Assembly (NCBI RefSeq): GCF_003345255.1
Contig: NZ_CP029331.1
Location: 1,116,001-1,180,000 of the forward strand
DNA from: Pseudothauera hydrothermalis
GTDB lineage: Bacteria > Pseudomonadota > Gammaproteobacteria > Burkholderiales > Rhodocyclaceae
Length of the DNA stretch: 64,000 nt
Direction of reading: 5' to 3'
Made by a program: the position numbers and the translations under genes. The first letter of the stretch is position 1; every line of letters starts with the position of its first letter. Below are positions 1-64,000 of the stretch, piece by piece. Under the pieces are notes generated by a model. The model made no database searches and was not told the origin of the DNA. It saw nothing but the letters and a program-made list of their open reading frames with translations.

Positions 1-2
1 GC

Positions 3-194
3 AAAGGACTCGCAGGGCAGCGGCTGGTGGTGGTGTTTCTGGCCGGCGTTTTGCTGCTGAATTATCCGGTGCTCACCCTCTTTGACCGACCGGAGATGGC
101 GTTTGGTTTTCCGCTGCTGTATGTCTTCGTTTTCGCGGTCTGGGCGGCGCTGATCGGGTTGATCGCCTGGATCGCGGAGCGGGGCGCGCGCTGA
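3..194 (+). CDS. C-terminal part of a small membrane protein (partial)
   Basis: The window opens inside this gene; the last 63 codons and the TGA are present. Two hydrophobic stretches (around VVVFLAGVLLL and FVFAVWAALIGLIAWI) flank a short polar loop, and the protein ends in a basic tail. It stops 12 bases before the symporter-kinase gene, so the two are probably cotranscribed. Small membrane proteins of this kind are commonly annotated as sodium:solute symporter-associated in betaproteobacterial clusters with the same downstream genes. The start and true length lie outside the window and no biochemical role is known. Confidence 0.75.
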   Translation, partial: KGLAGQRLVVVFLAGVLLLNYPVLTLFDRPEMAFGFPLLYVFVFAVWAALIGLIAWIAERGAR

Positions 195-206
195 AAAGGT
201 CACGGA

Positions 207-2978
207 ATGTTCTCTGACGCTTCGATCGTCAGCGTGTCATTCGCCTATTTGCTGTTGCTTTTTGCCGTGGCCTACTACGGCGACCGGCGTGCCGACCGGG
301 GGTGCTCGATCATCGCCAACCCGTGGACCTATGCGCTATCGCTGGCGGTGTATTGCACCGCGTGGACGTATTTCGGCAGCGTCGGGCGGGCGGCTTCGGG
401 CGGGGTATGGTTTCTGCCCATTTACCTTGGGCCGACGCTGGGTTTTGCGCTGTCCTGGCTGATCATCCTCAAGATGATCCGCATCGCCAAAACTTACCGC
501 ATCACCTCGATCGCCGACTTCATCGCCTCGCGCTATGGCAAAAGCCACCTGCTCGGCGGCTTGGTGTCGATCATCGCGGTCATTGGCACCGTGCCTTATA
601 TTGCCTTGCAGTTGAAGGCTATTTCCAGCGGTTACGCGCTACTGATCGGCGAGCACGACACTGTCTACCGTGCGCTGCACACCGGTAGTTGGTTGCAGGA
701 CAGCACGCTTTATATTGCCCTGGTGCTGGCGGTATTCACCGTGCTCTTCGGAACCCGTCACCTGGACGCCACCGAGCGCCACGAGGGCATGGTGGCGGCC
801 ATCGCCTTCGAATCCGTGGTCAAGCTGGTGGCCTTTCTGGCGGTTGGCCTGTTCGTCACTTACGGGCTGTTCGACGGATTTGGCGATATTTTCGCGCGCG
901 CTTTCGCCGATCCCGAACTGGCCGGGCTGTTTACCCTGGCCGGTGCCGACCGTGGCTACGGCGGGTGGTTTGCGCTCACCTTGCTGGCTATGCTGTCGGT
1001 GATTTTCCTGCCTCGCCAGTTTCAGGTCACCGTGGTGGAGAACGTCAATGAGCAGCACTTGCGCCGCGCCACCTGGGTTTTTCCGGCCTATTTGCTGGCG
1101 ATCAATATCTTTGTGCTGCCGATCGCGCTTGCCGGTCTGTTGTTGTTTGGGCAAGGCACGGTGGACCCGGATACCTTCGTGCTCACCCTGCCGCTCGCTC
1201 ATGGCCAACAGTGGCTTGCGCTGCTTGCCTTCGTTGGCGGACTGTCGGCCGCCACCGGTATGGTCATTGTGGAAACCATCGCGTTGTCGACCATGGTGTG
1301 CAATGACCTGGTGATGCCGCTGTTGCTGCGCCTGCGGCGCTTCAAGCAGGCCGCCGATCCGGATTTGACCGGCCTTTTGCTGGCGATCCGCCGCGGTGCC
1401 ATCCTGGTGGTGCTGCTGCTTGGCTACCTCTACTTCCGGCTGGCGGGCGAAGCCTATGCGCTGGTGGCCATCGGCCTGATCAGCTTTGCTGCGGTGGCGC
1501 AGTTCGCCCCGGCCATGTTGGGCGGTATGTACTGGCGCGGTGGTACCCGTGAGGGCGCGCTGGCGGGACTGGCCGCAGGCTTCCTGCTGTGGGCCTACAC
1601 CCTGCTGCTGCCGTCCTTTGCCAAATCCGGCTGGTTGGATCCGGATTTTTTGGAGCACGGACTGTTTGGGCTTGCCTGGCTCAAGCCTGAGCAGCTTTTT
1701 GGCCTGCAAGGTCTGGATAACATCAGCCATGCGCTGTTCTGGAGCATGGTGGGCAATATCGGCTGTTACCTGTTGGTGTCGGTGCTGCGCCCACCCACCG
1801 CTCAGGAGGCCAGCCAAGCGACGCTGTTCGTCGATGTGTTTCGGCGTGCTCAGGTCGGCATGCCGGCAGCTTCTTTCTGGCGGGGCGGCGCGCAGGTCTC
1901 CGACCTGCTGCCGCTGGTGGCGCGCTTTCTCGGTAACCGCCGGGCGATGGAAGCCTTTGCTGACTACGCGCGTCGCCGCGGGGTGGCGCGGGTGGAAGAG
2001 CTCAAGGCCGATGCCGGTCTGGTGCATTTTGCCGAAACGCTGCTCGCCGGTGCCATCGGCAGCGCCTCGGCGCGGGCGATGGTTTCATCGGTGGCGCAGG
2101 AAGAGCCGCTGGGGCTCGATGAGGTGATGAATATCCTCGACGAAGCCTCCCAGGTGCGGGCCTACTCGCATCAGTTGGAGGAAAAATCCCGTGCGTTGGA
2201 GGCCGCCACCCGCGAGTTGCGCGAGGCCAACGAGCGCCTCAAGGAGCTCGATCGCCTCAAGGACGACTTCATGTCCTCGGTCACCCATGAACTGCGCACG
2301 CCATTGACTTCGATCCGCGCGTTTTCCGAAATGCTGCTCGACGACCCCAAGATCGATTTGGCCGAGCGTAAGCGTTTTCTGGGCATCATCGTGTCCGAAA
2401 CCGAGCGTCTGACCCGTTTGGTCAATCAGGTGCTGGACATGGCCAAGATTGAATCGGGCCATGCCGAATGGCATAACACCGAGATCGACATGCGCGAATT
2501 GGTGACGCATGCGGTCAATACTACCGCCCAGCTATTTCGTGATCGTGGCGCTACCGTGGAGCTTTGTTTGCCGGACGAGGTGCCACGGGTACGCGCGGAT
2601 CACGACCGCATGGTGCAGGTCATGCTCAATTTGCTGTCCAATGCGGCCAAGTTCGTACCGGTGGGCCAGGGGCGGGTGAGAGTGACGCTATCGTTGAGCG
2701 GCGACGCGCTGCGGGTGGATGTGGCCGACAATGGGCCGGGCATTCCGCCTGCGTTGCAACCGGTGATCTTCGAGCGCTTCCGCCAGGGCGGCGACCAGGG
2801 TTCGCGTCCGCAGGGCACCGGTCTGGGCTTGCCGATCAGCAAGCAGATCGTAGAACACTTTGGCGGGCGGCTATGGGTCAGTTCGGCGCCGGGCGAAGGG
2901 GCGACTTTTTCCTTTGTTTTGCCTTTGAATGGCGCCGCTGCACAATCGGCCGCATCAGCGCACAATGAAATAGAATAA
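207..2978 (+). CDS. Sodium:solute symporter-type sensor histidine kinase fusion
   Basis: The 923-residue protein joins a multi-spanning sodium:solute symporter module (roughly residues 1-530) to a cytoplasmic histidine kinase. A helical linker (about 650-690) precedes the H-box SVTHELRTPL with phospho-acceptor His694, then the N-box (MLNLLSNAAKF), DNGPGIP and GTGLGLPISK ATP-binding motifs. The architecture matches the CrbS/MxtR/CbrA group, where a transporter-like domain senses or moves a small nutrient such as acetate or histidine. The next gene encodes a receiver protein 20 bases downstream, and a separate symporter closes the cluster. Ligand and transport activity cannot be read from sequence. 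Confidence 0.9.
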   Translation: MFSDASIVSVSFAYLLLLFAVAYYGDRRADRGCSIIANPWTYALSLAVYCTAWTYFGSVGRAASGGVWFLPIYLGPTLGFALSWLIILKMIRIAKTYRITSIADFIASRYGKSHLLGGLVSIIAVIGTVPYIALQLKAISSGYALLIGEHDTVYRALHTGSWLQDSTLYIALVLAVFTVLFGTRHLDATERHEGMVAAIAFESVVKLVAFLAVGLFVTYGLFDGFGDIFARAFADPELAGLFTLAGADRGYGGWFALTLLAMLSVIFLPRQFQVTVVENVNEQHLRRATWVFPAYLLAINIFVLPIALAGLLLFGQGTVDPDTFVLTLPLAHGQQWLALLAFVGGLSAATGMVIVETIALSTMVCNDLVMPLLLRLRRFKQAADPDLTGLLLAIRRGAILVVLLLGYLYFRLAGEAYALVAIGLISFAAVAQFAPAMLGGMYWRGGTREGALAGLAAGFLLWAYTLLLPSFAKSGWLDPDFLEHGLFGLAWLKPEQLFGLQGLDNISHALFWSMVGNIGCYLLVSVLRPPTAQEASQATLFVDVFRRAQVGMPAASFWRGGAQVSDLLPLVARFLGNRRAMEAFADYARRRGVARVEELKADAGLVHFAETLLAGAIGSASARAMVSSVAQEEPLGLDEVMNILDEASQVRAYSHQLEEKSRALEAATRELREANERLKELDRLKDDFMSSVTHELRTPLTSIRAFSEMLLDDPKIDLAERKRFLGIIVSETERLTRLVNQVLDMAKIESGHAEWHNTEIDMRELVTHAVNTTAQLFRDRGATVELCLPDEVPRVRADHDRMVQVMLNLLSNAAKFVPVGQGRVRVTLSLSGDALRVDVADNGPGIPPALQPVIFERFRQGGDQGSRPQGTGLGLPISKQIVEHFGGRLWVSSAPGEGATFSFVLPLNGAAAQSAASAHNEIE

Positions 2979-2998
2979 CGAGCGGGAGTGAGGCATCG

Positions 2999-3370
2999 AT
3001 GACTAAAAAAATTCTGATCGTAGATGACGAGCAAAACATCGTCATTTCTCTTGAATTCCTGATGAAGCGTGAAGGTTACGACGTTTCCATCGCCAACGAC
3101 GGCGAGGAAGCGGTGACCCGCATCCGCAGCGAGCAGCCCGACCTGGTGTTGCTCGACGTGATGATGCCCAAGAAGAGCGGTTTCGAGGTCTGTCAGGAAA
3201 TCAAATCCGACCCGGCGCTGAAAATGGTGCGCATCCTGATGCTCACCGCCAAGGGGCGGGATACCGAGGTGGCCAAAGGGTTGGCGATGGGGGCCGATGC
3301 CTACATGACCAAACCTTTTTCCACCAAGGAACTGGTCGAAAAAGTACGCGCCATGCTCGCGGAGCGCTGA
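2999..3370 (+). CDS. Receiver-only response regulator
   Basis: A 123-residue CheY-like receiver with the acidic pair Asp9-Asp10, phospho-acceptor Asp53 (in LVLLDVMMP) and the conserved Lys105 (in MTKPF). There is no output domain, unlike CrbR/ErdR, which carry a LuxR-type HTH. It must therefore act through a partner, perhaps the downstream PAS/exonuclease protein, or pass phosphate on. It lies between the symporter-kinase (20-base gap, AGCGGGAGTG ribosome site) and the exonuclease fusion (3-base gap), a tight operon that makes the upstream kinase its likely partner. Confidence 0.92.
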   Translation: MTKKILIVDDEQNIVISLEFLMKREGYDVSIANDGEEAVTRIRSEQPDLVLLDVMMPKKSGFEVCQEIKSDPALKMVRILMLTAKGRDTEVAKGLAMGADAYMTKPFSTKELVEKVRAMLAER

Positions 3371-3373
3371 GCC

Positions 3374-5563
3374 ATGCCGGCGCGTTTGCGTTTCATTCTG
3401 GCCGTGGTCGTGCTCGGCTTGCTGATGACCGGGCCGTTTTTGCTCACTGCCGCGCTGATCTGGGCCGGCACCCAGGGCGCCGAACGTCAGGCGCTGCTAC
3501 AGGTCATTGCGCCGCATCTGCCACTGGGCACGCTGATCACTGCGTTTGGCTTCGCACTCGGTGTGATGGTGGTGCGCAATCTGTTCCGCCAGTATGTCAA
3601 GGGCCTGGAACGTCTGGGCGAGCAACTGCGCTTGATGCTCAGTGCCAACCGCAACTTCCGTGTCCAGCCCTCCGGTCCGCCGGAAGTGTGCGCGGTGGCC
3701 AGCGTGGCCAATGAGCTGGCGCAGCAGCGCGACGCGATGATGGACGACGTCGAAGCGCAAATCGCCCGCGCCAAAAGCCGGGTCGAGGAAGAAAAAAACC
3801 GCCTGGCGGCGCTGATGTCCGAGCTGACCCAAAGCGTGGTGGTGTGCAATCTGGATGGCCGTATCCTGCTTTATAACCACCGAGCGCGGGCGCAGTTTCA
3901 GGCATTGTCGGAGGCGCCCGCAGTCGCTGGCGGCAGTGAGCTGATCGGCCTGGGGCGCTCGATCTATCACGTCTTCGAGCGTAACCTGATTGCCCATGCG
4001 CTGGAAACCATCCGCCTGCGCTTACAGCGCCAGGCAGTCCAGCCGGTGGCCAATTTCGTGACCACCACCCGCAGCGGGCAGTTGATCCGGGTGCAAATGT
4101 CGCCGGTACTCGGTCATGCCCCGTCCGGGGACGAGCCGGCGCACGCAGATGAGGCCGAGCGGGTGATGACCGGCTTCATTCTGATGCTCGATAACATCAC
4201 CCGCGAGTTCGAAGCCGAGTCGCGCCGCGACCAGATGGTGCTGACTTTGACCGAGGGTAACCGCGCATCGCTGGCCAACGTGCGGGCGGCGGCCGAAATG
4301 CTGGACTATCCCGACCTTCAGGGCGAGCTGCGCGAGCGCTTCCGCAAGGTGATCCGCGACGAAGTCCAGGCCATGAGCGCCCGCCTGGATGAGGCGGCCA
4401 CTCAGTTTGCCGATGCGCTCAAGTCGCGCTGGCCGCTGGAAGACATGCTGGGCGCCGATCTGATTTCCGCCGCTCAGCGTCGCATCGAAAGCGTGGTAGG
4501 ACTGCCGACCAAGGTGGAGGACGTGGACGAGACCTTGTGGATCAAGGTCGACAGCTTTTCGCTGCTGCAAGCGCTGACCTATCTTGCCAGCCGCTTGTCC
4601 GACGAGTTCCAGGTGCGCGAGGTCCGTTTTCGGCTAAGCGGTGCAGGCCAGTTGGTGCACCTTGACCTGATCTGGTCCGGTCAGGCGATGAGCACCGAAA
4701 CAGTCATGAGCTGGGAACTGGAACCGATGCGTTTGGCCGGTGAAAACAGCCCGCTGGCGGTACGCGACGTCATCGATCGCCATGGCGGCGAAATGTGGTT
4801 GGAACGTGAAAAAGTGCGCCACCGCGCTTTCTTTCGCATCTTGCTGCCGGCTGCGATGCCGCAACAGGCGCCTGCGGCGGGCCAGGTGCTGCGTTTTGAG
4901 AGCCGTCCCGAATACTACGATTTCGATCTATTCTCCTGGTCGGAACGGGCCCATGCGCTGGACGACTGTTTGCTCACCGAGCTGGCCTATACGGTGTTCG
5001 ATACCGAAACCACCGGTCTCAACCCCTCCGAAGGCGACGAGATCGTGCAAATTGGTGCCATCCGGGTACTCAACGGCAAGCTGTTGCGGCAGGAATCCTT
5101 CGAACAACTGATCGATCCGCGTCGCCACATGCCGCGCCAGGCGGTGGAAATCACCGGCATTACCCCGGAGATGTTGCGTGGCCAACCGACGATCGATCAA
5201 GTGCTGCCGGCTTTTCATGCCTTTGCGGCCGATACCGTGCTGGTGGCACACAATGCGGCGTTCGATATGCGCTTTTTGCAACTGAAAGAAGGCGTCACCG
5301 GCCTGCGTTTCGACCAGCCGGTGCTCGACACCTTGCTTTTGTCCGCAGTGGTGCATCCCAACCAGGAATCGCACAGTCTGGACGCCATTGCCCAGCGCTT
5401 CGGACTGACCAATGACGGCCGCCACACCGCGCTGGCCGATGCGGTGGTCACCGCAGAGGTGTTGATCAAGCTCATTCCCTTGCTCGCCGAACGTGGCATC
5501 CGCACCTTGCGCCAGGCTCGCGAAGCGGCTGAAAAGACCTATTACGCGAGGCTGAAATACTGA
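3374..5563 (+). CDS. Membrane sensor-like protein fused to a DEDDh 3'-5' exonuclease
   Basis: This is a 729-residue chimera. Two N-terminal membrane segments (about 8-28 and 48-66) are followed by a HAMP/coiled-coil-like linker, a PAS-like region (about 140-290) and a degenerate kinase-like core without a recognisable H-box or glycine boxes. The C-terminal 190 residues are a DnaQ-type exonuclease. The DEDDh residues are all present: Asp543 and Glu545 (VFDTETTG), Asp631 (AHNAAFDMRFL), and His684 and Asp689 (RHTALADA). Databases often label such proteins DNA polymerase III epsilon, but the membrane and sensor portions make a replicative proofreader unlikely. Its place behind a kinase and receiver suggests a signal-linked nuclease; that role is inference. 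Confidence 0.85.
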   Translation: MPARLRFILAVVVLGLLMTGPFLLTAALIWAGTQGAERQALLQVIAPHLPLGTLITAFGFALGVMVVRNLFRQYVKGLERLGEQLRLMLSANRNFRVQPSGPPEVCAVASVANELAQQRDAMMDDVEAQIARAKSRVEEEKNRLAALMSELTQSVVVCNLDGRILLYNHRARAQFQALSEAPAVAGGSELIGLGRSIYHVFERNLIAHALETIRLRLQRQAVQPVANFVTTTRSGQLIRVQMSPVLGHAPSGDEPAHADEAERVMTGFILMLDNITREFEAESRRDQMVLTLTEGNRASLANVRAAAEMLDYPDLQGELRERFRKVIRDEVQAMSARLDEAATQFADALKSRWPLEDMLGADLISAAQRRIESVVGLPTKVEDVDETLWIKVDSFSLLQALTYLASRLSDEFQVREVRFRLSGAGQLVHLDLIWSGQAMSTETVMSWELEPMRLAGENSPLAVRDVIDRHGGEMWLEREKVRHRAFFRILLPAAMPQQAPAAGQVLRFESRPEYYDFDLFSWSERAHALDDCLLTELAYTVFDTETTGLNPSEGDEIVQIGAIRVLNGKLLRQESFEQLIDPRRHMPRQAVEITGITPEMLRGQPTIDQVLPAFHAFAADTVLVAHNAAFDMRFLQLKEGVTGLRFDQPVLDTLLLSAVVHPNQESHSLDAIAQRFGLTNDGRHTALADAVVTAEVLIKLIPLLAERGIRTLRQAREAAEKTYYARLKY

Positions 5564-5642
5564 TGAGCGGCGCAGCTTGGGCTCATGCCGGCAGCCAGTG
5601 CGCGGGCGCACCGGTTTGCGCCGATGGGTGCAGCACAGCACG

Positions 5643-7682
5643 ATGAAGGGCAGCGGTCAGTTTGCGCATCAACTGCGGCGTTATTACGCCTGGTATACCG
5701 GCAGCTTCCTGCTGTTCATCGGTTTCCTGGCGGTGGGCGAATACCTGGGCATGTCCCAGGCGGCCATCGGCCATGTTTTTCTGTTTGCCACCATCCTGAT
5801 TTACGCCGGCATCGGCGTGATGAGCCGCACCTCCGACGTGTCCGAGTACTACGTGGCTGGCCGCCGCGTGCCGGCGCTGTTCAACGGCATGGCCACGGCC
5901 GCCGACTGGATGAGTGCGGCTTCCTTCATCGGTCTGGCAGGAACCTTGTACTTTGCCGGCTTCGAGGGACTGGCTTTTGTGACCGGATGGACCGGCGGTT
6001 TCGTGCTGGTGGCCTTGCTGCTCGCACCTTATTTGCGCAAATTCGGCCAGTACACCATCCCGGATTTCCTCGGTGAGCGCTACCAGGGCAATCTGGCCCG
6101 TCTGGTCGGGTTGGCGGCGGCGGCGCTGGCGAGCTTTGTCTATTTGGTCGCGCAGATCTATGGCGTCGGCCTGGTGGTCAGCCGTTTTGTCAGCGTCGAA
6201 TTCGAAATCGGCCTGTTCATCGGCCTGGCCGGCATCCTGGTGTGCTCCTTCCTCGGCGGTATGCGTGCGGTGACCTGGACCCAGGTGGCGCAGTACGTGA
6301 TTTTGATCATTGCCTACCTGGTGCCGGTGGTGATTCTTTCCTACAAGGTCACCGGCATTCCGGTGCCACAGGTGGTCTATGGCACGGTGTTGAGTAAGCT
6401 CGGTGAGCGCGAGGACGAATTGCTGGTCGAGCCGAGCGAGGTCGAGGTGCGCCGCCAGTATGGTCACCGCGCAGCCGACTACGCACGTAAGATTGCCGAG
6501 CTGCCTTTGTCGCTGGATGCCGAGCGCGCCGCATTGATCGAGCGCCTCAACCAGCAGCGCCTGGAAAACGCCCCGGCGCGCGACATCGCCCATACCGAGC
6601 GCATGCTGCGCGACTTGCCGCGCACCGCGGAGGAGGCCCGCGAGCGCTGGGCGAGCGACCGCGCCGAGGCATTGGCGCGCGCCCGACCGCCGCCGCGCCA
6701 CTCGCAGGCGCATCCGGGCGACACCCCGGAAGCTTCCAACATCGCCCGCAACAACTTCATCGCCCTGGTCTTCGTGCTGATGGTCGGCACCGCCGCGCTG
6801 CCGCACATCCTGATGCGCTACTACACCACGCCCGGCGTGGTGGAGGCGCGCCGCTCGGTGTTCTGGGCGCTGTTCTTCATCTTCCTGCTCTACGTCACCG
6901 CCCCGGCCTACGCGGTGTTCGCCAAGTGGGAGGTGTATAGCAATCTGGTCGGCTCCAGTCTCAACGAGCTGCCCAACTGGGTGGCCTCCTGGGGCAAGGT
7001 CGGTTTGGTGGCCATCGAAGATCTCAATGGCGACGGCATTCTGCAGCTCGCCGAGCTCACCCTCAACACCGATGTGATCGTGCTCGCCACCCCGGAAATC
7101 GCCGGGCTGCCTTACGTGGTGGCCGGCTTGGTGGCCGCGGGGGGGCTGGCCGCCGCGTTATCGACCGCCGACGGGTTGCTACTGACCATCTCCAATGCGC
7201 TCTCGCACGACTTTTATTACAAAGTCGTCAATCCCCGGGCGTCCACGCATCGTCGCCTGGTGATCTCCAAATCGCAACTGTTGGTGGTGGCGGTGGTTGC
7301 CGCCTGGGTGGCCTCGTTGCGCCCGGATAACATCCTGTTCATGGTCGGGCTGGCGTTCTCGATCGCTGCCGCGGCCTTTTTTCCTGCCCTGGTGCTTGGT
7401 ATTTTCTGGAAACGGGCCAACCGCCCCGGTGCGGTGGCGGGGATGCTGGCCGGTCTGGCGCTCACGCTCTACTATGTGGCCGCCACCCATAGTTTCTTTG
7501 GCGGCTCCATGGACAACGCCTGGTTTGGCATCAATCCGATTGCCGCCGGTGTCTTTGGGGTGCCGCTGGGTTTTCTGACCATCGTGCTGGTCAGTCTGCT
7601 CACGCCGGAGCCGCCGCAGGAGATTCAGGATTTGGTGGATTTCGTGCGTTATCCCCAATTGCCCGGCGCCGAGGGACGCTAG
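5643..7682 (+). CDS. Sodium:solute symporter with long hydrophilic insertion (VC_2705 type)
   Basis: A 679-residue transporter with about 13 hydrophobic segments typical of the SSS family, to which ActP-like acetate permeases belong. A charged segment of roughly 130 residues, rich in Glu/Arg, interrupts the membrane core at about residues 255-385. This enlarged loop is the hallmark of the VC_2705 subfamily. The frame stays open upstream to a TTG at 5577, but ATG 5643 gives a normal N-terminus (MKGSGQF, then RRYYAWYTGSFLLF). It is the last gene of the kinase/receiver/exonuclease cluster, so it is probably the transporter whose expression or substrate the cluster senses. The substrate is probably a short organic acid; this is inferred. 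Confidence 0.85.
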   Translation: MKGSGQFAHQLRRYYAWYTGSFLLFIGFLAVGEYLGMSQAAIGHVFLFATILIYAGIGVMSRTSDVSEYYVAGRRVPALFNGMATAADWMSAASFIGLAGTLYFAGFEGLAFVTGWTGGFVLVALLLAPYLRKFGQYTIPDFLGERYQGNLARLVGLAAAALASFVYLVAQIYGVGLVVSRFVSVEFEIGLFIGLAGILVCSFLGGMRAVTWTQVAQYVILIIAYLVPVVILSYKVTGIPVPQVVYGTVLSKLGEREDELLVEPSEVEVRRQYGHRAADYARKIAELPLSLDAERAALIERLNQQRLENAPARDIAHTERMLRDLPRTAEEARERWASDRAEALARARPPPRHSQAHPGDTPEASNIARNNFIALVFVLMVGTAALPHILMRYYTTPGVVEARRSVFWALFFIFLLYVTAPAYAVFAKWEVYSNLVGSSLNELPNWVASWGKVGLVAIEDLNGDGILQLAELTLNTDVIVLATPEIAGLPYVVAGLVAAGGLAAALSTADGLLLTISNALSHDFYYKVVNPRASTHRRLVISKSQLLVVAVVAAWVASLRPDNILFMVGLAFSIAAAAFFPALVLGIFWKRANRPGAVAGMLAGLALTLYYVAATHSFFGGSMDNAWFGINPIAAGVFGVPLGFLTIVLVSLLTPEPPQEIQDLVDFVRYPQLPGAEGR

Positions 7683-7688
7683 GGCGCG

Positions 7689-9683
7689 ATGGACGACGCC
7701 TCATCGCTTCCCTGGGTGCTCGCTGGCCCGATGTTGCGGCGATGCACCCCGTATCGCTGGACCTGCTGGTTGGCGCTCAGCCGGCTGGCGCGGGTACGCG
7801 TGCGCCTGGCTCCCGAAGGCGGTACGGCGCAGGAATGGGTGTTGGCACCTGGGCAGACCAGCTGCCGCCTGTTGAGCGCGGGAGCGCATTTGCACTACCT
7901 GCTGCTCGATCTGTGCTTCGATACGCCCTTGCCCGAGGATCGCTGGATCGGCTACTCGCTGGACTTTCAGTCGCTATCGGCCGCCAGTGAAGATTGGCTG
8001 CCCTGTGCCGACGCGCTTCCGGCGTTGTGCTACCCCGGCAGACAAACGCCTGGTTTCGTTTTGCCATCGCGCGTGCGCAGTCTGCTGCATGGCTCCTGCC
8101 GCAAGCCGCAGCACCCCGGCGGCGATGGATTGGTGGAGGCGGACCGCCTGCTTGCGAAGCTGGTTGCACAGCGCGCCTGGCGGCCGGAGCAGGTTTGTCC
8201 GTCTGCGCCATCGCAGTCCTTGCCGGCGTGGCCGTCGATGCTCGTCATGAGCGGCGACCAGATCTATGCCGACGATGTCGCCGGACCGATGCTGCACGCC
8301 ATTCATCAAGCAATTGCGCGCTGTGGCTTGCCAGATGAGGCGCTGGCGGGTGTCTCGGCGCATGGGGTGAAGAGCGCGCAGGCGTTGTACCGTCATCCGG
8401 CCTGCTTTTACCGTCGCGAAACCTTGCTGCCACGTCGGCCGCGTCACGTGGCGCTGCTCGAAGTGTTGTTTGGTGGCGTCGAAAAGCCGGTTTTTACCAG
8501 CGACAGCGCGCACAACCACCTGATCACACTCGGCGAGGTGCTGGGCATGTATCTATTGGTGTGGTCGCCGGCTTTGTGGCCGCAGTTGCGCCTCGACCCC
8601 CCGCCCGGATTGGATCGGCAAACCCTGGCCCGTTACCAGAATGAGCGCGCAGCGGTCGAAGCGTTTGTCGCCGGCCTGCCCGCGGTCCGGCGGCTGTTCG
8701 CGCATTTGCCTACCGCGATGATCTTTGACGATCATGATGTCACCGATGATTGGAACCTGAGCCGGGAGTGGGAGGAGATCGCTTACGGACACCCGTTTTC
8801 CCGGCGGGTCATTGGCAACGCGGTGGTCGCCTATCTGATCAACCAAGCCTGGGGTAACGATCCGGAGTCCTTCGACGCGCAACTGCTCGTCGAGGTCCAA
8901 CGCAGTCTCACCGCCCCAGGAACGGCGGAGCACGATGCGCTGATCGGCCGCCTGCTACGCTTCGATCGCTGGCATTACACTTGGCCAACCCAACCGCCCC
9001 TGGTGGTGGTCGACAGCCGCACCCATCGCTGGCGCTCGGAATCCGCGGCCCGCAAGCCTTCTGGGCTGATGGACTGGGAGGCGCTGACCGACCTTCAGCA
9101 CACGCTGAAGGGGCTGCCGGCGGTGTTGCTGGTGTCGCCTACGCCAATTTTCGGTGTGAAACTCATCGAATCCATCCAACGGGTATTTTCCTGGTTCGGG
9201 CAGTCGCTCATGGTCGATGCCGAAAATTGGATGGCGCATCCGGGCGCCGGCCATGCGATCCTCAATATCTTTCGTCATCCAAAAACACCCAGTCATTTCG
9301 TCGTGCTGTCGGGAGATGTGCATTACTCCTTCGTCTATGACGTGGAGCTGCGCGGCCGGGCGCGCGGCCCGGACATTTGGCAGATCACCAGCAGCGGTCT
9401 GCGCAACACTTTCCCGCCCCGTCTGCTCGATGCGCTCGACCGTGCCAACCGCTGGCTGTACGCGCCGCGTTCGCCGCTCAACTGGCTGACGCGGCGTCGC
9501 CACATGCGGGTGATTCCCCGCAAGCCGGAGGGCACCCCGCATGGCCGCCGGCTGCTCAACGGCAGCGGCATCGGCTTGGTGGAACTCGACGCGCAGGGCG
9601 TTCCCTGGCGCATCCGTCAGTTGCTCTGCAACGGTAAGGCGGTGCGCTTTTCCCGCCGCGAAGACGAGTCGCGCTGGGACTGA
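7689..9683 (+). CDS. PhoD-like metallophosphatase family protein
   Basis: The 664-residue protein carries the metal-site motifs of the PhoD/alkaline phosphatase D fold in order: MSGDQIYADD (about 190), MIFDDHDVTDDWN (about 345) and VLSGDVHYSF (about 540). No secretion signal is obvious at the N-terminus, so it is probably cytoplasmic, unlike classic Tat-exported PhoD. It starts six bases after the symporter gene. The substrate could be a phosphodiester or phosphomonoester and is not predictable. The gene converges with katG across a GC-rich hairpin. Confidence 0.8.
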   Translation: MDDASSLPWVLAGPMLRRCTPYRWTCWLALSRLARVRVRLAPEGGTAQEWVLAPGQTSCRLLSAGAHLHYLLLDLCFDTPLPEDRWIGYSLDFQSLSAASEDWLPCADALPALCYPGRQTPGFVLPSRVRSLLHGSCRKPQHPGGDGLVEADRLLAKLVAQRAWRPEQVCPSAPSQSLPAWPSMLVMSGDQIYADDVAGPMLHAIHQAIARCGLPDEALAGVSAHGVKSAQALYRHPACFYRRETLLPRRPRHVALLEVLFGGVEKPVFTSDSAHNHLITLGEVLGMYLLVWSPALWPQLRLDPPPGLDRQTLARYQNERAAVEAFVAGLPAVRRLFAHLPTAMIFDDHDVTDDWNLSREWEEIAYGHPFSRRVIGNAVVAYLINQAWGNDPESFDAQLLVEVQRSLTAPGTAEHDALIGRLLRFDRWHYTWPTQPPLVVVDSRTHRWRSESAARKPSGLMDWEALTDLQHTLKGLPAVLLVSPTPIFGVKLIESIQRVFSWFGQSLMVDAENWMAHPGAGHAILNIFRHPKTPSHFVVLSGDVHYSFVYDVELRGRARGPDIWQITSSGLRNTFPPRLLDALDRANRWLYAPRSPLNWLTRRRHMRVIPRKPEGTPHGRRLLNGSGIGLVELDAQGVPWRIRQLLCNGKAVRFSRREDESRWD

Positions 9684-9698
9684 TTGGACTATCGCTGG

Positions 9699-9726
9699 CC
9701 GGGGCGGCCGCCGAGGCCCGCCCCGG
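9699..9726. terminator. GC-rich hairpin between convergent genes
   Basis: CCGGGGCGG (9699-9707) and CCGCCCCGG (9718-9726) form a perfect 9-bp stem with a 10-nt loop in the 49-base gap between the convergent PhoD-like gene and katG. There is no T-run on either side, so it may stall or protect transcripts from both directions rather than act as a classic intrinsic terminator. Confidence 0.45.
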
Positions 9727-9732
9727 CTGGCC

Positions 9733-11919
<2,187 letters not shown>

Positions 11920-12081
11920 TCAGGCCATGACCGCGTCTGCGGGCTGTCCTGTCCTTCACGGGTTCAACTGCGTCAGCGCATGGCAATCCCCGCTTAGCTC
12001 GGTGAGTTAGCCGAAGAATTTGCGCTGACGCCGTGATGACAGGATGGGCGAACGCGAGGTTAATTTCAATGCGGACTATCT

Positions 12082-12096
12082 ATAGGTATTGGCTAT
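12082..12096 (-). promoter_or_regulatory. OxyR-like dyad upstream of katG
   Basis: ATAG-N7-CTAT, with a T at the second spacer position, resembles one half of the OxyR consensus ATAGntnnnanCTAT. A further ATAG occurs 21 bases to the right (12103-12106). The site lies about 190 bp upstream of the katG start, far but possible for an activator site. It is a pattern match only. Confidence 0.35.
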
Positions 12097-12131
12097 TATG
12101 AAATAGGTCAAGCCGGCTGTTACGCTGATGG

Positions 12132-12725
12132 TCATGATTTAGCGGGGTCTGCGGCGGGCTGAAGAACCAGGATCACGGTGCCGATGCGGGCGTTCAGTCC
12201 ATGAATCGGTATTGCCATGCGCTCGCTGCCATCCTCGCCGGAGACAGTCTGGAAACTATCCGCTTGGAGCAGAGCGCTGGAAAAGCCGGCTGGCAGCGGT
12301 TTATCGACATAGGCACGGTCGCTTGCCACCAGCACCTTGCCGGTCGGGTCGACCAGCAGCGCCAAAGCCAGTCCGTGAGTGCGCACCAAGGCGCTGAAGT
12401 ATTGATCGATTTGATCCAGGTTGCCGCGGATCATCTCGGCCCGTACCGCCCAGGCCAGCGCGGTGCCAAACCACTGGCGGGTACGGTTGTCGGCGTGTTT
12501 CATCGCCTGCGCGGCGGCCGCTTGCAGGTCGTTTTGCTGTTCGATCAGTGCATGACGCTCGGCTTCCAGCCTGCGCTCGGCTTGGGCGACGGCAAAAGAT
12601 TGCCAGGCAAAGACAACCAGTAGCAGGACAAGCAAGACCAGACTGACCCACAGAGGTAGTTTGATTTCATGCAGCTTGTTCAGGCGGTGTTTGGGAATAG
12701 GCGAAAGTGTGGATTCGGTTTCCAT
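12132..12725 (-). CDS. Single-pass membrane protein with sensor-like domain, sia-linked
   Basis: A 197-residue protein with one strong membrane segment (about residues 24-44, LPLWVSLVLLVLLLVVFAW), then a coiled-coil-like stretch and a C-terminal region. The C-terminal string LLVDPTGKVLVASDRAYVD resembles the ligand-binding PDC/Cache fold of extracytoplasmic sensors. No kinase, GGDEF or HAMP module is attached, so it is probably an accessory sensor or is truncated relative to sensor proteins. It lies 104 bases downstream of siaD on the same strand; a TATACT box (12771-12776, minus strand) could give it its own promoter. The family is not recognised. Confidence 0.65.
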   Translation of the reverse strand: METESTLSPIPKHRLNKLHEIKLPLWVSLVLLVLLLVVFAWQSFAVAQAERRLEAERHALIEQQNDLQAAAAQAMKHADNRTRQWFGTALAWAVRAEMIRGNLDQIDQYFSALVRTHGLALALLVDPTGKVLVASDRAYVDKPLPAGFSSALLQADSFQTVSGEDGSERMAIPIHGLNARIGTVILVLQPAADPAKS

Positions 12726-12829
12726 GGGCGGGCTCCTGATGGTTTGGCCGGTATCATGTACGCCCGGCCGAGTATAGCGCCAGCCGCCGAACGGATCGTG
12801 TTTACGGCATGACAGGCCAATGCCGGTGC

Positions 12830-13633
12830 TCAGCCGATCACGATACAGTTGCGACCTTTGCGTTTGGCGCTGAGCAGTGCGTTATCGGCACGGCTGACCG
12901 TGCCCGAGGCACTTTCACCGGCCAACTGTTGAGCAAGCCCGATGCTTGCGGTCAGACGGATCGGGCCGTCCGGGCGCTCGATGCCGATTTCGCCGATTGC
13001 CTGGCGTACCCGTTCGGCGGTGTTCAGCGCCTTTTCCAGGCCGGTTTCGGGAAACAGCAAGAGGAATTCTTCGCCGCCCCAGCGCCCGACGATGTCGTAT
13101 TCGCGCACCGCACCGCGCAGCGCATCGGCAATGGCGCGCAGCGCCTCGTCCCCGGTCTCGTGGCCCCAGGTGTCATTGACCAGCTTGAAATGGTCGACAT
13201 CGAGTACCGCGGCGCACAGCGGTAGGTTTTTGCGTCGTGCGCGTACGGTTTCTTCCTTGAGGCGATCCATCAGGTAACGGCGGTTGCCCAAATCGGTCAG
13301 CGGATCCCTGAGCGAGGCTTCGCGCAGCGCTTCGGTCAGTTCGCGCAGGTTGCTTTGGTACAAATCGGAGATGCGCGTGAGCTTCTCCAGCCGCCGCACC
13401 TGGCGTTCGAAGCGGTCGGCCAGACTGTTCGACTGGCTGCGGCTCAGTCCGTGATAACCGTCGGAAATGCGTACCAGACGCTCGATACGGTCGTTTTGTT
13501 GGCGGTGTAGGGCGAGCAGTTGTTCCAGCGGTGCGCGCAGCGGGTTGTTTTGCTGCGCGGGATCGGCCAGCAGTGCCTCGATTTGGGCGAGCAGGGCTTG
13601 TTCGCTGCGCTCGACCGGCCACCGGGAAACCAT
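12830..13633 (-). CDS. siaD: Diguanylate cyclase SiaD
   Basis: A 267-residue soluble cyclase. An N-terminal helical region (about 1-95) precedes a GGDEF domain with active-site motif RWGGEEFLLLF and the upstream DVDHFKLVNDTWGHETGD. An RxxD inhibitory site is not obvious at the usual place. In Pseudomonas aeruginosa SiaD makes c-di-GMP when bound by dephosphorylated SiaC, promoting aggregation and biofilm. Gene order and a 4-base gap from siaC support the assignment. There is no membrane segment, matching SiaD. Confidence 0.9.
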   Translation of the reverse strand: MVSRWPVERSEQALLAQIEALLADPAQQNNPLRAPLEQLLALHRQQNDRIERLVRISDGYHGLSRSQSNSLADRFERQVRRLEKLTRISDLYQSNLRELTEALREASLRDPLTDLGNRRYLMDRLKEETVRARRKNLPLCAAVLDVDHFKLVNDTWGHETGDEALRAIADALRGAVREYDIVGRWGGEEFLLLFPETGLEKALNTAERVRQAIGEIGIERPDGPIRLTASIGLAQQLAGESASGTVSRADNALLSAKRKGRNCIVIG

Positions 13634-13637
13634 GGTT

Positions 13638-14018
13638 TTACGCCTGGGCGATGATGTTGAAGGGAAAACTGCAGTCTTCGCGGAACTCCTCGGCCAGCAT
13701 TTCCACCCGTTCGTTACGTGGATCGTACAGCCAGTCCACCGAAACTGCGCGGCCCCTGCCGTGCGCTTCTTCGAGCAGATCGAAGATATCCATCATGGCT
13801 TTGACCGAGCTGGTGTTCATGTACACCAGACGCAGTTCCAGGCGCAGCGGACGGTTGCCCTCGGCCAGGAAGGACTGGATCCATTCGATGGTGGCGGTGA
13901 AAAAGTCGAAGGAGTTTTCGGGATAGGAGTCGCCGGCAATGCTGAGCAAGCCGGCGTCCCAGTCTGCGGTAATGGCCGGGGTGGATTGTGTGGCAGGGAG
14001 GATGAAAGTCTGGCTCAT
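13638..14018 (-). CDS. siaC: SiaC phospho-switch protein (DUF1987)
   Basis: A 126-residue DUF1987 protein. Thr69 in MNTSS aligns by position with Thr68 of P. aeruginosa SiaC, the residue phosphorylated by SiaB and dephosphorylated by SiaA. Unphosphorylated SiaC binds and activates SiaD. The protein lies between siaB (25-base gap) and siaD (4-base gap). Family, size and context all agree. Confidence 0.92.
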   Translation of the reverse strand: MSQTFILPATQSTPAITADWDAGLLSIAGDSYPENSFDFFTATIEWIQSFLAEGNRPLRLELRLVYMNTSSVKAMMDIFDLLEEAHGRGRAVSVDWLYDPRNERVEMLAEEFREDCSFPFNIIAQA

Positions 14019-14043
14019 GGCGGGATTTTACCTACAAGGTCGT

Positions 14044-14586
14044 TCAAATGACCGCCTGGATGCTGAAAAAGGCTTTGCCATTTGGCAAAGGCGTCAGCCG
14101 GCCGACCAGGGGTTGTGAGGATTTTCTGGCAATGTCGATCAACCCCAGGCCAGCGCCGGAGCTGGCCCCTTCATCCCGCGGACGGCGCAGTTGTTCCTTA
14201 TAGGCGGCTTTGAGCGCAGGCTTGTCGAGTGCGGCCAGTTCGGCCACGCGTGCGGCGAGCGCCTTGCCGTCGGCCTCTTCGACCATATTGCCGGCTTGAA
14301 CCAAGTAAGCGCCGGCCGTGTCGCGGGCGACGATGATGGTGGCCGAGCTATCGGCTTCGCCATAGCCCTTTTTGATTGCGTAATGACGGATGTTCTGGGT
14401 CATTTCAATATAGATGCTGAACACATCCATCGCTGCCGAAGGTTGGGCGTTGTCGGCCTGTAAGTAGTTCTTCAAGGCGTTGCCGATCTCTTCGATCAGG
14501 CTGCGCGAGATCGGTCCGTTGAAGCACAGCAAAATGCGGTTGCGGGTGAAGAGCTCGCGCAGACCGAAGAAGTCGGTGTCGTTCAT
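14044..14586 (-). CDS. siaB: SiaB family protein kinase (DUF6272)
   Basis: A 180-residue GHKL-type kinase. An N-box-like EMTQNIRHYA (about 65-75) and a late glycine-rich GLGLIDIARKS segment mark the ATP-binding fold. In the characterised system SiaB phosphorylates SiaC and also restrains SiaD. It begins 18 bases after siaA. Confidence 0.9.
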   Translation of the reverse strand: MNDTDFFGLRELFTRNRILLCFNGPISRSLIEEIGNALKNYLQADNAQPSAAMDVFSIYIEMTQNIRHYAIKKGYGEADSSATIIVARDTAGAYLVQAGNMVEEADGKALAARVAELAALDKPALKAAYKEQLRRPRDEGASSGAGLGLIDIARKSSQPLVGRLTPLPNGKAFFSIQAVI

Positions 14587-14604
14587 GGCAGAAGGTCCGT
14601 AGGG

Positions 14605-16602
14605 TCAGTCGATGCGGAAAGAAAGGATGGTGACATCGTCGCGTTGCGCGTGGTTGCCGCGGTAGGCGTCCAGCGCACGGTCGAGGGCGTCGGCCTGTTC
14701 GGCCATCGGCAGGCTGGCGTGCTGGCGCAGCAGTTCGGCAAAGCGGCTGTTGCCAAAGCCGAAGCCGTGTTCACCGCCGGCCTGGTCGAGAAAACCGTCG
14801 GTGACTAAGTAATAGGTGGCTTCGGGCCGCAGATCGAGTTCGGCCTCGGTGTATTGGCCCACGCGCCGGTCGCACAGGGCGCGCCGGGCGCCGGGTTGCT
14901 CACCCACCTCTTTGCCGTCGCTCCAGAACAGCGAAATTTTGGCGCCGGCAAAGCGCAGGCGGCGGGCCGCACGGTCGACGCTGACCAGGCCGACGTCCAT
15001 GTTGGTGGCCATTGCGCGCGGCAGCGTCGACTGGTCGAGCATGCCGCGCAGGGTGGTGTCGGCGTGGGTGAGCAAAGTGGCCGGCGCGTCGATGCCGTGG
15101 CGGTTCATCGCATCGTCCAGCGCAGCGCGCGCTAGCATGGTCATCAGTGCGCCCGGCACGCCGTGGCCGGCACAATCGACCACGCCGACCAGGTATCGAT
15201 CACCCTCGGCGCGAAACAGGTAAAAATCGCCGCCCACCACATCGCGCGGGCGCCACAACACAAAGTGGTGTTCGCCCAGCAGGCTGGCCAGTTGGGCGTC
15301 AGGCAGCAGGGCGCGCTGAATCAGGCTGGCGTATTGGATGGAGTCGCCGATTTTTTTCTGCGCCTCGGCCATCGCCGCATTGCTTTCGCTCAGTGCCTGA
15401 GTGCGCGAGCGCACTTTTTCTTCCAATTCCTCGGTGTGAGACTTGATTTGTCGGGCCATGCGGTCGAAAGCGCGGTTCAGGTCGCCGAGCTCGTCTCGCC
15501 CCGGCGGCGGCAGTTTGACATCGTAGCGCCCTTCGGCCAGCGCGGTGGCGGACTGGTGCAGGCCGCGCAGCGGGCGCAGCAGCAGACGGTCGACCGCAAA
15601 AGCGAACGCGCCCAATAAAAGCAGCAGCACCAGCCCCAGCGCCGCTAGTGCGGCTTTGAGCCAGCCGCTTTCGATGATCTGCGCAGTGTTGAGGTCTATT
15701 GCGGTGACCACATGCCAGCGTAAGGGGGCAAGATAGGTTAGGGCCAGCAGCTGCTTGCGGCCATCGAGGGTGGCGTCGAGCAGTTGTACCGAGCCAGTTT
15801 CGGCCACGGCTTGGGCCATGGCCGCGGCCAGTGCGTCGCGCTCGGCCGGGCTGCCGAGCAGCGCCCCCAGGGTGAATGCCTGGTCTGCCGTTTGCGTAGC
15901 GCCGGAGCCAAAGGCGATACGCTGACTGTCCGGGTGGGCTTGCAGCGCACCGGATGTGTCAACGATCATCGGCGTCACACCGGCATCCGAAGTGTGAATG
16001 AAAGACTGTATGAAGGTGGATAAATCCACGCCGGTGCTGGCAATCCCCAGGCGCTTGTCCGCGTCTTCGATGACCACATTCACCCACACCATGATTTTTT
16101 TGAGCCAGCGGTCGGGGTTGGGGTTGAGGTTTTCGGTAGCCGGTGCCTTCATCGAGGCAAAGAACCACGCATCTTCCGGTTTGGCAGGGTCGAGCTGGTA
16201 GCGTGGCGCTTCGCTGTATGGGGTGGATTCGTCGTTGTAGTAATAGCTTCGGCTGTTCAAGGAAGCCAGCGTGAAACTGCGACCGAGAAAATCTTTGCGA
16301 AAGCCTTCGGCTTCCTGAAAGGCGCGCGACTTGAGCGCGTCGTTACCTTCATTGCGCAGCCATTCGCGAACCGCGATCGAACCGGCCAGCCGCCGGGTCA
16401 GGGCCAGTTCGCGTGCCACCGGCCCCAGGATGCGTTCGGCGTGTAGTTCGGTGAAGTTGCGCGCATAAGCCGCGCCGAAGTGTTCGCGGATACCTTCGAC
16501 CATCTGCCAGCCGATCAGTCCGGCCGGCAGCAGCGCCACCAAACAGGCGATCAACAGTGCCAGGGTGGATTTGGCACGGATGCCGTGTCCCCAGTCTGCC
16601 AT
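14605..16602 (-). CDS. siaA: SiaA membrane sensor phosphatase (dCache-HAMP-PP2C)
   Basis: A 665-residue membrane phosphatase, close to the 663 residues of P. aeruginosa SiaA. An N-terminal membrane anchor (about 12-32) is followed by a large periplasmic Cache-like domain, a second membrane segment (about 315-340), a HAMP linker and a PP2C/SpoIIE-type domain. Metal-binding motifs are DVVGGDFYLF, VDCAGHGVPGAL and the terminal DDVTILSF. It dephosphorylates SiaC in response to an external cue. The frame is open far upstream, but ATG at 16602 (MADWGHGIRAKS) has a GGAGCG ribosome site and gives the family length. Confidence 0.93.
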   Translation of the reverse strand: MADWGHGIRAKSTLALLIACLVALLPAGLIGWQMVEGIREHFGAAYARNFTELHAERILGPVARELALTRRLAGSIAVREWLRNEGNDALKSRAFQEAEGFRKDFLGRSFTLASLNSRSYYYNDESTPYSEAPRYQLDPAKPEDAWFFASMKAPATENLNPNPDRWLKKIMVWVNVVIEDADKRLGIASTGVDLSTFIQSFIHTSDAGVTPMIVDTSGALQAHPDSQRIAFGSGATQTADQAFTLGALLGSPAERDALAAAMAQAVAETGSVQLLDATLDGRKQLLALTYLAPLRWHVVTAIDLNTAQIIESGWLKAALAALGLVLLLLLGAFAFAVDRLLLRPLRGLHQSATALAEGRYDVKLPPPGRDELGDLNRAFDRMARQIKSHTEELEEKVRSRTQALSESNAAMAEAQKKIGDSIQYASLIQRALLPDAQLASLLGEHHFVLWRPRDVVGGDFYLFRAEGDRYLVGVVDCAGHGVPGALMTMLARAALDDAMNRHGIDAPATLLTHADTTLRGMLDQSTLPRAMATNMDVGLVSVDRAARRLRFAGAKISLFWSDGKEVGEQPGARRALCDRRVGQYTEAELDLRPEATYYLVTDGFLDQAGGEHGFGFGNSRFAELLRQHASLPMAEQADALDRALDAYRGNHAQRDDVTILSFRID

Positions 16603-16802
16603 GTCGGTCACGCTCCTTCGCCAAAGTCGGTCTGCGGTGGAGGATAGCGGTATTTCGATACCGCGGCCAATGGCAAAAATGGCCGGATGCGCTCGGCCGA
16701 TCGGGCCGCTCCCGTGGAGGGCGGCGGAAGGTTGGGATGTGGATCGGGCGAGTCGGGCCATGCGAGTGGGTAGCAAACGGATTTTTCGCCCCTTGTGGCC
16801 GC

Positions 16803-16808
16803 TATAAT
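16803..16808 (+). promoter_or_regulatory. Consensus -10 box before psd
   Basis: TATAAT, 32 bases upstream of the proposed GTG start of psd. No good -35 hexamer lies at 16-18 bp. Transcription would begin near 16815, which argues against the earlier in-frame GTG at 16795. Confidence 0.4.
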
Positions 16809-16839
16809 CGCCGGCCTGCCAATTGTCTGGACAGCCAAG

Positions 16840-17697
16840 GTGCCCGAACGTCTTACCGTTTTGTTGCAGTATTTCCTTCCCAAGCAGGTCCTGACCGTGT
16901 TCGCGGGGCGGCTTGCCGGCTGGCGGGGCGGGGCGCTGACCACCCGGGCGATTGCGTGGTTTGTGCGCCGCTACCAGGTGGATATGACTGAGGCGGCTGT
17001 TCCCGATATTGCCGCTTACCGCAGCTTCAACGAGTTTTTTACCCGTCCGCTGCGCGAAGGCGCCCGCCCGCTGGCGGTGGCCGATTTCGTCTGTCCGGTC
17101 GATGGAGCGATCAGCCAGTTCGGCGCGATCGAGCGCGATCAAATATTCCAGGCCAAAGGGCACCACTACACCACGACCGCGCTGCTGGGCGGTGACGCGG
17201 AGTTGGCCGCACGTTTCAAAGACGGCAGCTTCGCCACCCTGTATCTGAGCCCACGCGACTATCACCGCATCCACATGCCATGTGCCGGGCGCCTGAGGCG
17301 CATGATCCACGTGCCAGGCGCGCTGTTTTCGGTCAATCCGGCCACCGCGCGCGCAGTGCCGGGGTTGTTTGCGCGCAATGAGCGGGTGGTGTGCGTATTC
17401 GAGTCCGACTTCGGCCCCTTTGTGCTGGTGCTGGTCGGTGCCACCATCGTGGGCAGCATGGCCACGGTATGGCACGGGGTGGTCAACCCGCCGCGTTCTG
17501 GCTGCCTGCGCGAGTGGCGATACGACGATTCCCCGGTCGATCTCGGCAAGGGCGCCGAAATGGGCCGCTTTTTGCTCGGCTCCACCGTGGTGGTGCTGTT
17601 CCCGCCGGGCACGATTGAATTCGATGCCCGCTGGCGTCCGGTCGCGCCGGTGCGCATGGGTGAGGCGATGGGCAGCCTGTCGGCGCGGCGCGCTTGA
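16840..17697 (+). CDS. psd: Phosphatidylserine decarboxylase proenzyme
   Basis: A 285-residue inner-membrane enzyme converting phosphatidylserine to phosphatidylethanolamine. The self-cleavage site FLLGSTVVVLF contains the LGST motif whose Ser becomes the pyruvoyl group. Other conserved blocks are YRSFNEFFTRPLR, SPRDYHRIHMP and VGATIVGS. Two in-frame GTG codons are possible. The one at 16840 aligns with the E. coli Psd N-terminus (PERLTVLLQYFLPK against NSFKLSLQYILPK) and lies downstream of a TATAAT box. The gene is divergent from siaA. Confidence 0.93.
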   Translation: MPERLTVLLQYFLPKQVLTVFAGRLAGWRGGALTTRAIAWFVRRYQVDMTEAAVPDIAAYRSFNEFFTRPLREGARPLAVADFVCPVDGAISQFGAIERDQIFQAKGHHYTTTALLGGDAELAARFKDGSFATLYLSPRDYHRIHMPCAGRLRRMIHVPGALFSVNPATARAVPGLFARNERVVCVFESDFGPFVLVLVGATIVGSMATVWHGVVNPPRSGCLREWRYDDSPVDLGKGAEMGRFLLGSTVVVLFPPGTIEFDARWRPVAPVRMGEAMGSLSARRA

Positions 17698-17857
17698 TCC
17701 GTTTCCGGGCGTCGCCAGTCGGGTGGGGGCCGAAGGGCTATCGCGTTTCCACGCCGACGCTCGATGGTTGATACCGGGCAGATCTTGGGCAGCGTTGCCT
17801 GGTTGCGCGCGGGTCGCTGTCAGCCCAATTCCTGCGCACGACCGGTTACGGTCGGGG

Positions 17858-18709
17858 ATGGATGAGAAACGCGTAGCGCCCATGTTGGCCCGAAAGCTCA
17901 GCTCTGCCACCTTGTCGGCTTTGGCCCGGCACCTCGATGGCTTGGTACGAAGGGTGCCGGCCGGCTATATCCCTTTGTTTGCCGAAAACCAGGCGATTGG
18001 CGCCCTGTCGCCGGATTTTGCTCGCCGGGTGCGTGAGGTGGGGTTTCCTTTTCTTGCCGACGGCGACAGCTTGCAGCTTGATCCGGCATTGACCGGCGGT
18101 GCGCTGGAATCGGCGTGGATGGCGCAGGTCACGGCCTTGCGTAAAGAAGGATGGTTTCGCGCTTGGCGGGAGGAATATTTCGATGTCCGCTTGGGCGCGG
18201 CAGACGACTCGGCGGCCGTGCTGTGCCGGCTGGAGCGTGGCGCCTTCCGGCGCTTTGGGTTGCGTAGCCGGGCGGTGCATCTGAATGCGGTGACGCCGGA
18301 TGGTCGCATGTGGATCGCCCGGCGTGCGGCCGGCAAGGCGATAGACCCCGGCCTATTGGATAACCTGGTCGGCGGCGGGCTGGCCAGTGGTGAAACACCG
18401 CGCGCTGCGCTGTTACGCGAATGTGCCGAAGAGGCCGGGATCGCTCCCGATCTAGCGGGACGTGCGCGCCCGATGGGCACGCTCTTTGCGCGCCGGGAGG
18501 AAGACGAGGGCATCCACAACGAATGGCTGCATGTTTGGCAGCTTGAACTGCCGGTCGATTTTGCGCCGCGCAATACCGACGGTGAGGTCGACGGCTTCAT
18601 GCTGTTGGATCGCGCGGAGCTGGCCGCGCGGATTTTGGCCGACGAATTCACCACGGATGCGGCTGCGGTGGCGGCGACTTGGCTGCTGGGTCGTTTTCCG
18701 CAGCGCTGA
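17858..18709 (+). CDS. NUDIX hydrolase with DUF4743 N-terminal domain
   Basis: A 283-residue protein. The N-terminal part (about 1-140) resembles DUF4743, found in plant and fungal thiamine-pyrophosphokinase-associated NUDIX proteins. The C-terminal part carries the NUDIX box GGLASGETPRAALLRECAEE followed by AGI, with the glycine, glutamate and REXXEE residues in register. The likely role is clean-up of damaged thiamine diphosphate or other nucleoside diphosphate derivatives. The frame is open to 17369 through psd, but ATG 17858 (MDEKRVAPML) is the sensible start; 17882 is an alternative. Confidence 0.82.
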   Translation: MDEKRVAPMLARKLSSATLSALARHLDGLVRRVPAGYIPLFAENQAIGALSPDFARRVREVGFPFLADGDSLQLDPALTGGALESAWMAQVTALRKEGWFRAWREEYFDVRLGAADDSAAVLCRLERGAFRRFGLRSRAVHLNAVTPDGRMWIARRAAGKAIDPGLLDNLVGGGLASGETPRAALLRECAEEAGIAPDLAGRARPMGTLFARREEDEGIHNEWLHVWQLELPVDFAPRNTDGEVDGFMLLDRAELAARILADEFTTDAAAVAATWLLGRFPQR

Positions 18710-18721
18710 CGCCAACGGCGA

Positions 18722-19156
18722 TCAAAGCCGTTGGCGCACCCAGCGCACGATGTCTGCAGCGCCCATGGCCCCAGACTGACGGGCGATTTCCCGCCCGCCA
18801 GCGAACAACACCAGGGTGGGAATGCTACGGATGCCCAATTGCGCGCCAAGCTGCGGTTCGTCCTCGGTATTGACTTTGGCCAGCCGTACCTGCGGTTCGA
18901 GCTGGCTTGCCGCCTGGGCAAACTGCGGCGCCATCATCCGACAGGGGCCGCACCAGGGCGCCCAGAAATCGACCAAAAGCGGGATGTCGTTACGGGTTTG
19001 ATGACGGGCCAGCGCGGCGGCGTCCAACTCCACCGGCTGGCCGGTAAAGAGCGGGCGATGACATTGCCCGCATTGGGGGGCTTGAGCCAGCCGTGCGACG
19101 GGCACGCGATTGACCGCTTGGCAGTGCGGACAGACGAGATGGAGGGTGTCGCTCAT
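18722..19156 (-). CDS. trxC: Thioredoxin 2 (TrxC)
   Basis: A 144-residue cytoplasmic thiol-disulfide reductase. Its N-terminal zinc ribbon has Cys9, Cys12, Cys29 and Cys32 (CPHC and CGQC), and the redox centre is WCGPC at Cys69 and Cys72. The cis-proline motif SIPTLVLF follows. The zinc ribbon separates TrxC from TrxA. It converges with the NUDIX gene across 12 bases. Confidence 0.95.
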   Translation of the reverse strand: MSDTLHLVCPHCQAVNRVPVARLAQAPQCGQCHRPLFTGQPVELDAAALARHQTRNDIPLLVDFWAPWCGPCRMMAPQFAQAASQLEPQVRLAKVNTEDEPQLGAQLGIRSIPTLVLFAGGREIARQSGAMGAADIVRWVRQRL

Positions 19157-19343
19157 GGTGTGTTCCGTCTCCTAGGTAGCGCAGCCGGACGTGCGCCTTC
19201 AGGCGGCATATCGGGTTGGTGCGGTGCATTTCAAGTCCATGGCTATGCACGGTGACTTTCGGGGCTGCTGTGTCGTTCGGCGCAATGCTGAGATAATCCA
19301 ACCCTTGGATGATTTCTTGCTCAGTTGCTCGGACGGCGCCCGC

Positions 19344-20330
19344 ATGAACCGCTCACGTCTCAAAAGAATTTCGATTTTTGCCTTGTTGGCCTTGTGCGCC
19401 GCAATCGGAGGGTTTTATCTCTATCCACAGCGCCAAAGTGCACTGCCGCCAGGCATTGCCGCGGGCAACGGCCGGCTGGAGGCGACCGAGGTCGACGTGG
19501 CGACCAAGATTGCCGGGCGGCTGGCCGAACTTGCCCCGCGCGAGGGCGACTGGGTCGAGGCCGGCGCCGTCGTGGGCCGGCTCGATGCCGACGATCTGCG
19601 TGCCCAGTTGCGGGCGGCCGAAGCGCAGGCGGTCCAGGCGCAGAAGGCCGCCGAGGGTGCGCGCGCGGATGTGCGCAAGCTGCGTTCGGATGTTTCCTTG
19701 GCCGAAAAAACCCTGAAGCGTTCCGAGGAGCTCATCGGCAAGGGTTTTGTCAGCCGCAACAAGCTCGATACCGATCAAAGCGGCATGGAACGTGCCGTGG
19801 CCGGCATGGCGCAGGCCCAGAGCCGTGTGGCCGAAGCCGATGCGGCGGTGGCGGCAGCGCTGGCCAAGGTGGATAGCCTCAAGGCAACGCTGAACGATAC
19901 CCTGCTCAAAGCGCCGATCGCCGGCCGTGTGCTCTATCGCCTGGCCGAGCCGGGCGAGGTGCTGGCGGCGGGCGGCAAGGTGCTCACACTGGTCGATCTG
20001 TCCGACATGTACATGACCGTCTACCTGCCGACCGAGAAGGCCGGGCAGGTGGCGATCCAGAGTGAAGCGCGCATCGTGCTCGATGCACTGCCCGGGCAGG
20101 CGATTCCGGCAAAAGTCGGCTTTGTTGCGGCCAAGGCGCAATTTACGCCACGCGAAGTCGAAACCCGCACCGAGCGCGAAAAGCTGATGTTCCGTCTGAA
20201 AGTGCAGGCCGATCCGGCCTGGCTGGCGGCGCATCGCGATCTGGCCAAGGGCGGCATGCCGGGCGTGGCTTACGTCAAGCTCGACGCCAACGCCGTCTGG
20301 CCGGCCAATTTGCAGATCGAAGAAAAGTAA
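19344..20330 (+). CDS. HlyD-family periplasmic adaptor (YhiI-like)
   Basis: A 328-residue membrane fusion protein: a cytoplasmic Arg/Lys tail, one membrane anchor (about 10-27), a lipoyl-like half (AGNGRLEATEVDVATKIAGR), an alpha-hairpin rich in Ala/Glu/Lys (about 85-200) and a second half with APIAGRVLYRLAEPGEV. It bridges the inner-membrane ABC transporter to the outer membrane. The order adaptor, double-ATPase fusion, permease equals E. coli yhiI-rbbA-yhhJ. ATG 19344 places the anchor at the N-terminus. Confidence 0.88.
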   Translation: MNRSRLKRISIFALLALCAAIGGFYLYPQRQSALPPGIAAGNGRLEATEVDVATKIAGRLAELAPREGDWVEAGAVVGRLDADDLRAQLRAAEAQAVQAQKAAEGARADVRKLRSDVSLAEKTLKRSEELIGKGFVSRNKLDTDQSGMERAVAGMAQAQSRVAEADAAVAAALAKVDSLKATLNDTLLKAPIAGRVLYRLAEPGEVLAAGGKVLTLVDLSDMYMTVYLPTEKAGQVAIQSEARIVLDALPGQAIPAKVGFVAAKAQFTPREVETRTEREKLMFRLKVQADPAWLAAHRDLAKGGMPGVAYVKLDANAVWPANLQIEEK

Positions 20331-20343
20331 CCGCTAACCGGTC

Positions 20344-23085
20344 ATGGATCGCACACCGGTTGCCCGTCTGCGTCAGGTCAGCCTCCGCTACGGCAGCGTG
20401 GCGGCACTGGACGGCGTCGATATCGACTTGCCGGCTGGCGGCATGGTCGGCCTGATCGGGCCGGATGGCGTCGGGAAATCCTCCTTGCTGGCGCTGGTTT
20501 CGGGGGCGCGGCAGATTCAGGCCGGCCGCGTCGAGGTGCTGGGCGGTGATATTGGCGATGCGCTTTTTCGCGCCTCGGTGCTGCCGCGTATCGCCTACAT
20601 GCCGCAGGGCCTGGGCAAGAATCTCTACCCGACCTTGTCGGTGTTTGAGAACGTCGATTTCTTCGGCCGCCTGTTCGGCCAGGGGCGGGCCGAGCGCGAA
20701 CGGCGCATCGGTGAACTGCTGGCCAGCACCGGCTTGGCACCCTTTGCCGACCGCCCGGTGGCCAAGCTCTCCGGCGGGATGAAGCAGAAACTCGGCCTGT
20801 GCTGCGCCTTGATCCACGATCCCGACCTGCTGATTCTCGACGAGCCGACCACCGGCGTCGATCCGCTCTCCCGCCGCCAGTTCTGGGAACTGATCGAGCG
20901 CATCCGTGTGCGCCGGCCGGGGATGAGCGTGCTGGTGGCCACCGCCTACATGGAGGAGGCCGAACGCTTCGACTGGCTGGTGGCGATGGACGACGGCAAG
21001 GTGATCGGCACCGGCACGCCGGCCGAACTGCGCGCGCAAACCGGGCAGGCGACGCTCGATGGCGCCTTCATCCAGTTGTTGCCGGCAGACAAGCGGCGGG
21101 CGCATCGGGAACTCATCATTCCGCCCTTGGCCGATCACGCTGCGGGGTATGCCATCGAGGCCGAGGGGCTGACCCAGCGCTTCGGCGATTTCGTTGCCGT
21201 CGATGGCGTCAGTTTTCGGATCAGGGCGGGCGAAATCTTTGGCTTTCTGGGTTCCAATGGCTGCGGCAAGACGACCACGATGAAGATGCTGACCGGCCTG
21301 CTGCCGCCGACTTCCGGCCAGGCCAGGCTGTTCGGCAAGGCGGTCGATGCCAGGGACCTGGAGACACGCAGGCAGGTCGGCTACATGTCGCAGTCCTTCT
21401 CGCTCTACGGTGAGTTGACGGTGGCGGCCAACCTCGATCTGCACGCCCGGCTGTTCCACCTGCCGGAAGCCCGCCGGGGGGCGCGCATCGCCGAGCTGAT
21501 GCAACGCTTCGGGCTGGACGACTACGCCGACCAGGCCGCCGCCGATCTGCCGCTCGGCATCCGCCAGCGCCTGTCGCTGGCCGTGGCCGTGGTGCATGAA
21601 CCGAAGCTGCTGATTCTCGATGAGCCGACTTCCGGCGTCGATCCGGTGGCACGCGACGAGTTCTGGGAACTGCTGGTGGAGTTGTCGCGCCAGCAAGGTG
21701 TGACCATCTTCATCTCGACCCATTTCATGAACGAGGCCGAGCGCTGCGACCGCATTTCGCTGATGCACGCCGGCAAGGTGCTGGCCAGCGACACCCCGGC
21801 CGCCCTGTGCGCGGCGCGCGGCGAAAAGACGCTGGAAGCGGCCTTCATCGGCTATCTGGAGGAGGCGTCCGGCATGCGGGAGGCGACTGCCGCGGTGCAC
21901 GCGGCAGAGGCGCCAATCACCGAAGCACCCCCCGCCGGCGAACGGCCGGGCCATGCCAGCGCCTTCAGCTTGCGCCGCCTGTTCGGCTATGCCTATCGGG
22001 AGGCGCTGGAGTTGCGCCGCGACATGATCCGCCTCGGCTTTGCGCTGCTGGGCTCGGTCATCATGATGTTCGTGCTCGGCTACGGCCTCTCTTTCGATGT
22101 CGAGAACCTGCGCTTTGCGGTGCTCGACCACGACCAGAGCCCGGAGAGCCGGGACTACGTGGCCCATGTGGCCGGGTCGCGCTACTTCATCCAACGGCCT
22201 GATCTGCTCGACGAAGCCGACCTCGACCGGCGCATGAAGAGCGGCGAAGTGTCGCTGGCCATCGAGATACCGGCCGATTACGGACGCGACCTGCGGCGGG
22301 GGCGGGCACCGGAGATCGGCGTGCTGGTCGACGGCGCCATGCCCTATCGCGGCGAAACGATGCGCGGCTACATCGAGGGCATGCACCGCGAATACGTCCA
22401 GCGCCTGCTGCGCGAACAGGTGGGGCAGGCGGCGGCGCAGCCCTTCAGCATCGCCTCGCGCTACCGCTACAACCAGGATTTCAAGAGCGTCTATGCCATG
22501 GTGCCGGCGGTCATTCCGCTGCTCATGCTGCTCATCCCGGCCATCCTGATGGCGCTCGGGGTGGTGCGCGAAAAGGAACTGGGTTCGATCACCAACCTCT
22601 ATGTGACGCCGGTGACCCGGCTGGAATTTCTGATCGGCAAGCAACTGCCCTACATCGCCGTGTGCATGGCCAGCTACTTCCTGATGATGCTGGAGGCGGT
22701 GCTGGTCTTTGGCGTGCCGGTGAAAGGCAGTTTCCTGGCCATGACGCTCGGTGCCCTGCTTTATGTGACGGCGACCACCGGCCTGGGGCTTTTGATGTCC
22801 ACCTTCACCAAGACGCAGATCGCCGCGCTCTTCGGCACGGCCATCGTGACCATGCTGCCGACCATCCAGTTCTCCGGCCTGACCACGCCGGTCGAATCCT
22901 TGCAGGGGGCGGGTTACTGGATCGGCCAGTTTTACCCGGCGACCTATTTCATCCTGATCTGCCGCGGCGCCTTCACCAAGGGACTGGGCTTTGCCGAGCT
23001 GTGGCCGTCCTTGCTGGCGCTGGCCGCCTTCATTCCGGTGCTGACGCTGGCCAGCGTCAGGCTGCTCAACAAGCAGGAGAAATAA
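20344..23085 (+). CDS. rbbA: ABC transporter: two ATPase domains fused to a permease (RbbA/YhiH type)
   Basis: A 913-residue fusion. ATPase 1 has Walker [10 protein letters not shown], signature LSGGMKQK and Walker [14 protein letters not shown]. ATPase 2 has GSNGCGKTT, the weaker signature LPLGIRQRL and [13 protein letters not shown]. An ABC-2 type permease domain follows from about residue 545. E. coli RbbA has the same layout and was described as a ribosome-associated ATPase; transport with neighbouring yhiI and yhhJ homologues is the more natural reading here. It follows the adaptor by 13 bases and abuts the next permease. Confidence 0.9.
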
Positions 23086-23086
23086 G

Positions 23087-24220
23087 GTGGCACGCTTTTC
23101 CTGGAGCAACATCTTCCGCCTGGGCCTCAAGGAATTGCGCAGTCTGGCCGCCGACAAGGTGCTGCTCGGCCTGATCGTCTGGGCCTTCTCCGGGGCCATC
23201 TACGAGGCGGCCACCGGCGTGTCGCAGGAATTGCACAACGCGCCAGTGGCCATCGTCGATGAGGATGGCTCGCCGCTCTCCGCCCGCCTGGCCGGGGCGC
23301 TTTATCCGCCCTACTTCAAGGCCCCCGAGTCGATCCGGCTCGATCAGGTCGATGCGGCGATGGACAGCAACCAGTACGCCTTCGTGCTGGTCATTCCGCC
23401 GAATTTCCAGCGCGACCTGAATGCCGGGCGGCCACCGGAGCTCCAGCTCAATATCGACGCCACGCTGATCAGCCAGGCCTTCATCGGGGCCAACTATATC
23501 CGCCAGATCGTTAGCGGCGAGGTCAGCGAATACCTGACCGGGCGACGCGATGCGGTCACTTCGCCGATTCGCCTGACGACGCGGGCGCGCTTTAACCCGA
23601 ACCTGACCGGCTTGTGGTTTGGCGGGGTCATGGAGGCGATCAACAACGTCACCATGCTGACCATCATCCTGGTCGGCGCCGCCTTCATCCGTGAGCGCGA
23701 GCACGGCACCATCGAACATCTGCTGGTCATGCCGCTGACGCCCTTCGAGATCATGATGGCCAAAATCTGGGCCAATGGGCTGGCCGTGCTGCTGGGTGTC
23801 GCCTTTGCCTTGCTGGTCATGGTGCAGCGCCTGTTGCAGGTGCCGATTGCCGGTTCGCTGCCGCTCTTTCTTGCAGCGGCCGCCTGCTACCTGTTCTCGG
23901 CGGCTTCCATCGGCATCTTTTTGGGCACCATCGCCCGCTCGATGCCGCAACTGGGCCTGCTCATCATCATCACCATCGTGCCGCTGCAACTGCTGTCGGG
24001 GGGCGTGACGCCGCAGGAAAGCATGCCGGAGGCCATCCGCCACATCATGGCGGCGACCCCGACCACCTATTTCGTCCGTCTGGCGCAAGGCATCCTCTAT
24101 CGCGGTGCCGGCCTGCCGGAAGTCTGGCGCGACCTGTTGATGATGACCGGGGTGGGTGCGGTTTTTTTTCTGGTTGCCCTGATCCGTTTCCGCAAGGCGG
24201 TGACGCAGACACAGCTGTGA
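23087..24220 (+). CDS. ABC-2 type permease (YhhJ-like)
   Basis: A 377-residue permease. One N-terminal membrane segment, a large periplasmic domain (about 45-170) and five C-terminal membrane segments form the usual ABC-2 pattern. The GTG start lies one base after the rbbA stop with a GGAGAA ribosome site. It probably pairs with the permease half of the preceding fusion to export an unknown substrate, perhaps a drug or lipid. E. coli YhhJ is the closest named relative by context. Confidence 0.87.
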   Translation: MARFSWSNIFRLGLKELRSLAADKVLLGLIVWAFSGAIYEAATGVSQELHNAPVAIVDEDGSPLSARLAGALYPPYFKAPESIRLDQVDAAMDSNQYAFVLVIPPNFQRDLNAGRPPELQLNIDATLISQAFIGANYIRQIVSGEVSEYLTGRRDAVTSPIRLTTRARFNPNLTGLWFGGVMEAINNVTMLTIILVGAAFIREREHGTIEHLLVMPLTPFEIMMAKIWANGLAVLLGVAFALLVMVQRLLQVPIAGSLPLFLAAAACYLFSAASIGIFLGTIARSMPQLGLLIIITIVPLQLLSGGVTPQESMPEAIRHIMAATPTTYFVRLAQGILYRGAGLPEVWRDLLMMTGVGAVFFLVALIRFRKAVTQTQL

Positions 24221-24238
24221 GGCCCTGGCGCTGCGCGT

Positions 24239-24274
24239 TGACATTGGTGTCAGCAAACATGTCGAAAATGGCAG
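24239..24274 (+). promoter_or_regulatory. Paired FisR-like upstream activator sites before the TDT gene
   Basis: TGTCGAAAATGGCAG (24260-24274) matches the two fisR-cydP sites (TGTCCAAATTGGCAG and TGTCCATGTTGGCAG) at 13 and 11 of 15 positions. TGACATTGGTGTCA (24239-24252), 21 bp upstream or two helical turns, is a looser dyad of the same type. Both lie about 83-104 bp before a GG-N10-GC promoter, the usual spacing for a sigma-54 enhancer. Confidence 0.55.
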
Positions 24275-24342
24275 ATAAATTGGCGGTGTACTGTGGGGCC
24301 GGAAACGAAAGATGTTTTTAAACAATACCTTCAGCCCGCCTC

Positions 24343-24358
24343 TGGCAGTCTTGTTGCT
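24343..24358 (+). promoter_or_regulatory. Sigma-54 promoter before the TDT gene
   Basis: TGGCAGTCTTGTTGCT matches the sigma-54 consensus TGGCACG-N4-TTGCW, with exact GG (24344-24345), N10, GC (24356-24357). It would start transcription about 70 bases before the ATG at 24444. Confidence 0.65.
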
Positions 24359-24443
24359 GGCATGAAAATTGTTTTCGCTATGCATCATCCTCGAGCGCAT
24401 ATTCCGTGCCGCCTCTTGAGGCCGTTGTCAGGAGAATCCATAC

Positions 24444-25436
24444 ATGTCCGTCCAAACCCCCGCTCTGTCCCCAACCAATGCCGCGCCCGATGCCCGTTTG
24501 GCGCATTTCCCGGTGGCGCTTTTTTCCACCGTGATGGGTATGGCCGGCCTCACCTTGGCCTGGCTCAAGGCGGCACACCTGGGTGGCGTACCGGCCTGGA
24601 TCGGCGATGGCCTGCGCTGGGTGGCAAGCGGTCTTAATCTGTTCCTGCTTGTGGTGTATGCGCTGAAGGTCGTCCGCCATCCCGGTGAGGTGGCCGCAGA
24701 GCGCCGGCATCCGATCAAGCTCAACTTCTTCCCTGCGATCTCTATCGGCCTGCTGCTGTTGGCCACGGCCTGGGTCGGTACGGTGCCGGGTGCGGCACAG
24801 TGGATGTGGGGCGTGGGGGCGGCCATGCACCTTGGCTTTACCCTGTGGGCGATGAGTAGCTGGATCCACCACACCCACTACGACATCAAACACGCCAACC
24901 CGGCCTGGTTCATTCCGGTGGTGGGCAACATCCTGGTGCCGGTGGCCGGCGTGAAGCTCGCCCCGGCGGACATCAGCTGGTTTTTCTTCAGCATCGGTCT
25001 GGTGTTTTGGCTGGTGCTGATGACCATCGTGCTCTATCGCCTGTTCTTCCACGAGCCGCTGCCCGCCCGGCTCACGCCCACGCTGTTCATCCTGATCGCG
25101 CCGCCGGCGGTCGGTTTCCTCTCTTACCTGGCGCTGGTCGGCGTCCTCGATGCGTTTGCAAGGGTGCTGTACTTCACCGCGCTGTTCCTCACCCTGTTGC
25201 TGGCGACCAACGCGCTGCGCTTTTTCCGGCTGCCGTTTTTCATTTCAGCGTGGGCGTATTCTTTTCCGCTGGCGGCGATGACCATTGCGACCTTCGAGAT
25301 GGCGGCCCGGGTGGGTGGCGCCGTCTTTTGGGGGCTGGGTTGGGGCTTGATCGCGGTGCTCAGTGCAGTGGTCATGCTGCTGGTCGGTCAAACCGTGCGT
25401 GCTGCCTGGCAGGGTAAAATCTGCGTGCCGGAGTGA
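24444..25436 (+). CDS. TDT/SLAC1-family anion channel or exporter
   Basis: A 330-residue protein with about ten membrane segments and the short Pro/Phe-rich entry FPVALFSTVMGMAGLT typical of the TehA/SLAC1/Ssu1 superfamily. Members move tellurite, C4-dicarboxylates, nitrate/chloride or sulfite. A sigma-54 promoter and FisR-like sites upstream suggest regulation by sulfane sulfur here. That favours sulfite or another sulfur oxyanion as substrate, but this is inference. The start has a CAGGAGAA ribosome site. The next permease overlaps or closely follows. Confidence 0.85.
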   Translation: MSVQTPALSPTNAAPDARLAHFPVALFSTVMGMAGLTLAWLKAAHLGGVPAWIGDGLRWVASGLNLFLLVVYALKVVRHPGEVAAERRHPIKLNFFPAISIGLLLLATAWVGTVPGAAQWMWGVGAAMHLGFTLWAMSSWIHHTHYDIKHANPAWFIPVVGNILVPVAGVKLAPADISWFFFSIGLVFWLVLMTIVLYRLFFHEPLPARLTPTLFILIAPPAVGFLSYLALVGVLDAFARVLYFTALFLTLLLATNALRFFRLPFFISAWAYSFPLAAMTIATFEMAARVGGAVFWGLGWGLIAVLSAVVMLLVGQTVRAAWQGKICVPE

Positions 25437-25546
25437 GGTCGGTAGCGGCCGCGCACGCACTGTGCGGTGGTCCAGCCGATGCGCACCCGCCCGTATGCCG
25501 CGAACGTGTACCCGGGTCGGCAACCCCACAACCGCTGAGCGCGACC

Positions 25547-26875
25547 GTGTCCGATTCCTTGCCCTACGCTTTGTCCCGTGCCCGTGCAGGCGCTGCGGCC
25601 TGGTCGATGTGCGCGATGGTCCTGCTGGCGCTGCTCTATGGCGCTCGCGCCTTGCCGGCTTGGCCGGCCGGCGTTGCCGCCTGGACGGCTGGCGCGCTGT
25701 TGTGGCCGCGCCTGGATCGACGGCAGAAGCGTTTTACCCTGGGGCTTGCCGCCTCGGGCGGGTTGGCCCTGGCTGTGGCGCTGTGGCAGGGGCGCGCGCC
25801 GCAATGGTCGCAACTACTCACTCAGAATACCGCGTTGCTGGGCATGCTGGGCGCGGTCAGCTTTCTGCAATTGGTGGGTTTGCATACCGGCGCGGACGCG
25901 CTGCCGCGCGGCGAACGGGCGCGCTGGCTCACCTTGGGCGGGGTGCATCTCTTTGGTGCGGTGATCAATATGTCGGCCATTTTCATCATGGCCGAACGGA
26001 TGGCAGGCGGGGCGCGGCTGAGTCCGGTGCAGGCGGCCGTGCTGGCGCGCGGCTTTCTGGCAGCGGCGTTGTGGTCGCCGTTTTTTGCTGCCATGGCGGT
26101 GGCGCTGACCTATGCGCCGGGCGCGCGGGTTGGTGAAGTCGTGCTGGTTGGCTTACCGCTTGCCATGGGGGTGCTGTGGTTGGCCGGACGCATGCCGGCA
26201 TCGGGTGCGTCGCAAGAGGCAATACAGAGCCCCTTTACCGGGTTTCCGATGCGTCTGTCGGCGCTGTGGTTGCCGGCGGCGCTCAGCGTAACGGTCATCG
26301 CCGGCCACGCTTGGCTGCCGGGGTGGAGTTCGCTGGGTATCATCAGCGCGGCAGCATTGACGCTGGCGCTGTCGGCGGCAGTGCTCACCCACGGGCTGCG
26401 CGACGGCTTAGAGCGGGTGCTGCGCCATGCCGAGCACCGCCTGCCAGCCATGTCTGGCGAGTTGTTGTTGTTTCTATCCGCCGGGGTGTTTGCCACCGGT
26501 CTGCAAGCGCTGTTTGGAACGCAAGCCGCTTGGCTGCCGTTTTCGCATGTCGGTCCGTTGCAGGCGGCGTTGATGCTGGCAGGCATGATGCTGCTTTGCG
26601 CCCTCGGCGTGCATGCGGTGGTCAGCATCGTCATGGTGTCGGCTTGGCTTGCGCCCTTGTCACCGGATTCGTTGCTGCTGGCGATGATCTTTTTGCAGTG
26701 CTGGGCCATCGGTCTGGCGGCCAATCCAATGGCTGGCGTGCATTTGTCGCTGCAAGGGCGCTTCGGTCTGTCGGCGCTTGCGCTGGCGCGCGGCAACCTG
26801 CGTTATTGCATGGCCGCTTATGGCCTGTGCGTGCTGTGGTTGGCGATAGTCGGCCTCTGGCGCGGATGGTGGTGA
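25547..26875 (+). CDS. Polytopic membrane protein, possible permease
   Basis: A 442-residue hydrophobic protein with about eleven predicted membrane segments and very high Ala/Leu/Gly. It resembles secondary carriers of the ion-transporter type in general character, but I recognise no family motif. The frame is open to a GTG at 25433 overlapping the TDT stop; the first 38 residues from that start are Pro/Arg-rich and unlike a transporter N-terminus, so GTG 25547 (VSDSLPYALSRARAG) is preferred with moderate certainty. It probably shares the sigma-54 transcript with the TDT gene. Confidence 0.6.
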   Translation: MSDSLPYALSRARAGAAAWSMCAMVLLALLYGARALPAWPAGVAAWTAGALLWPRLDRRQKRFTLGLAASGGLALAVALWQGRAPQWSQLLTQNTALLGMLGAVSFLQLVGLHTGADALPRGERARWLTLGGVHLFGAVINMSAIFIMAERMAGGARLSPVQAAVLARGFLAAALWSPFFAAMAVALTYAPGARVGEVVLVGLPLAMGVLWLAGRMPASGASQEAIQSPFTGFPMRLSALWLPAALSVTVIAGHAWLPGWSSLGIISAAALTLALSAAVLTHGLRDGLERVLRHAEHRLPAMSGELLLFLSAGVFATGLQALFGTQAAWLPFSHVGPLQAALMLAGMMLLCALGVHAVVSIVMVSAWLAPLSPDSLLLAMIFLQCWAIGLAANPMAGVHLSLQGRFGLSALALARGNLRYCMAAYGLCVLWLAIVGLWRGWW

Positions 26876-26899
26876 AGCGGATCGCTGCGCTGGGCGCTG

Positions 26900-27856
26900 T
26901 CAGTTTGGTGCAAGCAGGCGGCGGGCGGCGGCAAGCACGGTGTCGATCAAATCCGGGGCAAGACAGTCGATTTCCACCAGGTCCGGCCAGGTTTCGCGGA
27001 ATTGACGCTGCCAGGTGAGTTGGCGCTTGGCAAGCTGCCGGGTGGCGGCGATCGCCTTCATGCGCAGCGTGTCCAGATCATACAAACCGTCGAGATATTC
27101 CCACACTTGGCGGTAGCCCACGCAGCGCATCGACGGCATGCCCAGATCGAGCCGGTAGGTGGTGCGCAGGCGGCGGACTTCGTCGATCAGACCGGCGGTC
27201 AGCATGGCCTCGAAGCGCTGCGCGATGCGCGCATGCAGCACGCTGCGATCCGCCGGTGCAAGTCCAATCGGCAGCCAGCGCCAGGGTGTATCTTCAATGT
27301 CGCGCCGGGCGTAGCTTTCAGCCAACGGGCGGCCGGTCAGGCGCACGATCTCCAGCGCACGTTGGATGCGCTGCGCGTCGGTGGGCGCCAGACGGGCGGC
27401 AGCGGCCGGGTCCAAGGCGGCCAGTTCGGCGTGCAGCGCCGGCCAGCCGCGCGCAAGGGCCGCTCGGTCGATTTCGGCGCGTAGCGCGGCATTGGCCGGC
27501 GGCAGATCGGAGAGCCCTTCGCGCAGGGCTTTGAAGTACAGCATGGTGCCGCCGACCAGTAGCGGAATGCGTCCGCGTGCGGCAATTGCGTCCATGACGG
27601 CAAGCGCGTCGGCGCGAAAGCGTGCGGCCGAGTAGGCTTGCTCCGGCGAGATGATGTCGATCAGGTGGTGCGGGCAGCTGGCACGTTCCGCTGGCGTGGG
27701 TTTGGCGGTGCCGATATCCATGTCGCGATAGACCAGCGCCGAATCCACGTTGACGATTTCCACTGGCAAGGCCGCAGCCAGCGCCAGCGCGCAGGCGGTT
27801 TTGCCGCTGGCGGTGGGGCCGAGCAGCAGCAGGGCAGGCGGGTGAGAAGCGGACAC
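26900..27856 (-). CDS. miaA: tRNA dimethylallyltransferase MiaA
   Basis: A 318-residue enzyme that prenylates A37 of tRNAs reading codons that start with U. The P-loop is [16 protein letters not shown] at residues 10-25. The substrate-binding blocks [19 protein letters not shown] and [12 protein letters not shown] are intact. mutL lies further upstream on the same strand; in E. coli the order is mutL-miaA-hfq, whereas here two plus-strand genes stand between them and hfq is not adjacent. Confidence 0.96.
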
Positions 27857-27958
27857 GGGGCGTTACGAGCAGGGCGGCATGCGGGGCCGCCATTATCCTT
27901 CATCGCGGGTATGATTGCGCCCCGGAAGCGCCATTGCGGTGCCGATCGAGGAGGGTGT

Positions 27959-28543
27959 GTGAAGATTTTTTCCCCGCTTTACGAGCGAGCCATGCGCTGG
28001 GCGCGTCATCGCCACGCGCCTTGGTATCTGGGGGGGCTGAGTTTTGCCGAATCGTCCTTTTTCCCGATTCCGCCGGATGTCATGCTGGCGCCGATGAGTT
28101 TGGCGCAACCGGCGCGCGCCGGGTGGTTCGCGCTGCTTACCACGCTCAGCTCGGTGGCCGGTGGCGTGCTGGGCTACGCGATCGGGATGTTTGCCTTCGA
28201 TCTCATCGAACCGCTGCTGCGTGAGAGCGCCCATTGGGACAAATACCTGCTGGCTCAAGCGTGGTTTGGCCGCTGGGGGTTTTGGGCGGTATTTCTGGCG
28301 GGGTTTTCGCCGATTCCCTACAAGATTTTCACGATTGCCGCCGGTGCGGCGGCCATGGCGCTGGGGCCTTTTGTGCTGGCTTCGTTGGTCGGGCGCGGGG
28401 CGCGTTTTTTCATGGTCGCCGGCTTGATGGCCTGGGGCGGGCCGCGCATGGAGGCGGCGCTGCGCCGCTCGGTGGATCGGATCGGCTGGATCACCGTGGC
28501 ACTTACGCTGCTGGGAGTGGCCGTTATGCAGTGGAGGGGGTGA
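27959..28543 (+). CDS. DedA/YqaA-family (SNARE-associated) membrane protein
   Basis: A 194-residue inner-membrane protein. The sequence ESSFFPIPPDVMLAP and the FSPIPYKIFTIAAG re-entrant loop are hallmarks of the DedA/YqaA group, implicated in lipid flipping and membrane homeostasis. The GTG start has a strong GAGGAGG ribosome site. The thioredoxin-like gene starts two bases after its stop, so the pair is an operon. Confidence 0.85.
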   Translation: MKIFSPLYERAMRWARHRHAPWYLGGLSFAESSFFPIPPDVMLAPMSLAQPARAGWFALLTTLSSVAGGVLGYAIGMFAFDLIEPLLRESAHWDKYLLAQAWFGRWGFWAVFLAGFSPIPYKIFTIAAGAAAMALGPFVLASLVGRGARFFMVAGLMAWGGPRMEAALRRSVDRIGWITVALTLLGVAVMQWRG

Positions 28544-28545
28544 CG

Positions 28546-28878
28546 ATGGGTTTTCTCGCGGATTTTTCGGCTACGCCGCCGACTCGTGAGGAGATCGAGG
28601 CGTTGCCAGGTCCGGTGCTGCTGGAATTCGGCGCGCCCTGGTGCGGCCACTGCCGAGCGCTTCAGCCGCTGCTGGCAGCGGCCTTGGCGAAACATCCGGC
28701 GGTGCGACACCTCAAGATCGAAGATGGCCCCGGCCGGCGGCTGGGGCGTAGTTTCCGGGTCAAACTGTGGCCGACCTTGGTGTTTCTGCGCGACGGTGAG
28801 GTGCTTGCCGAGCTGGTGCGCCCGACCGACGAGGCGGCCATTGGCGAGGCGCTGGCGGCGATCGATGCCGCCGGCTGA
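28546..28878 (+). CDS. Thioredoxin-like protein
   Basis: A 110-residue single-domain thioredoxin fold with redox motif APWCGHCRAL and cis-proline LWPTLVFL. CGHC is the protein-disulfide-isomerase-type dipeptide and is more oxidising than CGPC. No signal peptide is seen, so it acts in the cytoplasm. It is translated with the DedA-like gene and converges with mutL. Confidence 0.85.
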   Translation: MGFLADFSATPPTREEIEALPGPVLLEFGAPWCGHCRALQPLLAAALAKHPAVRHLKIEDGPGRRLGRSFRVKLWPTLVFLRDGEVLAELVRPTDEAAIGEALAAIDAAG

Positions 28879-28896
28879 GCGCGCAGGGCGTTGTGC

Positions 28897-30705
28897 TTAT
28901 TGCCCGCGCATGAAAAAACGGTCCAACTCCTGCAAACTGATCTGGGTCCAGGTCGGGCGGCCGTGATTGCATTGATCGGCGCGTTCGGTGACTTCCATTT
29001 CGCGCAACAATGCGTTCATTTCCGGCACGGTGAGCTGACGGTTGGCGCGTACTGCGCCATGGCAAGCCATGGTGGCCAATAGTTCGTTGCGCCGTGCAGT
29101 GATTACTTCGGTGGCCGGATATTCGCGCAGCTCCTCGAGCAGTTTGCGCATCAGCTCCGCCACTGGTGCATTGGCGAGCAGGGCAGGCACGCTGCGCACC
29201 GCAAGCTCTTGCGGGCCGGCAGGTGCGACTTCGAAACCCATATGCTGGAGCACCGCTCGATGCTCTTCGGCCGCTGCCATGTCGCGGGCGCTCACGCTGA
29301 ATACTGCCGGAATCAGCAGGCGCTGCACGGCCGGGCGACCGTCGAGCACGGTCTTGAGCTTTTCGAAAAGAATGCGCTCATGCGCCGCATGCATGTCGAC
29401 CAACACCAGACCGTGCGCGTTTTGCGCCAACACGTAGATGCCATGCAACTGGGCCAGTGCGTAGCCAAGCGGTGGGGTGTGGTCGGCATGTGGTAGCGGA
29501 CTCGGTAAGGGCGCATGCGCCGGCGCCGTCATGGTGTTGGCACTGGCCGCTGAATCGGCAGCGCGCGGGCGCGCACTGCCGACAAAGTCGAGGTAAGCCT
29601 GCGTGGCCGGCTCCATCGCCAGCCGGGTCTGGACCGGCGCCGCATACGGGTAGGCGGCTGGGGAGGCGGCGTTTGAGGTGATGGCCGGACGAGCTTGGTC
29701 ATCGTTGCTGCGGCCGGCCGATGCCGCCCCGGATTGCCCTAGTGTGCGGGTCAGCGCATGGAAGACGAACTGATGCACCGCGCGGGCGTCGCGAAAACGC
29801 ACTTCGATCTTGGCCGGATGCACGTTCACATCCACGCCGGCCGGCTCCAGGGTGAGGAACAGCACGTAAGCGGGGTGGCGCGAGTTGTGCAGAATGTCGG
29901 CGTACGCCTGGCGTACCGCGTGGGCGAGCAGTTTGTCGCGCACGAAGCGGCCATTGACGAAAAAGTACTGTGCGTCGCGGCTGGCGCGTGAGTAGGCCGG
30001 CAGCGAGACCAGGCCGGTCAGCTGCAGCACACCGGAGGCGGCTTCGACTTCGCGTGCATGGGCCACGAAGTCATCGCCCATCAGCGCCGCTACACGGGCT
30101 GCGGGCGTGGCCACCGGCAAACGATGCACCAGCCGGCCGTTGTGCGTGAGCTGCAGGGCAATGTCGGGGCGAGCCAGCGCTACGCGGCGGAACATTTCGT
30201 CGCAATGGGCGAATTCGGTGGCTTCGCTTTTGAGAAATTTCCGGCGGGCTGGAGTGTTGTAATACAGATCGGCCACCTCGACCACGGTGCCGTGATCGAG
30301 CGCGGCCGGTACCGGGCTGCGATCTTCGCTATCGATCCGCCACGCGTGTGCGGCGCCGGCGGCGCGGCTGGTAATGCGCGTGCGGGCGACTGCGGCGATG
30401 GCAGCCAACGCTTCGCCGCGAAAACCCATCGTGCCCACGCGCTCCAGGTCGTCCAGGCGGGCAATTTTGCTGGTGGCATGGCGCTCCAAGGCCAGCGCGA
30501 GATCCTCGCGCTCGATGCCACATCCGTCATCGGCTACCCGGATTCGGCGCACGCCGCCTTGTTCGAGCTGCACCTCGATGGCGCGCGAGCCGGCATCCAC
30601 GGCGTTTTCCAGCACTTCCTTGAGCACCGAGGCGGGGCGTTCGACCACTTCACCGGCGGCGATCTGGTTGATCAACAGGTCAGGCAGGCGGTGGATGACG
30701 GGCAT
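28897..30705 (-). CDS. mutL: DNA mismatch repair protein MutL
   Basis: A 602-residue protein. The GHKL ATPase is N-terminal (IAAGEVVERPASVLKEVLEN, VADDGCGI, MGFRGEAL), with an Ala/Pro-rich linker at about 340-410 and a C-terminal dimerisation domain. The latter holds VDMHAAHERILFEKL, a DQHA(X)2E(X)4E-type endonuclease motif with Met for Gln, and CNHGRPTW. It should therefore nick DNA itself, as in organisms without MutH. The frame extends upstream to 30768, but ATG 30705 (MPVIHRLPDLLINQIAAGE) is the family start. Confidence 0.96.
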   Translation of the reverse strand: MPVIHRLPDLLINQIAAGEVVERPASVLKEVLENAVDAGSRAIEVQLEQGGVRRIRVADDGCGIEREDLALALERHATSKIARLDDLERVGTMGFRGEALAAIAAVARTRITSRAAGAAHAWRIDSEDRSPVPAALDHGTVVEVADLYYNTPARRKFLKSEATEFAHCDEMFRRVALARPDIALQLTHNGRLVHRLPVATPAARVAALMGDDFVAHAREVEAASGVLQLTGLVSLPAYSRASRDAQYFFVNGRFVRDKLLAHAVRQAYADILHNSRHPAYVLFLTLEPAGVDVNVHPAKIEVRFRDARAVHQFVFHALTRTLGQSGAASAGRSNDDQARPAITSNAASPAAYPYAAPVQTRLAMEPATQAYLDFVGSARPRAADSAASANTMTAPAHAPLPSPLPHADHTPPLGYALAQLHGIYVLAQNAHGLVLVDMHAAHERILFEKLKTVLDGRPAVQRLLIPAVFSVSARDMAAAEEHRAVLQHMGFEVAPAGPQELAVRSVPALLANAPVAELMRKLLEELREYPATEVITARRNELLATMACHGAVRANRQLTVPEMNALLREMEVTERADQCNHGRPTWTQISLQELDRFFMRGQ

Positions 30706-31218
30706 GGCAGCTGGCGCAGCACAACACGGCGGGCGATTATACGCTGCGCGGCGATGACCGCCTGACAATGGCTAAATGCTTTCGGCAGATCGTCTCGCGT
30801 GGATATTCGGGTATCCTGTATCGCAAAAATATCTCTGTGCAATGACTCATGTGCAGGGTTTGAATCGCGCGCGGGGGCGGACTGCCGTTGGCGACATGGC
30901 GAGGTTTTATCGCCTTGATGAACTGAACGCCCAGCACCTTTACAATGCGGCCCGCAACGCGTAGAGATTGCAGCGTGGAAGCTGGCTAACGCGCGGAACG
31001 AAAACGGCGAACCTTTGTTGTACTCCAATCAAATTGGAGCAATCACCAATTTGAGCTTCGAGCGTAAGTTCGGCTGCATCATCGGCCAACTGGAAGTGGT
31101 CTCCGAGGTCATCGAGCAAAAGACCAAACGTGCAGTCATCCGGGTGGTCCAGAGCCTGGCCACTGCTGTTTTTTTGCCCGTGCATTGAACCTGTGCGGGC
31201 GCTTTTCCCCACAGGATC
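30706..31218. other. Intergenic region between mutL and purN
   Basis: This 513-base gap separates the divergent mutL and purN genes. From 30922 to 31188 the plus strand is open for 88 codons and codon use looks coding-like, including FERKFGCIIGQLEVV. No ATG or ribosome site begins it; the first plausible start is a TTG pair near 31015. It may be a gene remnant or an undetected small gene. I see no tRNA or strong terminator. Confidence 0.4.
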
Positions 31219-31866
31219 ATGAAAACCATCGTCATTGTCATCTCCGGCCGCGGCAGCAACATGGAAGCCATCGTGCGCGCGGCCATCCCCGGGGTGCGCA
31301 TCGCCGCGGTAGTCAGTAACCGTCCGCAGGCCAAGGGTTTGGCGTTTGCCGCCGAGCACGGTATTGCCACGGCGGTGGTCGATCACACCGCCTACGCCGA
31401 CCGCGAAACGTTCGATGCCGCACTGGCCGAGGTCATCGACAGCCATTCGCCGGACCTGGTGGTGCTGGCCGGTTTCATGCGGGTGCTGAGCGAAGGCTTT
31501 GTGCGCCGTTACGAAGGTCGACTGCTCAATATCCACCCCTCGCTGCTGCCGTCTTTCCCCGGCCTGCATACCCACCGCCGCGCGCTGGAAGCCGGCGTGC
31601 GGATTCATGGCGCCACGGTGCACTTCGTCACCCCGGCGCTCGATTGCGGTCCGGTGGTCATTCAGGCCGCGGTGCCGGTGTTGGATGACGACGACGAGGA
31701 GCGCCTGGCCGCCCGGGTGCTGGCCGCCGAACACCGCATTTACCCGCAAGCGGTGCGTTGGTTCGTAGAAGGCCGCATCCGTGTGGTGGGCAACCGTGTT
31801 GAAGTGCTGGGTGCGGCGCAGGCGGCGGCTGCGCTGATCGTGCCGGCGCTGGAGAGCGCTTCGTGA
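31219..31866 (+). CDS. purN: Phosphoribosylglycinamide formyltransferase PurN
   Basis: A 215-residue enzyme of purine synthesis transferring formyl from N10-formyltetrahydrofolate to GAR. The family signature is intact: NIHPSLLPSFPGLHTHRRAL with the catalytic Asn-His, followed by GATVHFV and the Asp in LDCGPVVIQ. An N-terminal SGRGSNMEA phosphate-binding loop is present. The stop overlaps the GTG start of the next gene. Confidence 0.95.
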   Translation: MKTIVIVISGRGSNMEAIVRAAIPGVRIAAVVSNRPQAKGLAFAAEHGIATAVVDHTAYADRETFDAALAEVIDSHSPDLVVLAGFMRVLSEGFVRRYEGRLLNIHPSLLPSFPGLHTHRRALEAGVRIHGATVHFVTPALDCGPVVIQAAVPVLDDDDEERLAARVLAAEHRIYPQAVRWFVEGRIRVVGNRVEVLGAAQAAAALIVPALESAS

Positions 31867-32606
31867 GCAGGCGCATACAGTCGGTTGCTGCACGCTTGGC
31901 GCTGCTGGCGTTATTCGTTTTGATGCCGGGCTGGGCGCTGGCCGGGCCGTGGCCTGCGAGCGGGGAAATCGTGTACCAGATCACCATGAGCGGCGGGCCG
32001 CCGATCGGTGAGGCGCGGCACAGTTGGTCACATGATGGCCGGCAGTACCGTATGCAGACCACGGTGCGCACGGTCGGTTTGGCCGCATGGGTGAAAAATC
32101 TGCATTACGTGCAGCGCAGCGAAGGCGCTGTGACAGCGGCAGGGTTGCGCCCGGCCCGCTTCAGTGTGGAGCGCGAAGGCAAACAGGCCGAGCTTGCTGA
32201 ATTCGATTGGCAGCGCGGCGTGGTGGTCCACACCCGCAAGGGGCGTACCCGTGAGTCTGCGGTGCAGGCCAACGATCAAGATGTGCTCAGCCTGTGGCAT
32301 CAGATCGCCCTCGGCAGCGGGCGACCGCTACCTGATCGGCTCAAGGTGGTGACCGGGCGCAAGGCGGCGGAATCAACCTTACGTTGGGAGGGCGAAGAAT
32401 TCGTCGAGTTACCGCTGGGGCGGGTTGCAACCCGGCGGCTGACGGCGCGGGCGGTCGATGGCAGCCTGCAAATCGAGGTGTGGTTTGCCACTGAGCAACA
32501 CATGCTGCCGGTACGGCTACGGATGACCGACGACGAGGGTGGGGTGTTGGACCAGCGTGCCAGCGAACTGCGCGTTGCGGCGGCGATGAATGGGATGGAT
32601 GGATGA
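31863..32606 (+). CDS. DUF3108 exported protein
   Basis: A 247-residue protein with a cleavable signal peptide (ALLALFVLMPGWALAGP, cut near residue 27). The remaining beta-rich region fits DUF3108, a periplasmic family of unknown function often near purN in betaproteobacteria. The GTG start overlaps purN TGA by four bases, and its TGA overlaps the methyltransferase ATG. Translational coupling of all three is likely. Confidence 0.85.
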   Translation: MSRRIQSVAARLALLALFVLMPGWALAGPWPASGEIVYQITMSGGPPIGEARHSWSHDGRQYRMQTTVRTVGLAAWVKNLHYVQRSEGAVTAAGLRPARFSVEREGKQAELAEFDWQRGVVVHTRKGRTRESAVQANDQDVLSLWHQIALGSGRPLPDRLKVVTGRKAAESTLRWEGEEFVELPLGRVATRRLTARAVDGSLQIEVWFATEQHMLPVRLRMTDDEGGVLDQRASELRVAAAMNGMDG

Positions 32607-33931
32607 AGGCGAACGCAAAACAGGGCAAACGGAACACTGCCCCGCTCATTGCAGCGAAGGTCAATGCCGCGGGGGTCAGCCGCCCGCTGCTGGTGCAGGC
32701 CACGCAGGCACTGGGGGCGGTGCTCTGCATGGAGCATCCGGCCGATGCGGTGCTATCGAGGTATTTCCGTGAGCACCCTACACTGGGCCAGCGCGACCGC
32801 GCGTTTGTGGCCGAAACCATCTATGGCGTGCTGCGCCGGCTGCGCTGGCTGCGCCGTTTGGCCGGGGCCGAGGCGACCCCACGGCAATTGCTGCTGGCCT
32901 GGTTGGCTCGCGGCGAAGGCTGGCCGCTGCGTCACTTCGAGGACGTCACCGCGCCTGCCGAACGCGAATGGATCGCCGGGTTGAAGGCGCGGGAGATGGA
33001 CGAGGGCAGTCTCGCCGAACGCGCCGACCTGCCCGACTGGCTGGTCGAGCGCCTACTCTACCTGACCGACGAAGCCGGTTTGCTGGCTTTGGCGCGCAGT
33101 CTCAACCGCCCGGCGCCGCTCGATCTGCGCGCCAACCTGATCAAAACCGACCGTGAAGCGCTGCTTACCCGATTGCAGGCCGACGGCATCGCCGCCGAGG
33201 CCGGCGCCTTGTCGCCGCATGCCATCCGCGTGGCCGGCAAGCCGGCACTGCATAAACATCCGGCTTTTCTCGATGGCAGCTTTGAGGTGCAGGACCAAGG
33301 CTCGCAATTGCTCAGCTTTCTGGTGCAACCCAAGCGTGGCGAGATGGTGGTGGATTTTTGCGCCGGGGCTGGCGGCAAAACACTGCATCTGGGGGCGATG
33401 ATGCGTTCAACCGGAAGGTTGTACGCCTTGGATGTGTCCGAGCGGCGGCTGGCCAAGCTCAAGCCACGTATGGCGCGCGCCGGCCTGACCAACGTGCATC
33501 CAGTGTGCATTGCCCATGAACACGACGCCCGGATCAAGCGCCTGGTCGGTAAAGCCGACCGCGTGTTGGTCGACGCGCCTTGTAGCGGCCTGGGCACGCT
33601 GCGCCGCAATCCCGATTTGAAATGGCGTCAGAGCCCGCAATCGGTGGCCGAAATGGTGGCCAAGCAAGGCAGCATCCTGGCGGCAGCCGCGCGTCTGGTG
33701 CGCCCAGGTGGGCGGTTGGTGTATGCCACCTGCAGCCTGCTCGCCGAGGAGAACGACGGCGTGGTCGATGCCTTTCTGGCTCAGCATCCGGATTTTCAGG
33801 CGGTCGGCGCGCAAGATATCTTGGCCAAGCAGGGCATTGCGCTGGATACCGGCCTGCGCCTGCGCCTGTCGCCAGCGAACCATGATACGGACGGTTTTTT
33901 TGCTGCCGTGCTGGAGCGTCATGCGGGCTAA
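32603..33931 (+). CDS. RsmB/NOP-family RNA m5C methyltransferase
   Basis: A 442-residue SAM-dependent RNA cytosine-5 methyltransferase. An N-terminal helical NusB-like region (about 20-160) precedes the Rossmann domain with VDFCAGAGGKTLHLGA. The two catalytic cysteines are in VLVDAPCSGLGTLRRNP and LVYATCSLLAEEN. It could be RsmB (16S C967) or a paralogue; the usual rsmB neighbours fmt and def are absent. It overlaps the preceding stop by four bases and the next gene by eleven. Confidence 0.88.
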   Translation: MKANAKQGKRNTAPLIAAKVNAAGVSRPLLVQATQALGAVLCMEHPADAVLSRYFREHPTLGQRDRAFVAETIYGVLRRLRWLRRLAGAEATPRQLLLAWLARGEGWPLRHFEDVTAPAEREWIAGLKAREMDEGSLAERADLPDWLVERLLYLTDEAGLLALARSLNRPAPLDLRANLIKTDREALLTRLQADGIAAEAGALSPHAIRVAGKPALHKHPAFLDGSFEVQDQGSQLLSFLVQPKRGEMVVDFCAGAGGKTLHLGAMMRSTGRLYALDVSERRLAKLKPRMARAGLTNVHPVCIAHEHDARIKRLVGKADRVLVDAPCSGLGTLRRNPDLKWRQSPQSVAEMVAKQGSILAAAARLVRPGGRLVYATCSLLAEENDGVVDAFLAQHPDFQAVGAQDILAKQGIALDTGLRLRLSPANHDTDGFFAAVLERHAG

Positions 33932-34502
33932 GCTTGTGCTGGCGCTCATCGGCTTGGCAACGGCTGCCCCGCTTGCCGCCGGCCAACGCCTGCCTGCCCA
34001 AGGCAGCGTGGAAGTGGCGTTTTCTCCGGCGGACGATCCGGAGGCGTTGTTGATCGAATTGATCGGGGGCGCGCGCCACAGTGTGCATGTGCAGGCTTAT
34101 CTGTTTACCAGTCGCAAGCTTGCCGCCGCCCTGATCGCTGCGCAGCGTCGCGGCGTGGCGGTACAGGTGCTGGCCGATGCGCAACAGCACAAGCGGGGGC
34201 GTAACGCGCTCGACCAATTGCTTGCTGCTGGCATCCCGGTAGCTTTTGAGACCGCTTATGCGGCCGCGCACAACAAAGTCATGATCGTCGATGCCGCCGG
34301 TCCCGGCTGTGCGGTGGCGACCGGTTCTTACAACTACACCTGGTCTGCGCGCAACCGTAACGCCGAAAACCTCATCGTGCTGCGCGACCATTGCGCGTTG
34401 GCGCAACTTTATTTGCGCAATTGGCAGCGTCACCGCGAGGCGGCCACCGAACTGCATCGCCTCCCATGGCATCCGCCGCCTGGCGCTTCTTCGGGCGGCT
34501 GA
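33921..34502 (+). CDS. Exported phospholipase D-like nuclease (single HKD motif)
   Basis: A 193-residue protein with a signal peptide (AKLVLALIGLATAAPLAAG) and one HxK(x)4D catalytic motif, HNKVMIVD, followed by ATGSYNYTWSA. Single-HKD proteins of this size dimerise to form the active site, as in the Salmonella endonuclease Nuc. It probably degrades nucleic acid or phospholipid in the periplasm. Confidence 0.85.
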   Translation: MRAKLVLALIGLATAAPLAAGQRLPAQGSVEVAFSPADDPEALLIELIGGARHSVHVQAYLFTSRKLAAALIAAQRRGVAVQVLADAQQHKRGRNALDQLLAAGIPVAFETAYAAAHNKVMIVDAAGPGCAVATGSYNYTWSARNRNAENLIVLRDHCALAQLYLRNWQRHREAATELHRLPWHPPPGASSGG

Positions 34503-34612
34503 ACTTACCCTCGGCCCCGGGGTCAGTACCCAGGCGACCGGACACTTGCCGGACGTGGCGGCAGGCGTAGAATCTTCCGGCCGCGCTCTCTGAAAGAAGG
34601 ATTTTGTAACAT

Positions 34613-35782
34613 ATGTATCTCGGATTGATCGATCTGCCCTGGTGGGGCTATGTCCTCGTCACGCTTGCGCTCACCCATGTCACCATCGTCTCGGTGACTA
34701 TTTATTTGCACCGCCATCAAGCGCATCGGGCGCTGGATTTGCATCCGATCGCCAGCCACTTTTTTCGTTTCTGGTTGTGGCTCACCACCGGCATGGTGAC
34801 CAAGGAATGGACGGCCATCCACCGCAAGCATCACGCCAAGTGCGAAACCGCAGAAGACCCCCACAGTCCGCAAATTCGTGGTCTGCGCAAAGTTTTGCTC
34901 GAAGGCGCGGAGCTTTACCGCGCCGAGGCCAAAAACGCCGAAACACTGGCGCGCTATGGGCACGGCACTCCCGATGACTGGCTGGAGCGCAAGGTGTATC
35001 GCCACTCGATCCTGGGTGTGTCGATCATGCTGATCGTCGATCTGGTGCTGTTCGGACCGATCGGGCTGACCATCTGGGCGGTGCAGATGGCGTGGATCCC
35101 GTTCTGGGCGGCTGGCGTGGTCAATGGTTTGGCCCACTACTGGGGTTATCGGAACTTCAATTGCGCCGACGCCTCCACCAATCTTTTGCCCTGGGGCATC
35201 TTGATCGGCGGAGAGGAGTTGCACAACAACCATCACAGCTTTGCCACGTCGGCCAAGCTGTCCGCCAAATGGTATGAATTCGATATTGGCTGGATGTATA
35301 TCCGCATTCTCGCCATGCTGGGCTTGGCCACGCCGCGCAAGGTGATTCCCAAGCCTCGCTTCGCCGCCGCCAAGCAAGCGGTCGATCTGGATACCCTGCA
35401 AGCGGTGCTGACCCATCGTTATGACGTGATGACGCGCTATGTGGCCTCGCTCAAGCGCTTGTGCAAGGACGAAATCGCAAGCCTCAAAGCCCGTCATGCC
35501 GGGCGCTTCGACCCCAAGGCGCTGCGTCGCTGGGTGCTGTCCGGTGAAGACCGGCATCTGAATGAGCATGACAGGCGCCAGTTTGCCGAGGTGTTGCGTG
35601 ACAGCCGGGCGCTGGCGACGGTGGTGGCGATGCGTGAAGAACTGGCTGCGATTTGGGCGCGCTCCAACGCGACCCGCGAGCAGTTGCTGGCTCAGTTGCA
35701 CGACTGGATTCAACGCGCTGAGCAAAGCGGTATCGAGCAACTTCAGGAATTTTCTCTGCGGCTGCGGCGTTATGCGCTCTGA
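34613..35782 (+). CDS. Membrane fatty-acid desaturase (delta-9 type)
   Basis: A 389-residue di-iron desaturase. The three histidine boxes are HRHQAH (about 40), HRKHH (about 72) and HNNHH (about 205), with hydrophobic membrane spans between them. It should introduce a double bond into acyl chains and so adjust membrane fluidity. A charged helical tail of about 130 residues after the catalytic core is a feature of this bacterial subgroup. An AGAAGGA ribosome site precedes the ATG. Confidence 0.88.
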   Translation: MYLGLIDLPWWGYVLVTLALTHVTIVSVTIYLHRHQAHRALDLHPIASHFFRFWLWLTTGMVTKEWTAIHRKHHAKCETAEDPHSPQIRGLRKVLLEGAELYRAEAKNAETLARYGHGTPDDWLERKVYRHSILGVSIMLIVDLVLFGPIGLTIWAVQMAWIPFWAAGVVNGLAHYWGYRNFNCADASTNLLPWGILIGGEELHNNHHSFATSAKLSAKWYEFDIGWMYIRILAMLGLATPRKVIPKPRFAAAKQAVDLDTLQAVLTHRYDVMTRYVASLKRLCKDEIASLKARHAGRFDPKALRRWVLSGEDRHLNEHDRRQFAEVLRDSRALATVVAMREELAAIWARSNATREQLLAQLHDWIQRAEQSGIEQLQEFSLRLRRYAL

Positions 35783-35887
35783 GCCGGCCGGCTCAAACAT
35801 GGCTCGACTGCCGCCGGTGCGGTCGCAGGTAGCGTAGACGTCGATTCGGTGCGCGGCGATTTCGGTGTGGCCGGCGGGAGCAAACCA

Positions 35888-36220
35888 ATGGGGCAAAAAT
35901 GGAACCGACTGCCGGGTATGCGACGCGAGCCGCCTGGCCTAGAACGCACCATACTGCGCAAACTTCCGCTGGTGGCTATGTGGGGGACCGCGCTTGCGCT
36001 GCTGCCGGCGCTGATTGCGCGTGCGCTCTGGAGCGCGAGCGCCAGCACAGAAGCGTATCGTGCAATGCAGTGGGCTGACATCTGGGCGTTAGGCAGTGTC
36101 ACGCTGTTCTGGGCTGCGCTACTGACCGTGTGTATCTTCTGTGTGGTGGTGCTGGTGATGAAGGGGCCGGCCTATATCGCCGACCGCTACGACTTGCCCG
36201 ACAGCGACCGGCCGCGGTGA
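35888..36220 (+). CDS. Small two-span membrane protein, unknown
   Basis: A 110-residue protein with two hydrophobic segments (about 31-48 and 70-95) and a hydrophilic C-terminus ending DLPDSDRPR. ATG 35888 has a GGCGGGAG ribosome site; an earlier GTG at 35849 is less convincing. No family is recognised. It converges with petA. Confidence 0.6.
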   Translation: MGQKWNRLPGMRREPPGLERTILRKLPLVAMWGTALALLPALIARALWSASASTEAYRAMQWADIWALGSVTLFWAALLTVCIFCVVVLVMKGPAYIADRYDLPDSDRPR

Positions 36221-36249
36221 GCCGCTCTGCAAAGCTTGAGGCGCGTGGC

Positions 36250-36843
36250 TCATGCCTGGGCGCCGTTCTGGTCTTCGCCGATCAGCAGCGTGGTCGGTCC
36301 AAGCCAGACATGTGGCGGTATTTCCAGGTTGGTGGGTGCCGGCTGGTGGCGGAAGACTCGTCCGGCTAGGTCGAACATCGAACCATGGCAGGGGCACAGA
36401 AAACCGCCCGGCCAATCGGCGCCCAACCCGCTGGCAGGGCCGGCTTGAAGTTTTTCGCTGGGCGAGCAGCCCAGGTGGGTGCAGATGCCAATTACCACCA
36501 AGTATTCCGGCATGATCGCGCGGTGTGGGTTGGTGGCGTAGTCCGGCTGCACCGAGTCTGCCGATAGCGGGTCGGCCAAGCGATCTTCATGCCCGCCCAG
36601 ATTGGCGAGCATTTCGGCGGTGCGGCGCAAAATCCACACCGGCTTGCCGCGCCACTCCACGGTCATCATTTCTCCGGGGGCGAGCTTGGAGACATCGGCT
36701 TCGACCGGTGCACCGGCAGCCCTGGCGCGCTCGGAAGGGGTCAGGCTGGCAACAAAGGGCACAGCCGTAGCCGCGGCGGCGGCGGCCCCTGCGGCCGAGG
36801 TGGCGATCAACAGATTGCGACGATCTTTGGCAAGGTCTGGCAT
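36250..36843 (-). CDS. petA: Ubiquinol-cytochrome c reductase Rieske iron-sulfur subunit
   Basis: A 197-residue protein with a Tat-like N-terminus (DRRNLLIATSAAG) that doubles as the membrane anchor. A C-terminal Rieske domain binds [2Fe-2S] through CTHLGC and CPCHGS. The protein matches bc1 Rieske subunits in length. Oddly, no cytochrome b or c1 gene follows; the gene ends at a convergent unknown gene. It is therefore an orphan copy, which may serve a bc1 complex encoded elsewhere. It lies downstream of fisR on the same strand. Confidence 0.93.
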   Translation of the reverse strand: MPDLAKDRRNLLIATSAAGAAAAAATAVPFVASLTPSERARAAGAPVEADVSKLAPGEMMTVEWRGKPVWILRRTAEMLANLGGHEDRLADPLSADSVQPDYATNPHRAIMPEYLVVIGICTHLGCSPSEKLQAGPASGLGADWPGGFLCPCHGSMFDLAGRVFRHQPAPTNLEIPPHVWLGPTTLLIGEDQNGAQA

Positions 36844-37024
36844 CTCGGGTGCTCCCTCAACGGCGTGGAAAAAAGCTGCCGAACATCATCGATGCCCGGC
36901 AGCCAAGCTGAAGCGGTAGTCCGGAGGAAGGAAACTCGGACAACGGCCTGCTAGGGGTTGGGGGACGTCGAGGTGACGCAGCAGCGACCGCTTGGGCAAG
37001 TTCTCCCGCTTCTGCCCAGGGAGA

Positions 37025-37040
37025 TTCAAATAACGTGCCA
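37025..37040 (-). promoter_or_regulatory. Sigma-54-like sequence before petA
   Basis: On the minus strand TGGCACGTTATTTGAA fits the -24 element exactly, with correct spacing, but the -12 GC is GA. It would start about 170 bases before petA. The imperfect -12 element makes this tentative. Confidence 0.3.
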
Positions 37041-37149
37041 GCTCGATTCAATTCTTCGGGTTTGGCTGAAAATTAATTTATAAACAAAGCTTTAATTTTT
37101 GATTGCGATTGACAGTCAGAAGGCGACTCGCCGTCGGGTATGCTTTTTT

Positions 37150-37196
37150 TGACAGCTTTTGTCAGAGATAGCGGCATAGCCTGACATTTTTGTCGG
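37150..37196 (-). promoter_or_regulatory. Two TGACA-type dyads upstream of petA
   Basis: TGACAGCTTTTGTCA (37150-37164) and TGACATTTTTGTCGG (37182-37196), start to start 32 bp apart, lie 110-170 bp upstream of the sigma-54-like sequence. They resemble the TGACATTGGTGTCA dyad before the TDT gene. Their use as activator sites is inferred. Confidence 0.3.
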
Positions 37197-37199
37197 ACG

Positions 37200-38537
37200 C
37201 TAGGTTTGTTGGTACTGTCTGAGCTTGCGGTATAAGGTGCGCTCGCTGATGCCTAGTTTTTCAGCCAATGCCTTGCGGCTGCCGCGGTGAGCCTGCACCA
37301 CCTGCAGGAAGCTGCGGCGCTCGATGTCGTCCCAGCGCGGTGTATCGTCCGCGCTGCGCTGGCGCTGTCCATCGGTGTCGCTCGAGTCGGCAAGCGCGGA
37401 GCAGGTGCGCAGTTCCGCATCCAGGTGTTCGATATCGATTTCCTCGCCGTCGCACATCAAGCTGGCCCGTTCCAGCAGGTTGCGCAGCTCGCGTACATTG
37501 CCCGGATAGCTGTATTGGACCAGCACTGCCAGGGCAGCAGGTGTGACACGCAGTCGACGCCCCGCCGCCACACGGGCGAGCAGCGATTCGACCAGCAGCG
37601 GAATGTCGCTGGCGCGCTCGCGCAACGGCGGCACGGTGATCGGGAAGGTGTTGATCCGGTAGTAGAGATCCTGACGGAAGCTGCCTTGCGCGATCATTTG
37701 CTTGAGCGGCCGGTGAGTGGCCGAGATCAAACGGATGTCGGCGCGGCGCAGTTCGGTGGAGCCCACCCGGCGGTAGGTGCCGGTTTCCAGCAGACGCAGC
37801 AGCTTGACCTGCATGCCCAGCGGAATGTCGCCGATCTCGTCAAGAAAAAGAGTGCCGCCGCTGGCCGCTTCCACCAGACCGGGCTTGCGGCTGGTGGCGC
37901 CGGTGAAGGCGCCACGTTCATGACCGAATAGTTCGCTTTCGAACAGGGTCTCGGGCAGGCCCGAGCAATCCACCGCGACAAAAGGATGGCCCGCCCGCTG
38001 GCTGGCGGCATGAATGGCGTTGGCCACCAATTCCTTGCCGGTGCCCGATTCGCCCTGCAGCAGGATGCTGGCGTTGGAAGGCGCGGCGCGTGCGATCAGC
38101 CCGAGCATGTGCTGGAAGGCCGGGGCGCGGCCGACCAGTCCGGTGTGGTCGGAGAGGCCGCGGGCCACGTTCATCGGCTCCATCTTCTCGATGAACCAGG
38201 CGATTTCGCCGTTGGCGTCGCGAATCGGCGAAAGCTCGATGCTCACATATTCCTCGCCGCGCGGGGTGTGGTGCAGGTGCAGTACGCGCTCGCGCTGGCC
38301 GGACTTCAAGCTCTTGGCCAGTGGACAGGACTCGCCGGCCTGGTCGCAGGGGAGGTTGTAACGGTGGGAGATCTCGTAGCAGGTGCGTCCGATCACGCTG
38401 CGCCCGGTGGCAAAGCCGGCGCGGTAGGCCGTGTTGGCTGCGATGATGCGGTAGTTGCGGTCGCACAGGATGTGTGGCTCCGGCAGCGTATCCAGGAAAG
38501 ACAGGAGTTCGGGCAGGGGGCGGGTGTCGGGGTGCAT
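37200..38537 (-). CDS. fisR: FisR-type sigma-54 activator sensing sulfane sulfur
   Basis: A 445-residue enhancer-binding protein. The N-terminal PAS-like sensor (1-115) carries Cys53, Cys64 and Cys71 in [13 protein letters not shown] and ESCPLAK, exactly the numbering of the three polysulfide-sensing cysteines of Cupriavidus FisR. The AAA+ domain has GESGTGKE and GAFTGA, needed to remodel sigma-54 polymerase. A Fis-type HTH ends the protein ([14 protein letters not shown]). An in-frame TTG at 38549 is possible, but ATG 38537 has a GGACAG ribosome site and gives the family numbering. It is divergent from the cyd operon, and an activator site abuts its start, suggesting autocontrol. Confidence 0.92.
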
Positions 38538-38542
38538 GATAC

Positions 38543-38598
38543 TGTCCAAATTGGCAGCGCAATGGCAGTTGATACTGGCAGAGTGTCCATGTTGGCAG
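38543..38598. promoter_or_regulatory. Two FisR upstream activator sites
   Basis: TGTCCAAATTGGCAG (38543-38557) and TGTCCATGTTGGCAG (38584-38598) are identical at 13 of 15 positions and 41 bp apart, four helical turns. Each has partial dyad symmetry (TGNCCA against TGGNCA). Two further TGGCAG half-sites lie between them (38563, 38576). They are 132 and 91 bp upstream of the sigma-54 promoter, the usual enhancer position. Confidence 0.7.
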
Positions 38599-38674
38599 TT
38601 CCGGCGTCAAGCAGACGGCTTTGACAATGATCAAAAATCGATAAAAATCAATAACATAGAGTGTTGATTAAGGG

Positions 38675-38691
38675 TTGGCATGGCGCTAGCA
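38675..38691 (+). promoter_or_regulatory. Sigma-54 promoter of the cyd operon
   Basis: TTGGCATGGCGCTAGCA keeps the invariant GG (38677-38678), N10, GC (38689-38690) of sigma-54 promoters. Transcription would begin near 38702, 19 bases before cydP. Confidence 0.8.
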
Positions 38692-38720
38692 TCTGCGCCC
38701 GTGCTGACCCGGAGAAACGC

Positions 38721-38921
38721 ATGCTTGCATCCGACCGAAAACTGCTGCGCGAGATCGTCGTGGTCGTCGTGCTCAAGCTGGTGCTGATCGCCGCCCTGTG
38801 GTGGGGGTTCATCCGCGACCACAAGGTCGAGGTGGATAGCGCACGGATGGCGGTGCATGCGGCCGGGGGCCTACAACAACCTGACGACGGAGAGACCGAT
38901 GGTCACAGAGCAACTCGTTGA
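38721..38921 (+). CDS. cydP: Cytochrome bd oxidase putative small subunit CydP
   Basis: A 66-residue protein with a basic N-terminus (DRKLLRE), one membrane helix (about 12-31) and the family string [13 protein letters not shown]. CydP is a small predicted subunit or assembly factor encoded just before cydA in many betaproteobacteria. ATG 38721 has a GGAGAAA ribosome site. The gene overlaps cydA by 23 bases. Confidence 0.85.
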
Positions 38922-40455
38922 TCTTTCGCGGTTGCAGTTTGCCGCGACCGCGATGTACCACTTCCTGTTCGTGCCGCTGACCCTCGGGATGGTCTGGCTG
39001 CTGGTGATCATGGAAAGTGCGTACGTGATGACCGGCAAGCTCATCTACAAAGACATGACCCGCTTCTGGGGCAAGCTGTTCGGCATCAACTTCGCGCTGG
39101 GCGTGACCACCGGGATCACGCTGGAATTCCAGTTCGGCACCAACTGGGCCTACTACTCGCACTACGTGGGCGATATTTTCGGCGCGCCACTGGCCATCGA
39201 GGGGTTGATGGCCTTCTTTCTGGAATCGACCTTCATCGGCCTGTTCTTCTTCGGCTGGGACCGCCTGTCGCGGGTGCAGCACCTGATGGTGACCATCCTG
39301 ATGGCGGTGGGCACCAACCTCTCCGCGCTGTGGATCCTGATCGCCAACGGCTGGATGCAGCACCCGGTGGGCGCCGAATTCAGCTTTGAAACCATGCGTA
39401 TGGAACTCACCGACTTCTGGGCGGTGATGTTCAACCCGGATGCGCAGGCCAAGTTCGTGCACACCGTGTCGGCCGGCTATGTGACCGGGGCGATGTTCGT
39501 GTTGTCGATCTCGTCCTGGTATCTGCTGCGCCGTCGCGATCTGGAATTCGCCCGGCGCTCGTTTTCGATTGCCGCGGCCTTTGGCTTTGCCTCGGTGTGC
39601 TCGGTGATCGTGCTGGGCGACGAATCCGGCTATGTGGTGAGCGAGGCGCAGCAGACCAAGCTCGCCGCCATGGAGGCGATGTGGGAGACCGAGCCGGCGC
39701 CGGCCAGCTTCAACGTCATCGCCATCCCCAACGAAGCGGAGATGAAAAACGACTACGCCCTGCAAATCCCCTGGGTGATGGGTTTGATCGCTACCCGCTC
39801 GCTCGACCAGGAAATTCCCGGCATCCGCGAGATCGTCGCGCGCAACCGCGAGCGGGTCGAGGTGGGTGTGGAGGCGGTGCGCCTGCTCGAAGCCCTGCGC
39901 GCCGATCCGGGCAATGTCGAGCTGCGCGAGCGCTTCGATGCGGTCAAAGACGATCTGGGCTTTGGCCTGCTGCTGAAAAAATACGTCACCTCCATGGACG
40001 AGGTCACGCCGGAACTCATGGATCGCGCCGCACGCGACACCATCCCGAAGGTGGCGCCGCTGTTCTGGAGCTTTCGCATCATGGTGGCGCTGGGCTTTGC
40101 CATGCTGGCGCTATTCGGCCTGGCGCTGTGGTATTCGGTGAAGGGTAACTTCGAGCATAAGCGGTGGCTGCTGCGCTGGGCGTTGTGGTTTTTGCCGGCG
40201 CCGTGGATTGCCTCGGAACTGGGCTGGTTCGTCGCCGAGTACGGCCGTCAGCCCTGGACCATCTACGGCGTGCTGCCCACCCACCTGTCGGTATCTACGC
40301 TGACGGTGGAAAGCCTGTACGGCTCGCTGGCCGGCTTCGTCGGTTTTTATACCTTGCTGCTGATCGTCGAGATGTACCTGATGGTGCGCTTTGCCCGCCA
40401 GGGACCGGGCAGCCTGGGCACCGGTCGCTACATGAACGAAACCGCGCACGCCTGA
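38899..40455 (+). CDS. cydA: Cytochrome bd ubiquinol oxidase subunit I
   Basis: A 518-residue quinol oxidase core. His21 ([10 protein letters not shown]) corresponds to the haem b595 ligand and [12 protein letters not shown] to the quinol and haem region. The long Q-loop between helices 6 and 7 (about 255-385) places it with E. coli-type bd-I oxidases. The complex reduces oxygen to water with high affinity and resists sulfide, nitric oxide and cyanide. ATG 38899, with GGAGAGA just ahead, is preferred to the upstream in-frame start. Confidence 0.97.
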
Positions 40456-40469
40456 GAGGAGGCTACATC

Positions 40470-41609
40470 ATGATTTTTGACTACCCGACCCTGAAACTCA
40501 TCTGGTGGTTGCTGGTGGGCGTGTTGCTCGTCGGTTTTGCCATCATGGACGGCCACGACATGGGCGTGGGCACGCTGCTGCCCTTCGTCGGCAAGAACGA
40601 CACCGAGCGCCGCGTGGTGATCAATACCGTCGGCCCGCACTGGGACGGCAACCAGGTGTGGTTCATCACCGGCGGCGGGGCGATCTTCGCCGCTTGGCCT
40701 ATCGTCTATGCCACTGCCTTCTCCGGCTTCTATTGGGCGATGCTGGCGGTGCTGTGGGCGTTGTTCTTCCGCCCGGTGGGCTTCGACTACCGCAGCAAAA
40801 TCCACAATGCCACCTGGCGCAGCACCTGGGACTGGGGGTTGTTTGTCGGCGGGTTCGTGCCGCCGGTGATCTTCGGTGTGGCCTTTGGCAACCTGCTGCA
40901 AGGCGTGCCCTTCCACTTCGACGACACCCTGGTGCCGTATTACACCGGCAGCTTCTGGGACCTGCTCAACCCCTTCGCACTGCTGTGTGGCGTGGTCGCC
41001 AGTGCGATGATCACCCTGCAGGGGGCGGTATACCTGATGCATCGTACCGAAGGCGAGATCTACGCCCGCACCCGCAAAGCCATGCTGGGCGCGGGCATCG
41101 TGCTGCTGGCGGCCTTCAGTGCGGCCGGCGTGTGGGTGCAGGATATTCCCGGCTATGTGATCACCAGCGCCTTCGACCCCGCGGCACTGCCCAACCCGCA
41201 GGCCAAGACGGTGGCACGCGAAGCCGGCGCCTGGGTGGCTAACTACCGCACGATGCCCGCCACCTTGCTGGTGCCGGCGCTTGCCTACCTGGGCGCGATC
41301 GGCGCCGTCTGGCTGGCCTGGCGCGGACGCACGCTGGCGGCTTTCGTAGCCTCCTCGCTGGCCATCGTCGGGGTGATCGGTACCGCAGGGGTGTCGATGT
41401 TCCCCTTTGTGATGCCTTCGATCAGCGCGCCGGACATGAGCCTCACGGTGTGGGACGCGGTCTCCAGCCAGCGCACGCTCTCCATCATGTTCTGGGCCAC
41501 GCTGATCTTCATGCCGCTGATCGTGCTCTACACCAGCTGGGCCTACAAGGTGATGTCCGGCAAGGTCACCGCGGCCTATGTACGCGAGAACGAACACTCC
41601 GCCTACTGA
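40470..41609 (+). CDS. cydB: Cytochrome bd ubiquinol oxidase subunit II
   Basis: A 379-residue protein, the same length as E. coli CydB, with eight to nine membrane helices. The N-terminal signature FAIMDGHDMGVG and GPHWDGNQVW are family blocks for the oxygen and proton channel surface. A GAGAGGAGG ribosome site lies seven bases upstream; cydA ends 14 bases before. Confidence 0.97.
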   Translation: MIFDYPTLKLIWWLLVGVLLVGFAIMDGHDMGVGTLLPFVGKNDTERRVVINTVGPHWDGNQVWFITGGGAIFAAWPIVYATAFSGFYWAMLAVLWALFFRPVGFDYRSKIHNATWRSTWDWGLFVGGFVPPVIFGVAFGNLLQGVPFHFDDTLVPYYTGSFWDLLNPFALLCGVVASAMITLQGAVYLMHRTEGEIYARTRKAMLGAGIVLLAAFSAAGVWVQDIPGYVITSAFDPAALPNPQAKTVAREAGAWVANYRTMPATLLVPALAYLGAIGAVWLAWRGRTLAAFVASSLAIVGVIGTAGVSMFPFVMPSISAPDMSLTVWDAVSSQRTLSIMFWATLIFMPLIVLYTSWAYKVMSGKVTAAYVRENEHSAY

Positions 41610-41625
41610 AACAAGGAGAACACGA

Positions 41626-41757
41626 ATGTGGTACTTCACCTGGATGCTGGGCATCGGCTTCGCCGTTCTGCTGGCGATCCTCGACGTGCTGTGGATGGAG
41701 AATGAAGATGGACGGCGTAACAGCCTGCGGGCACGACGGGAAGGCGATGACACCTGA
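41626..41757 (+). CDS. cydX: Cytochrome bd oxidase small subunit CydX
   Basis: A 43-residue single-span protein beginning MWYFTWMLGIGFAV and continuing LLAILDVLWMENED, the CydX pattern with the conserved Trp and the Glu after the helix. CydX stabilises the haems of CydAB. An AAGGAGAA ribosome site and a position 16 bases after cydB support it. Confidence 0.92.
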   Translation: MWYFTWMLGIGFAVLLAILDVLWMENEDGRRNSLRARREGDDT

Positions 41758-42043
41758 GGCCGAACGGGAGGTGGCGGCGGTTGGGCAGGTCAAGCCGCTG
41801 GCCATCGCCATGGCGCTGGCGATCACGCTCGGCGTCACCCTCTACCCGCATGCGCTGGCCGGCCCCGACGGCGCGGCCGACCACTGGGCGGCCATGGCTG
41901 CCTTCTGGGCGATGAGCGCCGGCTATGTGAGCGGCGTCGGCTTCCGGCCGCAGCGCCTGGTGTTCCGCCTGATCTTCTCGGGCTGGACCTGCCTGGCGGC
42001 CTTGCTCCTGGCCGGTGCCCGCATGGCCTGGCTGTGGGGGTAG
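41747..42043 (+). CDS. ybgE: Cyd operon protein YbgE
   Basis: A 98-residue membrane protein with three hydrophobic segments, matching the length and position of YbgE after cydX. ATG 41747 overlaps the end of cydX by eleven bases and has a GGGAAGG ribosome site; an earlier in-frame ATG at 41702 would overlap more. The function in the bd complex is unknown. FRPQRLVFRLIFSGW near the end resembles the family. Confidence 0.75.
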   Translation: MTPEAEREVAAVGQVKPLAIAMALAITLGVTLYPHALAGPDGAADHWAAMAAFWAMSAGYVSGVGFRPQRLVFRLIFSGWTCLAALLLAGARMAWLWG

Positions 42044-42047
42044 GACG

Positions 42048-42746
42048 ATGTACTTCCGCATCATCGAGGACAGCCGCTCCAGCGCCGTGGGCTACCTGCT
42101 GGCCGATGCCGGGCGGCAGTCCGCGGTGGCGATCGACCCGCCGCCCGGCCAGGAGGCGCTGATCTGCGCACTGCTCGACGAGTGCGGCCTGCGCCTGCAG
42201 CACGTGGCGCGGACCCATGTCCACCGGCCGGATCATGCCGGTTGCGCGGGCCTGTGCAGCCGCACCGGCGCCTCCTGCGTTGCCGGTGTCGAAGCCGGCC
42301 TTGCGGACGCTGCGCGAAAGCTGGTGCATGGCGACACGCTGGTGTTCGGTGACGAGGTGCTGCATGTGCTCGCCACCCCCGGACATACCCCGGGCTGCAT
42401 CAGCTTCCGCTGGCGGGACCGGCTGTTCTGCGGCGACGTGTTCGACGTAGGCGGGTGCGCCGTCGGCAACAGCGAATCCGACCCAGCGCTGCTCTACGAC
42501 AGCCTGACGCAACGCATCTTCACCTTGCCCGACGAGACGCTGGTGTTTCCGTCCCATCGCTCCAAGGGGCGGACCGTGTCGACCGTGGCCGACGAACGGC
42601 GCCGCCACGCCCGGGTGATCGGTGGTTCGCGCGAAGGCTTCCTGACCGAGATGGCCTTCCGCCGGGTCGTCCATCCACGTTTGACGCAGGCCCTGAACGC
42701 TGCGGGGGATGAGCCCCGCGCAGGCAAGGGCGGGCTCGAGCGATGA
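42048..42746 (+). CDS. Metallo-beta-lactamase fold hydrolase in the cyd operon (persulfide dioxygenase-like)
   Basis: A 232-residue MBL-fold protein of the glyoxalase II/ETHE1 size class. Metal ligands are His57, His59, Asp62 and His63 in THVHRPDH, one residue longer than the canonical HxHxDH, then LATPGHTPG, FCGDVFDVGG and FPSHRSKG. In known FisR loci the activator controls a persulfide dioxygenase of this fold with SQR, so persulfide oxidation is a reasonable guess. The unusual spacing of the metal motif leaves the chemistry open. It starts four bases after ybgE. Confidence 0.72.
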   Translation: MYFRIIEDSRSSAVGYLLADAGRQSAVAIDPPPGQEALICALLDECGLRLQHVARTHVHRPDHAGCAGLCSRTGASCVAGVEAGLADAARKLVHGDTLVFGDEVLHVLATPGHTPGCISFRWRDRLFCGDVFDVGGCAVGNSESDPALLYDSLTQRIFTLPDETLVFPSHRSKGRTVSTVADERRRHARVIGGSREGFLTEMAFRRVVHPRLTQALNAAGDEPRAGKGGLER

Positions 42747-42773
42747 GTCTATAAGCATATAAGCGTACGGTGA

Positions 42774-42779
42774 TATACT
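42774..42779 (+). promoter_or_regulatory. TATACT -10-like box before sqr
   Basis: TATACT lies 66 bases before the sqr ATG. Upstream, ATAAGCATATAAGCG contains a direct ATAAGC repeat (about 42751-42765) that could bind a repressor. No sigma-54 spacing is present here, so sqr either has this vegetative promoter or is read through from the cyd operon. Confidence 0.35.
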
Positions 42780-42844
42780 GACGCAGAAACATCATTCGGC
42801 CAGGCGGCAAGGGGTCGCTTCGCCGGTACACGGAGGAGGCGAGG

Positions 42845-44200
42845 ATGAGCTCTCAAGAACACGAAAACCGGTTGCTGCAGAGTCTGGCGCGTGCGCCGCT
42901 CGATCGGCGAACCTTCCTGACCCTGGGTGCCGCCGGCGCGGGCAGCCTGATGCTGGGCGCCAAGCCGGCCCGGGCGGCCGAACGGGTCAAGACGGCGGCG
43001 CACATCGTCATTGCCGGCGCGGGCGCTGCCGGGCTGGCGACCGCGTCGCGGCTGGCCGCGCGTCTCGATGGCGCGAAGATCACCCTCATCGATGCGCGCA
43101 AGCCGCATTTCTACCAGCCCGGCTTCACCCTGGTGGCGGCGGGCATCAAGCCGGCCGACTACGTGGTGTCGACCACTGCCGAATACGTGCCGGGCGGTGT
43201 CGAGCTGATCGAGGAGGCCGTGGCCGAGTTCGATCCCGAGGGCAAGCGGGTGGTCACGGCCAGCGGGCGGGCGGTGTCTTACGACTACCTGGTGGTGGCC
43301 ACCGGCCTCAAACTCGATTACGAAGCCATCGAAGGCATGGATGTTGCGCTGATCGGCCAGAACGGCCTGGGCAGCATTTACCATAGCCCGCAGGCTGCAG
43401 CCGCCACCTGGGGTGCGCTGTCGCAGTTTGCCGACCGTGGCGGGGTAGGGGTGTTCAGCCGCCCGGCCACCGAGATGAAATGTGCGGGCGCGCCGCTCAA
43501 ATACACTTTCATCACCGACGACCACCTGCGCCGGCGCGGCAACCGCGGCAAGGCAGAGCTCATCTACAACGCCCACAACAAGACCTTGTTCAGCGTGCCC
43601 ATCGTGCATGAGAAGGTGCGCATGCTGTTCCGTGATCGCGGCATCAAGACCCACTACGACCGGGTGCTGACCCGCATCGAGCCGGCTCGCCGTGTAGCCA
43701 CTTTCAGCACGCCGGACGGCCTGGTCGAGCAGCCCTACGACTTCATCAACGTGATTCCGCCCATGCGCGCACCGGATGCGGTACGCAACAGTCCATTGCC
43801 GTGGCAACAGGGGCCTTGGGTTGCGGAAGGGTGGTTAGAAGTGGAGCGCAGCAATCTGCGCCACAAACGCTACCCGGAGATTTTTGCCGTGGGTGACATC
43901 GCCGGCGTGCCCAAAGGTAAAACCGCGGCCAGCGTAAAGTGGCAGGTGCCGGTGGCGGTAGACCACCTGGTGGCAGACATCGCCGGGCGGCAGAGCGATG
44001 CGGTTTATGAGGGCTACACCTCCTGCCCGCTGATTACCCGTCTGGGGCGGGCGATGTTGATCGAATTCGATTACGAGAACAACCTTACTCCCTCGTTTCC
44101 CGGCGTGGTGGCACCGCTGGAAGAGCTGTGGGTGAGCTGGGTGATGAAGACCATGGCGCTCAAGCCCACCTATATCAGCATGCTGCGCGGTCGCGCCTGA
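42845..44200 (+). CDS. sqr: Type II sulfide:quinone oxidoreductase with Tat signal
   Basis: A 451-residue FAD enzyme oxidising sulfide to sulfane sulfur and reducing quinone. The dinucleotide-binding motif is IVIAGAGAAGLATA. Redox cysteines are Cys213 in MKCAGAPLKY and Cys394 in YTSCPLIT, and both flanking sequences match the type II group that includes human SQOR. An N-terminal DRRTFLTLGAAGAG plus ARAAE reads as a Tat signal, unusual because most type II enzymes lack one. A GGAGGAGG ribosome site lies eight bases upstream. Electrons could pass directly to the bd oxidase encoded upstream. Confidence 0.9.
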   Translation: MSSQEHENRLLQSLARAPLDRRTFLTLGAAGAGSLMLGAKPARAAERVKTAAHIVIAGAGAAGLATASRLAARLDGAKITLIDARKPHFYQPGFTLVAAGIKPADYVVSTTAEYVPGGVELIEEAVAEFDPEGKRVVTASGRAVSYDYLVVATGLKLDYEAIEGMDVALIGQNGLGSIYHSPQAAAATWGALSQFADRGGVGVFSRPATEMKCAGAPLKYTFITDDHLRRRGNRGKAELIYNAHNKTLFSVPIVHEKVRMLFRDRGIKTHYDRVLTRIEPARRVATFSTPDGLVEQPYDFINVIPPMRAPDAVRNSPLPWQQGPWVAEGWLEVERSNLRHKRYPEIFAVGDIAGVPKGKTAASVKWQVPVAVDHLVADIAGRQSDAVYEGYTSCPLITRLGRAMLIEFDYENNLTPSFPGVVAPLEELWVSWVMKTMALKPTYISMLRGRA

Positions 44201-44214
44201 GGAGGAAATAACCC

Positions 44215-44568
44215 ATGAAAGAACTCGACCCGTTGGTTTTTCTGGCCGTATTCCAGGAAATGCTAGGCCCCTTGCTGTGGGTGTTGGTGTTGCTGGCGGT
44301 GGGCGGTATCGCCGCATTCTTCGCGGTGCTGGTGAAGGAGCGCCGCATCGTCAGTCAGCGTCTGGTGCGCGCCGAGCTTCTGGGCCTGGTTGGCGGCGTG
44401 CTGTCGCTGGTGCTGATGGCCAAGGTGTCCTCGTCGGGCTTCACCGACGCGGGCGGGCCGGCCGACTGGTTTTTGATCGCGTTGGTGTTCGGCGTCGGTC
44501 TCGCCGGCACCACCATCCTGGTCTATGCGTTGGCCGGCTGGCGTGATCTGCTAAGCAGTTCGCGCTGA
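44215..44568 (+). CDS. Small membrane protein of the sqr locus
   Basis: A 117-residue protein with three hydrophobic segments (about 18-40, 52-68, 84-108). It may belong to DUF5368, a family I associate with sulfide-oxidation loci, but this is tentative. It starts 14 bases after sqr with a GAGGAAA ribosome site and is followed by a strong hairpin, so it ends the transcript. Confidence 0.65.
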   Translation: MKELDPLVFLAVFQEMLGPLLWVLVLLAVGGIAAFFAVLVKERRIVSQRLVRAELLGLVGGVLSLVLMAKVSSSGFTDAGGPADWFLIALVFGVGLAGTTILVYALAGWRDLLSSSR

Positions 44569-44576
44569 AAAGCGCT

Positions 44577-44602
44577 GCGGAGCCGACTTCAGTCGGCTCC
44601 GC
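44577..44602. terminator. Bidirectional hairpin between sqr locus and queD
   Basis: GCGGAGCCGACT (44577-44588) pairs with AGTCGGCTCCGC (44591-44602), an almost uninterrupted 11-12 bp stem. It covers the queD stop codon (44589-44591) and lies eight bases after the plus-strand gene. It lacks a T-run. Confidence 0.6.
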
Positions 44603-45038
44603 GAACCGCGTCTGCCCAGCAATTGGGCGTCTCGAACAGGCGCACCCGCTCCAGTCGCAGGTTGTTGCCGTAAATGTCGCGATACAGCGGATCGAGAATT
44701 TCGAAGGCAAGCCGGGCAAGGTTCTCGGCCGTGGGGATGACGTCCAGCACCACGGTCTTATGGCCCGGAATGCGGGCCAGCAGGTCGACCACCACGGTGT
44801 CGCCGCGATAGACCAAAAAAGCGTGATCCCACAGATCCACCAAATGCTGCTTGGCAATGGTCTTCACATCGGCAAAATCCATCACCATGCCGTTGACCGG
44901 TTGACCGGCCGCGTCGATGATGCGTCCTGAAAGCGTCACCTCGATTGCGTAGCGGTGGCCGTGTAGATGACGGCACTGGCTTGCATGGTCAGGAATTCGA
45001 TGTCCGGCGTCGAACTCCAGTCGGCGGGTGATACGCAT
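44589..45038 (-). CDS. queD: 6-carboxy-tetrahydropterin synthase QueD
   Basis: A 149-residue enzyme of queuosine/7-deazaguanine synthesis converting dihydroneopterin triphosphate to 6-carboxytetrahydropterin. Zinc ligands are His13, His26 and His28 (FDAGH and HLHGH) and the catalytic Cys22 is in QCRHLHGH. ATG 45038 is the family start; the frame is open further upstream without a ribosome site. It is divergent from a radical SAM gene. Confidence 0.93.
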   Translation of the reverse strand: MRITRRLEFDAGHRIPDHASQCRHLHGHRYAIEVTLSGRIIDAAGQPVNGMVMDFADVKTIAKQHLVDLWDHAFLVYRGDTVVVDLLARIPGHKTVVLDVIPTAENLARLAFEILDPLYRDIYGNNLRLERVRLFETPNCWADAVRGAD

Positions 45039-45124
45039 GATCAATCTCGGTGGTGTCGGCGATAAAGGGCGCGGATTATACACTGCATGTCGATTCACCG
45101 CTGACCGTTTTCCCTTCCACCACA

Positions 45125-45976
45125 ATGACTTCCAGAAAGATCGAGCTGAGCGTTCGCAACCATGACCGCGATCTCGCGGGCATGACCTACGTGTACCCGG
45201 TGCTGTCCCGTCGGGCCGGAGGGGTGTCGGTGGGGGTGAACCTCAACCCCAATAACGCCTGCAACTGGCACTGTGTTTACTGTCAGGTGCCGAACCTCGT
45301 TCGCGGTGCTGCGCCACCCATCGACCTGGCGCGGCTGGAAATGGAGCTCGATGGCTTTCTGGCTGCGCTGGTCATCGGCGACTGGCTGCTGCGCAATGCG
45401 CCGGAAGGCGCGCGCGAAGTGCGCGACATCGCGCTCTCCGGCAACGGTGAGCCGACCAGCGCGGCGGCCTTTCCGGAGGTGGTCGAACTCATCCATCGCC
45501 TGCGGCAAAAGTACGGTCTGACCCGGGTGCCGCTGCGGCTGATTACCAACGGCAGCCTGCTTGGCCGGGAGCGTGTGCGGGCCGGCATCGCGCGCATGGG
45601 CGAGATCGGCGGCGAAGTATGGTTCAAAATCGATGCCGGACGACCCGAGGATATCGAACGCATCAACGGTGTGCGTATGCCGGTCGCCCGCGTGGTGCGT
45701 AACCTGGCCGCCTGTGCGCAGTTGTGTCCGACCTGGGTGCAAACCTGTGTGTTCCGCTGGGACGGTGTGGGGCCGGATGCCCAAGCGCTTGCCGCCTATC
45801 TGGACGTGCTCGAACGCGCGGGCTGTCAGCGTCTGCGCGGGGTAATGCTCTACGGTGTGGCACGCCCGTCCATGCAGCCAGAGGCGCCACGCGTCAGCCC
45901 GGTGAGCGTGGCAGAACTCGAAGCCGTGGCCGAAGCCATCAGAAAAAAAGGGCTGACCGTAACGGTCAGCCCCTGA
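45125..45976 (+). CDS. Radical SAM domain protein
   Basis: A 283-residue radical SAM enzyme with the [4Fe-4S] motif Cys46-x3-Cys50-x2-Cys53 (NACNWHCVYCQ). The GNGEPT motif characteristic of SAM binding is in SGNGEPTSAA. The group resembles short radical SAM proteins annotated only by domain; divergence from queD hints at a modified-nucleoside role but is weak evidence. QueE is usually shorter and has a CxxxxxCxxxCxxC variant, so this is not a clear QueE. Confidence 0.82.
   Translation: MTSRKIELSVRNHDRDLAGMTYVYPVLSRRAGGVSVGVNLNPNNACNWHCVYCQVPNLVRGAAPPIDLARLEMELDGFLAALVIGDWLLRNAPEGAREVRDIALSGNGEPTSAAAFPEVVELIHRLRQKYGLTRVPLRLITNGSLLGRERVRAGIARMGEIGGEVWFKIDAGRPEDIERINGVRMPVARVVRNLAACAQLCPTWVQTCVFRWDGVGPDAQALAAYLDVLERAGCQRLRGVMLYGVARPSMQPEAPRVSPVSVAELEAVAEAIRKKGLTVTVSP
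45942..45972 (-). terminator. Intrinsic terminator of the XRE gene, inside the radical SAM coding end
   Basis: GGGCTGACCG and CGGTCAGCCC (45950-45972) form a 10-bp stem with loop TAA. On the minus strand it is followed by a run of seven T (plus-strand A-run just before 45950). It therefore ends transcripts from the XRE gene while encoding the last residues KKKGLTVTVSP of the radical SAM protein on the other strand. Confidence 0.8.
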
Positions 45977-46011
45977 TGCAGCTAGCTGCGCCCAGAGCGG
46001 CTTCGTAACGT

Positions 46012-46308
46012 TCAGCTGCGCTCCTTGCGCTTGGCGCGGGCTTCCTTTTTGAGCGACTTGAACAACTCGGGATTGGTGGTCTTGAGGTATTCGGCCACCT
46101 CCACGTCTTCTTTCTTAACCTTGTTGATATCGATTTGCTCAATATGTACCAGACGCAGCAATGCTTGAACCGGGCGCGGAATGTTGCGGCCGCTCTCATA
46201 GCGCGAGCCGCCACTTTGCGTGACACCAATCTTGGACCAGAACTGCGATTGGTTCATGCCGAGCTTACGGCGGATTTCACGGACATCGATGTTGTCGAGG
46301 CTTTTCAT
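46012..46308 (-). CDS. XRE-family transcriptional repressor
   Basis: A 98-residue DNA-binding protein with a helix-turn-helix at about residues 10-60 (IRRKLGMNQSQFWSKIGVTQSGGSR; the recognition helix lies in GVTQSGGSRYESG) and a Lys/Glu-rich tail (KSLKKEARAKRKERS). It has its own promoter with an 18-bp palindrome just past the predicted start site, suggesting autorepression. No toxin partner is adjacent. Confidence 0.8.
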   Translation of the reverse strand: MKSLDNIDVREIRRKLGMNQSQFWSKIGVTQSGGSRYESGRNIPRPVQALLRLVHIEQIDINKVKKEDVEVAEYLKTTNPELFKSLKKEARAKRKERS

Positions 46309-46372
46309 TGTCTCTGTTCCTGTCGAGTAATGTCGGGTGCGTGGTCAGACACTTCCGACGGGTTACGGTTCC

Positions 46373-46390
46373 ATACAACTTAAGTTGTAT
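46373..46390. promoter_or_regulatory. 18-bp perfect palindrome, predicted XRE operator
   Basis: ATACAACTTAAGTTGTAT is a perfect palindrome 65 bases upstream of the XRE start. A further ATACAAC half-site (46424-46430) overlaps the predicted -35 box. The arrangement is typical of an autoregulatory operator. Confidence 0.65.
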
Positions 46391-46399
46391 GATAGTTGC

Positions 46400-46429
46400 A
46401 GTATAGATCAGCATGTTCGGAACATACAA
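46400..46429 (-). promoter_or_regulatory. Promoter of the XRE gene
   Basis: On the minus strand TTGTAT (46424-46429), an 18-bp spacer and TATACT (46400-46405) form a good vegetative promoter; transcription would begin near 46393, just before the palindromic operator. Confidence 0.6.
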
Positions 46430-46430
46430 C

Positions 46431-46685
46431 CACGATAAGAACATAATCCGTGTTAACCGCAATCAATAGCCGCGCCCTTGCTGGATTCTGTGTGAATGAC
46501 CAAAGTTGTAACCCGATGTGATTAGGCGGCAGCGGGTTTTCGTTGTGCCCGCATGGGCAAACGCGCATCGCGCAGGTCGATTGCTTGTTGAGCGTCGATC
46601 GGCCGCGAAAAGCCGGGGCGAACTGCCCATTCATGCGCACTTCCGCTAGAATTGCCGCTTTTATCCCCAGGCACTGGATACGACG
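46431..46685. other. Intergenic region before lysC
   Basis: No gene is seen. TAGAAT at 46647-46652 may be the lysC -10 box, with only a poor -35 (CTGCCC) at the right distance. No lysine riboswitch-like structure was recognised. Confidence 0.4.
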
Positions 46686-47909
46686 ATGGCACTGATAGTT
46701 CAGAAATACGGCGGTACCTCGGTGGGCAGCCCAGAGCGGATCAAGAACGTCGCCAAGCGGGTGGCGAAATTCCACGCCCAAGGGCACCAAGTGGTCGTCG
46801 TGGTGTCGGCAATGAGCGGTGAGACCAACCGCCTGATTGCGTTGGCCAAGGAGGTTGCCGCCAAACCCGATCCGCGCGAGCTGGACGTGGTGGTGTCGAC
46901 CGGCGAGCAGGTCACCATCGGCCTGCTGTGTATGGCGCTGCACGACCTCGGCCTGAAGGCCAAAAGTTACACCGGTGCGCAGGTGCGCATTCTGACCGAC
47001 TCGGCTCACACCAAGGCGCGGATTCTGAACATCGACGAAGCGCCCATCCGGCGTGACCTCGAAGATGGCATGATCGTCGTGGTGGCCGGTTTCCAGGGGG
47101 TGGATGAGCACGGCAATATCACCACCCTGGGGCGGGGCGGCTCTGATACGACCGGCGTGGCGCTGGCTGCGGCGCTCAAAGCCGACGAGTGCCAGATTTA
47201 TACCGACGTGGATGGCGTCTACACCACCGACCCGCGCATCGTGCCGGAAGCGCGCAAACTCGACACCATCACCTTCGAGGAAATGCTGGAAATGGCCAGT
47301 CTGGGTTCCAAGGTGCTGCAGATCCGCTCGGTCGAGTTCGCGGGCAAGTACAAAGTCAAGCTGCGCGTCCTGTCCAGCTTTCAAGAAGAAGGCGAGGGCA
47401 CGCTCATCACTGTTGAGGAAGAAAGGAACATGGAACAACCCGTCATTTCCGGCATCGCCTTCAATCGCGACGAAGCCAAGATCACCGTTCTGGGCGTGCC
47501 CGACAAGCCCGGTATTGCCTACCAGATTCTCGGTCCGGTGGCCGATGCCAACATCGATGTCGATATGATCATCCAGAACGTCAGCCACGACGGCACCACG
47601 GACTTTTCCTTCACCGTGTCGCGCGGTGACCTGGACAAAGCGGTCGGCATCCTTGAAAGCGTCAAGACCCATATCGGCGCTCGTGCGGTCGAAAGCGACA
47701 AAAACGCCGCCAAAGTGTCGGTCGTCGGCGTCGGCATGCGCTCGCATCCGGGCGTGGCCTCCAAAATGTTCCGCACGCTGGCCGAAGAAGGCATCAATAT
47801 CCAGATGATTTCCACCTCTGAAATCAAAATTTCGGTGGTGATCGAAGAGAAGTATCTGGAGCTTGCGGTGCGTGTGCTGCACAAAGCATTTGGCCTAGAC
47901 GCCGCCTGA
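46686..47909 (+). CDS. lysC: Aspartokinase LysC (alpha/beta type)
   Basis: A 407-residue enzyme phosphorylating aspartate at the entry of the lysine, threonine and methionine pathways. The kinase domain starts [11 protein letters not shown] and two ACT regulatory domains fill the C-terminal 150 residues. An internal in-frame ATG at 47430 (codon 249, [11 protein letters not shown]) is preceded by GAAGAAAGGAAC. This is a strong ribosome site like those that yield the separate beta subunit in Bacillus and Corynebacterium. Both products are likely. Confidence 0.96.
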
Positions 47910-47920
47910 ACGCGAGAAAA

Positions 47921-47949
47921 TTGACCGCGAGAGGCTAAGTTGCTATAGT
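47921..47949 (+). promoter_or_regulatory. Promoter of tRNA-Ser
   Basis: TTGACC (47921-47926), a 17-bp spacer and TATAGT (47944-47949) form a near-consensus sigma-70 promoter 15 bases before the tRNA. Confidence 0.8.
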
Positions 47950-47963
47950 CTCGCCCTTCTGAC

Positions 47964-48057
47964 GGAGACGTGGCCGAGAGGTCGAAGGCACTCCCCTGCT
48001 AAGGGAGCATACCGGCTAAAACCGGTATCGAGGGTTCGAATCCCTCCGTCTCCGCCA
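47964..48057 (+). tRNA. tRNA-Ser (GCU anticodon)
   Basis: The acceptor arms GGAGACG and CGTCTCC pair and CCA is encoded (48055-48057). The anticodon stem CTCCC/GGGAG holds GCT at 47998-48000. A long variable arm (ACCGG/CCGGT) and the T-loop GGTTCGAATCC confirm a class II serine tRNA decoding AGC/AGU. Confidence 0.97.
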
Positions 48058-48068
48058 TACCTGCTAAA

Positions 48069-48117
48069 GAGCCATATTTTCAAGTCAATTCAACGACTTA
48101 TGAAGTATGGCTTTTTC
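48069..48117 (+). terminator. Terminator after tRNA-Ser
   Basis: AGCCATA (48070-48076) pairs with TATGGCT (48106-48112), with extra pairing inside, followed by TTTTTC. It is AT-rich compared with the rest of the region. Confidence 0.65.
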
Positions 48118-48309
48118 TTATATACCACATCGAGTTACCACTACCCCCTCAGCGGTGGATCGTGGCTCCGAGTTGCGGCGTCCAGCACAGTTCCCCGACA
48201 GCCGGAACACGGACGTACAGAGATGTCCCCAAAAAACTGGCCAGAGGGATAAGTGATAGCCTTGCTTTCGTAACCGACCGCGGCAGCGGTCTTGAGAGGG
48301 AGCAAGAGC

Positions 48310-48609
48310 ATGGCAAGAAGGAAACGGCGGAACCACTCGCCGGCATTCAAGGCGCAGGTAGCCCTGGCGGCGATGAAAGGGGACCGGACGCTGGCCGAGT
48401 TGGCCCAGCAGTACGACATCCATCCGAACTAGATCACGGACTGGAAGACGCAGCTCCTGGAGCGGGCGGCCCAGGTCTTCGACGGGCCGAAGCCCGAGCC
48501 GGGGCCGGATCTCAAGGAATTGCACGCCAAGATCGGGCAGCTGACCTTGGAGAACGATTTTTTAGAAAGTGCGCTCGTCAAGGCGGGACGACTGAGCGCA
48601 AGGCGATGA
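48310..48609 (+). pseudogene. IS3-family transposase OrfA with an internal stop
   Basis: The frame begins MARRKRRNHSPAFKAQVALA, a typical IS3 OrfA helix-turn-helix. At codon 41 (48430-48432) a TAG interrupts HPN-ITDWK, where the family normally has Gln, consistent with one CAG-to-TAG change. The frame then continues through the leucine-zipper-like LKELHAKIGQLTLENDFLE to the TGA at 48607. It overlaps orfB by four bases. Confidence 0.8.
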
Positions 48610-49436
48610 TTGACCGCACCCACGACCTGCCGGTGATCCGGCAATGCGAGATGCTGGCCCTGCCGCGCTCGACGGCCTACTACCGGCCTGCGCCGGAATC
48701 GGCCGAGAACCTGGCGCTGATGCGCAAGATTGACCAACTGCATCTGGAATTTCCGTTTGCCGGCGCCCGCATACTGCGCGACCTGCTGAAACAGGAGGGC
48801 ATCCGGGCAGGCAGAAAACGGATTGCCCGGCTCATGGCCAAAATGGGCATCGAAGCGCTCTACCGGAAACCCAATACCAGCCAGAAGGGGCCGGGGCACA
48901 AGATCTACCCCTACCTGCTGCGGGGTCTCACCATCGACCGGCCGAACCAGGTCTGGGCGGCGGACATCACCTACATTCCGATGCGCCGGGGTTTCGTCTA
49001 TCTGGTGGCCGTGGTCGATTGGTTCAGCCGCAAGGTGCTGAGTTGGCGGGTGTCGAACACGCTGACCACGGATTTCTGCCTGGATGCGGTCAGGGAGGCG
49101 ATCCACCGTTATGGCGTGCCAGAGATATTCAATACCGACCAGGGTAGCCAATTTACCAGCACCGACTTCACGACGTTGCTCAAGGAGAACGGGATCAGGA
49201 TCAGCATGGACGGCAAGGGCTGCTGGCGCGACAACGTCTTTGTCGAGCGCTTGTGGCGGACGGTCCAGTACGAGGAGGTCTATCTGTACGCCTACGACAG
49301 TGTCAGCGAAGCGAAAGCGGGACTGGCGAAATACTTCGCGCTGTACAACACCCGCCGGCCGCACAGCTGTTTCGGCGGCATACCGCCGGACCAGACCTAT
49401 TTTGGCAACCTGCCGGAACTCAGGACGGCAGCATGA
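48606..49436 (+). CDS. IS3-family transposase OrfB (DDE integrase)
   Basis: A 276-residue rve-type integrase. The DDE residues are in VWAADITYIP, FNTDQGSQFTS and DNVFVERLWRTVQYEEVYL. The N-terminal HTH_21 region contains STAYYRP and RLMAKMGIEALYRKP. In intact elements OrfB is made as an OrfAB fusion by -1 frameshifting; the stop in orfA should prevent that here, so the element is probably inactive by itself. Confidence 0.88.
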   Translation: MIDRTHDLPVIRQCEMLALPRSTAYYRPAPESAENLALMRKIDQLHLEFPFAGARILRDLLKQEGIRAGRKRIARLMAKMGIEALYRKPNTSQKGPGHKIYPYLLRGLTIDRPNQVWAADITYIPMRRGFVYLVAVVDWFSRKVLSWRVSNTLTTDFCLDAVREAIHRYGVPEIFNTDQGSQFTSTDFTTLLKENGIRISMDGKGCWRDNVFVERLWRTVQYEEVYLYAYDSVSEAKAGLAKYFALYNTRRPHSCFGGIPPDQTYFGNLPELRTAA

Positions 49437-49552
49437 GTTATCATCGGTTACCCACCGCGCCGCTCGCCTCCCGCCATAAAAGGGCGGGCGGCGGCGCCGT
49501 GGATAACCGGCATCCGCAAGGCTCCACTTATCTCCGCCCAATTTCTGTCCAA

Positions 49553-50275
49553 TCAAACGGGGCCACCTCTCTTCGCGCTGGACGTAAATAGCGCCTTGAA
49601 TGTTGCAGTTATTGCTGACTTGCTGGCGTCAAGCAGAGGACCAACATACTTGGCGACCTCTTCCGCAACAGCATGCCCGCTCTCATCAGCGATCCTCTCG
49701 CCAAGCTTCTTCAGTGATGCTTTCAGGACGCCCTTGAAAGTCTTGTCCGGTGCGCCTGCCTTGACCAGTGCATCGAGTGTCGCTGACTTCTGTGATTCCG
49801 AGAGTTGGGCCTCAATGAGAGCCACCATCGCATCGAGTGTCAGTGTGACGAGACTTGGAGAGAAGGATCCGTCGGTCACGTGACCCATCTCTTTCAGCTT
49901 CGCCCGGATGTGATCAGACAACAATGGATTCTCGATCTCGAGCGCGAACGATTCACCTCGCTTTTGCATGATCGGCGCCCGAAGCAGAATGCGCACGTCT
50001 TCATCCAGTTCCTGTGCCGTTCGAGTCCGCAGTTCTTGGTCGTAGATAAGTCGTCTAGCCTTCGTCCTCGTGATCTTTAGATTCGAGACTAACTCATAGA
50101 CGCTGGGTCTATCGGACACAGCGCCGATCTGCGCAAGGAGACGCAGGATGAGCAGCTCGACCTCCGTCTTTGGGAGTGCGCCAAAGGCAGGGTGCAGGTA
50201 CGCAGCGAGGAAAGTGTCAACCGCGTCTTTCGTCTTCTGACTTCCAGCTTTGGCGGTGATTGCAGCGATATCCAC
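49553..50275 (-). CDS. Integron cassette protein, unknown, 3' end cut by IS3 element
   Basis: A 240-residue, mostly helical protein with no recognised domain. The last residues (KRGGPV) and the TGA lie at the border of the IS3-family element, and no attC follows, so the natural C-terminus and its attC were probably removed. It starts 19 bases after the attC of the neighbouring cassette, as cassette genes do. Lower GC than the chromosome fits a cassette origin. Confidence 0.6.
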   Translation of the reverse strand: MDIAAITAKAGSQKTKDAVDTFLAAYLHPAFGALPKTEVELLILRLLAQIGAVSDRPSVYELVSNLKITRTKARRLIYDQELRTRTAQELDEDVRILLRAPIMQKRGESFALEIENPLLSDHIRAKLKEMGHVTDGSFSPSLVTLTLDAMVALIEAQLSESQKSATLDALVKAGAPDKTFKGVLKASLKKLGERIADESGHAVAEEVAKYVGPLLDASKSAITATFKALFTSSAKRGGPV

Positions 50276-50293
50276 GTGGGCTTCCTTTGTGAC

Positions 50294-50357
50294 GGCTAAC
50301 GTCGAAGCTCAGGGGCGCGCCGCTTGCGGCGCGTCCCCCTGGAGCGAAGCGTTAGCC
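50294..50357 (-). repeat. attC site of the DUF4160-DUF2442 cassette
   Basis: The core GGCTAAC (50294-50300) and the inverse core GTTAGCC (50351-50357) bracket a long imperfect inverted repeat, with an inner GGGGCGCGCCGC / GCGGCGCGTCCCC stem. Confidence 0.8.
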
Positions 50358-50608
50358 GATATCGCCGACACGAGCGGAAATTTTTCCGGGTGGCGGATCG
50401 ACTCGACGGACAGATCGACATCCAGTAGCGGCCAATACAAATGATCCTGGGCGGGCCATTCAATAGTGGTCAATTGCTCGATCGTAGCCTGCCGGAACCA
50501 AGGAAATTCCACGAATGGCACCAACAACTCCTCGTCATCGAGAAGCAGCCAGAAGCCGTTTTTTGAAACATGGGTGACTTCAGCCACCGAAGTGTTTGTG
50601 CCAGGCAT
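50309..50608 (-). CDS. DUF2442 domain protein (cassette)
   Basis: A 99-residue protein; ATG 50608 (MPGTNTSVAEVTHV) overlaps the DUF4160 gene by 29 bases. DUF2442 proteins usually follow DUF4160 and the pair has toxin-antitoxin-like genetics, though no activity is established here. The C-terminal residues ANASLQGDAPQAARP are encoded by the attC itself. Confidence 0.75.
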   Translation of the reverse strand: MPGTNTSVAEVTHVSKNGFWLLLDDEELLVPFVEFPWFRQATIEQLTTIEWPAQDHLYWPLLDVDLSVESIRHPEKFPLVSAISANASLQGDAPQAARP

Positions 50609-50819
50609 TGATGATCTCCTGATGATGTCTGGCGATGACACGTTCTGCCTCCGCCAGCTCGCGCTCGGACAGGCCAGTGTGGGTGGCCAGCGCGACGCCA
50701 GGCTCAAGCCAGAACTTGGCCTCGCCATGCGGGTGCGCCACATGGATGTGCATTCTCGGCTCTTCGCGCGAAAAGAAGAAGAGCCGGAAGGGGCCATCGC
50801 GGACAACTGTTGGTGCCAT
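50580..50819 (-). CDS. DUF4160 domain protein (cassette)
   Basis: A 79-residue protein with the family features PTVVRDGPFRLFFFSREE and HIHVAHPHGEAKFWLEP. It is the first gene of the cassette and partners the DUF2442 gene. It starts 13 bases after the attC core of the HicAB cassette. Confidence 0.8.
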   Translation of the reverse strand: MAPTVVRDGPFRLFFFSREEPRMHIHVAHPHGEAKFWLEPGVALATHTGLSERELAEAERVIARHHQEIINAWHKHFGG

Positions 50820-50831
50820 GTAGTGTTCAGC

Positions 50832-50894
50832 GGCTAACGTCCAAGCTCAGGGGCGCGCCGCTTGCGGCGCGTCCCCTGGAGCGCAGGGTTGGGC
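50832..50894 (-). repeat. attC site of the HicAB cassette
   Basis: GGCTAAC (50832-50838) and GTTGGGC (50888-50894) cores, with the same inner stem as the previous attC. Confidence 0.8.
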
Positions 50895-51101
50895 AGGAAC
50901 AAACACATACTCGACGATGCTTTCCGCAGCAGGTGCGGCAACTCCGTCCTCGCGTAGGCCCTCGAGGTGAAACTGGATGGCCGAAAGCAGCTCGGTTTCG
51001 GTTTCCTCCACGGTCGCCCCGGTTGCGACACAGCCGGGCAAATCGGGCACATAACCAGAAAAATTATTGCCTGCCCTTTCAATCACGATTGCATAGCGCA
51101 T
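50847..51101 (-). CDS. hicB: HicB-family antitoxin (cassette)
   Basis: An 84-residue protein with the HicB partial RNase H-like fold (MRYAIVIERAGNNFSGYVPDLPGC) that blocks the HicA nuclease. The C-terminal residues APGDAPQAARP are attC-encoded, and the usual HTH/RHH DNA-binding tail is missing. It follows hicA by four bases. Confidence 0.87.
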   Translation of the reverse strand: MRYAIVIERAGNNFSGYVPDLPGCVATGATVEETETELLSAIQFHLEGLREDGVAAPAAESIVEYVFVPAQPCAPGDAPQAARP

Positions 51102-51105
51102 AGAT

Positions 51106-51294
51106 TTACCCTTTCAGTCCTGCCTGCTTGAGAATGCTGTTGAGTGTTCCGGCTGCCAAATCATCACTCGGTTTCCCTGCAACGGTGACACGCCCAGGTT
51201 TGGATGGATGCTTGAACTGGCGGTGACTTCCCCGAGTCGCCACCAGGAACCAGCCATCGTTGCGGAGCATGAGCAACACGTCACCGACTTTCAT
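51106..51294 (-). CDS. hicA: HicA-family mRNA interferase toxin (cassette)
   Basis: A 62-residue double-stranded RNA-binding-fold toxin with the catalytic His in GSHRQFKHP and the leading DGWFLVATRG. HicA cleaves mRNA until bound by HicB. The order toxin then antitoxin is normal for hicAB. TA cassettes help hold integron arrays stable. Confidence 0.88.
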   Translation of the reverse strand: MKVGDVLLMLRNDGWFLVATRGSHRQFKHPSKPGRVTVAGKPSDDLAAGTLNSILKQAGLKG

Positions 51295-51326
51295 GAGCCG
51301 AGTATGCCATGTTCAGCGCTCATATT

Positions 51327-51397
51327 GCCCAACGTTCAAGCTCAGGGGCGCTGCGCGGCTTTATCGCGCAGCGTCCGTGTGGACTGCCGGGTTGGGG
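51327..51397 (-). repeat. attC site of the IS-interrupted cassette
   Basis: GCCCAAC (51327-51333) and GTTGGGG (51391-51397) cores with an inner GCTGCGCGG / CGCGCAGC stem. The last core base deviates from GTTRRRY. Confidence 0.72.
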
Positions 51398-51639
51398 GTC
51401 ACTTGCGCTGAGGGATTGAATCCATGCTGTCCAGCCACGGCGTACCCGATAGCTCAGGTTGCGCCTCAAGGAGGGTAATTTCGGCACCGGTATTAGCTCT
51501 GATAGAACGCACGATGTCGAGGAAGGTTTTCTCCGTCCACTCTTCCGGGGTGCCTACCATTGCATACGCCATATCTCGGCTGATCTGAAATAGCCCACCC
51601 TCTTGCTTTGTAAATACGGCGTAAAGGTTGAGGTGGTAG

Positions 51640-52909
51640 CAGGGCAATCGCACCTACTTATCATACGCATAACAGATAAGCCGTTTACGATCATGCACTT
51701 AGGCACCCCCTGTTCACAGCGTCATATTTTGTGTAGCTTACTGTCTTTTTGGGGATCCCATGAAGGCAGTAAGCATCATGCCGCTGACGCAGGTGTTCGT
51801 CTCGGTTTCCGACCCGCGCAGCAAGCGCCACACACGCCACGACCTGTCCGAACTGCTCACGGTCGCGGTGTGTGCAGTGCTCTCGGGCGTGGACGACTTC
51901 GTCGACATCGAGTTGTGGGCCAAGGCCAAGATCGATTGGCTGCGAGGGTTCATGAAGCTTGAGCATGGCATCCCTTCGCACGACACGATCGGGCGCGTGT
52001 TCGGCCTGATTGAGCCTGACGAGTTCGAGGCGGCGTTTCGGCGCTGGGTCGGCATGGTCGTGCCGGTGCTGGCCGAAGACACGGTCGTTGCGATCGACGG
52101 CAAGAGCAGCCGAAGAACGGCAAGCAAGGGCAAGACCCCTGCAAGTGCCCTGCACATGGTCAGCGCGTTCGCCGCCGGGATGGGCGTGGTGTTGGGCCAG
52201 AGGGCCACGGCCGAGAAATCCAACGAGATCACCGCCATTCCCGAGTTGCTCTCGAAGCTCGCCCTGGAAGGCTGCGTGGTGACGATCGACGCGATGGGCA
52301 CACAGGCGAAGATTGCGCGCACGATCCGCGAACGCGGCGCCCACTACGTGCTGTGCGTGAAGGACAACCACCCGAAGTTGCTCGACTCGATCCGCTTTGC
52401 CGGCGTCGCGGATCCACGGGGACCGCTCACGCCGGCCTCGACGCATGAAACCACGAATCTTGGCCATGGACGCACGGAGATCCGCCGCTGCGTTGCGTAC
52501 GACGCCACCGATCGGCTCTACAAGGGCGAAGAGTGGAAGGACGTCGCGAGCTTCGCCTTGATCGAGCGGGTGCGCACTGTCGGCAACAAAACCAGCACCG
52601 AGCGTGCCTACTACCTGAGCAGCCTGCCCGCGGACGCCGAGCGCATCGCCAAAGCAGTTCGCAGCCACTGGGAGGTGGAGAATCGGCTTCACTGGTGTCT
52701 GGATGTGCAGTTCAACGAGGATCAGTCCCGGGTGCGCAGCGGTTACGCGGCCAACAACTTGGCTGTTGTTCGCCACATCGTGATGAACCTGCTGCGGCTG
52801 AACACGACCCGTAAGGCGAGCATCAAGTCCAAGCGCATGCTGGCTGCCACTATTGACGAATTTCGGGCCGAGTTGCTCGGAGTTATGACATGAAGGTGCG
52901 ATTGCCCTG
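51640..52909 (+). mobile_element. ISAs1-family insertion sequence, copy 1
   Basis: A 1270-bp element with terminal inverted repeats starting CAGGGCAATCGCACCT. It is flanked by the 10-bp direct duplication GAGGTGGTAG (51630-51639 and 52910-52919), proving simple insertion. All four copies in the window have the same length and appear identical in sequence. Confidence 0.95.
51760..52893 (+). CDS. ISAs1-family transposase, copy 1
   Basis: A 377-residue DDE transposase with an N-terminal H-repeat-associated domain (DPRSKRHTRHDLSELL). Catalytic-site motifs are VAIDGKSSRR, TIDAMGTQAK and SHWEVENRLHW. The protein is the same as in the other three copies. Confidence 0.95.
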   Translation: MKAVSIMPLTQVFVSVSDPRSKRHTRHDLSELLTVAVCAVLSGVDDFVDIELWAKAKIDWLRGFMKLEHGIPSHDTIGRVFGLIEPDEFEAAFRRWVGMVVPVLAEDTVVAIDGKSSRRTASKGKTPASALHMVSAFAAGMGVVLGQRATAEKSNEITAIPELLSKLALEGCVVTIDAMGTQAKIARTIRERGAHYVLCVKDNHPKLLDSIRFAGVADPRGPLTPASTHETTNLGHGRTEIRRCVAYDATDRLYKGEEWKDVASFALIERVRTVGNKTSTERAYYLSSLPADAERIAKAVRSHWEVENRLHWCLDVQFNEDQSRVRSGYAANNLAVVRHIVMNLLRLNTTRKASIKSKRMLAATIDEFRAELLGVMT

Positions 52910-52963
52910 GAGGTGGTAGCCGTCCTTGTATTGGAACAGGCATGCGTTCAGGTTCAGATTATT

Positions 52964-54447
52964 GCCTCTTTTGAATTTTGAGTGGGTAATGCGGGATCCG
53001 GGGTGCCGGGCCCTTGGGGTCAAGGGCGGGCGCAGCCCGGCGCAGCGAACCCTTGACGCCAAGGGCCCGGCGGTACGCTGGTTCATGGCTGGATGCAGCG
53101 CAGTTGTGCATCCAGCCATGAAGACAAGCGCGGCGGTGTGAGGTCGCAGCATCGGGTAGGATCGCCGCGCGTGTTGAATCTGCAGGGATGACAAGCAATG
53201 CATGCGAAGCTGTTCGAGGCCGCACTGGGCATCACCGATCCGTGGCGCGTGGCCGGGGTCGATTTCGACGCCGCCAAGAAGGTGCTCACAATCACGGTCG
53301 ATTTCGTCGCGGGCAGCCGCTTCGCGGTGCCGGGCGTGGCCGGGGCGCATCCGGTGCATGACACGGTGAGCAAGCGCTACCGGCACCTGAACTTCTTCCA
53401 GCACGAGTGCTACCTCGAAGTGCGGGTGCCGCGCGTGCGCCTGCCCGACGGCGGCATCCGCCAGGTCGAGCCGGATTGGGCAGGCAAGCTCGCCGGCTTC
53501 ACGCTGCTGTTCGAGGCGCTCGTCCTGGCGCTGTGCCGTGAGATGCCCTTTGCTGCGCTGGCCCGCGTGGTGGGGCTGTCCTGGCACCGCATGGCCGCCA
53601 TCTGCAAGCGCTACGTCGAGCTGGCGCTCGATCAGGCCGACTTCTCCGAGGTCAAGCGCCTGGCCGCCGATGAGACCTCGCGCGCACGCGGCCACGATTA
53701 CATCACCCTGGTCGCCGATGCCGACGCGCGCCGCGTGCTGTTCGTCACCGAAGGGCGCGATGCTGCCACGATTGAGGCCTTCGCTGACGATCTGAGGGCC
53801 CACGGCGGCGACCCCCAAGCCATCGAGTCGATCTCGATCGACATGTCGCCGGCCTTTATTAAGGGAGTCACGGAGAATCTGCCCAACGCCACCATCACCT
53901 TCGACAAGTTTCACGTCATCGCCCACGCCAGCGCGGCCGTCGACAAGATGCGCCGCATCGAGCAGCGCACCGACCCGTCTCTCAAGGGGATGCGCTGGAA
54001 GCTGCTCAAGGATCTGAACGCGCTCGAGCCGGCCGCGCGCGCCGAGCTCAACGAGTTCATCGCGCAGGTGGCCACCAAGCGCACCGCGCGCGCCTGGCTC
54101 TACAAGGAGCAACTGCGCGAGATCCTCGATCGCAAGCAGGTCAACGTCGTGCGCGCCATGCTCTGGCAGTGGACTGTCAACGTCATGCGCTCCAAGGTCG
54201 AGCCGATGAAGGCGGTGGCCAAGATGATCCGCAAGCACCTCGAAGGCATCGTCGCCTGGACCCGCACCCGCCAGACCAACGGCTTCCTGGAGGCCATCAA
54301 CGGCCTCTTCCAGGCCGCCAAGCGCAAGGCCCGCGGATACGGGAGCTTCTCCACCATCCGCACCGTCGTGTTCCTGCTCGCCGGCAAGCTGGACTTCGGA
54401 AAACTCAATCGGCATGCCGCCTGACCCACTCGTTTTTCAAAAGAACC
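52964..54447 (+). mobile_element. ISL3-family insertion sequence
   Basis: A 1484-bp element. The left end GCCTCTTTTGAA...GAGTGGGT and right end (inward) GGTTCTTTTGAA...GAGTGGGT match apart from a few bases. The 8-bp direct duplication AGATTATT (52956-52963 and 54448-54455) is typical of ISL3. Confidence 0.93.
53198..54424 (+). CDS. ISL3-family transposase
   Basis: A 408-residue DDE transposase. DDE residues are in LAADETSRARGHDY, SIDMSPAFIKG and FLEAINGLFQAAKRKARGYGSF. The N-terminal zinc-finger region common in the family is reduced. The frame is complete. Confidence 0.93.
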   Translation: MHAKLFEAALGITDPWRVAGVDFDAAKKVLTITVDFVAGSRFAVPGVAGAHPVHDTVSKRYRHLNFFQHECYLEVRVPRVRLPDGGIRQVEPDWAGKLAGFTLLFEALVLALCREMPFAALARVVGLSWHRMAAICKRYVELALDQADFSEVKRLAADETSRARGHDYITLVADADARRVLFVTEGRDAATIEAFADDLRAHGGDPQAIESISIDMSPAFIKGVTENLPNATITFDKFHVIAHASAAVDKMRRIEQRTDPSLKGMRWKLLKDLNALEPAARAELNEFIAQVATKRTARAWLYKEQLREILDRKQVNVVRAMLWQWTVNVMRSKVEPMKAVAKMIRKHLEGIVAWTRTRQTNGFLEAINGLFQAAKRKARGYGSFSTIRTVVFLLAGKLDFGKLNRHAA

Positions 54448-54561
54448 AGATTATTGCTCCCAGACACGCGCCGCTCTGCCTTTGCGGTCCAGACTGCTCC
54501 TTCACATGTGGCCATACGAAACCCCAATGACCCGGCCCCTCCTGCAAGAGCGGCAAGCTTA

Positions 54562-55435
54562 TTAACCCGGCAATCAAATAGCTAATTTACTGAGCGTAGC
54601 GAACGTGCTCATGGCTGAAATACGACCGCACACGATCTGGCATCGCAGCGATGCGTTCCATGCATGTACGCGCAGCCTCAAGCAGTGCTGCGGCCGTCTT
54701 GGCAATCGGTCCGGTACGGATCGCCGTTTTCAGGTCCCGGTTCAGGTACTCGTCAGGGTTGAGCTCCGGCGCATACGGCGGCAGGTAAAACAGTTCGATC
54801 TTCTCGGTGTTCTCCGCAACCCACTCGCGGACACGGTTGGCGCGATGCACACGCAGGTTGTCGACGATCAGGAACACCTTGCGCTGCGCGTCCTGAATCA
54901 GACCCTTCAAGAACACGATGAAGCGCTCGGCATCGATGGCCCCCTCGAAGAACGAGAAGCGCACCAAGCCCTGGTTGGTGATCGCAGAGATCATCGATGC
55001 CGATCCATGGCGACCGGCTGGCAGTCGAAGCTCAGGAGTGAGCCCCGCCATGGAGTAGCCGCGCACCCAGTTCGTGTCTTGGCGAATGGCGGTCTCGTCA
55101 CCCCAGTAGATCTCGGCATGCTCAGTCTTGGCGCGGGCAACGATCTTCGGGTACTCGTCCTCCAGCCACGCCTTGAGCCGGGCCGGGTCCTGTTCGAGCG
55201 CGCGCTTGACCGGTCGCTGCGGTGTAAAGCCCCAGCGCCGAAGGTACTCACCGACCGTACGGATGGGCATGTCGATGCCAAAGAGCTGCTCGATGGCGAG
55301 CATGACCGCGCGACGGTTCCACAGCGCAAACTCGAGCTTGAGCTGGGCGGGGTTGGAGCCGATGATCTTCAATCGCAGTTGCTCTTCTTGAACCAGCGTC
55401 AGCGTGCGACCCGAGCCATGCCGCCGACCACGTTG
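54562..55435 (-). mobile_element. IS630-family element, larger fragment
   Basis: The terminal repeat TTAACCCGGCAATCAAATAG (54562-54581) begins after a TA target (54560-54561). The fragment ends at the ISAs1 border, where GACCACGTTG (55426-55435) is one half of a target duplication. The missing part is at 57148-57388 in reverse orientation. Confidence 0.9.
54587..55435 (-). pseudogene. IS630-family transposase, C-terminal part
   Basis: This frame holds the DDE catalytic part: EIYWGDETAIRQDTNW, FLIVDNLRVHRAN and PPYAPELNPDEYLNRDLK. It joins at RRHGSGRTLTLVQEE to the N-terminal part encoded at 57187-57388 when the inversion and the ISAs1 insertion are undone, giving a normal single-frame transposase of roughly 350 residues. 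Confidence 0.9.
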
Positions 55436-56705
55436 CAGGGCAATCGCACCTACTTATCATACGCATAACAGATAAGCCGTTTACGATCATGCACTTAGGC
55501 ACCCCCTGTTCACAGCGTCATATTTTGTGTAGCTTACTGTCTTTTTGGGGATCCCATGAAGGCAGTAAGCATCATGCCGCTGACGCAGGTGTTCGTCTCG
55601 GTTTCCGACCCGCGCAGCAAGCGCCACACACGCCACGACCTGTCCGAACTGCTCACGGTCGCGGTGTGTGCAGTGCTCTCGGGCGTGGACGACTTCGTCG
55701 ACATCGAGTTGTGGGCCAAGGCCAAGATCGATTGGCTGCGAGGGTTCATGAAGCTTGAGCATGGCATCCCTTCGCACGACACGATCGGGCGCGTGTTCGG
55801 CCTGATTGAGCCTGACGAGTTCGAGGCGGCGTTTCGGCGCTGGGTCGGCATGGTCGTGCCGGTGCTGGCCGAAGACACGGTCGTTGCGATCGACGGCAAG
55901 AGCAGCCGAAGAACGGCAAGCAAGGGCAAGACCCCTGCAAGTGCCCTGCACATGGTCAGCGCGTTCGCCGCCGGGATGGGCGTGGTGTTGGGCCAGAGGG
56001 CCACGGCCGAGAAATCCAACGAGATCACCGCCATTCCCGAGTTGCTCTCGAAGCTCGCCCTGGAAGGCTGCGTGGTGACGATCGACGCGATGGGCACACA
56101 GGCGAAGATTGCGCGCACGATCCGCGAACGCGGCGCCCACTACGTGCTGTGCGTGAAGGACAACCACCCGAAGTTGCTCGACTCGATCCGCTTTGCCGGC
56201 GTCGCGGATCCACGGGGACCGCTCACGCCGGCCTCGACGCATGAAACCACGAATCTTGGCCATGGACGCACGGAGATCCGCCGCTGCGTTGCGTACGACG
56301 CCACCGATCGGCTCTACAAGGGCGAAGAGTGGAAGGACGTCGCGAGCTTCGCCTTGATCGAGCGGGTGCGCACTGTCGGCAACAAAACCAGCACCGAGCG
56401 TGCCTACTACCTGAGCAGCCTGCCCGCGGACGCCGAGCGCATCGCCAAAGCAGTTCGCAGCCACTGGGAGGTGGAGAATCGGCTTCACTGGTGTCTGGAT
56501 GTGCAGTTCAACGAGGATCAGTCCCGGGTGCGCAGCGGTTACGCGGCCAACAACTTGGCTGTTGTTCGCCACATCGTGATGAACCTGCTGCGGCTGAACA
56601 CGACCCGTAAGGCGAGCATCAAGTCCAAGCGCATGCTGGCTGCCACTATTGACGAATTTCGGGCCGAGTTGCTCGGAGTTATGACATGAAGGTGCGATTG
56701 CCCTG
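55436..56705 (+). mobile_element. ISAs1-family insertion sequence, copy 2
   Basis: 1270 bp. The left flank GACCACGTTG does not match the right flank (GCCAATGGCT) but is the reverse complement of the left flank of copy 3. This is the signature of recombination between the two opposed copies. Confidence 0.95.
55556..56689 (+). CDS. ISAs1-family transposase, copy 2
   Basis: Intact 377-residue frame, same protein as copy 1. It sits in the middle of the split IS630 element. Confidence 0.95.
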   Translation: MKAVSIMPLTQVFVSVSDPRSKRHTRHDLSELLTVAVCAVLSGVDDFVDIELWAKAKIDWLRGFMKLEHGIPSHDTIGRVFGLIEPDEFEAAFRRWVGMVVPVLAEDTVVAIDGKSSRRTASKGKTPASALHMVSAFAAGMGVVLGQRATAEKSNEITAIPELLSKLALEGCVVTIDAMGTQAKIARTIRERGAHYVLCVKDNHPKLLDSIRFAGVADPRGPLTPASTHETTNLGHGRTEIRRCVAYDATDRLYKGEEWKDVASFALIERVRTVGNKTSTERAYYLSSLPADAERIAKAVRSHWEVENRLHWCLDVQFNEDQSRVRSGYAANNLAVVRHIVMNLLRLNTTRKASIKSKRMLAATIDEFRAELLGVMT

Positions 56706-57142
56706 GCCAATGGCTGGAGCGGTATATTCTCCAGAAAGTCAAAGCCGTTTATGCGCAGGTTGGCTCAGAGGTCACTGGAGAATTGCGATTCGAGTACCTC
56801 ATCAACCCTCAGATCATCCTGCCTAACGGCGACGATTTTGAACTTGATATTTTGGCTGCAATAGGATCGTCTATCTACTGGATCGAAGCCAAGTCAGGTG
56901 ACTACCAGCAGCACGTAGCCAAGTATTCCAAGTTTGCTCGACTTCTTGGACTTGACTTCGACCATTCGTTCATGGTCCTGACAGATGTACCTGACAGTCG
57001 TTGTGACGCGCTCTCATCGCTGTTCTCAATGACCGTTTGTACCCTGCGGACGTTCGAGGAGAGGTTGCTGGTAGTTGCGCGAAACGACACTGCCCAACAA
57101 AGCGCTCCAGCGGACGGGCTTGCGCCCGCCGCTGAGCGCTGA
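56706..57142 (+). pseudogene. Nuclease-like cassette gene, 5' end lost, inverted
   Basis: The frame is open from the ISAs1 border (GQWLERYILQKVKAVYAQ) through a TTG at 56783 to the stop at 57142. LPNGDDFELDILAAIGSS and IYWIEAKSGDYQQH carry a D...ExK arrangement typical of PD-(D/E)xK nucleases, like the C-terminal domains of Card1/Can2-type and NERD-like proteins. The N-terminal part is missing. It is the only cassette gene on the plus strand because it lies in the inverted segment. Its last residues run into the attC. Confidence 0.7.
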
Positions 57143-57147
57143 CGTTA
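57092..57147 (+). repeat. attC site disrupted by IS630, inverted
   Basis: GCCCAAC (57092-57098) is one core; the other ends at GTTA where IS630 entered a TA. Joining it to the base pairs beyond the other IS630 end (54559 side) restores a GCTTAAC core and a complete attC with GCGGACGGGC / GCCCGCCGC stem. Confidence 0.75.
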
Positions 57148-57388
57148 TTAACCCGGCAATCAAATAGATTCTGATATAATCCGGGCATGGAAAAGATCGA
57201 CGCCCGCAAGCTTCCGCCCGAAGCCCTGGAACACATTCGCCGCCAGGCATTTGTGCTGCGCAAACGGGGTTACACGTGGGCGCACATCGCTGAGGTCTGC
57301 GGGGTGCACGTTGGCACTGTATTGAAATGGGCGCGGCGCGCGCAAGCGTCGGGTATCGATGCGGTCATCAAGGGCGGGCAACGTGGTC
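57148..57388 (+). mobile_element. IS630-family element, smaller fragment (inverted)
   Basis: Starts with the same 20-base terminal repeat TTAACCCGGCAATCAAATAG and ends with CAACGTGGTC (57379-57388), the reverse complement of the flank at 55426-55435. Together the fragments make an element of about 1.1 kb. Confidence 0.9.
57187..57388 (+). pseudogene. IS630-family transposase, N-terminal part
   Basis: Begins MEKIDARKLPPEALEHIRRQ and contains the helix-turn-helix WAHIAEVCGVHVGTVLKWARR. It breaks off at KGGQRG at the ISAs1 border. A TATAAT box at 57174 (GATATAATCCG) may have driven the intact gene. Confidence 0.9.
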
Positions 57389-58658
57389 CAGGGCAATCGC
57401 ACCTTCATGTCATAACTCCGAGCAACTCGGCCCGAAATTCGTCAATAGTGGCAGCCAGCATGCGCTTGGACTTGATGCTCGCCTTACGGGTCGTGTTCAG
57501 CCGCAGCAGGTTCATCACGATGTGGCGAACAACAGCCAAGTTGTTGGCCGCGTAACCGCTGCGCACCCGGGACTGATCCTCGTTGAACTGCACATCCAGA
57601 CACCAGTGAAGCCGATTCTCCACCTCCCAGTGGCTGCGAACTGCTTTGGCGATGCGCTCGGCGTCCGCGGGCAGGCTGCTCAGGTAGTAGGCACGCTCGG
57701 TGCTGGTTTTGTTGCCGACAGTGCGCACCCGCTCGATCAAGGCGAAGCTCGCGACGTCCTTCCACTCTTCGCCCTTGTAGAGCCGATCGGTGGCGTCGTA
57801 CGCAACGCAGCGGCGGATCTCCGTGCGTCCATGGCCAAGATTCGTGGTTTCATGCGTCGAGGCCGGCGTGAGCGGTCCCCGTGGATCCGCGACGCCGGCA
57901 AAGCGGATCGAGTCGAGCAACTTCGGGTGGTTGTCCTTCACGCACAGCACGTAGTGGGCGCCGCGTTCGCGGATCGTGCGCGCAATCTTCGCCTGTGTGC
58001 CCATCGCGTCGATCGTCACCACGCAGCCTTCCAGGGCGAGCTTCGAGAGCAACTCGGGAATGGCGGTGATCTCGTTGGATTTCTCGGCCGTGGCCCTCTG
58101 GCCCAACACCACGCCCATCCCGGCGGCGAACGCGCTGACCATGTGCAGGGCACTTGCAGGGGTCTTGCCCTTGCTTGCCGTTCTTCGGCTGCTCTTGCCG
58201 TCGATCGCAACGACCGTGTCTTCGGCCAGCACCGGCACGACCATGCCGACCCAGCGCCGAAACGCCGCCTCGAACTCGTCAGGCTCAATCAGGCCGAACA
58301 CGCGCCCGATCGTGTCGTGCGAAGGGATGCCATGCTCAAGCTTCATGAACCCTCGCAGCCAATCGATCTTGGCCTTGGCCCACAACTCGATGTCGACGAA
58401 GTCGTCCACGCCCGAGAGCACTGCACACACCGCGACCGTGAGCAGTTCGGACAGGTCGTGGCGTGTGTGGCGCTTGCTGCGCGGGTCGGAAACCGAGACG
58501 AACACCTGCGTCAGCGGCATGATGCTTACTGCCTTCATGGGATCCCCAAAAAGACAGTAAGCTACACAAAATATGACGCTGTGAACAGGGGGTGCCTAAG
58601 TGCATGATCGTAAACGGCTTATCTGTTATGCGTATGATAAGTAGGTGCGATTGCCCTG
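57389..58658 (-). mobile_element. ISAs1-family insertion sequence, copy 3 (inverted)
   Basis: 1270 bp in the opposite direction to the other copies. The left flank CAACGTGGTC pairs with copy 2. The right flank GTAGGGTTAG matches none of the other flanks, so sequence next to this copy was lost. Confidence 0.95.
57405..58538 (-). CDS. ISAs1-family transposase, copy 3
   Basis: Intact 377-residue frame on the minus strand, same protein as copy 1. Confidence 0.95.
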   Translation of the reverse strand: MKAVSIMPLTQVFVSVSDPRSKRHTRHDLSELLTVAVCAVLSGVDDFVDIELWAKAKIDWLRGFMKLEHGIPSHDTIGRVFGLIEPDEFEAAFRRWVGMVVPVLAEDTVVAIDGKSSRRTASKGKTPASALHMVSAFAAGMGVVLGQRATAEKSNEITAIPELLSKLALEGCVVTIDAMGTQAKIARTIRERGAHYVLCVKDNHPKLLDSIRFAGVADPRGPLTPASTHETTNLGHGRTEIRRCVAYDATDRLYKGEEWKDVASFALIERVRTVGNKTSTERAYYLSSLPADAERIAKAVRSHWEVENRLHWCLDVQFNEDQSRVRSGYAANNLAVVRHIVMNLLRLNTTRKASIKSKRMLAATIDEFRAELLGVMT

Positions 58659-58670
58659 GTAGGGTTAGGC
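58659..58670 (-). repeat. attC remnant of the lipoprotein cassette
   Basis: Only the GTTAGGC core (58664-58670) and five adjoining bases remain; ISAs1 copy 3 begins where the rest of the attC should be. Confidence 0.6.
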
Positions 58671-59181
58671 AGTTACTTTGCAACAGATAAAAATGCCTTG
58701 ATATACGCGCCTGGAATAAAGAAAACTTCCTCTCCTGCTTTGCCACTAATCTTGAAACGAATACTGGAATCTTGGTTCTTCGCCAGATACTCACGTGAGA
58801 CATTCAAGCCCACGTGTTCGTAGTGGGAACACCCATAACGGTTACATGAGCCGACATCGCGAGAAATAAGAGTTGTTTTCAGACTGTTCCCGTTGGAGTC
58901 ATAAGCGGAATTGTAGAAGCGCCAATCGCCATTGTAGTAATCCATTACGTAGATTTGATAACCAACGTCTTCAGTTCCGTCTATCTTCCATGCTCGAATG
59001 AACAGTTTATCAAAAACATTATCTGCGGCATTGGGCCCCTCGTACTTTGTGACTTTTTTGAAATCGTCGCGCTGGACGCTTATTGCGCCTGCAACCGCTT
59101 GAGAATCGTTAAGGTTAACTCTGGGTGCTGGCGCAATACAGGCAGAGAGAGCAATGGCGGTCGCTACGAATACAAGACCAG

Positions 59182-60451
59182 CAGGGCAATCGCACCTACT
59201 TATCATACGCATAACAGATAAGCCGTTTACGATCATGCACTTAGGCACCCCCTGTTCACAGCGTCATATTTTGTGTAGCTTACTGTCTTTTTGGGGATCC
59301 CATGAAGGCAGTAAGCATCATGCCGCTGACGCAGGTGTTCGTCTCGGTTTCCGACCCGCGCAGCAAGCGCCACACACGCCACGACCTGTCCGAACTGCTC
59401 ACGGTCGCGGTGTGTGCAGTGCTCTCGGGCGTGGACGACTTCGTCGACATCGAGTTGTGGGCCAAGGCCAAGATCGATTGGCTGCGAGGGTTCATGAAGC
59501 TTGAGCATGGCATCCCTTCGCACGACACGATCGGGCGCGTGTTCGGCCTGATTGAGCCTGACGAGTTCGAGGCGGCGTTTCGGCGCTGGGTCGGCATGGT
59601 CGTGCCGGTGCTGGCCGAAGACACGGTCGTTGCGATCGACGGCAAGAGCAGCCGAAGAACGGCAAGCAAGGGCAAGACCCCTGCAAGTGCCCTGCACATG
59701 GTCAGCGCGTTCGCCGCCGGGATGGGCGTGGTGTTGGGCCAGAGGGCCACGGCCGAGAAATCCAACGAGATCACCGCCATTCCCGAGTTGCTCTCGAAGC
59801 TCGCCCTGGAAGGCTGCGTGGTGACGATCGACGCGATGGGCACACAGGCGAAGATTGCGCGCACGATCCGCGAACGCGGCGCCCACTACGTGCTGTGCGT
59901 GAAGGACAACCACCCGAAGTTGCTCGACTCGATCCGCTTTGCCGGCGTCGCGGATCCACGGGGACCGCTCACGCCGGCCTCGACGCATGAAACCACGAAT
60001 CTTGGCCATGGACGCACGGAGATCCGCCGCTGCGTTGCGTACGACGCCACCGATCGGCTCTACAAGGGCGAAGAGTGGAAGGACGTCGCGAGCTTCGCCT
60101 TGATCGAGCGGGTGCGCACTGTCGGCAACAAAACCAGCACCGAGCGTGCCTACTACCTGAGCAGCCTGCCCGCGGACGCCGAGCGCATCGCCAAAGCAGT
60201 TCGCAGCCACTGGGAGGTGGAGAATCGGCTTCACTGGTGTCTGGATGTGCAGTTCAACGAGGATCAGTCCCGGGTGCGCAGCGGTTACGCGGCCAACAAC
60301 TTGGCTGTTGTTCGCCACATCGTGATGAACCTGCTGCGGCTGAACACGACCCGTAAGGCGAGCATCAAGTCCAAGCGCATGCTGGCTGCCACTATTGACG
60401 AATTTCGGGCCGAGTTGCTCGGAGTTATGACATGAAGGTGCGATTGCCCTG
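59182..60451 (+). mobile_element. ISAs1-family insertion sequence, copy 4
   Basis: 1270 bp, flanked by perfect 10-bp duplications ACAAGACCAG (59172-59181 and 60452-60461). Confidence 0.96.
59302..60435 (+). CDS. ISAs1-family transposase, copy 4
   Basis: Intact 377-residue frame, same protein as copy 1, inside the lipoprotein cassette gene. Confidence 0.95.
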   Translation: MKAVSIMPLTQVFVSVSDPRSKRHTRHDLSELLTVAVCAVLSGVDDFVDIELWAKAKIDWLRGFMKLEHGIPSHDTIGRVFGLIEPDEFEAAFRRWVGMVVPVLAEDTVVAIDGKSSRRTASKGKTPASALHMVSAFAAGMGVVLGQRATAEKSNEITAIPELLSKLALEGCVVTIDAMGTQAKIARTIRERGAHYVLCVKDNHPKLLDSIRFAGVADPRGPLTPASTHETTNLGHGRTEIRRCVAYDATDRLYKGEEWKDVASFALIERVRTVGNKTSTERAYYLSSLPADAERIAKAVRSHWEVENRLHWCLDVQFNEDQSRVRSGYAANNLAVVRHIVMNLLRLNTTRKASIKSKRMLAATIDEFRAELLGVMT

Positions 60452-60498
60452 ACAAGACCAGTTCGAGTTTCCAATTTATTTCTCCTTGTATAGGTAAT

Positions 60499-60562
60499 GC
60501 CTAACGTCGAAGCTCAGGGGCGCGCCGCTTGCGGCGCGTCCCGCTGGAGCGCGGGGTTAGGC
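60499..60562 (-). repeat. attC site
   Basis: GCCTAAC (60499-60505) and GTTAGGC (60556-60562) are perfect cores; the inner sequence is nearly the same as at 50294 and 50832, showing attC homogeneity across the array. Confidence 0.88.
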
Positions 60563-60937
60563 CGATTGACGGGTCTTCCATGATGCAACATATCTCCCGG
60601 CAACGGCACCAATAGCGATGACTATGGGGGCACCCAAAAAATAGATGAACCAGCCGTTTGCCGCATGCGATTCGTTGGATTGGGCGACAAGCAACCAAAC
60701 CAAGAACAGCAAGAGATGCAGGCCGACAAAGCCACCGACGGTAGCGCTCTTCGATGCTTCAAAGTAGCTAGAAATGGCCGCCCAAACCCAGTGAGGGGCC
60801 GAAAGTATCAAGTAGAGCTCTGTGAGCTTTTCCGTCATGCGCGCAAGCCATGAGATGCTCAACTCGATCTGGGCACCAGAGGCGGCCAAGATTAATGCCG
60901 CGATTGCAGGTAGAGCCAGGTGAGCGAGGTAGTACAT
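60557..60937 (-). CDS. Cassette membrane protein, unknown
   Basis: A 126-residue protein with four hydrophobic segments (about 7-22, 41-57, 66-86 and 96-115). No family is recognised. Its start is eight bases from the neighbouring attC core and its last codons enter its own attC. Confidence 0.7.
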   Translation of the reverse strand: MYYLAHLALPAIAALILAASGAQIELSISWLARMTEKLTELYLILSAPHWVWAAISSYFEASKSATVGGFVGLHLLLFLVWLLVAQSNESHAANGWFIYFLGAPIVIAIGAVAGRYVASWKTRQSA

Positions 60938-60944
60938 GGCAGAG

Positions 60945-61025
60945 GCCTAACGTTGAAGGTGAGGGGCGCGGAGCGAGCGGGCGAAGCCCGCTTGCGGAGC
61001 GTCCCTCTCGACCGCAATGTTAGGC
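60945..61025 (-). repeat. attC site
   Basis: GCCTAAC (60945-60951) and GTTAGGC (61019-61025) cores; the inner hairpin GCGGAGCGAGCGGGC / GCCCGCTTGCGGAGC differs from the common type. Confidence 0.86.
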
Positions 61026-61439
61026 GGTTTGGTTGGCATGGCGGCGAAACTCCGGCCAAAGCAGCACGAGCAGACAGACAAGGCAGCAGGCGGTGAGAAC
61101 TGAACCTTGGGCAAGAGCGACGGGAGTGAAGCCGAACCCCGATAGTGCGCGACCGACGTTGTGGACCACGATGCTGCCGAAAAGCCAGGTGGGAACGAGG
61201 AGAAGAGCGGCGCAAACGCGGCGGCAGACCTTGAAACCGCGTGGGTAACGAGAAGGAAAAACGGCGGGAAGCCAAAGAGGAACGGCCAGAGCCGCACCAG
61301 CGATAAACCAGAAAACGAGAGTGCTGTTTGAAAACTGGTCAGGTTCGGCTGCCCACGAAACGCCAGCGCCCGAAAGGGCGAAGAAGCCCCCGCAGAGGAC
61401 TGCGCTTATGAGCAATACGGCGCGAGAAAGGGGCGACAT
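61020..61439 (-). CDS. Cassette membrane protein, unknown
   Basis: A 139-residue protein with four hydrophobic segments (about 7-30, 40-60, 75-95 and 108-128). The first could be a signal anchor (LLISAVLCGGFFALSGAG). Not recognised. Confidence 0.7.
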   Translation of the reverse strand: MSPLSRAVLLISAVLCGGFFALSGAGVSWAAEPDQFSNSTLVFWFIAGAALAVPLWLPAVFPSRYPRGFKVCRRVCAALLLVPTWLFGSIVVHNVGRALSGFGFTPVALAQGSVLTACCLVCLLVLLWPEFRRHANQTA

Positions 61440-61447
61440 GGGAAACC

Positions 61448-61543
61448 GCCTAACGTTCAGCTTGAGGGGCCGCCGGAGCCCGTAGGGCGGAGGGAACCGA
61501 GAAGCGCAGCTTCTCGGCGGTCCCCTCGAAGCGATGGTTAGGG
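61448..61543 (-). repeat. attC site
   Basis: GCCTAAC (61448-61454) and GTTAGGG (61537-61543) cores. At 96 bp it is the longest attC here, with a GAGAAGC / GCTTCTC end loop. Confidence 0.82.
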
Positions 61544-62140
61544 CTCGGCCGGCAAATCATAGGAAACCTTCGTGCCGTCCAGTTTGACGATGCCACGTGC
61601 GCAGAGCGACTGAAACAAGCGCTCAAGCTGTTGCTCGGATAGCTCTCTCTTGAAGAGCGCGTGCAATGTGCTGAGAAGCGTCTTCTGAGCGCGCGGCTTC
61701 GATGCCTTGCGGCGCTGAAGGTCTGCGACAACGATGGCGATTTGTTCTTCAGGAGCAGCGGGAAGCGATGGCTTGAAGTACGGAATGTCGGCAATGCACG
61801 TGGAGCGCTGCGCGAAAACCTTCTTCCCTTTGAGATGCTTGATGAGCGGGTCGAAGCCGGTGTCTTTCGAGATGATGTGAAAGAAGGCAGAAGGATCTTC
61901 GGCCGACAAAACACCAATGTAGTAGGCGATGTGAAAATCGAGGGCGTTGTTACCGGCCGTTTCAAGGATGACGTACTCCGCGCTGTTGCCGAGAGACTGG
62001 AGCGCCGATGCCAGAGCAACCGGAATCTTTGATTGATTGGGGCCGAGGAACAACTTGACCTTGAACGGGCCATCCTTGAGCAAGCCGAGGTCCTTGGGCT
62101 GGACGTTCTCAAAATCGACGAGGACGAAGTTCGTGCGCAT
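61538..62140 (-). CDS. NYN/PIN-like nuclease domain protein (cassette)
   Basis: A 200-residue protein. The N-terminal FVLVDFENVQPKDL and FHIISKDTGFDPLIKHLKG carry the acidic residues of the NYN/PIN RNase fold. The C-terminal helical part (LLSTLHALFKRELSEQQLERL) may be a winged-helix-like binding region. Similar proteins are common integron cargo and may cut RNA in stress or phage responses; the target is unknown. Confidence 0.8.
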   Translation of the reverse strand: MRTNFVLVDFENVQPKDLGLLKDGPFKVKLFLGPNQSKIPVALASALQSLGNSAEYVILETAGNNALDFHIAYYIGVLSAEDPSAFFHIISKDTGFDPLIKHLKGKKVFAQRSTCIADIPYFKPSLPAAPEEQIAIVVADLQRRKASKPRAQKTLLSTLHALFKRELSEQQLERLFQSLCARGIVKLDGTKVSYDLPAEP

Positions 62141-62153
62141 GACAATGGGGGAG

Positions 62154-62225
62154 CCCTAACGTTCAAGCTCAGGGGCGCGAGCCTGCGCAGCAGGCGAAGC
62201 GTCCCCCTGGAGCGCAATGTTAGGC
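62154..62225 (-). repeat. attC site of the first cassette
   Basis: CCCTAAC (62154-62160) and GTTAGGC (62219-62225) cores with the AAGCTCAGGGGCGCG inner sequence shared with other attC sites. Confidence 0.88.
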
Positions 62226-62469
62226 GATGACGCCCGCAAGAGCGCCAGCGCCCGAAACCCCCGCCCGGCGCGGAAAGCGGCTGCGGTGGCCGAGGAACCC
62301 GAAACCCTGCGAGCCCGCGACGGGGGCGAAGGGTGAAACGAAGCACGGAAGGGCGAGACTGCCGGCGACCGCCCCACGGAGCGCCAGCCCGACGGCCGGG
62401 ACGGAGCGCGAAAGTCGGCGCTGGCGAGACGGCGACGAGGGACAGAAAGCGCGGACATAAACGGAAACG
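62226..62469. other. First integron cassette, no convincing gene
   Basis: About 245 bases between attC and attI. Both strands are open because of very high GC, but the products are Arg/Pro/Ala-rich with no fold signature. The minus-strand candidate would start near 62455 (MSALSVPRRRLASADF) and run into the attC. It may be a non-coding cassette or carry a small RNA or promoter. Confidence 0.5.
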
Positions 62470-62540
62470 GCCTAACGTGCAGTATACACCTTGGTAGGTG
62501 TATACTTGGTTTGTGAAAGGTGTATAACACCTGCTCTTTC
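62470..62540 (-). other. attI recombination site region
   Basis: The core GCCTAAC (62470-62476, GTTAGGC on the minus strand) is where the first cassette joins. To its right GTATACACCT and AGGTGTATAC (62482-62505) form a perfect 10-bp inverted repeat with a 4-base gap, and GGTGT-ATA-ACACC (about 62521-62533) repeats half of it. Such repeats beside the core could be extra IntI binding sites. Position between intI and the array fits attI. Confidence 0.7.
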
Positions 62541-62562
62541 TTTATAAATCATTGTTTAATAT

Positions 62563-63558
62563 ATGAGCGATTCAGATATTGGGACCCAAGAGGCACCGCC
62601 TCCTCCCCGCTTGCTGGATCGGGTGCGCGAGCGGCTTCGGCTCAAGCACTACAGCATAAGGACCGAGCATCAGTATGTCCAGTGGGTGCGGCGTTTCATA
62701 CTTTTCCATGGCAAACGGCATCCGGCGGAGATGGGGGCGAAGGAGGTTGAGGCGTTTTTGACGCATTTGGCGGTGCAGGGGCAGGTAGCGGCTGCAACCC
62801 AGAATCAGGCGCTTTCGGCTTTGTTGTTCCTGTACCGGGAGGTGCTGGGCCAGGATTTGCCCTGGCTGGATCAGGTGGTGCGGGCGAAGCGGCCGGCCCG
62901 TTTGCCGGTGGTGCTTTCCCGGCAGGAGGTGGGTCGGGTGCTGGAGCACATGGATGGGGTGTATGGCCTGATGGCGCGGCTACTCTATGGGACGGGGATG
63001 CGCTTGATGGAGTGTGTGCGACTGCGGGTGAAGGATGTGGATTTCGAGCGGGGCGAGATTTTGGTGCGGGATGGCAAGGGGGCGAAGGATCGGGTGACCA
63101 TGTTGCCGCTTTCCCTGGTGCCCTTGTTGCAGGCCCATTTGCAGAAGCGGCGGCGGGTGTATGAGCTGGATCGTGAACAGGGTATGGCCACGGTTTATCT
63201 GCCGGATGCGCTGGAGCGCAAGTATCCGAATGCGGCGGCGGAATGGGGGTGGCAGTATATTTTTGTGGCGGGCAGTTATTCGGTGGACCCGCGCAGTGGG
63301 CAAAAGAGGCGGCATCATCTGGATGAAAAGCTGTTGCAGCGGGCCATGAAGCGGGCGGTGCAGGCGGCGGGCATTGCCAAGCTGGCAACGCCCCATACCT
63401 TGCGCCATTTTTTTGCCACCCATCTGCTCGAAAGCGGTTACGACATTCGCACCGTGCAGGAGCTGTTGGGCCACAAGGATGTGGCGACGACCATGATTTA
63501 TACCCATGTGCTCAATAAGGGCGGGCGTGGGGTGGTGAGCCCGCTGGACGGCCTGTGA
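62563..63558 (+). CDS. intI: Integron integrase IntI
   Basis: A 331-residue tyrosine recombinase. Catalytic residues are Arg147 (GTGMRLMEC), His278 and Arg281 ([11 protein letters not shown]), His304 (LLGHKDV) and Tyr313 (MIYTHV). The integron-specific insert is present as [18 protein letters not shown] before SVDPRSG, so it is an IntI rather than a phage integrase. It is divergent from the cassette array, the normal layout. No Shine-Dalgarno or LexA box is evident upstream. Confidence 0.95.
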
Positions 63559-63733
63559 TTCAGGCCGGGGCGTTTTTATCGGGACGGCCGCCTTGTGTTT
63601 GCATACTGGCCGGCGACGATGGGCTCGGCTCCTTGTAATTTGAGGCGATCAAGGCCGAAGCGCTCCGCCAAGGGCGTTTTTCAATCCAGCGTTTGGTCAC
63701 ATATTCGGATCGCGGTTCACCGATTATCGAACC

Positions 63734-64000
63734 TTAGACTGCGACCAGATGGCTGGGTGGAGCGGTTTGCGGGGTGGCCTGGTCGAAATAGCCTTCGGTA
63801 TGGATGAGCGCATCGTTGGCTCCAAGGGCCTTGGCCGCTTCGACGCAGGCTGCCACGAACGGTGGGCTGCCGGCGATGAACACGCTGTGCTTGGACAAAT
63901 CCGGAAAAAGGGTTGGCAGGATGGTCGGGATGCGTCCGTGTAAAAGACCTTCGCGTTTTTCGCCGGTCAAGGTGGGCCGATAGGTAAAGTTGCGGTGGCG
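63734..64000 (-). CDS. Ferredoxin/flavin reductase-like protein, C-terminal part (partial)
   Basis: The window contains the last 88 codons; the start lies beyond the right edge. SVFIAGSPPFVAACVEAAKALG matches the NAD-binding end of ferredoxin-NADP reductase-type domains (usual form CGPPxM), and LIHTEGYFDQ is the typical terminal segment. Such domains occur in CDP-6-deoxyglucoseen reductase-like and ring-hydroxylating oxygenase reductases. The first gene after the integron, it marks return to ordinary chromosome. Confidence 0.8.
   Translation of the reverse strand, partial: RHRNFTYRPTLTGEKREGLLHGRIPTILPTLFPDLSKHSVFIAGSPPFVAACVEAAKALGANDALIHTEGYFDQATPQTAPPSHLVAV

Follow-up and report, generated by a model that had tools for sequence, protein, structure and literature searches.

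Cytochrome bd oxidase resists sulfide, and sulfide induces cydAB in several bacteria. In Acinetobacter baumannii such induction of cydAB is documented (PMC7315123), and the accessible part of that study gives transcript tests of the fisR deletion for the PDO1-SQR and BigR operons, leaving the FisR dependence of cydAB unstated. In Escherichia coli, cydAB is controlled by the sulfide-responsive repressor YgaV, according to the portions available of PMC9774250 and PMC11858517. The FisR of Cupriavidus pinatubonensis JMP134 targets the sulfide-oxidation genes for persulfide dioxygenase (PDO) and sulfide:quinone oxidoreductase (SQR), as given in the available text of PMC9495516 and PMC9774590, and a Cys53-Cys64 tetrasulfide is described for Cupriavidus FisR in the former. 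The original prediction for the present locus held that FisR control of cyd genes is not known to be described; no report of it was found in the searchable part of the literature, but the broader idea does have a precedent in YgaV.

In the window, i.e., the whole 64,000-nucleotide stretch of DNA that was analysed, a FisR-family protein probably turns on a bd oxidase together with sulfide-removal genes, a spare Rieske subunit and a candidate small RNA, as judged from sequence comparison. The central features are the following.

37200..38549, minus strand: fisR, FisR-type sigma-54-dependent activator with PAS_4, Sigma54_activat (AAA+) and HTH_8 (Fis HTH) domains
38542..38557, plus strand: candidate FisR upstream site 1, CTGTCCAAATTGGCAG (motif), overlapping the TTG start of fisR
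38583..38598, plus strand: candidate FisR upstream site 2, GTGTCCATGTTGGCAG (motif)
38621..38634, no strand assigned: FNR-like box TTGACAATGATCAA with 1 mismatch, suggesting an oxygen input
38676..38691, plus strand: TGGCATGGCGCTAGCA, predicted sigma-54 promoter for the cyd operon, GG-N10-GC with an atypical -12 element
38721..38921, plus strand: cydP, 53.8 bits (cut-off 29.6)
38899..40455, plus strand: cydA, PF01654 590.4 (cut-off 26.2)
40470..41609, plus strand: cydB, 498.6 (cut-off 117.3)
41626..41757, plus strand: cydX, 38.8 (cut-off 31.6)
41747..42043, plus strand: ybgE-like gene, PF09600 74.2 (cut-off 25.2)
42048..42746, plus strand: PDO-like MBL protein, PF00753 23.9 (cut-off 22.7)
42845..44200, plus strand: SQR, by similarity to solved SQRs in the catalytic part
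44215..44568, plus strand: DUF5368 protein, found behind SQR also in loci L013, L038 and L041

The likely start of fisR is ATG 38537, the alternative TTG 38549 giving 449 aa. The protein combines a sensor domain, a sigma-54 AAA+ domain and a Fis-type HTH, and its translation contains the GAFTGA motif that had been predicted. Cysteines lie at positions 57, 68 and 75 from the TTG, which are the predicted positions 53, 64 and 71 when numbered from the ATG; of the reference positions, the 53-64 link is taken from the available text of PMC9495516 and position 71 from the original prediction. All three are kept in 34 of 34 FisR-type rows, and RpoN is encoded in the genome. The domains, gene families and profile matches agree with the predicted arrangement of a FisR-type activator divergent from cydP-cydA-cydB-cydX-ybgE-MBL, in this gene order. 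At fisR, the divergence from cyd and a sigma-54 promoter site are thus seen, with the PDO-like MBL and SQR genes downstream, and activation is predicted.

The cydA reading frame is open from 38857, with ATG 38899 as the likely start, and is the sole cydA detected in the genome. The operon is assigned to cytochrome bd (CydABX) through the Pfam matches of CydA and CydB and the NCBIfam matches of CydB and CydX; in the profile search CydA itself falls under both NCBIfam cut-offs, and the YbgE-like protein under its NCBIfam cut-off. The MBL protein is called PDO-like only, because it carries HxHxxDH (THVHRPDH) in place of HxHxDH, the persulfide dioxygenase (ETHE1-like) motif. The THVHRPDH stretch has one extra residue compared with 9rhq_A, and GHTPGC and GD are retained. 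The SQR passes no NCBIfam SQR cut-off and matches human SQOR at 2.7e-67 over residues 54-439. By inspection, it may have a sigma-70 promoter of its own in the gap upstream. In sister species, SQR directly faces fisR (L041) or lies behind a fisR-facing MBL gene (L038).

The reading that we favour, with a probability of roughly 0.8, is that sulfane sulfur acts through FisR to elicit sigma-54 activation of the cyd operon, the same regulator probably firing the RNA/Rieske and SLAC1 promoters described below. FisR would bind CTGNC-N5/6-GNCAG sites in the gap between fisR and cydP, and cross-linking of its sensor cysteines by sulfane sulfur would lead to activation of RpoN-RNA polymerase at the -24/-12 promoter. 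The cydPABX-ybgE-MBL genes would then be expressed, with possible read-through into SQR. SQR would pass electrons from sulfide to quinol, and the sulfide-tolerant bd oxidase would drain the quinol electrons under conditions that would poison haem-copper oxidases.

The two predicted TGTCCA-NN-TTGGCAG sites are both exact, span 38543-38557 and 38584-38598, and lie 41 bp apart. A genome-wide scan, proposed as a check on the prediction, returned these two exact matches in 3,059,321 bases (3.06-Mb genome), both in the fisR-cydP gap, and none besides; with 1 mismatch, 7 further genome positions appear. Two more TGGCAG half-sites are located between sites 1 and 2 (38563-38568 and 38576-38581). As a family-wide site, TGTCCA-NN-TTGGCA was rejected, being rare outside Pseudothauera, and for this reason a looser palindrome, about CTGNC-N5/6-GNCAG, of which TGTCCA-NN-TTGGCAG is one form, was adopted together with the half-sites, both having been picked after inspecting the regions.

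The predicted GG-N10-GC promoter, TGGCATGGCGCTAGCA, is indeed present before cydP (ATG 38721) and, scored with a sigma-54 consensus, exceeds 100 of 100 mononucleotide shuffles. With the model learned from other FisR loci, however, it scores 8.4, below the null 99th percentile of 13.2. We attribute this low score to its -12 element, which is TAGCA, and the window promoter is therefore weaker evidence than the family pattern. A strict GG-N10-GC search across relatives was dropped, since it misses most of them owing to their TTGA/TTGT -12 elements; the learned model used in its place was trained on 37 consensus-picked sites from FisR loci without cyd, with 99% of the null as the threshold.

The comparison of fisR-cyd adjacency in related genomes, likewise proposed with the prediction, shows that 21 of 44 cydA genes stand divergently beside FisR (150 family genomes, hand count). 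Divergent genes taken from mechanical ORFs are unreliable because of shadow ORFs in GC-rich DNA. Among 106 distinct FisR-type loci, 33 have fisR and cyd divergent within 1.3 kb. Mapping the cyd label onto a quick FisR tree takes 22 changes, no fewer than 11 of which are forced by well-supported branches, and the link has therefore been repeatedly gained or lost. Promoters above the 99% null are found at 32 of 38 FisR-adjacent cyd operons, compared with 4 of 24 non-adjacent ones (p=1.6e-7). The latter divide into 4/13 in FisR-bearing genomes, where 9/13 thus lack the learned-model promoter, and 0/11 in FisR-less genomes; six of the 38 adjacent genes, the window included, are under the threshold. 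FisR half-sites number 3.58 per cyd region versus 0.37 in shuffled sequence, the corresponding values at AAA+-only homologs being 0.21 and 0.18. Three of the four non-adjacent cyd promoters that pass the model have 3-5 half-sites, those of FisR-less genomes have at most 2, and the distant cyd-linked loci L081, L145, L146, L147 and L159 have just 0-1.

We have also considered that cyd might be under FNR/oxygen alone, FisR being a mere neighbour with other targets. Such a view would fit the weak -12 element of the window and the FNR-like boxes, which occur in 13 of 33 FisR-cyd intergenic regions versus 6 of 73 non-cyd FisR loci. It is nevertheless very improbable, given that a model trained on cyd-free loci separates the cyd operons by their FisR neighbourhood as above and that the linkage has changed repeatedly. 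Control of cyd by FisR via sigma-54 is thus well supported by the comparative data, and the FNR-like boxes make an oxygen input to cyd besides FisR likely. Accordingly, of the predicted sulfane-sulfur switch to a sulfide-tolerant oxidase, the FisR/sigma-54 control of cyd is upheld by comparison, but "switches" is too simple a word.

Bd oxidases tolerate NO and cyanide too. The signal reaching a sigma-54-controlled cyd operon could then be NO, cyanide, thiol oxidation or electrophiles, a variant that we regard as unlikely because the three cysteines are also kept in those FisR-type rows that face SQR and PDO-like genes, and because PDO-like and SQR genes stand behind cyd in the window. The conserved cysteines and the homologs facing sqr and PDO-like genes point instead to sulfane sulfur.

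FisR probably fires two further promoters in the window, one of which precedes a candidate small RNA and an orphan Rieske gene.

37110..37186, minus strand: four half-sites of the FisR type (CTGTCA/CTGACA/TGTCAG), ahead of the RNA/Rieske promoter
37025..37040, minus strand: second FisR-type sigma-54 promoter (predicted), TGGCACGTTATTTGAA
about 36868..37015, minus strand: candidate small RNA under putative FisR control, with its core at 36910-37012 and an intrinsic terminator at 36904-36874
36250..36843, minus strand: orphan Rieske [2Fe-2S] subunit, paralog of the Rieske of a petABC-like operon

The orphan Rieske is 75% identical to the Rieske of the petABC-like operon, which is encoded elsewhere in the genome. 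The candidate RNA matches no Rfam family at the gathering threshold; its best sRNA-type match, the alphaproteobacterial ar7 (RF02342), reaches 16.3 bits (E=2.3), the gathering score being 60, and the RNA is hence not a member. Its structure shows covariation among relatives, counted on a structure derived from the same alignment. The first alignment yielded no more than 6 pairs, and trimming the sequences to the closing stem, as was done next, favours that stem; in a shuffle test the stem has p<=0.05 in 14 of 24 leaders, with p=0.33 for the window leader, and it is absent from the Methyloversatilis leaders L028, L029, L034 and L091. At E<=1, covariance model R1, built on Thauera RNAs, has no match in the Pseudothauera group; the two are linked only by R2, a model based on the Pseudothauera/Azoarcus group. 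With R2 and the same cut-off, 28 of 46 sources are without a match, including L025, L028, L030, L031, L033, L034, L095 and L098, where Rieske leaders do occur.

The RNA could be merely a structured 5' leader controlling Rieske expression, with no separate small RNA. A Rieske gene does follow it immediately in the window, and likewise in L083, L013, L027, L085, L088, L092, L026, L021, L018, L016 and L038:14064. We consider this doubtful, since at most places checked, L038:9520 excepted, the RNA ends in a terminator or T-run, and since it recurs beside FisR genes, in some cases with no Rieske gene behind it (L041, L038:9520, L019, L015, L017). These points argue for a transcript separate from the Rieske mRNA.

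The other promoter precedes a channel gene.

24248..24274, plus strand: half-sites of the FisR type ahead of the SLAC1 gene, TGTCGAAAATGGCAG among them
24358..24373, plus strand: third FisR-type sigma-54 promoter (predicted), TGGCATGAAAATTGTT
24444..25436, plus strand: SLAC1/TehA-type anion channel, candidate sulfur-anion exporter

The channel may serve for the export of sulfite or some other sulfur anion. Of 20 upstream regions fetched from SLAC1 relatives, one was too short and 19 were scored, a promoter at p=0.000 being found only in L233, L250 and L252. In three genomes SLAC1 directly faces fisR, with promoter p of 0.18 (L110), 0.02 (L112) and 0.56 (L117). The FisR-type promoters of the candidate small RNA/orphan Rieske and of the SLAC1-type channel had been overlooked in the original prediction.

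Taken jointly, these elements would make FisR the family's master regulator of sulfide-stress respiration, firing through sigma-54 the bd operon and SQR, an alternative Rieske that might swap into the bc1 complex, a channel for sulfur anions, and a sulfane-sulfur-induced, trans-acting small RNA that belongs to a new family and shuts down sulfide-sensitive functions; we hold this wider picture tentatively, at somewhat less than even odds. A FisR-family sigma-54 activator appears to drive cyd directly along with sulfide-removal genes, through sites that can be tested, and if this is true, sulfide removal and sulfide-tolerant respiration would be wired as one unit by FisR. With the candidate RNA and the orphan Rieske behind a FisR-type promoter, the role of FisR would widen from switching on detoxification to controlling the respiratory chain.

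Compared with known systems, the operon resembles that of E. coli cytochrome bd-I in gene families and in order, which in E. coli is cydABX-ybgE, and differs by an extra cydP at the front and MBL/SQR genes behind; the E. coli operon is controlled by ArcA and FNR, according to the partial sources at hand. YgaV is an ArsR-type, sigma-54-independent protein unrelated to FisR. As a sulfide-responsive regulator of cytochrome bd genes (SqrR/BigR type), with cydAB up in the ygaV mutant, it is functionally similar, but it is a repressor, and the available text describes no linked promoter architecture of the fisR-cyd kind (PMC9774250, PMC11858517). In A. baumannii, FisR activates PDO1-SQR-TauE-hsd and cydAB is sulfide-induced, but in the part of the study available cydAB is placed at a separate locus, A1S_1433-1434 (PMC7315123). 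The closest likeness is to Cupriavidus FisR, a sigma-54 activator with three sensor cysteines: in C. metallidurans (L080), fisR faces PDO-SQR with CTGCCAAGTTGGCAG and TGGCACGGGTTTTGAG and diverges from its neighbour with a site of the form CTGCC-N5-GGCAG and a promoter of the form TGGCACG-N4-TTGA, whereas in the window the adjoining target is the cyd operon, accompanied by the candidate RNA/Rieske and SLAC1 promoters.

The regulator divergent from the cyd operon is encoded as follows.

37200-38549, minus strand: fisR, with PAS_4, sigma-54 AAA+ and Fis-HTH domains

The GAFTGA motif and the sensor cysteines at 53, 64 and 71, which the original prediction had read in this protein, are all present, the numbering holding when counted from the ATG at 38537 (Cys57, 68 and 75 from the TTG). 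The three cysteines are kept in 34/34 FisR-type rows of the alignment, while the sole other aligned row, L047, lacks the middle one. In the Cupriavidus FisR, a tetrasulfide is reported to join Cys53 and Cys64 (PMC9495516). The genome, a single contig of 3,059,321 bases, carries rpoN; no second full-length FisR copy was found in it, the remaining 11 matches covering AAA+ and/or DNA-binding parts only.

Divergent from fisR run cydP, cydA, cydB and cydX, then the genes of a ybgE-like and an MBL-fold protein, followed after a gap of 98 bp by SQR and DUF5368; no second cydA was detected in the genome. Both predicted TGTCCA-NN-TTGGCAG sites are found here, and a motif scan of all 3,059,321 bases gave no other exact match. 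The sigma-54 promoter claimed for cyd, TGGCATGGCGCTAGCA, is present as well, but its score of 8.4 in a learned promoter model falls below the null of 13.2. The near relative L083 has TGGCACGCCCCTTGAT in the same position, and relatives carry TGGCACG-N4-TTGAT-like sites upstream of cydP with similar spacing. Downstream of the FisR sites and ahead of the cyd promoter lies an FNR-like box (38621-38634), which is perfect in several Thauera loci (TTGATTTACATCAA).

The comparison covers 131 distinct loci, 106 of FisR type and 25 with AAA+-only homologs. Scored by the known sigma-54 consensus, a site at p<=0.03 (100 shuffles) is found in 31/33 cyd loci and in 0/25 AAA+-only loci. The learned model, trained on 37 sites from FisR loci without cyd that were chosen by the same consensus, scores above 99% of the null in 32/38 FisR-adjacent cyd genes vs 4/24 non-adjacent ones (p=1.6e-7). 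The latter comprise 13 genes in FisR-bearing and 11 in FisR-less genomes, and none of these 11 scores above that level. The four that score (L180, L182, L183, L184) belong to genomes carrying FisR elsewhere, in L184 ~5 kb off on the same contig. Half-sites of the FisR-type palindrome number 3-5 in L180, L182 and L183 and 0 in L184, and for the first three the promoter and half-sites suggest FisR control in trans. The mean number of half-sites per region is 3.58 for cyd (shuffles 0.37), 2.0-2.8 for the other FisR groups and 0.21 for the AAA+-only loci (0.18). Five cyd-linked loci (L081, L145, L146, L147, L159) have only 0-1 half-sites each; like the low score of the window's own cyd promoter, this counts against FisR-type control.

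The FisR sensor domain was found in 70/150 genomes of the family and 75/369 of the class at E<=1e-12, a threshold at which the weakest matches may not be FisR. Across the 150 family genomes, 41 carry cydA (44 genes, E<=1e-100), and FisR occurs in 30 of these vs 40/109 of those without cydA (p=9e-5). Of the 44 cydA genes, 21 lie divergent beside a FisR gene, as counted by hand from coordinates. Seen from the regulator, 33/106 FisR-type loci have a divergent cydA within 1.3 kb, the remaining FisR genes standing opposite SQR, PDO/MBL-type, Rieske or other genes (others: 33/106). On a FisR tree of 103 rows, built by a quick method, the cyd label requires 22 changes vs 27.8 when shuffled; at least 11 are forced by well-supported branches, so that one accident of inheritance does not explain the pairing. 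In Pseudoalteromonas, too, cydA stands opposite a FisR homolog (43%). In sister species fisR stands opposite SQR itself (L041) or MBL-SQR (L038), so that cyd occupies a place otherwise held by sulfide genes.

Judged by its sites, the FisR regulon in the window is wider than originally predicted. On the opposite flank of fisR from cyd, three further elements are located, of which the promoter was missed in that prediction.

37025-37040, minus strand: second FisR-type promoter TGGCACGTTATTTGAA, with four half-sites, 197 nt upstream of the Rieske gene
36868-37015, minus strand: candidate RNA, terminator-ended, between the second promoter and the Rieske gene
36250-36843, minus strand: Rieske subunit gene behind the FisR-type promoter, 75% identical to the other Rieske of the genome

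Behind the other Rieske gene come frames like those of cytochromes b and c1 (by inspection), which makes the gene beside fisR an orphan paralog. Where a Rieske gene lies 3' of fisR on the same strand, such a promoter is found in 25/25 distinct loci (best-site p<=0.025, 40 shuffles), with a mean of 3.64 half-sites vs 0.54; in L020 it lies 29 nt upstream of the extrapolated Rieske start. In L103, L119, L120 and L129, a Rieske gene followed by a PDO-like MBL gene stands opposite fisR, apparently as a separate operon.

The leaders between promoter and Rieske gene fold better than shuffles in 10/12 cases (z -2.2 to -8.2; window -3.4), the exceptions being L034 (z -0.4) and L098 (z -1.4). Seven sequences were aligned and cut back to the closing stem, and the structure was derived from that alignment itself. 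Pairing occurs in 90.0% of cells vs 73.5 shuffled (0/500), and both partners differ in 15/23 pairs, a level reached by 1/500 shuffles. Covariation amounts to 0.547 vs 0.262 shuffled (0/500) and 0.02-0.12 when slid. A model built from these seven sequences and run on 46 sources found copies in 11 sources outside the training set, in L041 (2.4e-8) and twice in L038 (2.8e-8, 6.7e-6), at E<0.01 in L026, L019, L021 and L017, and more weakly in L018, L016, L020, L015 and L042; 28/46 sources gave no match at E<=1. Two weak matches, L088:1482 and L017:13181, have the look of chance. At 13 of 16 places inspected, a FisR-type promoter lies 27-32 nt upstream together with 2-5 half-sites, and those of L041, both L038 copies, L019, L015 and L042 were first seen through the RNA. 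L017:8213 has no such promoter by the pattern used. No Rieske gene follows at L041, L038:9520, L019, L015 or L017; L042 and L020 have one. With strict filters, the 150 family genomes gave 8 matches, all in FisR-bearing genomes and 7 of them the model's own sources, and Rfam has no family at threshold. We regard 36868-37015 as a candidate small RNA behind a FisR-type sigma-54 promoter.

A third promoter lies farther off.

24358-24373, plus strand: third FisR-type promoter TGGCATGAAAATTGTT, with half-sites, upstream of a SLAC1/TehA-type channel gene
24248-25436, plus strand: SLAC1 region, comprising this promoter and the channel gene

The SLAC1-type gene occurs in 32 family genomes, in 19 of them within ~16 kb of a FisR gene on the same contig (hand count, window included) and in three (G019, G080, G126) directly divergent from fisR. 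The promoter is kept in few relatives (L233, L250 and L252 of 19). From family and context, our guess is that the channel exports sulfite or a sulfur anion.

The closest solved relatives of the MBL protein (42048-42746, plus strand) are MBL-fold proteins, ETHE1 and a PDO-rhodanese fusion (BpPRF). Its first metal motif, THVHRPDH, has one residue more than that of 9rhq_A (HxHxxDH vs HxHxDH), and the protein is therefore named PDO-like only. It also has GGCAVGN in place of the GGCGRTDF of 9rhq_A, and its substrate may differ. The window SQR is closest to human SQOR. The gap upstream of it (42746-42845) is AT-rich with an extended -10 look (TGATATACT), alike in L083, L013 and L041. Transcription of SQR may start at a sigma-70 promoter of its own, perhaps under a separate regulator.

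The original observation is confirmed; FisR control of cyd is well supported by the comparison, and for the signal we infer sulfane sulfur. Among the matches listed from the open-access literature, no report of FisR control over cyd was found, which does not prove its absence. Sulfide is reported to induce cydAB in A. baumannii, where PDO1-SQR depends on FisR (PMC7315123), and the sulfide-responsive repressor YgaV is reported to control the cytochrome bd genes of E. coli (PMC9774250, PMC11858517); that a sulfide sensor governs cyd is therefore not new in itself. The FisR of C. metallidurans (L080) stands opposite PDO and SQR, identified by inspection, with sites and a promoter of the same kind.
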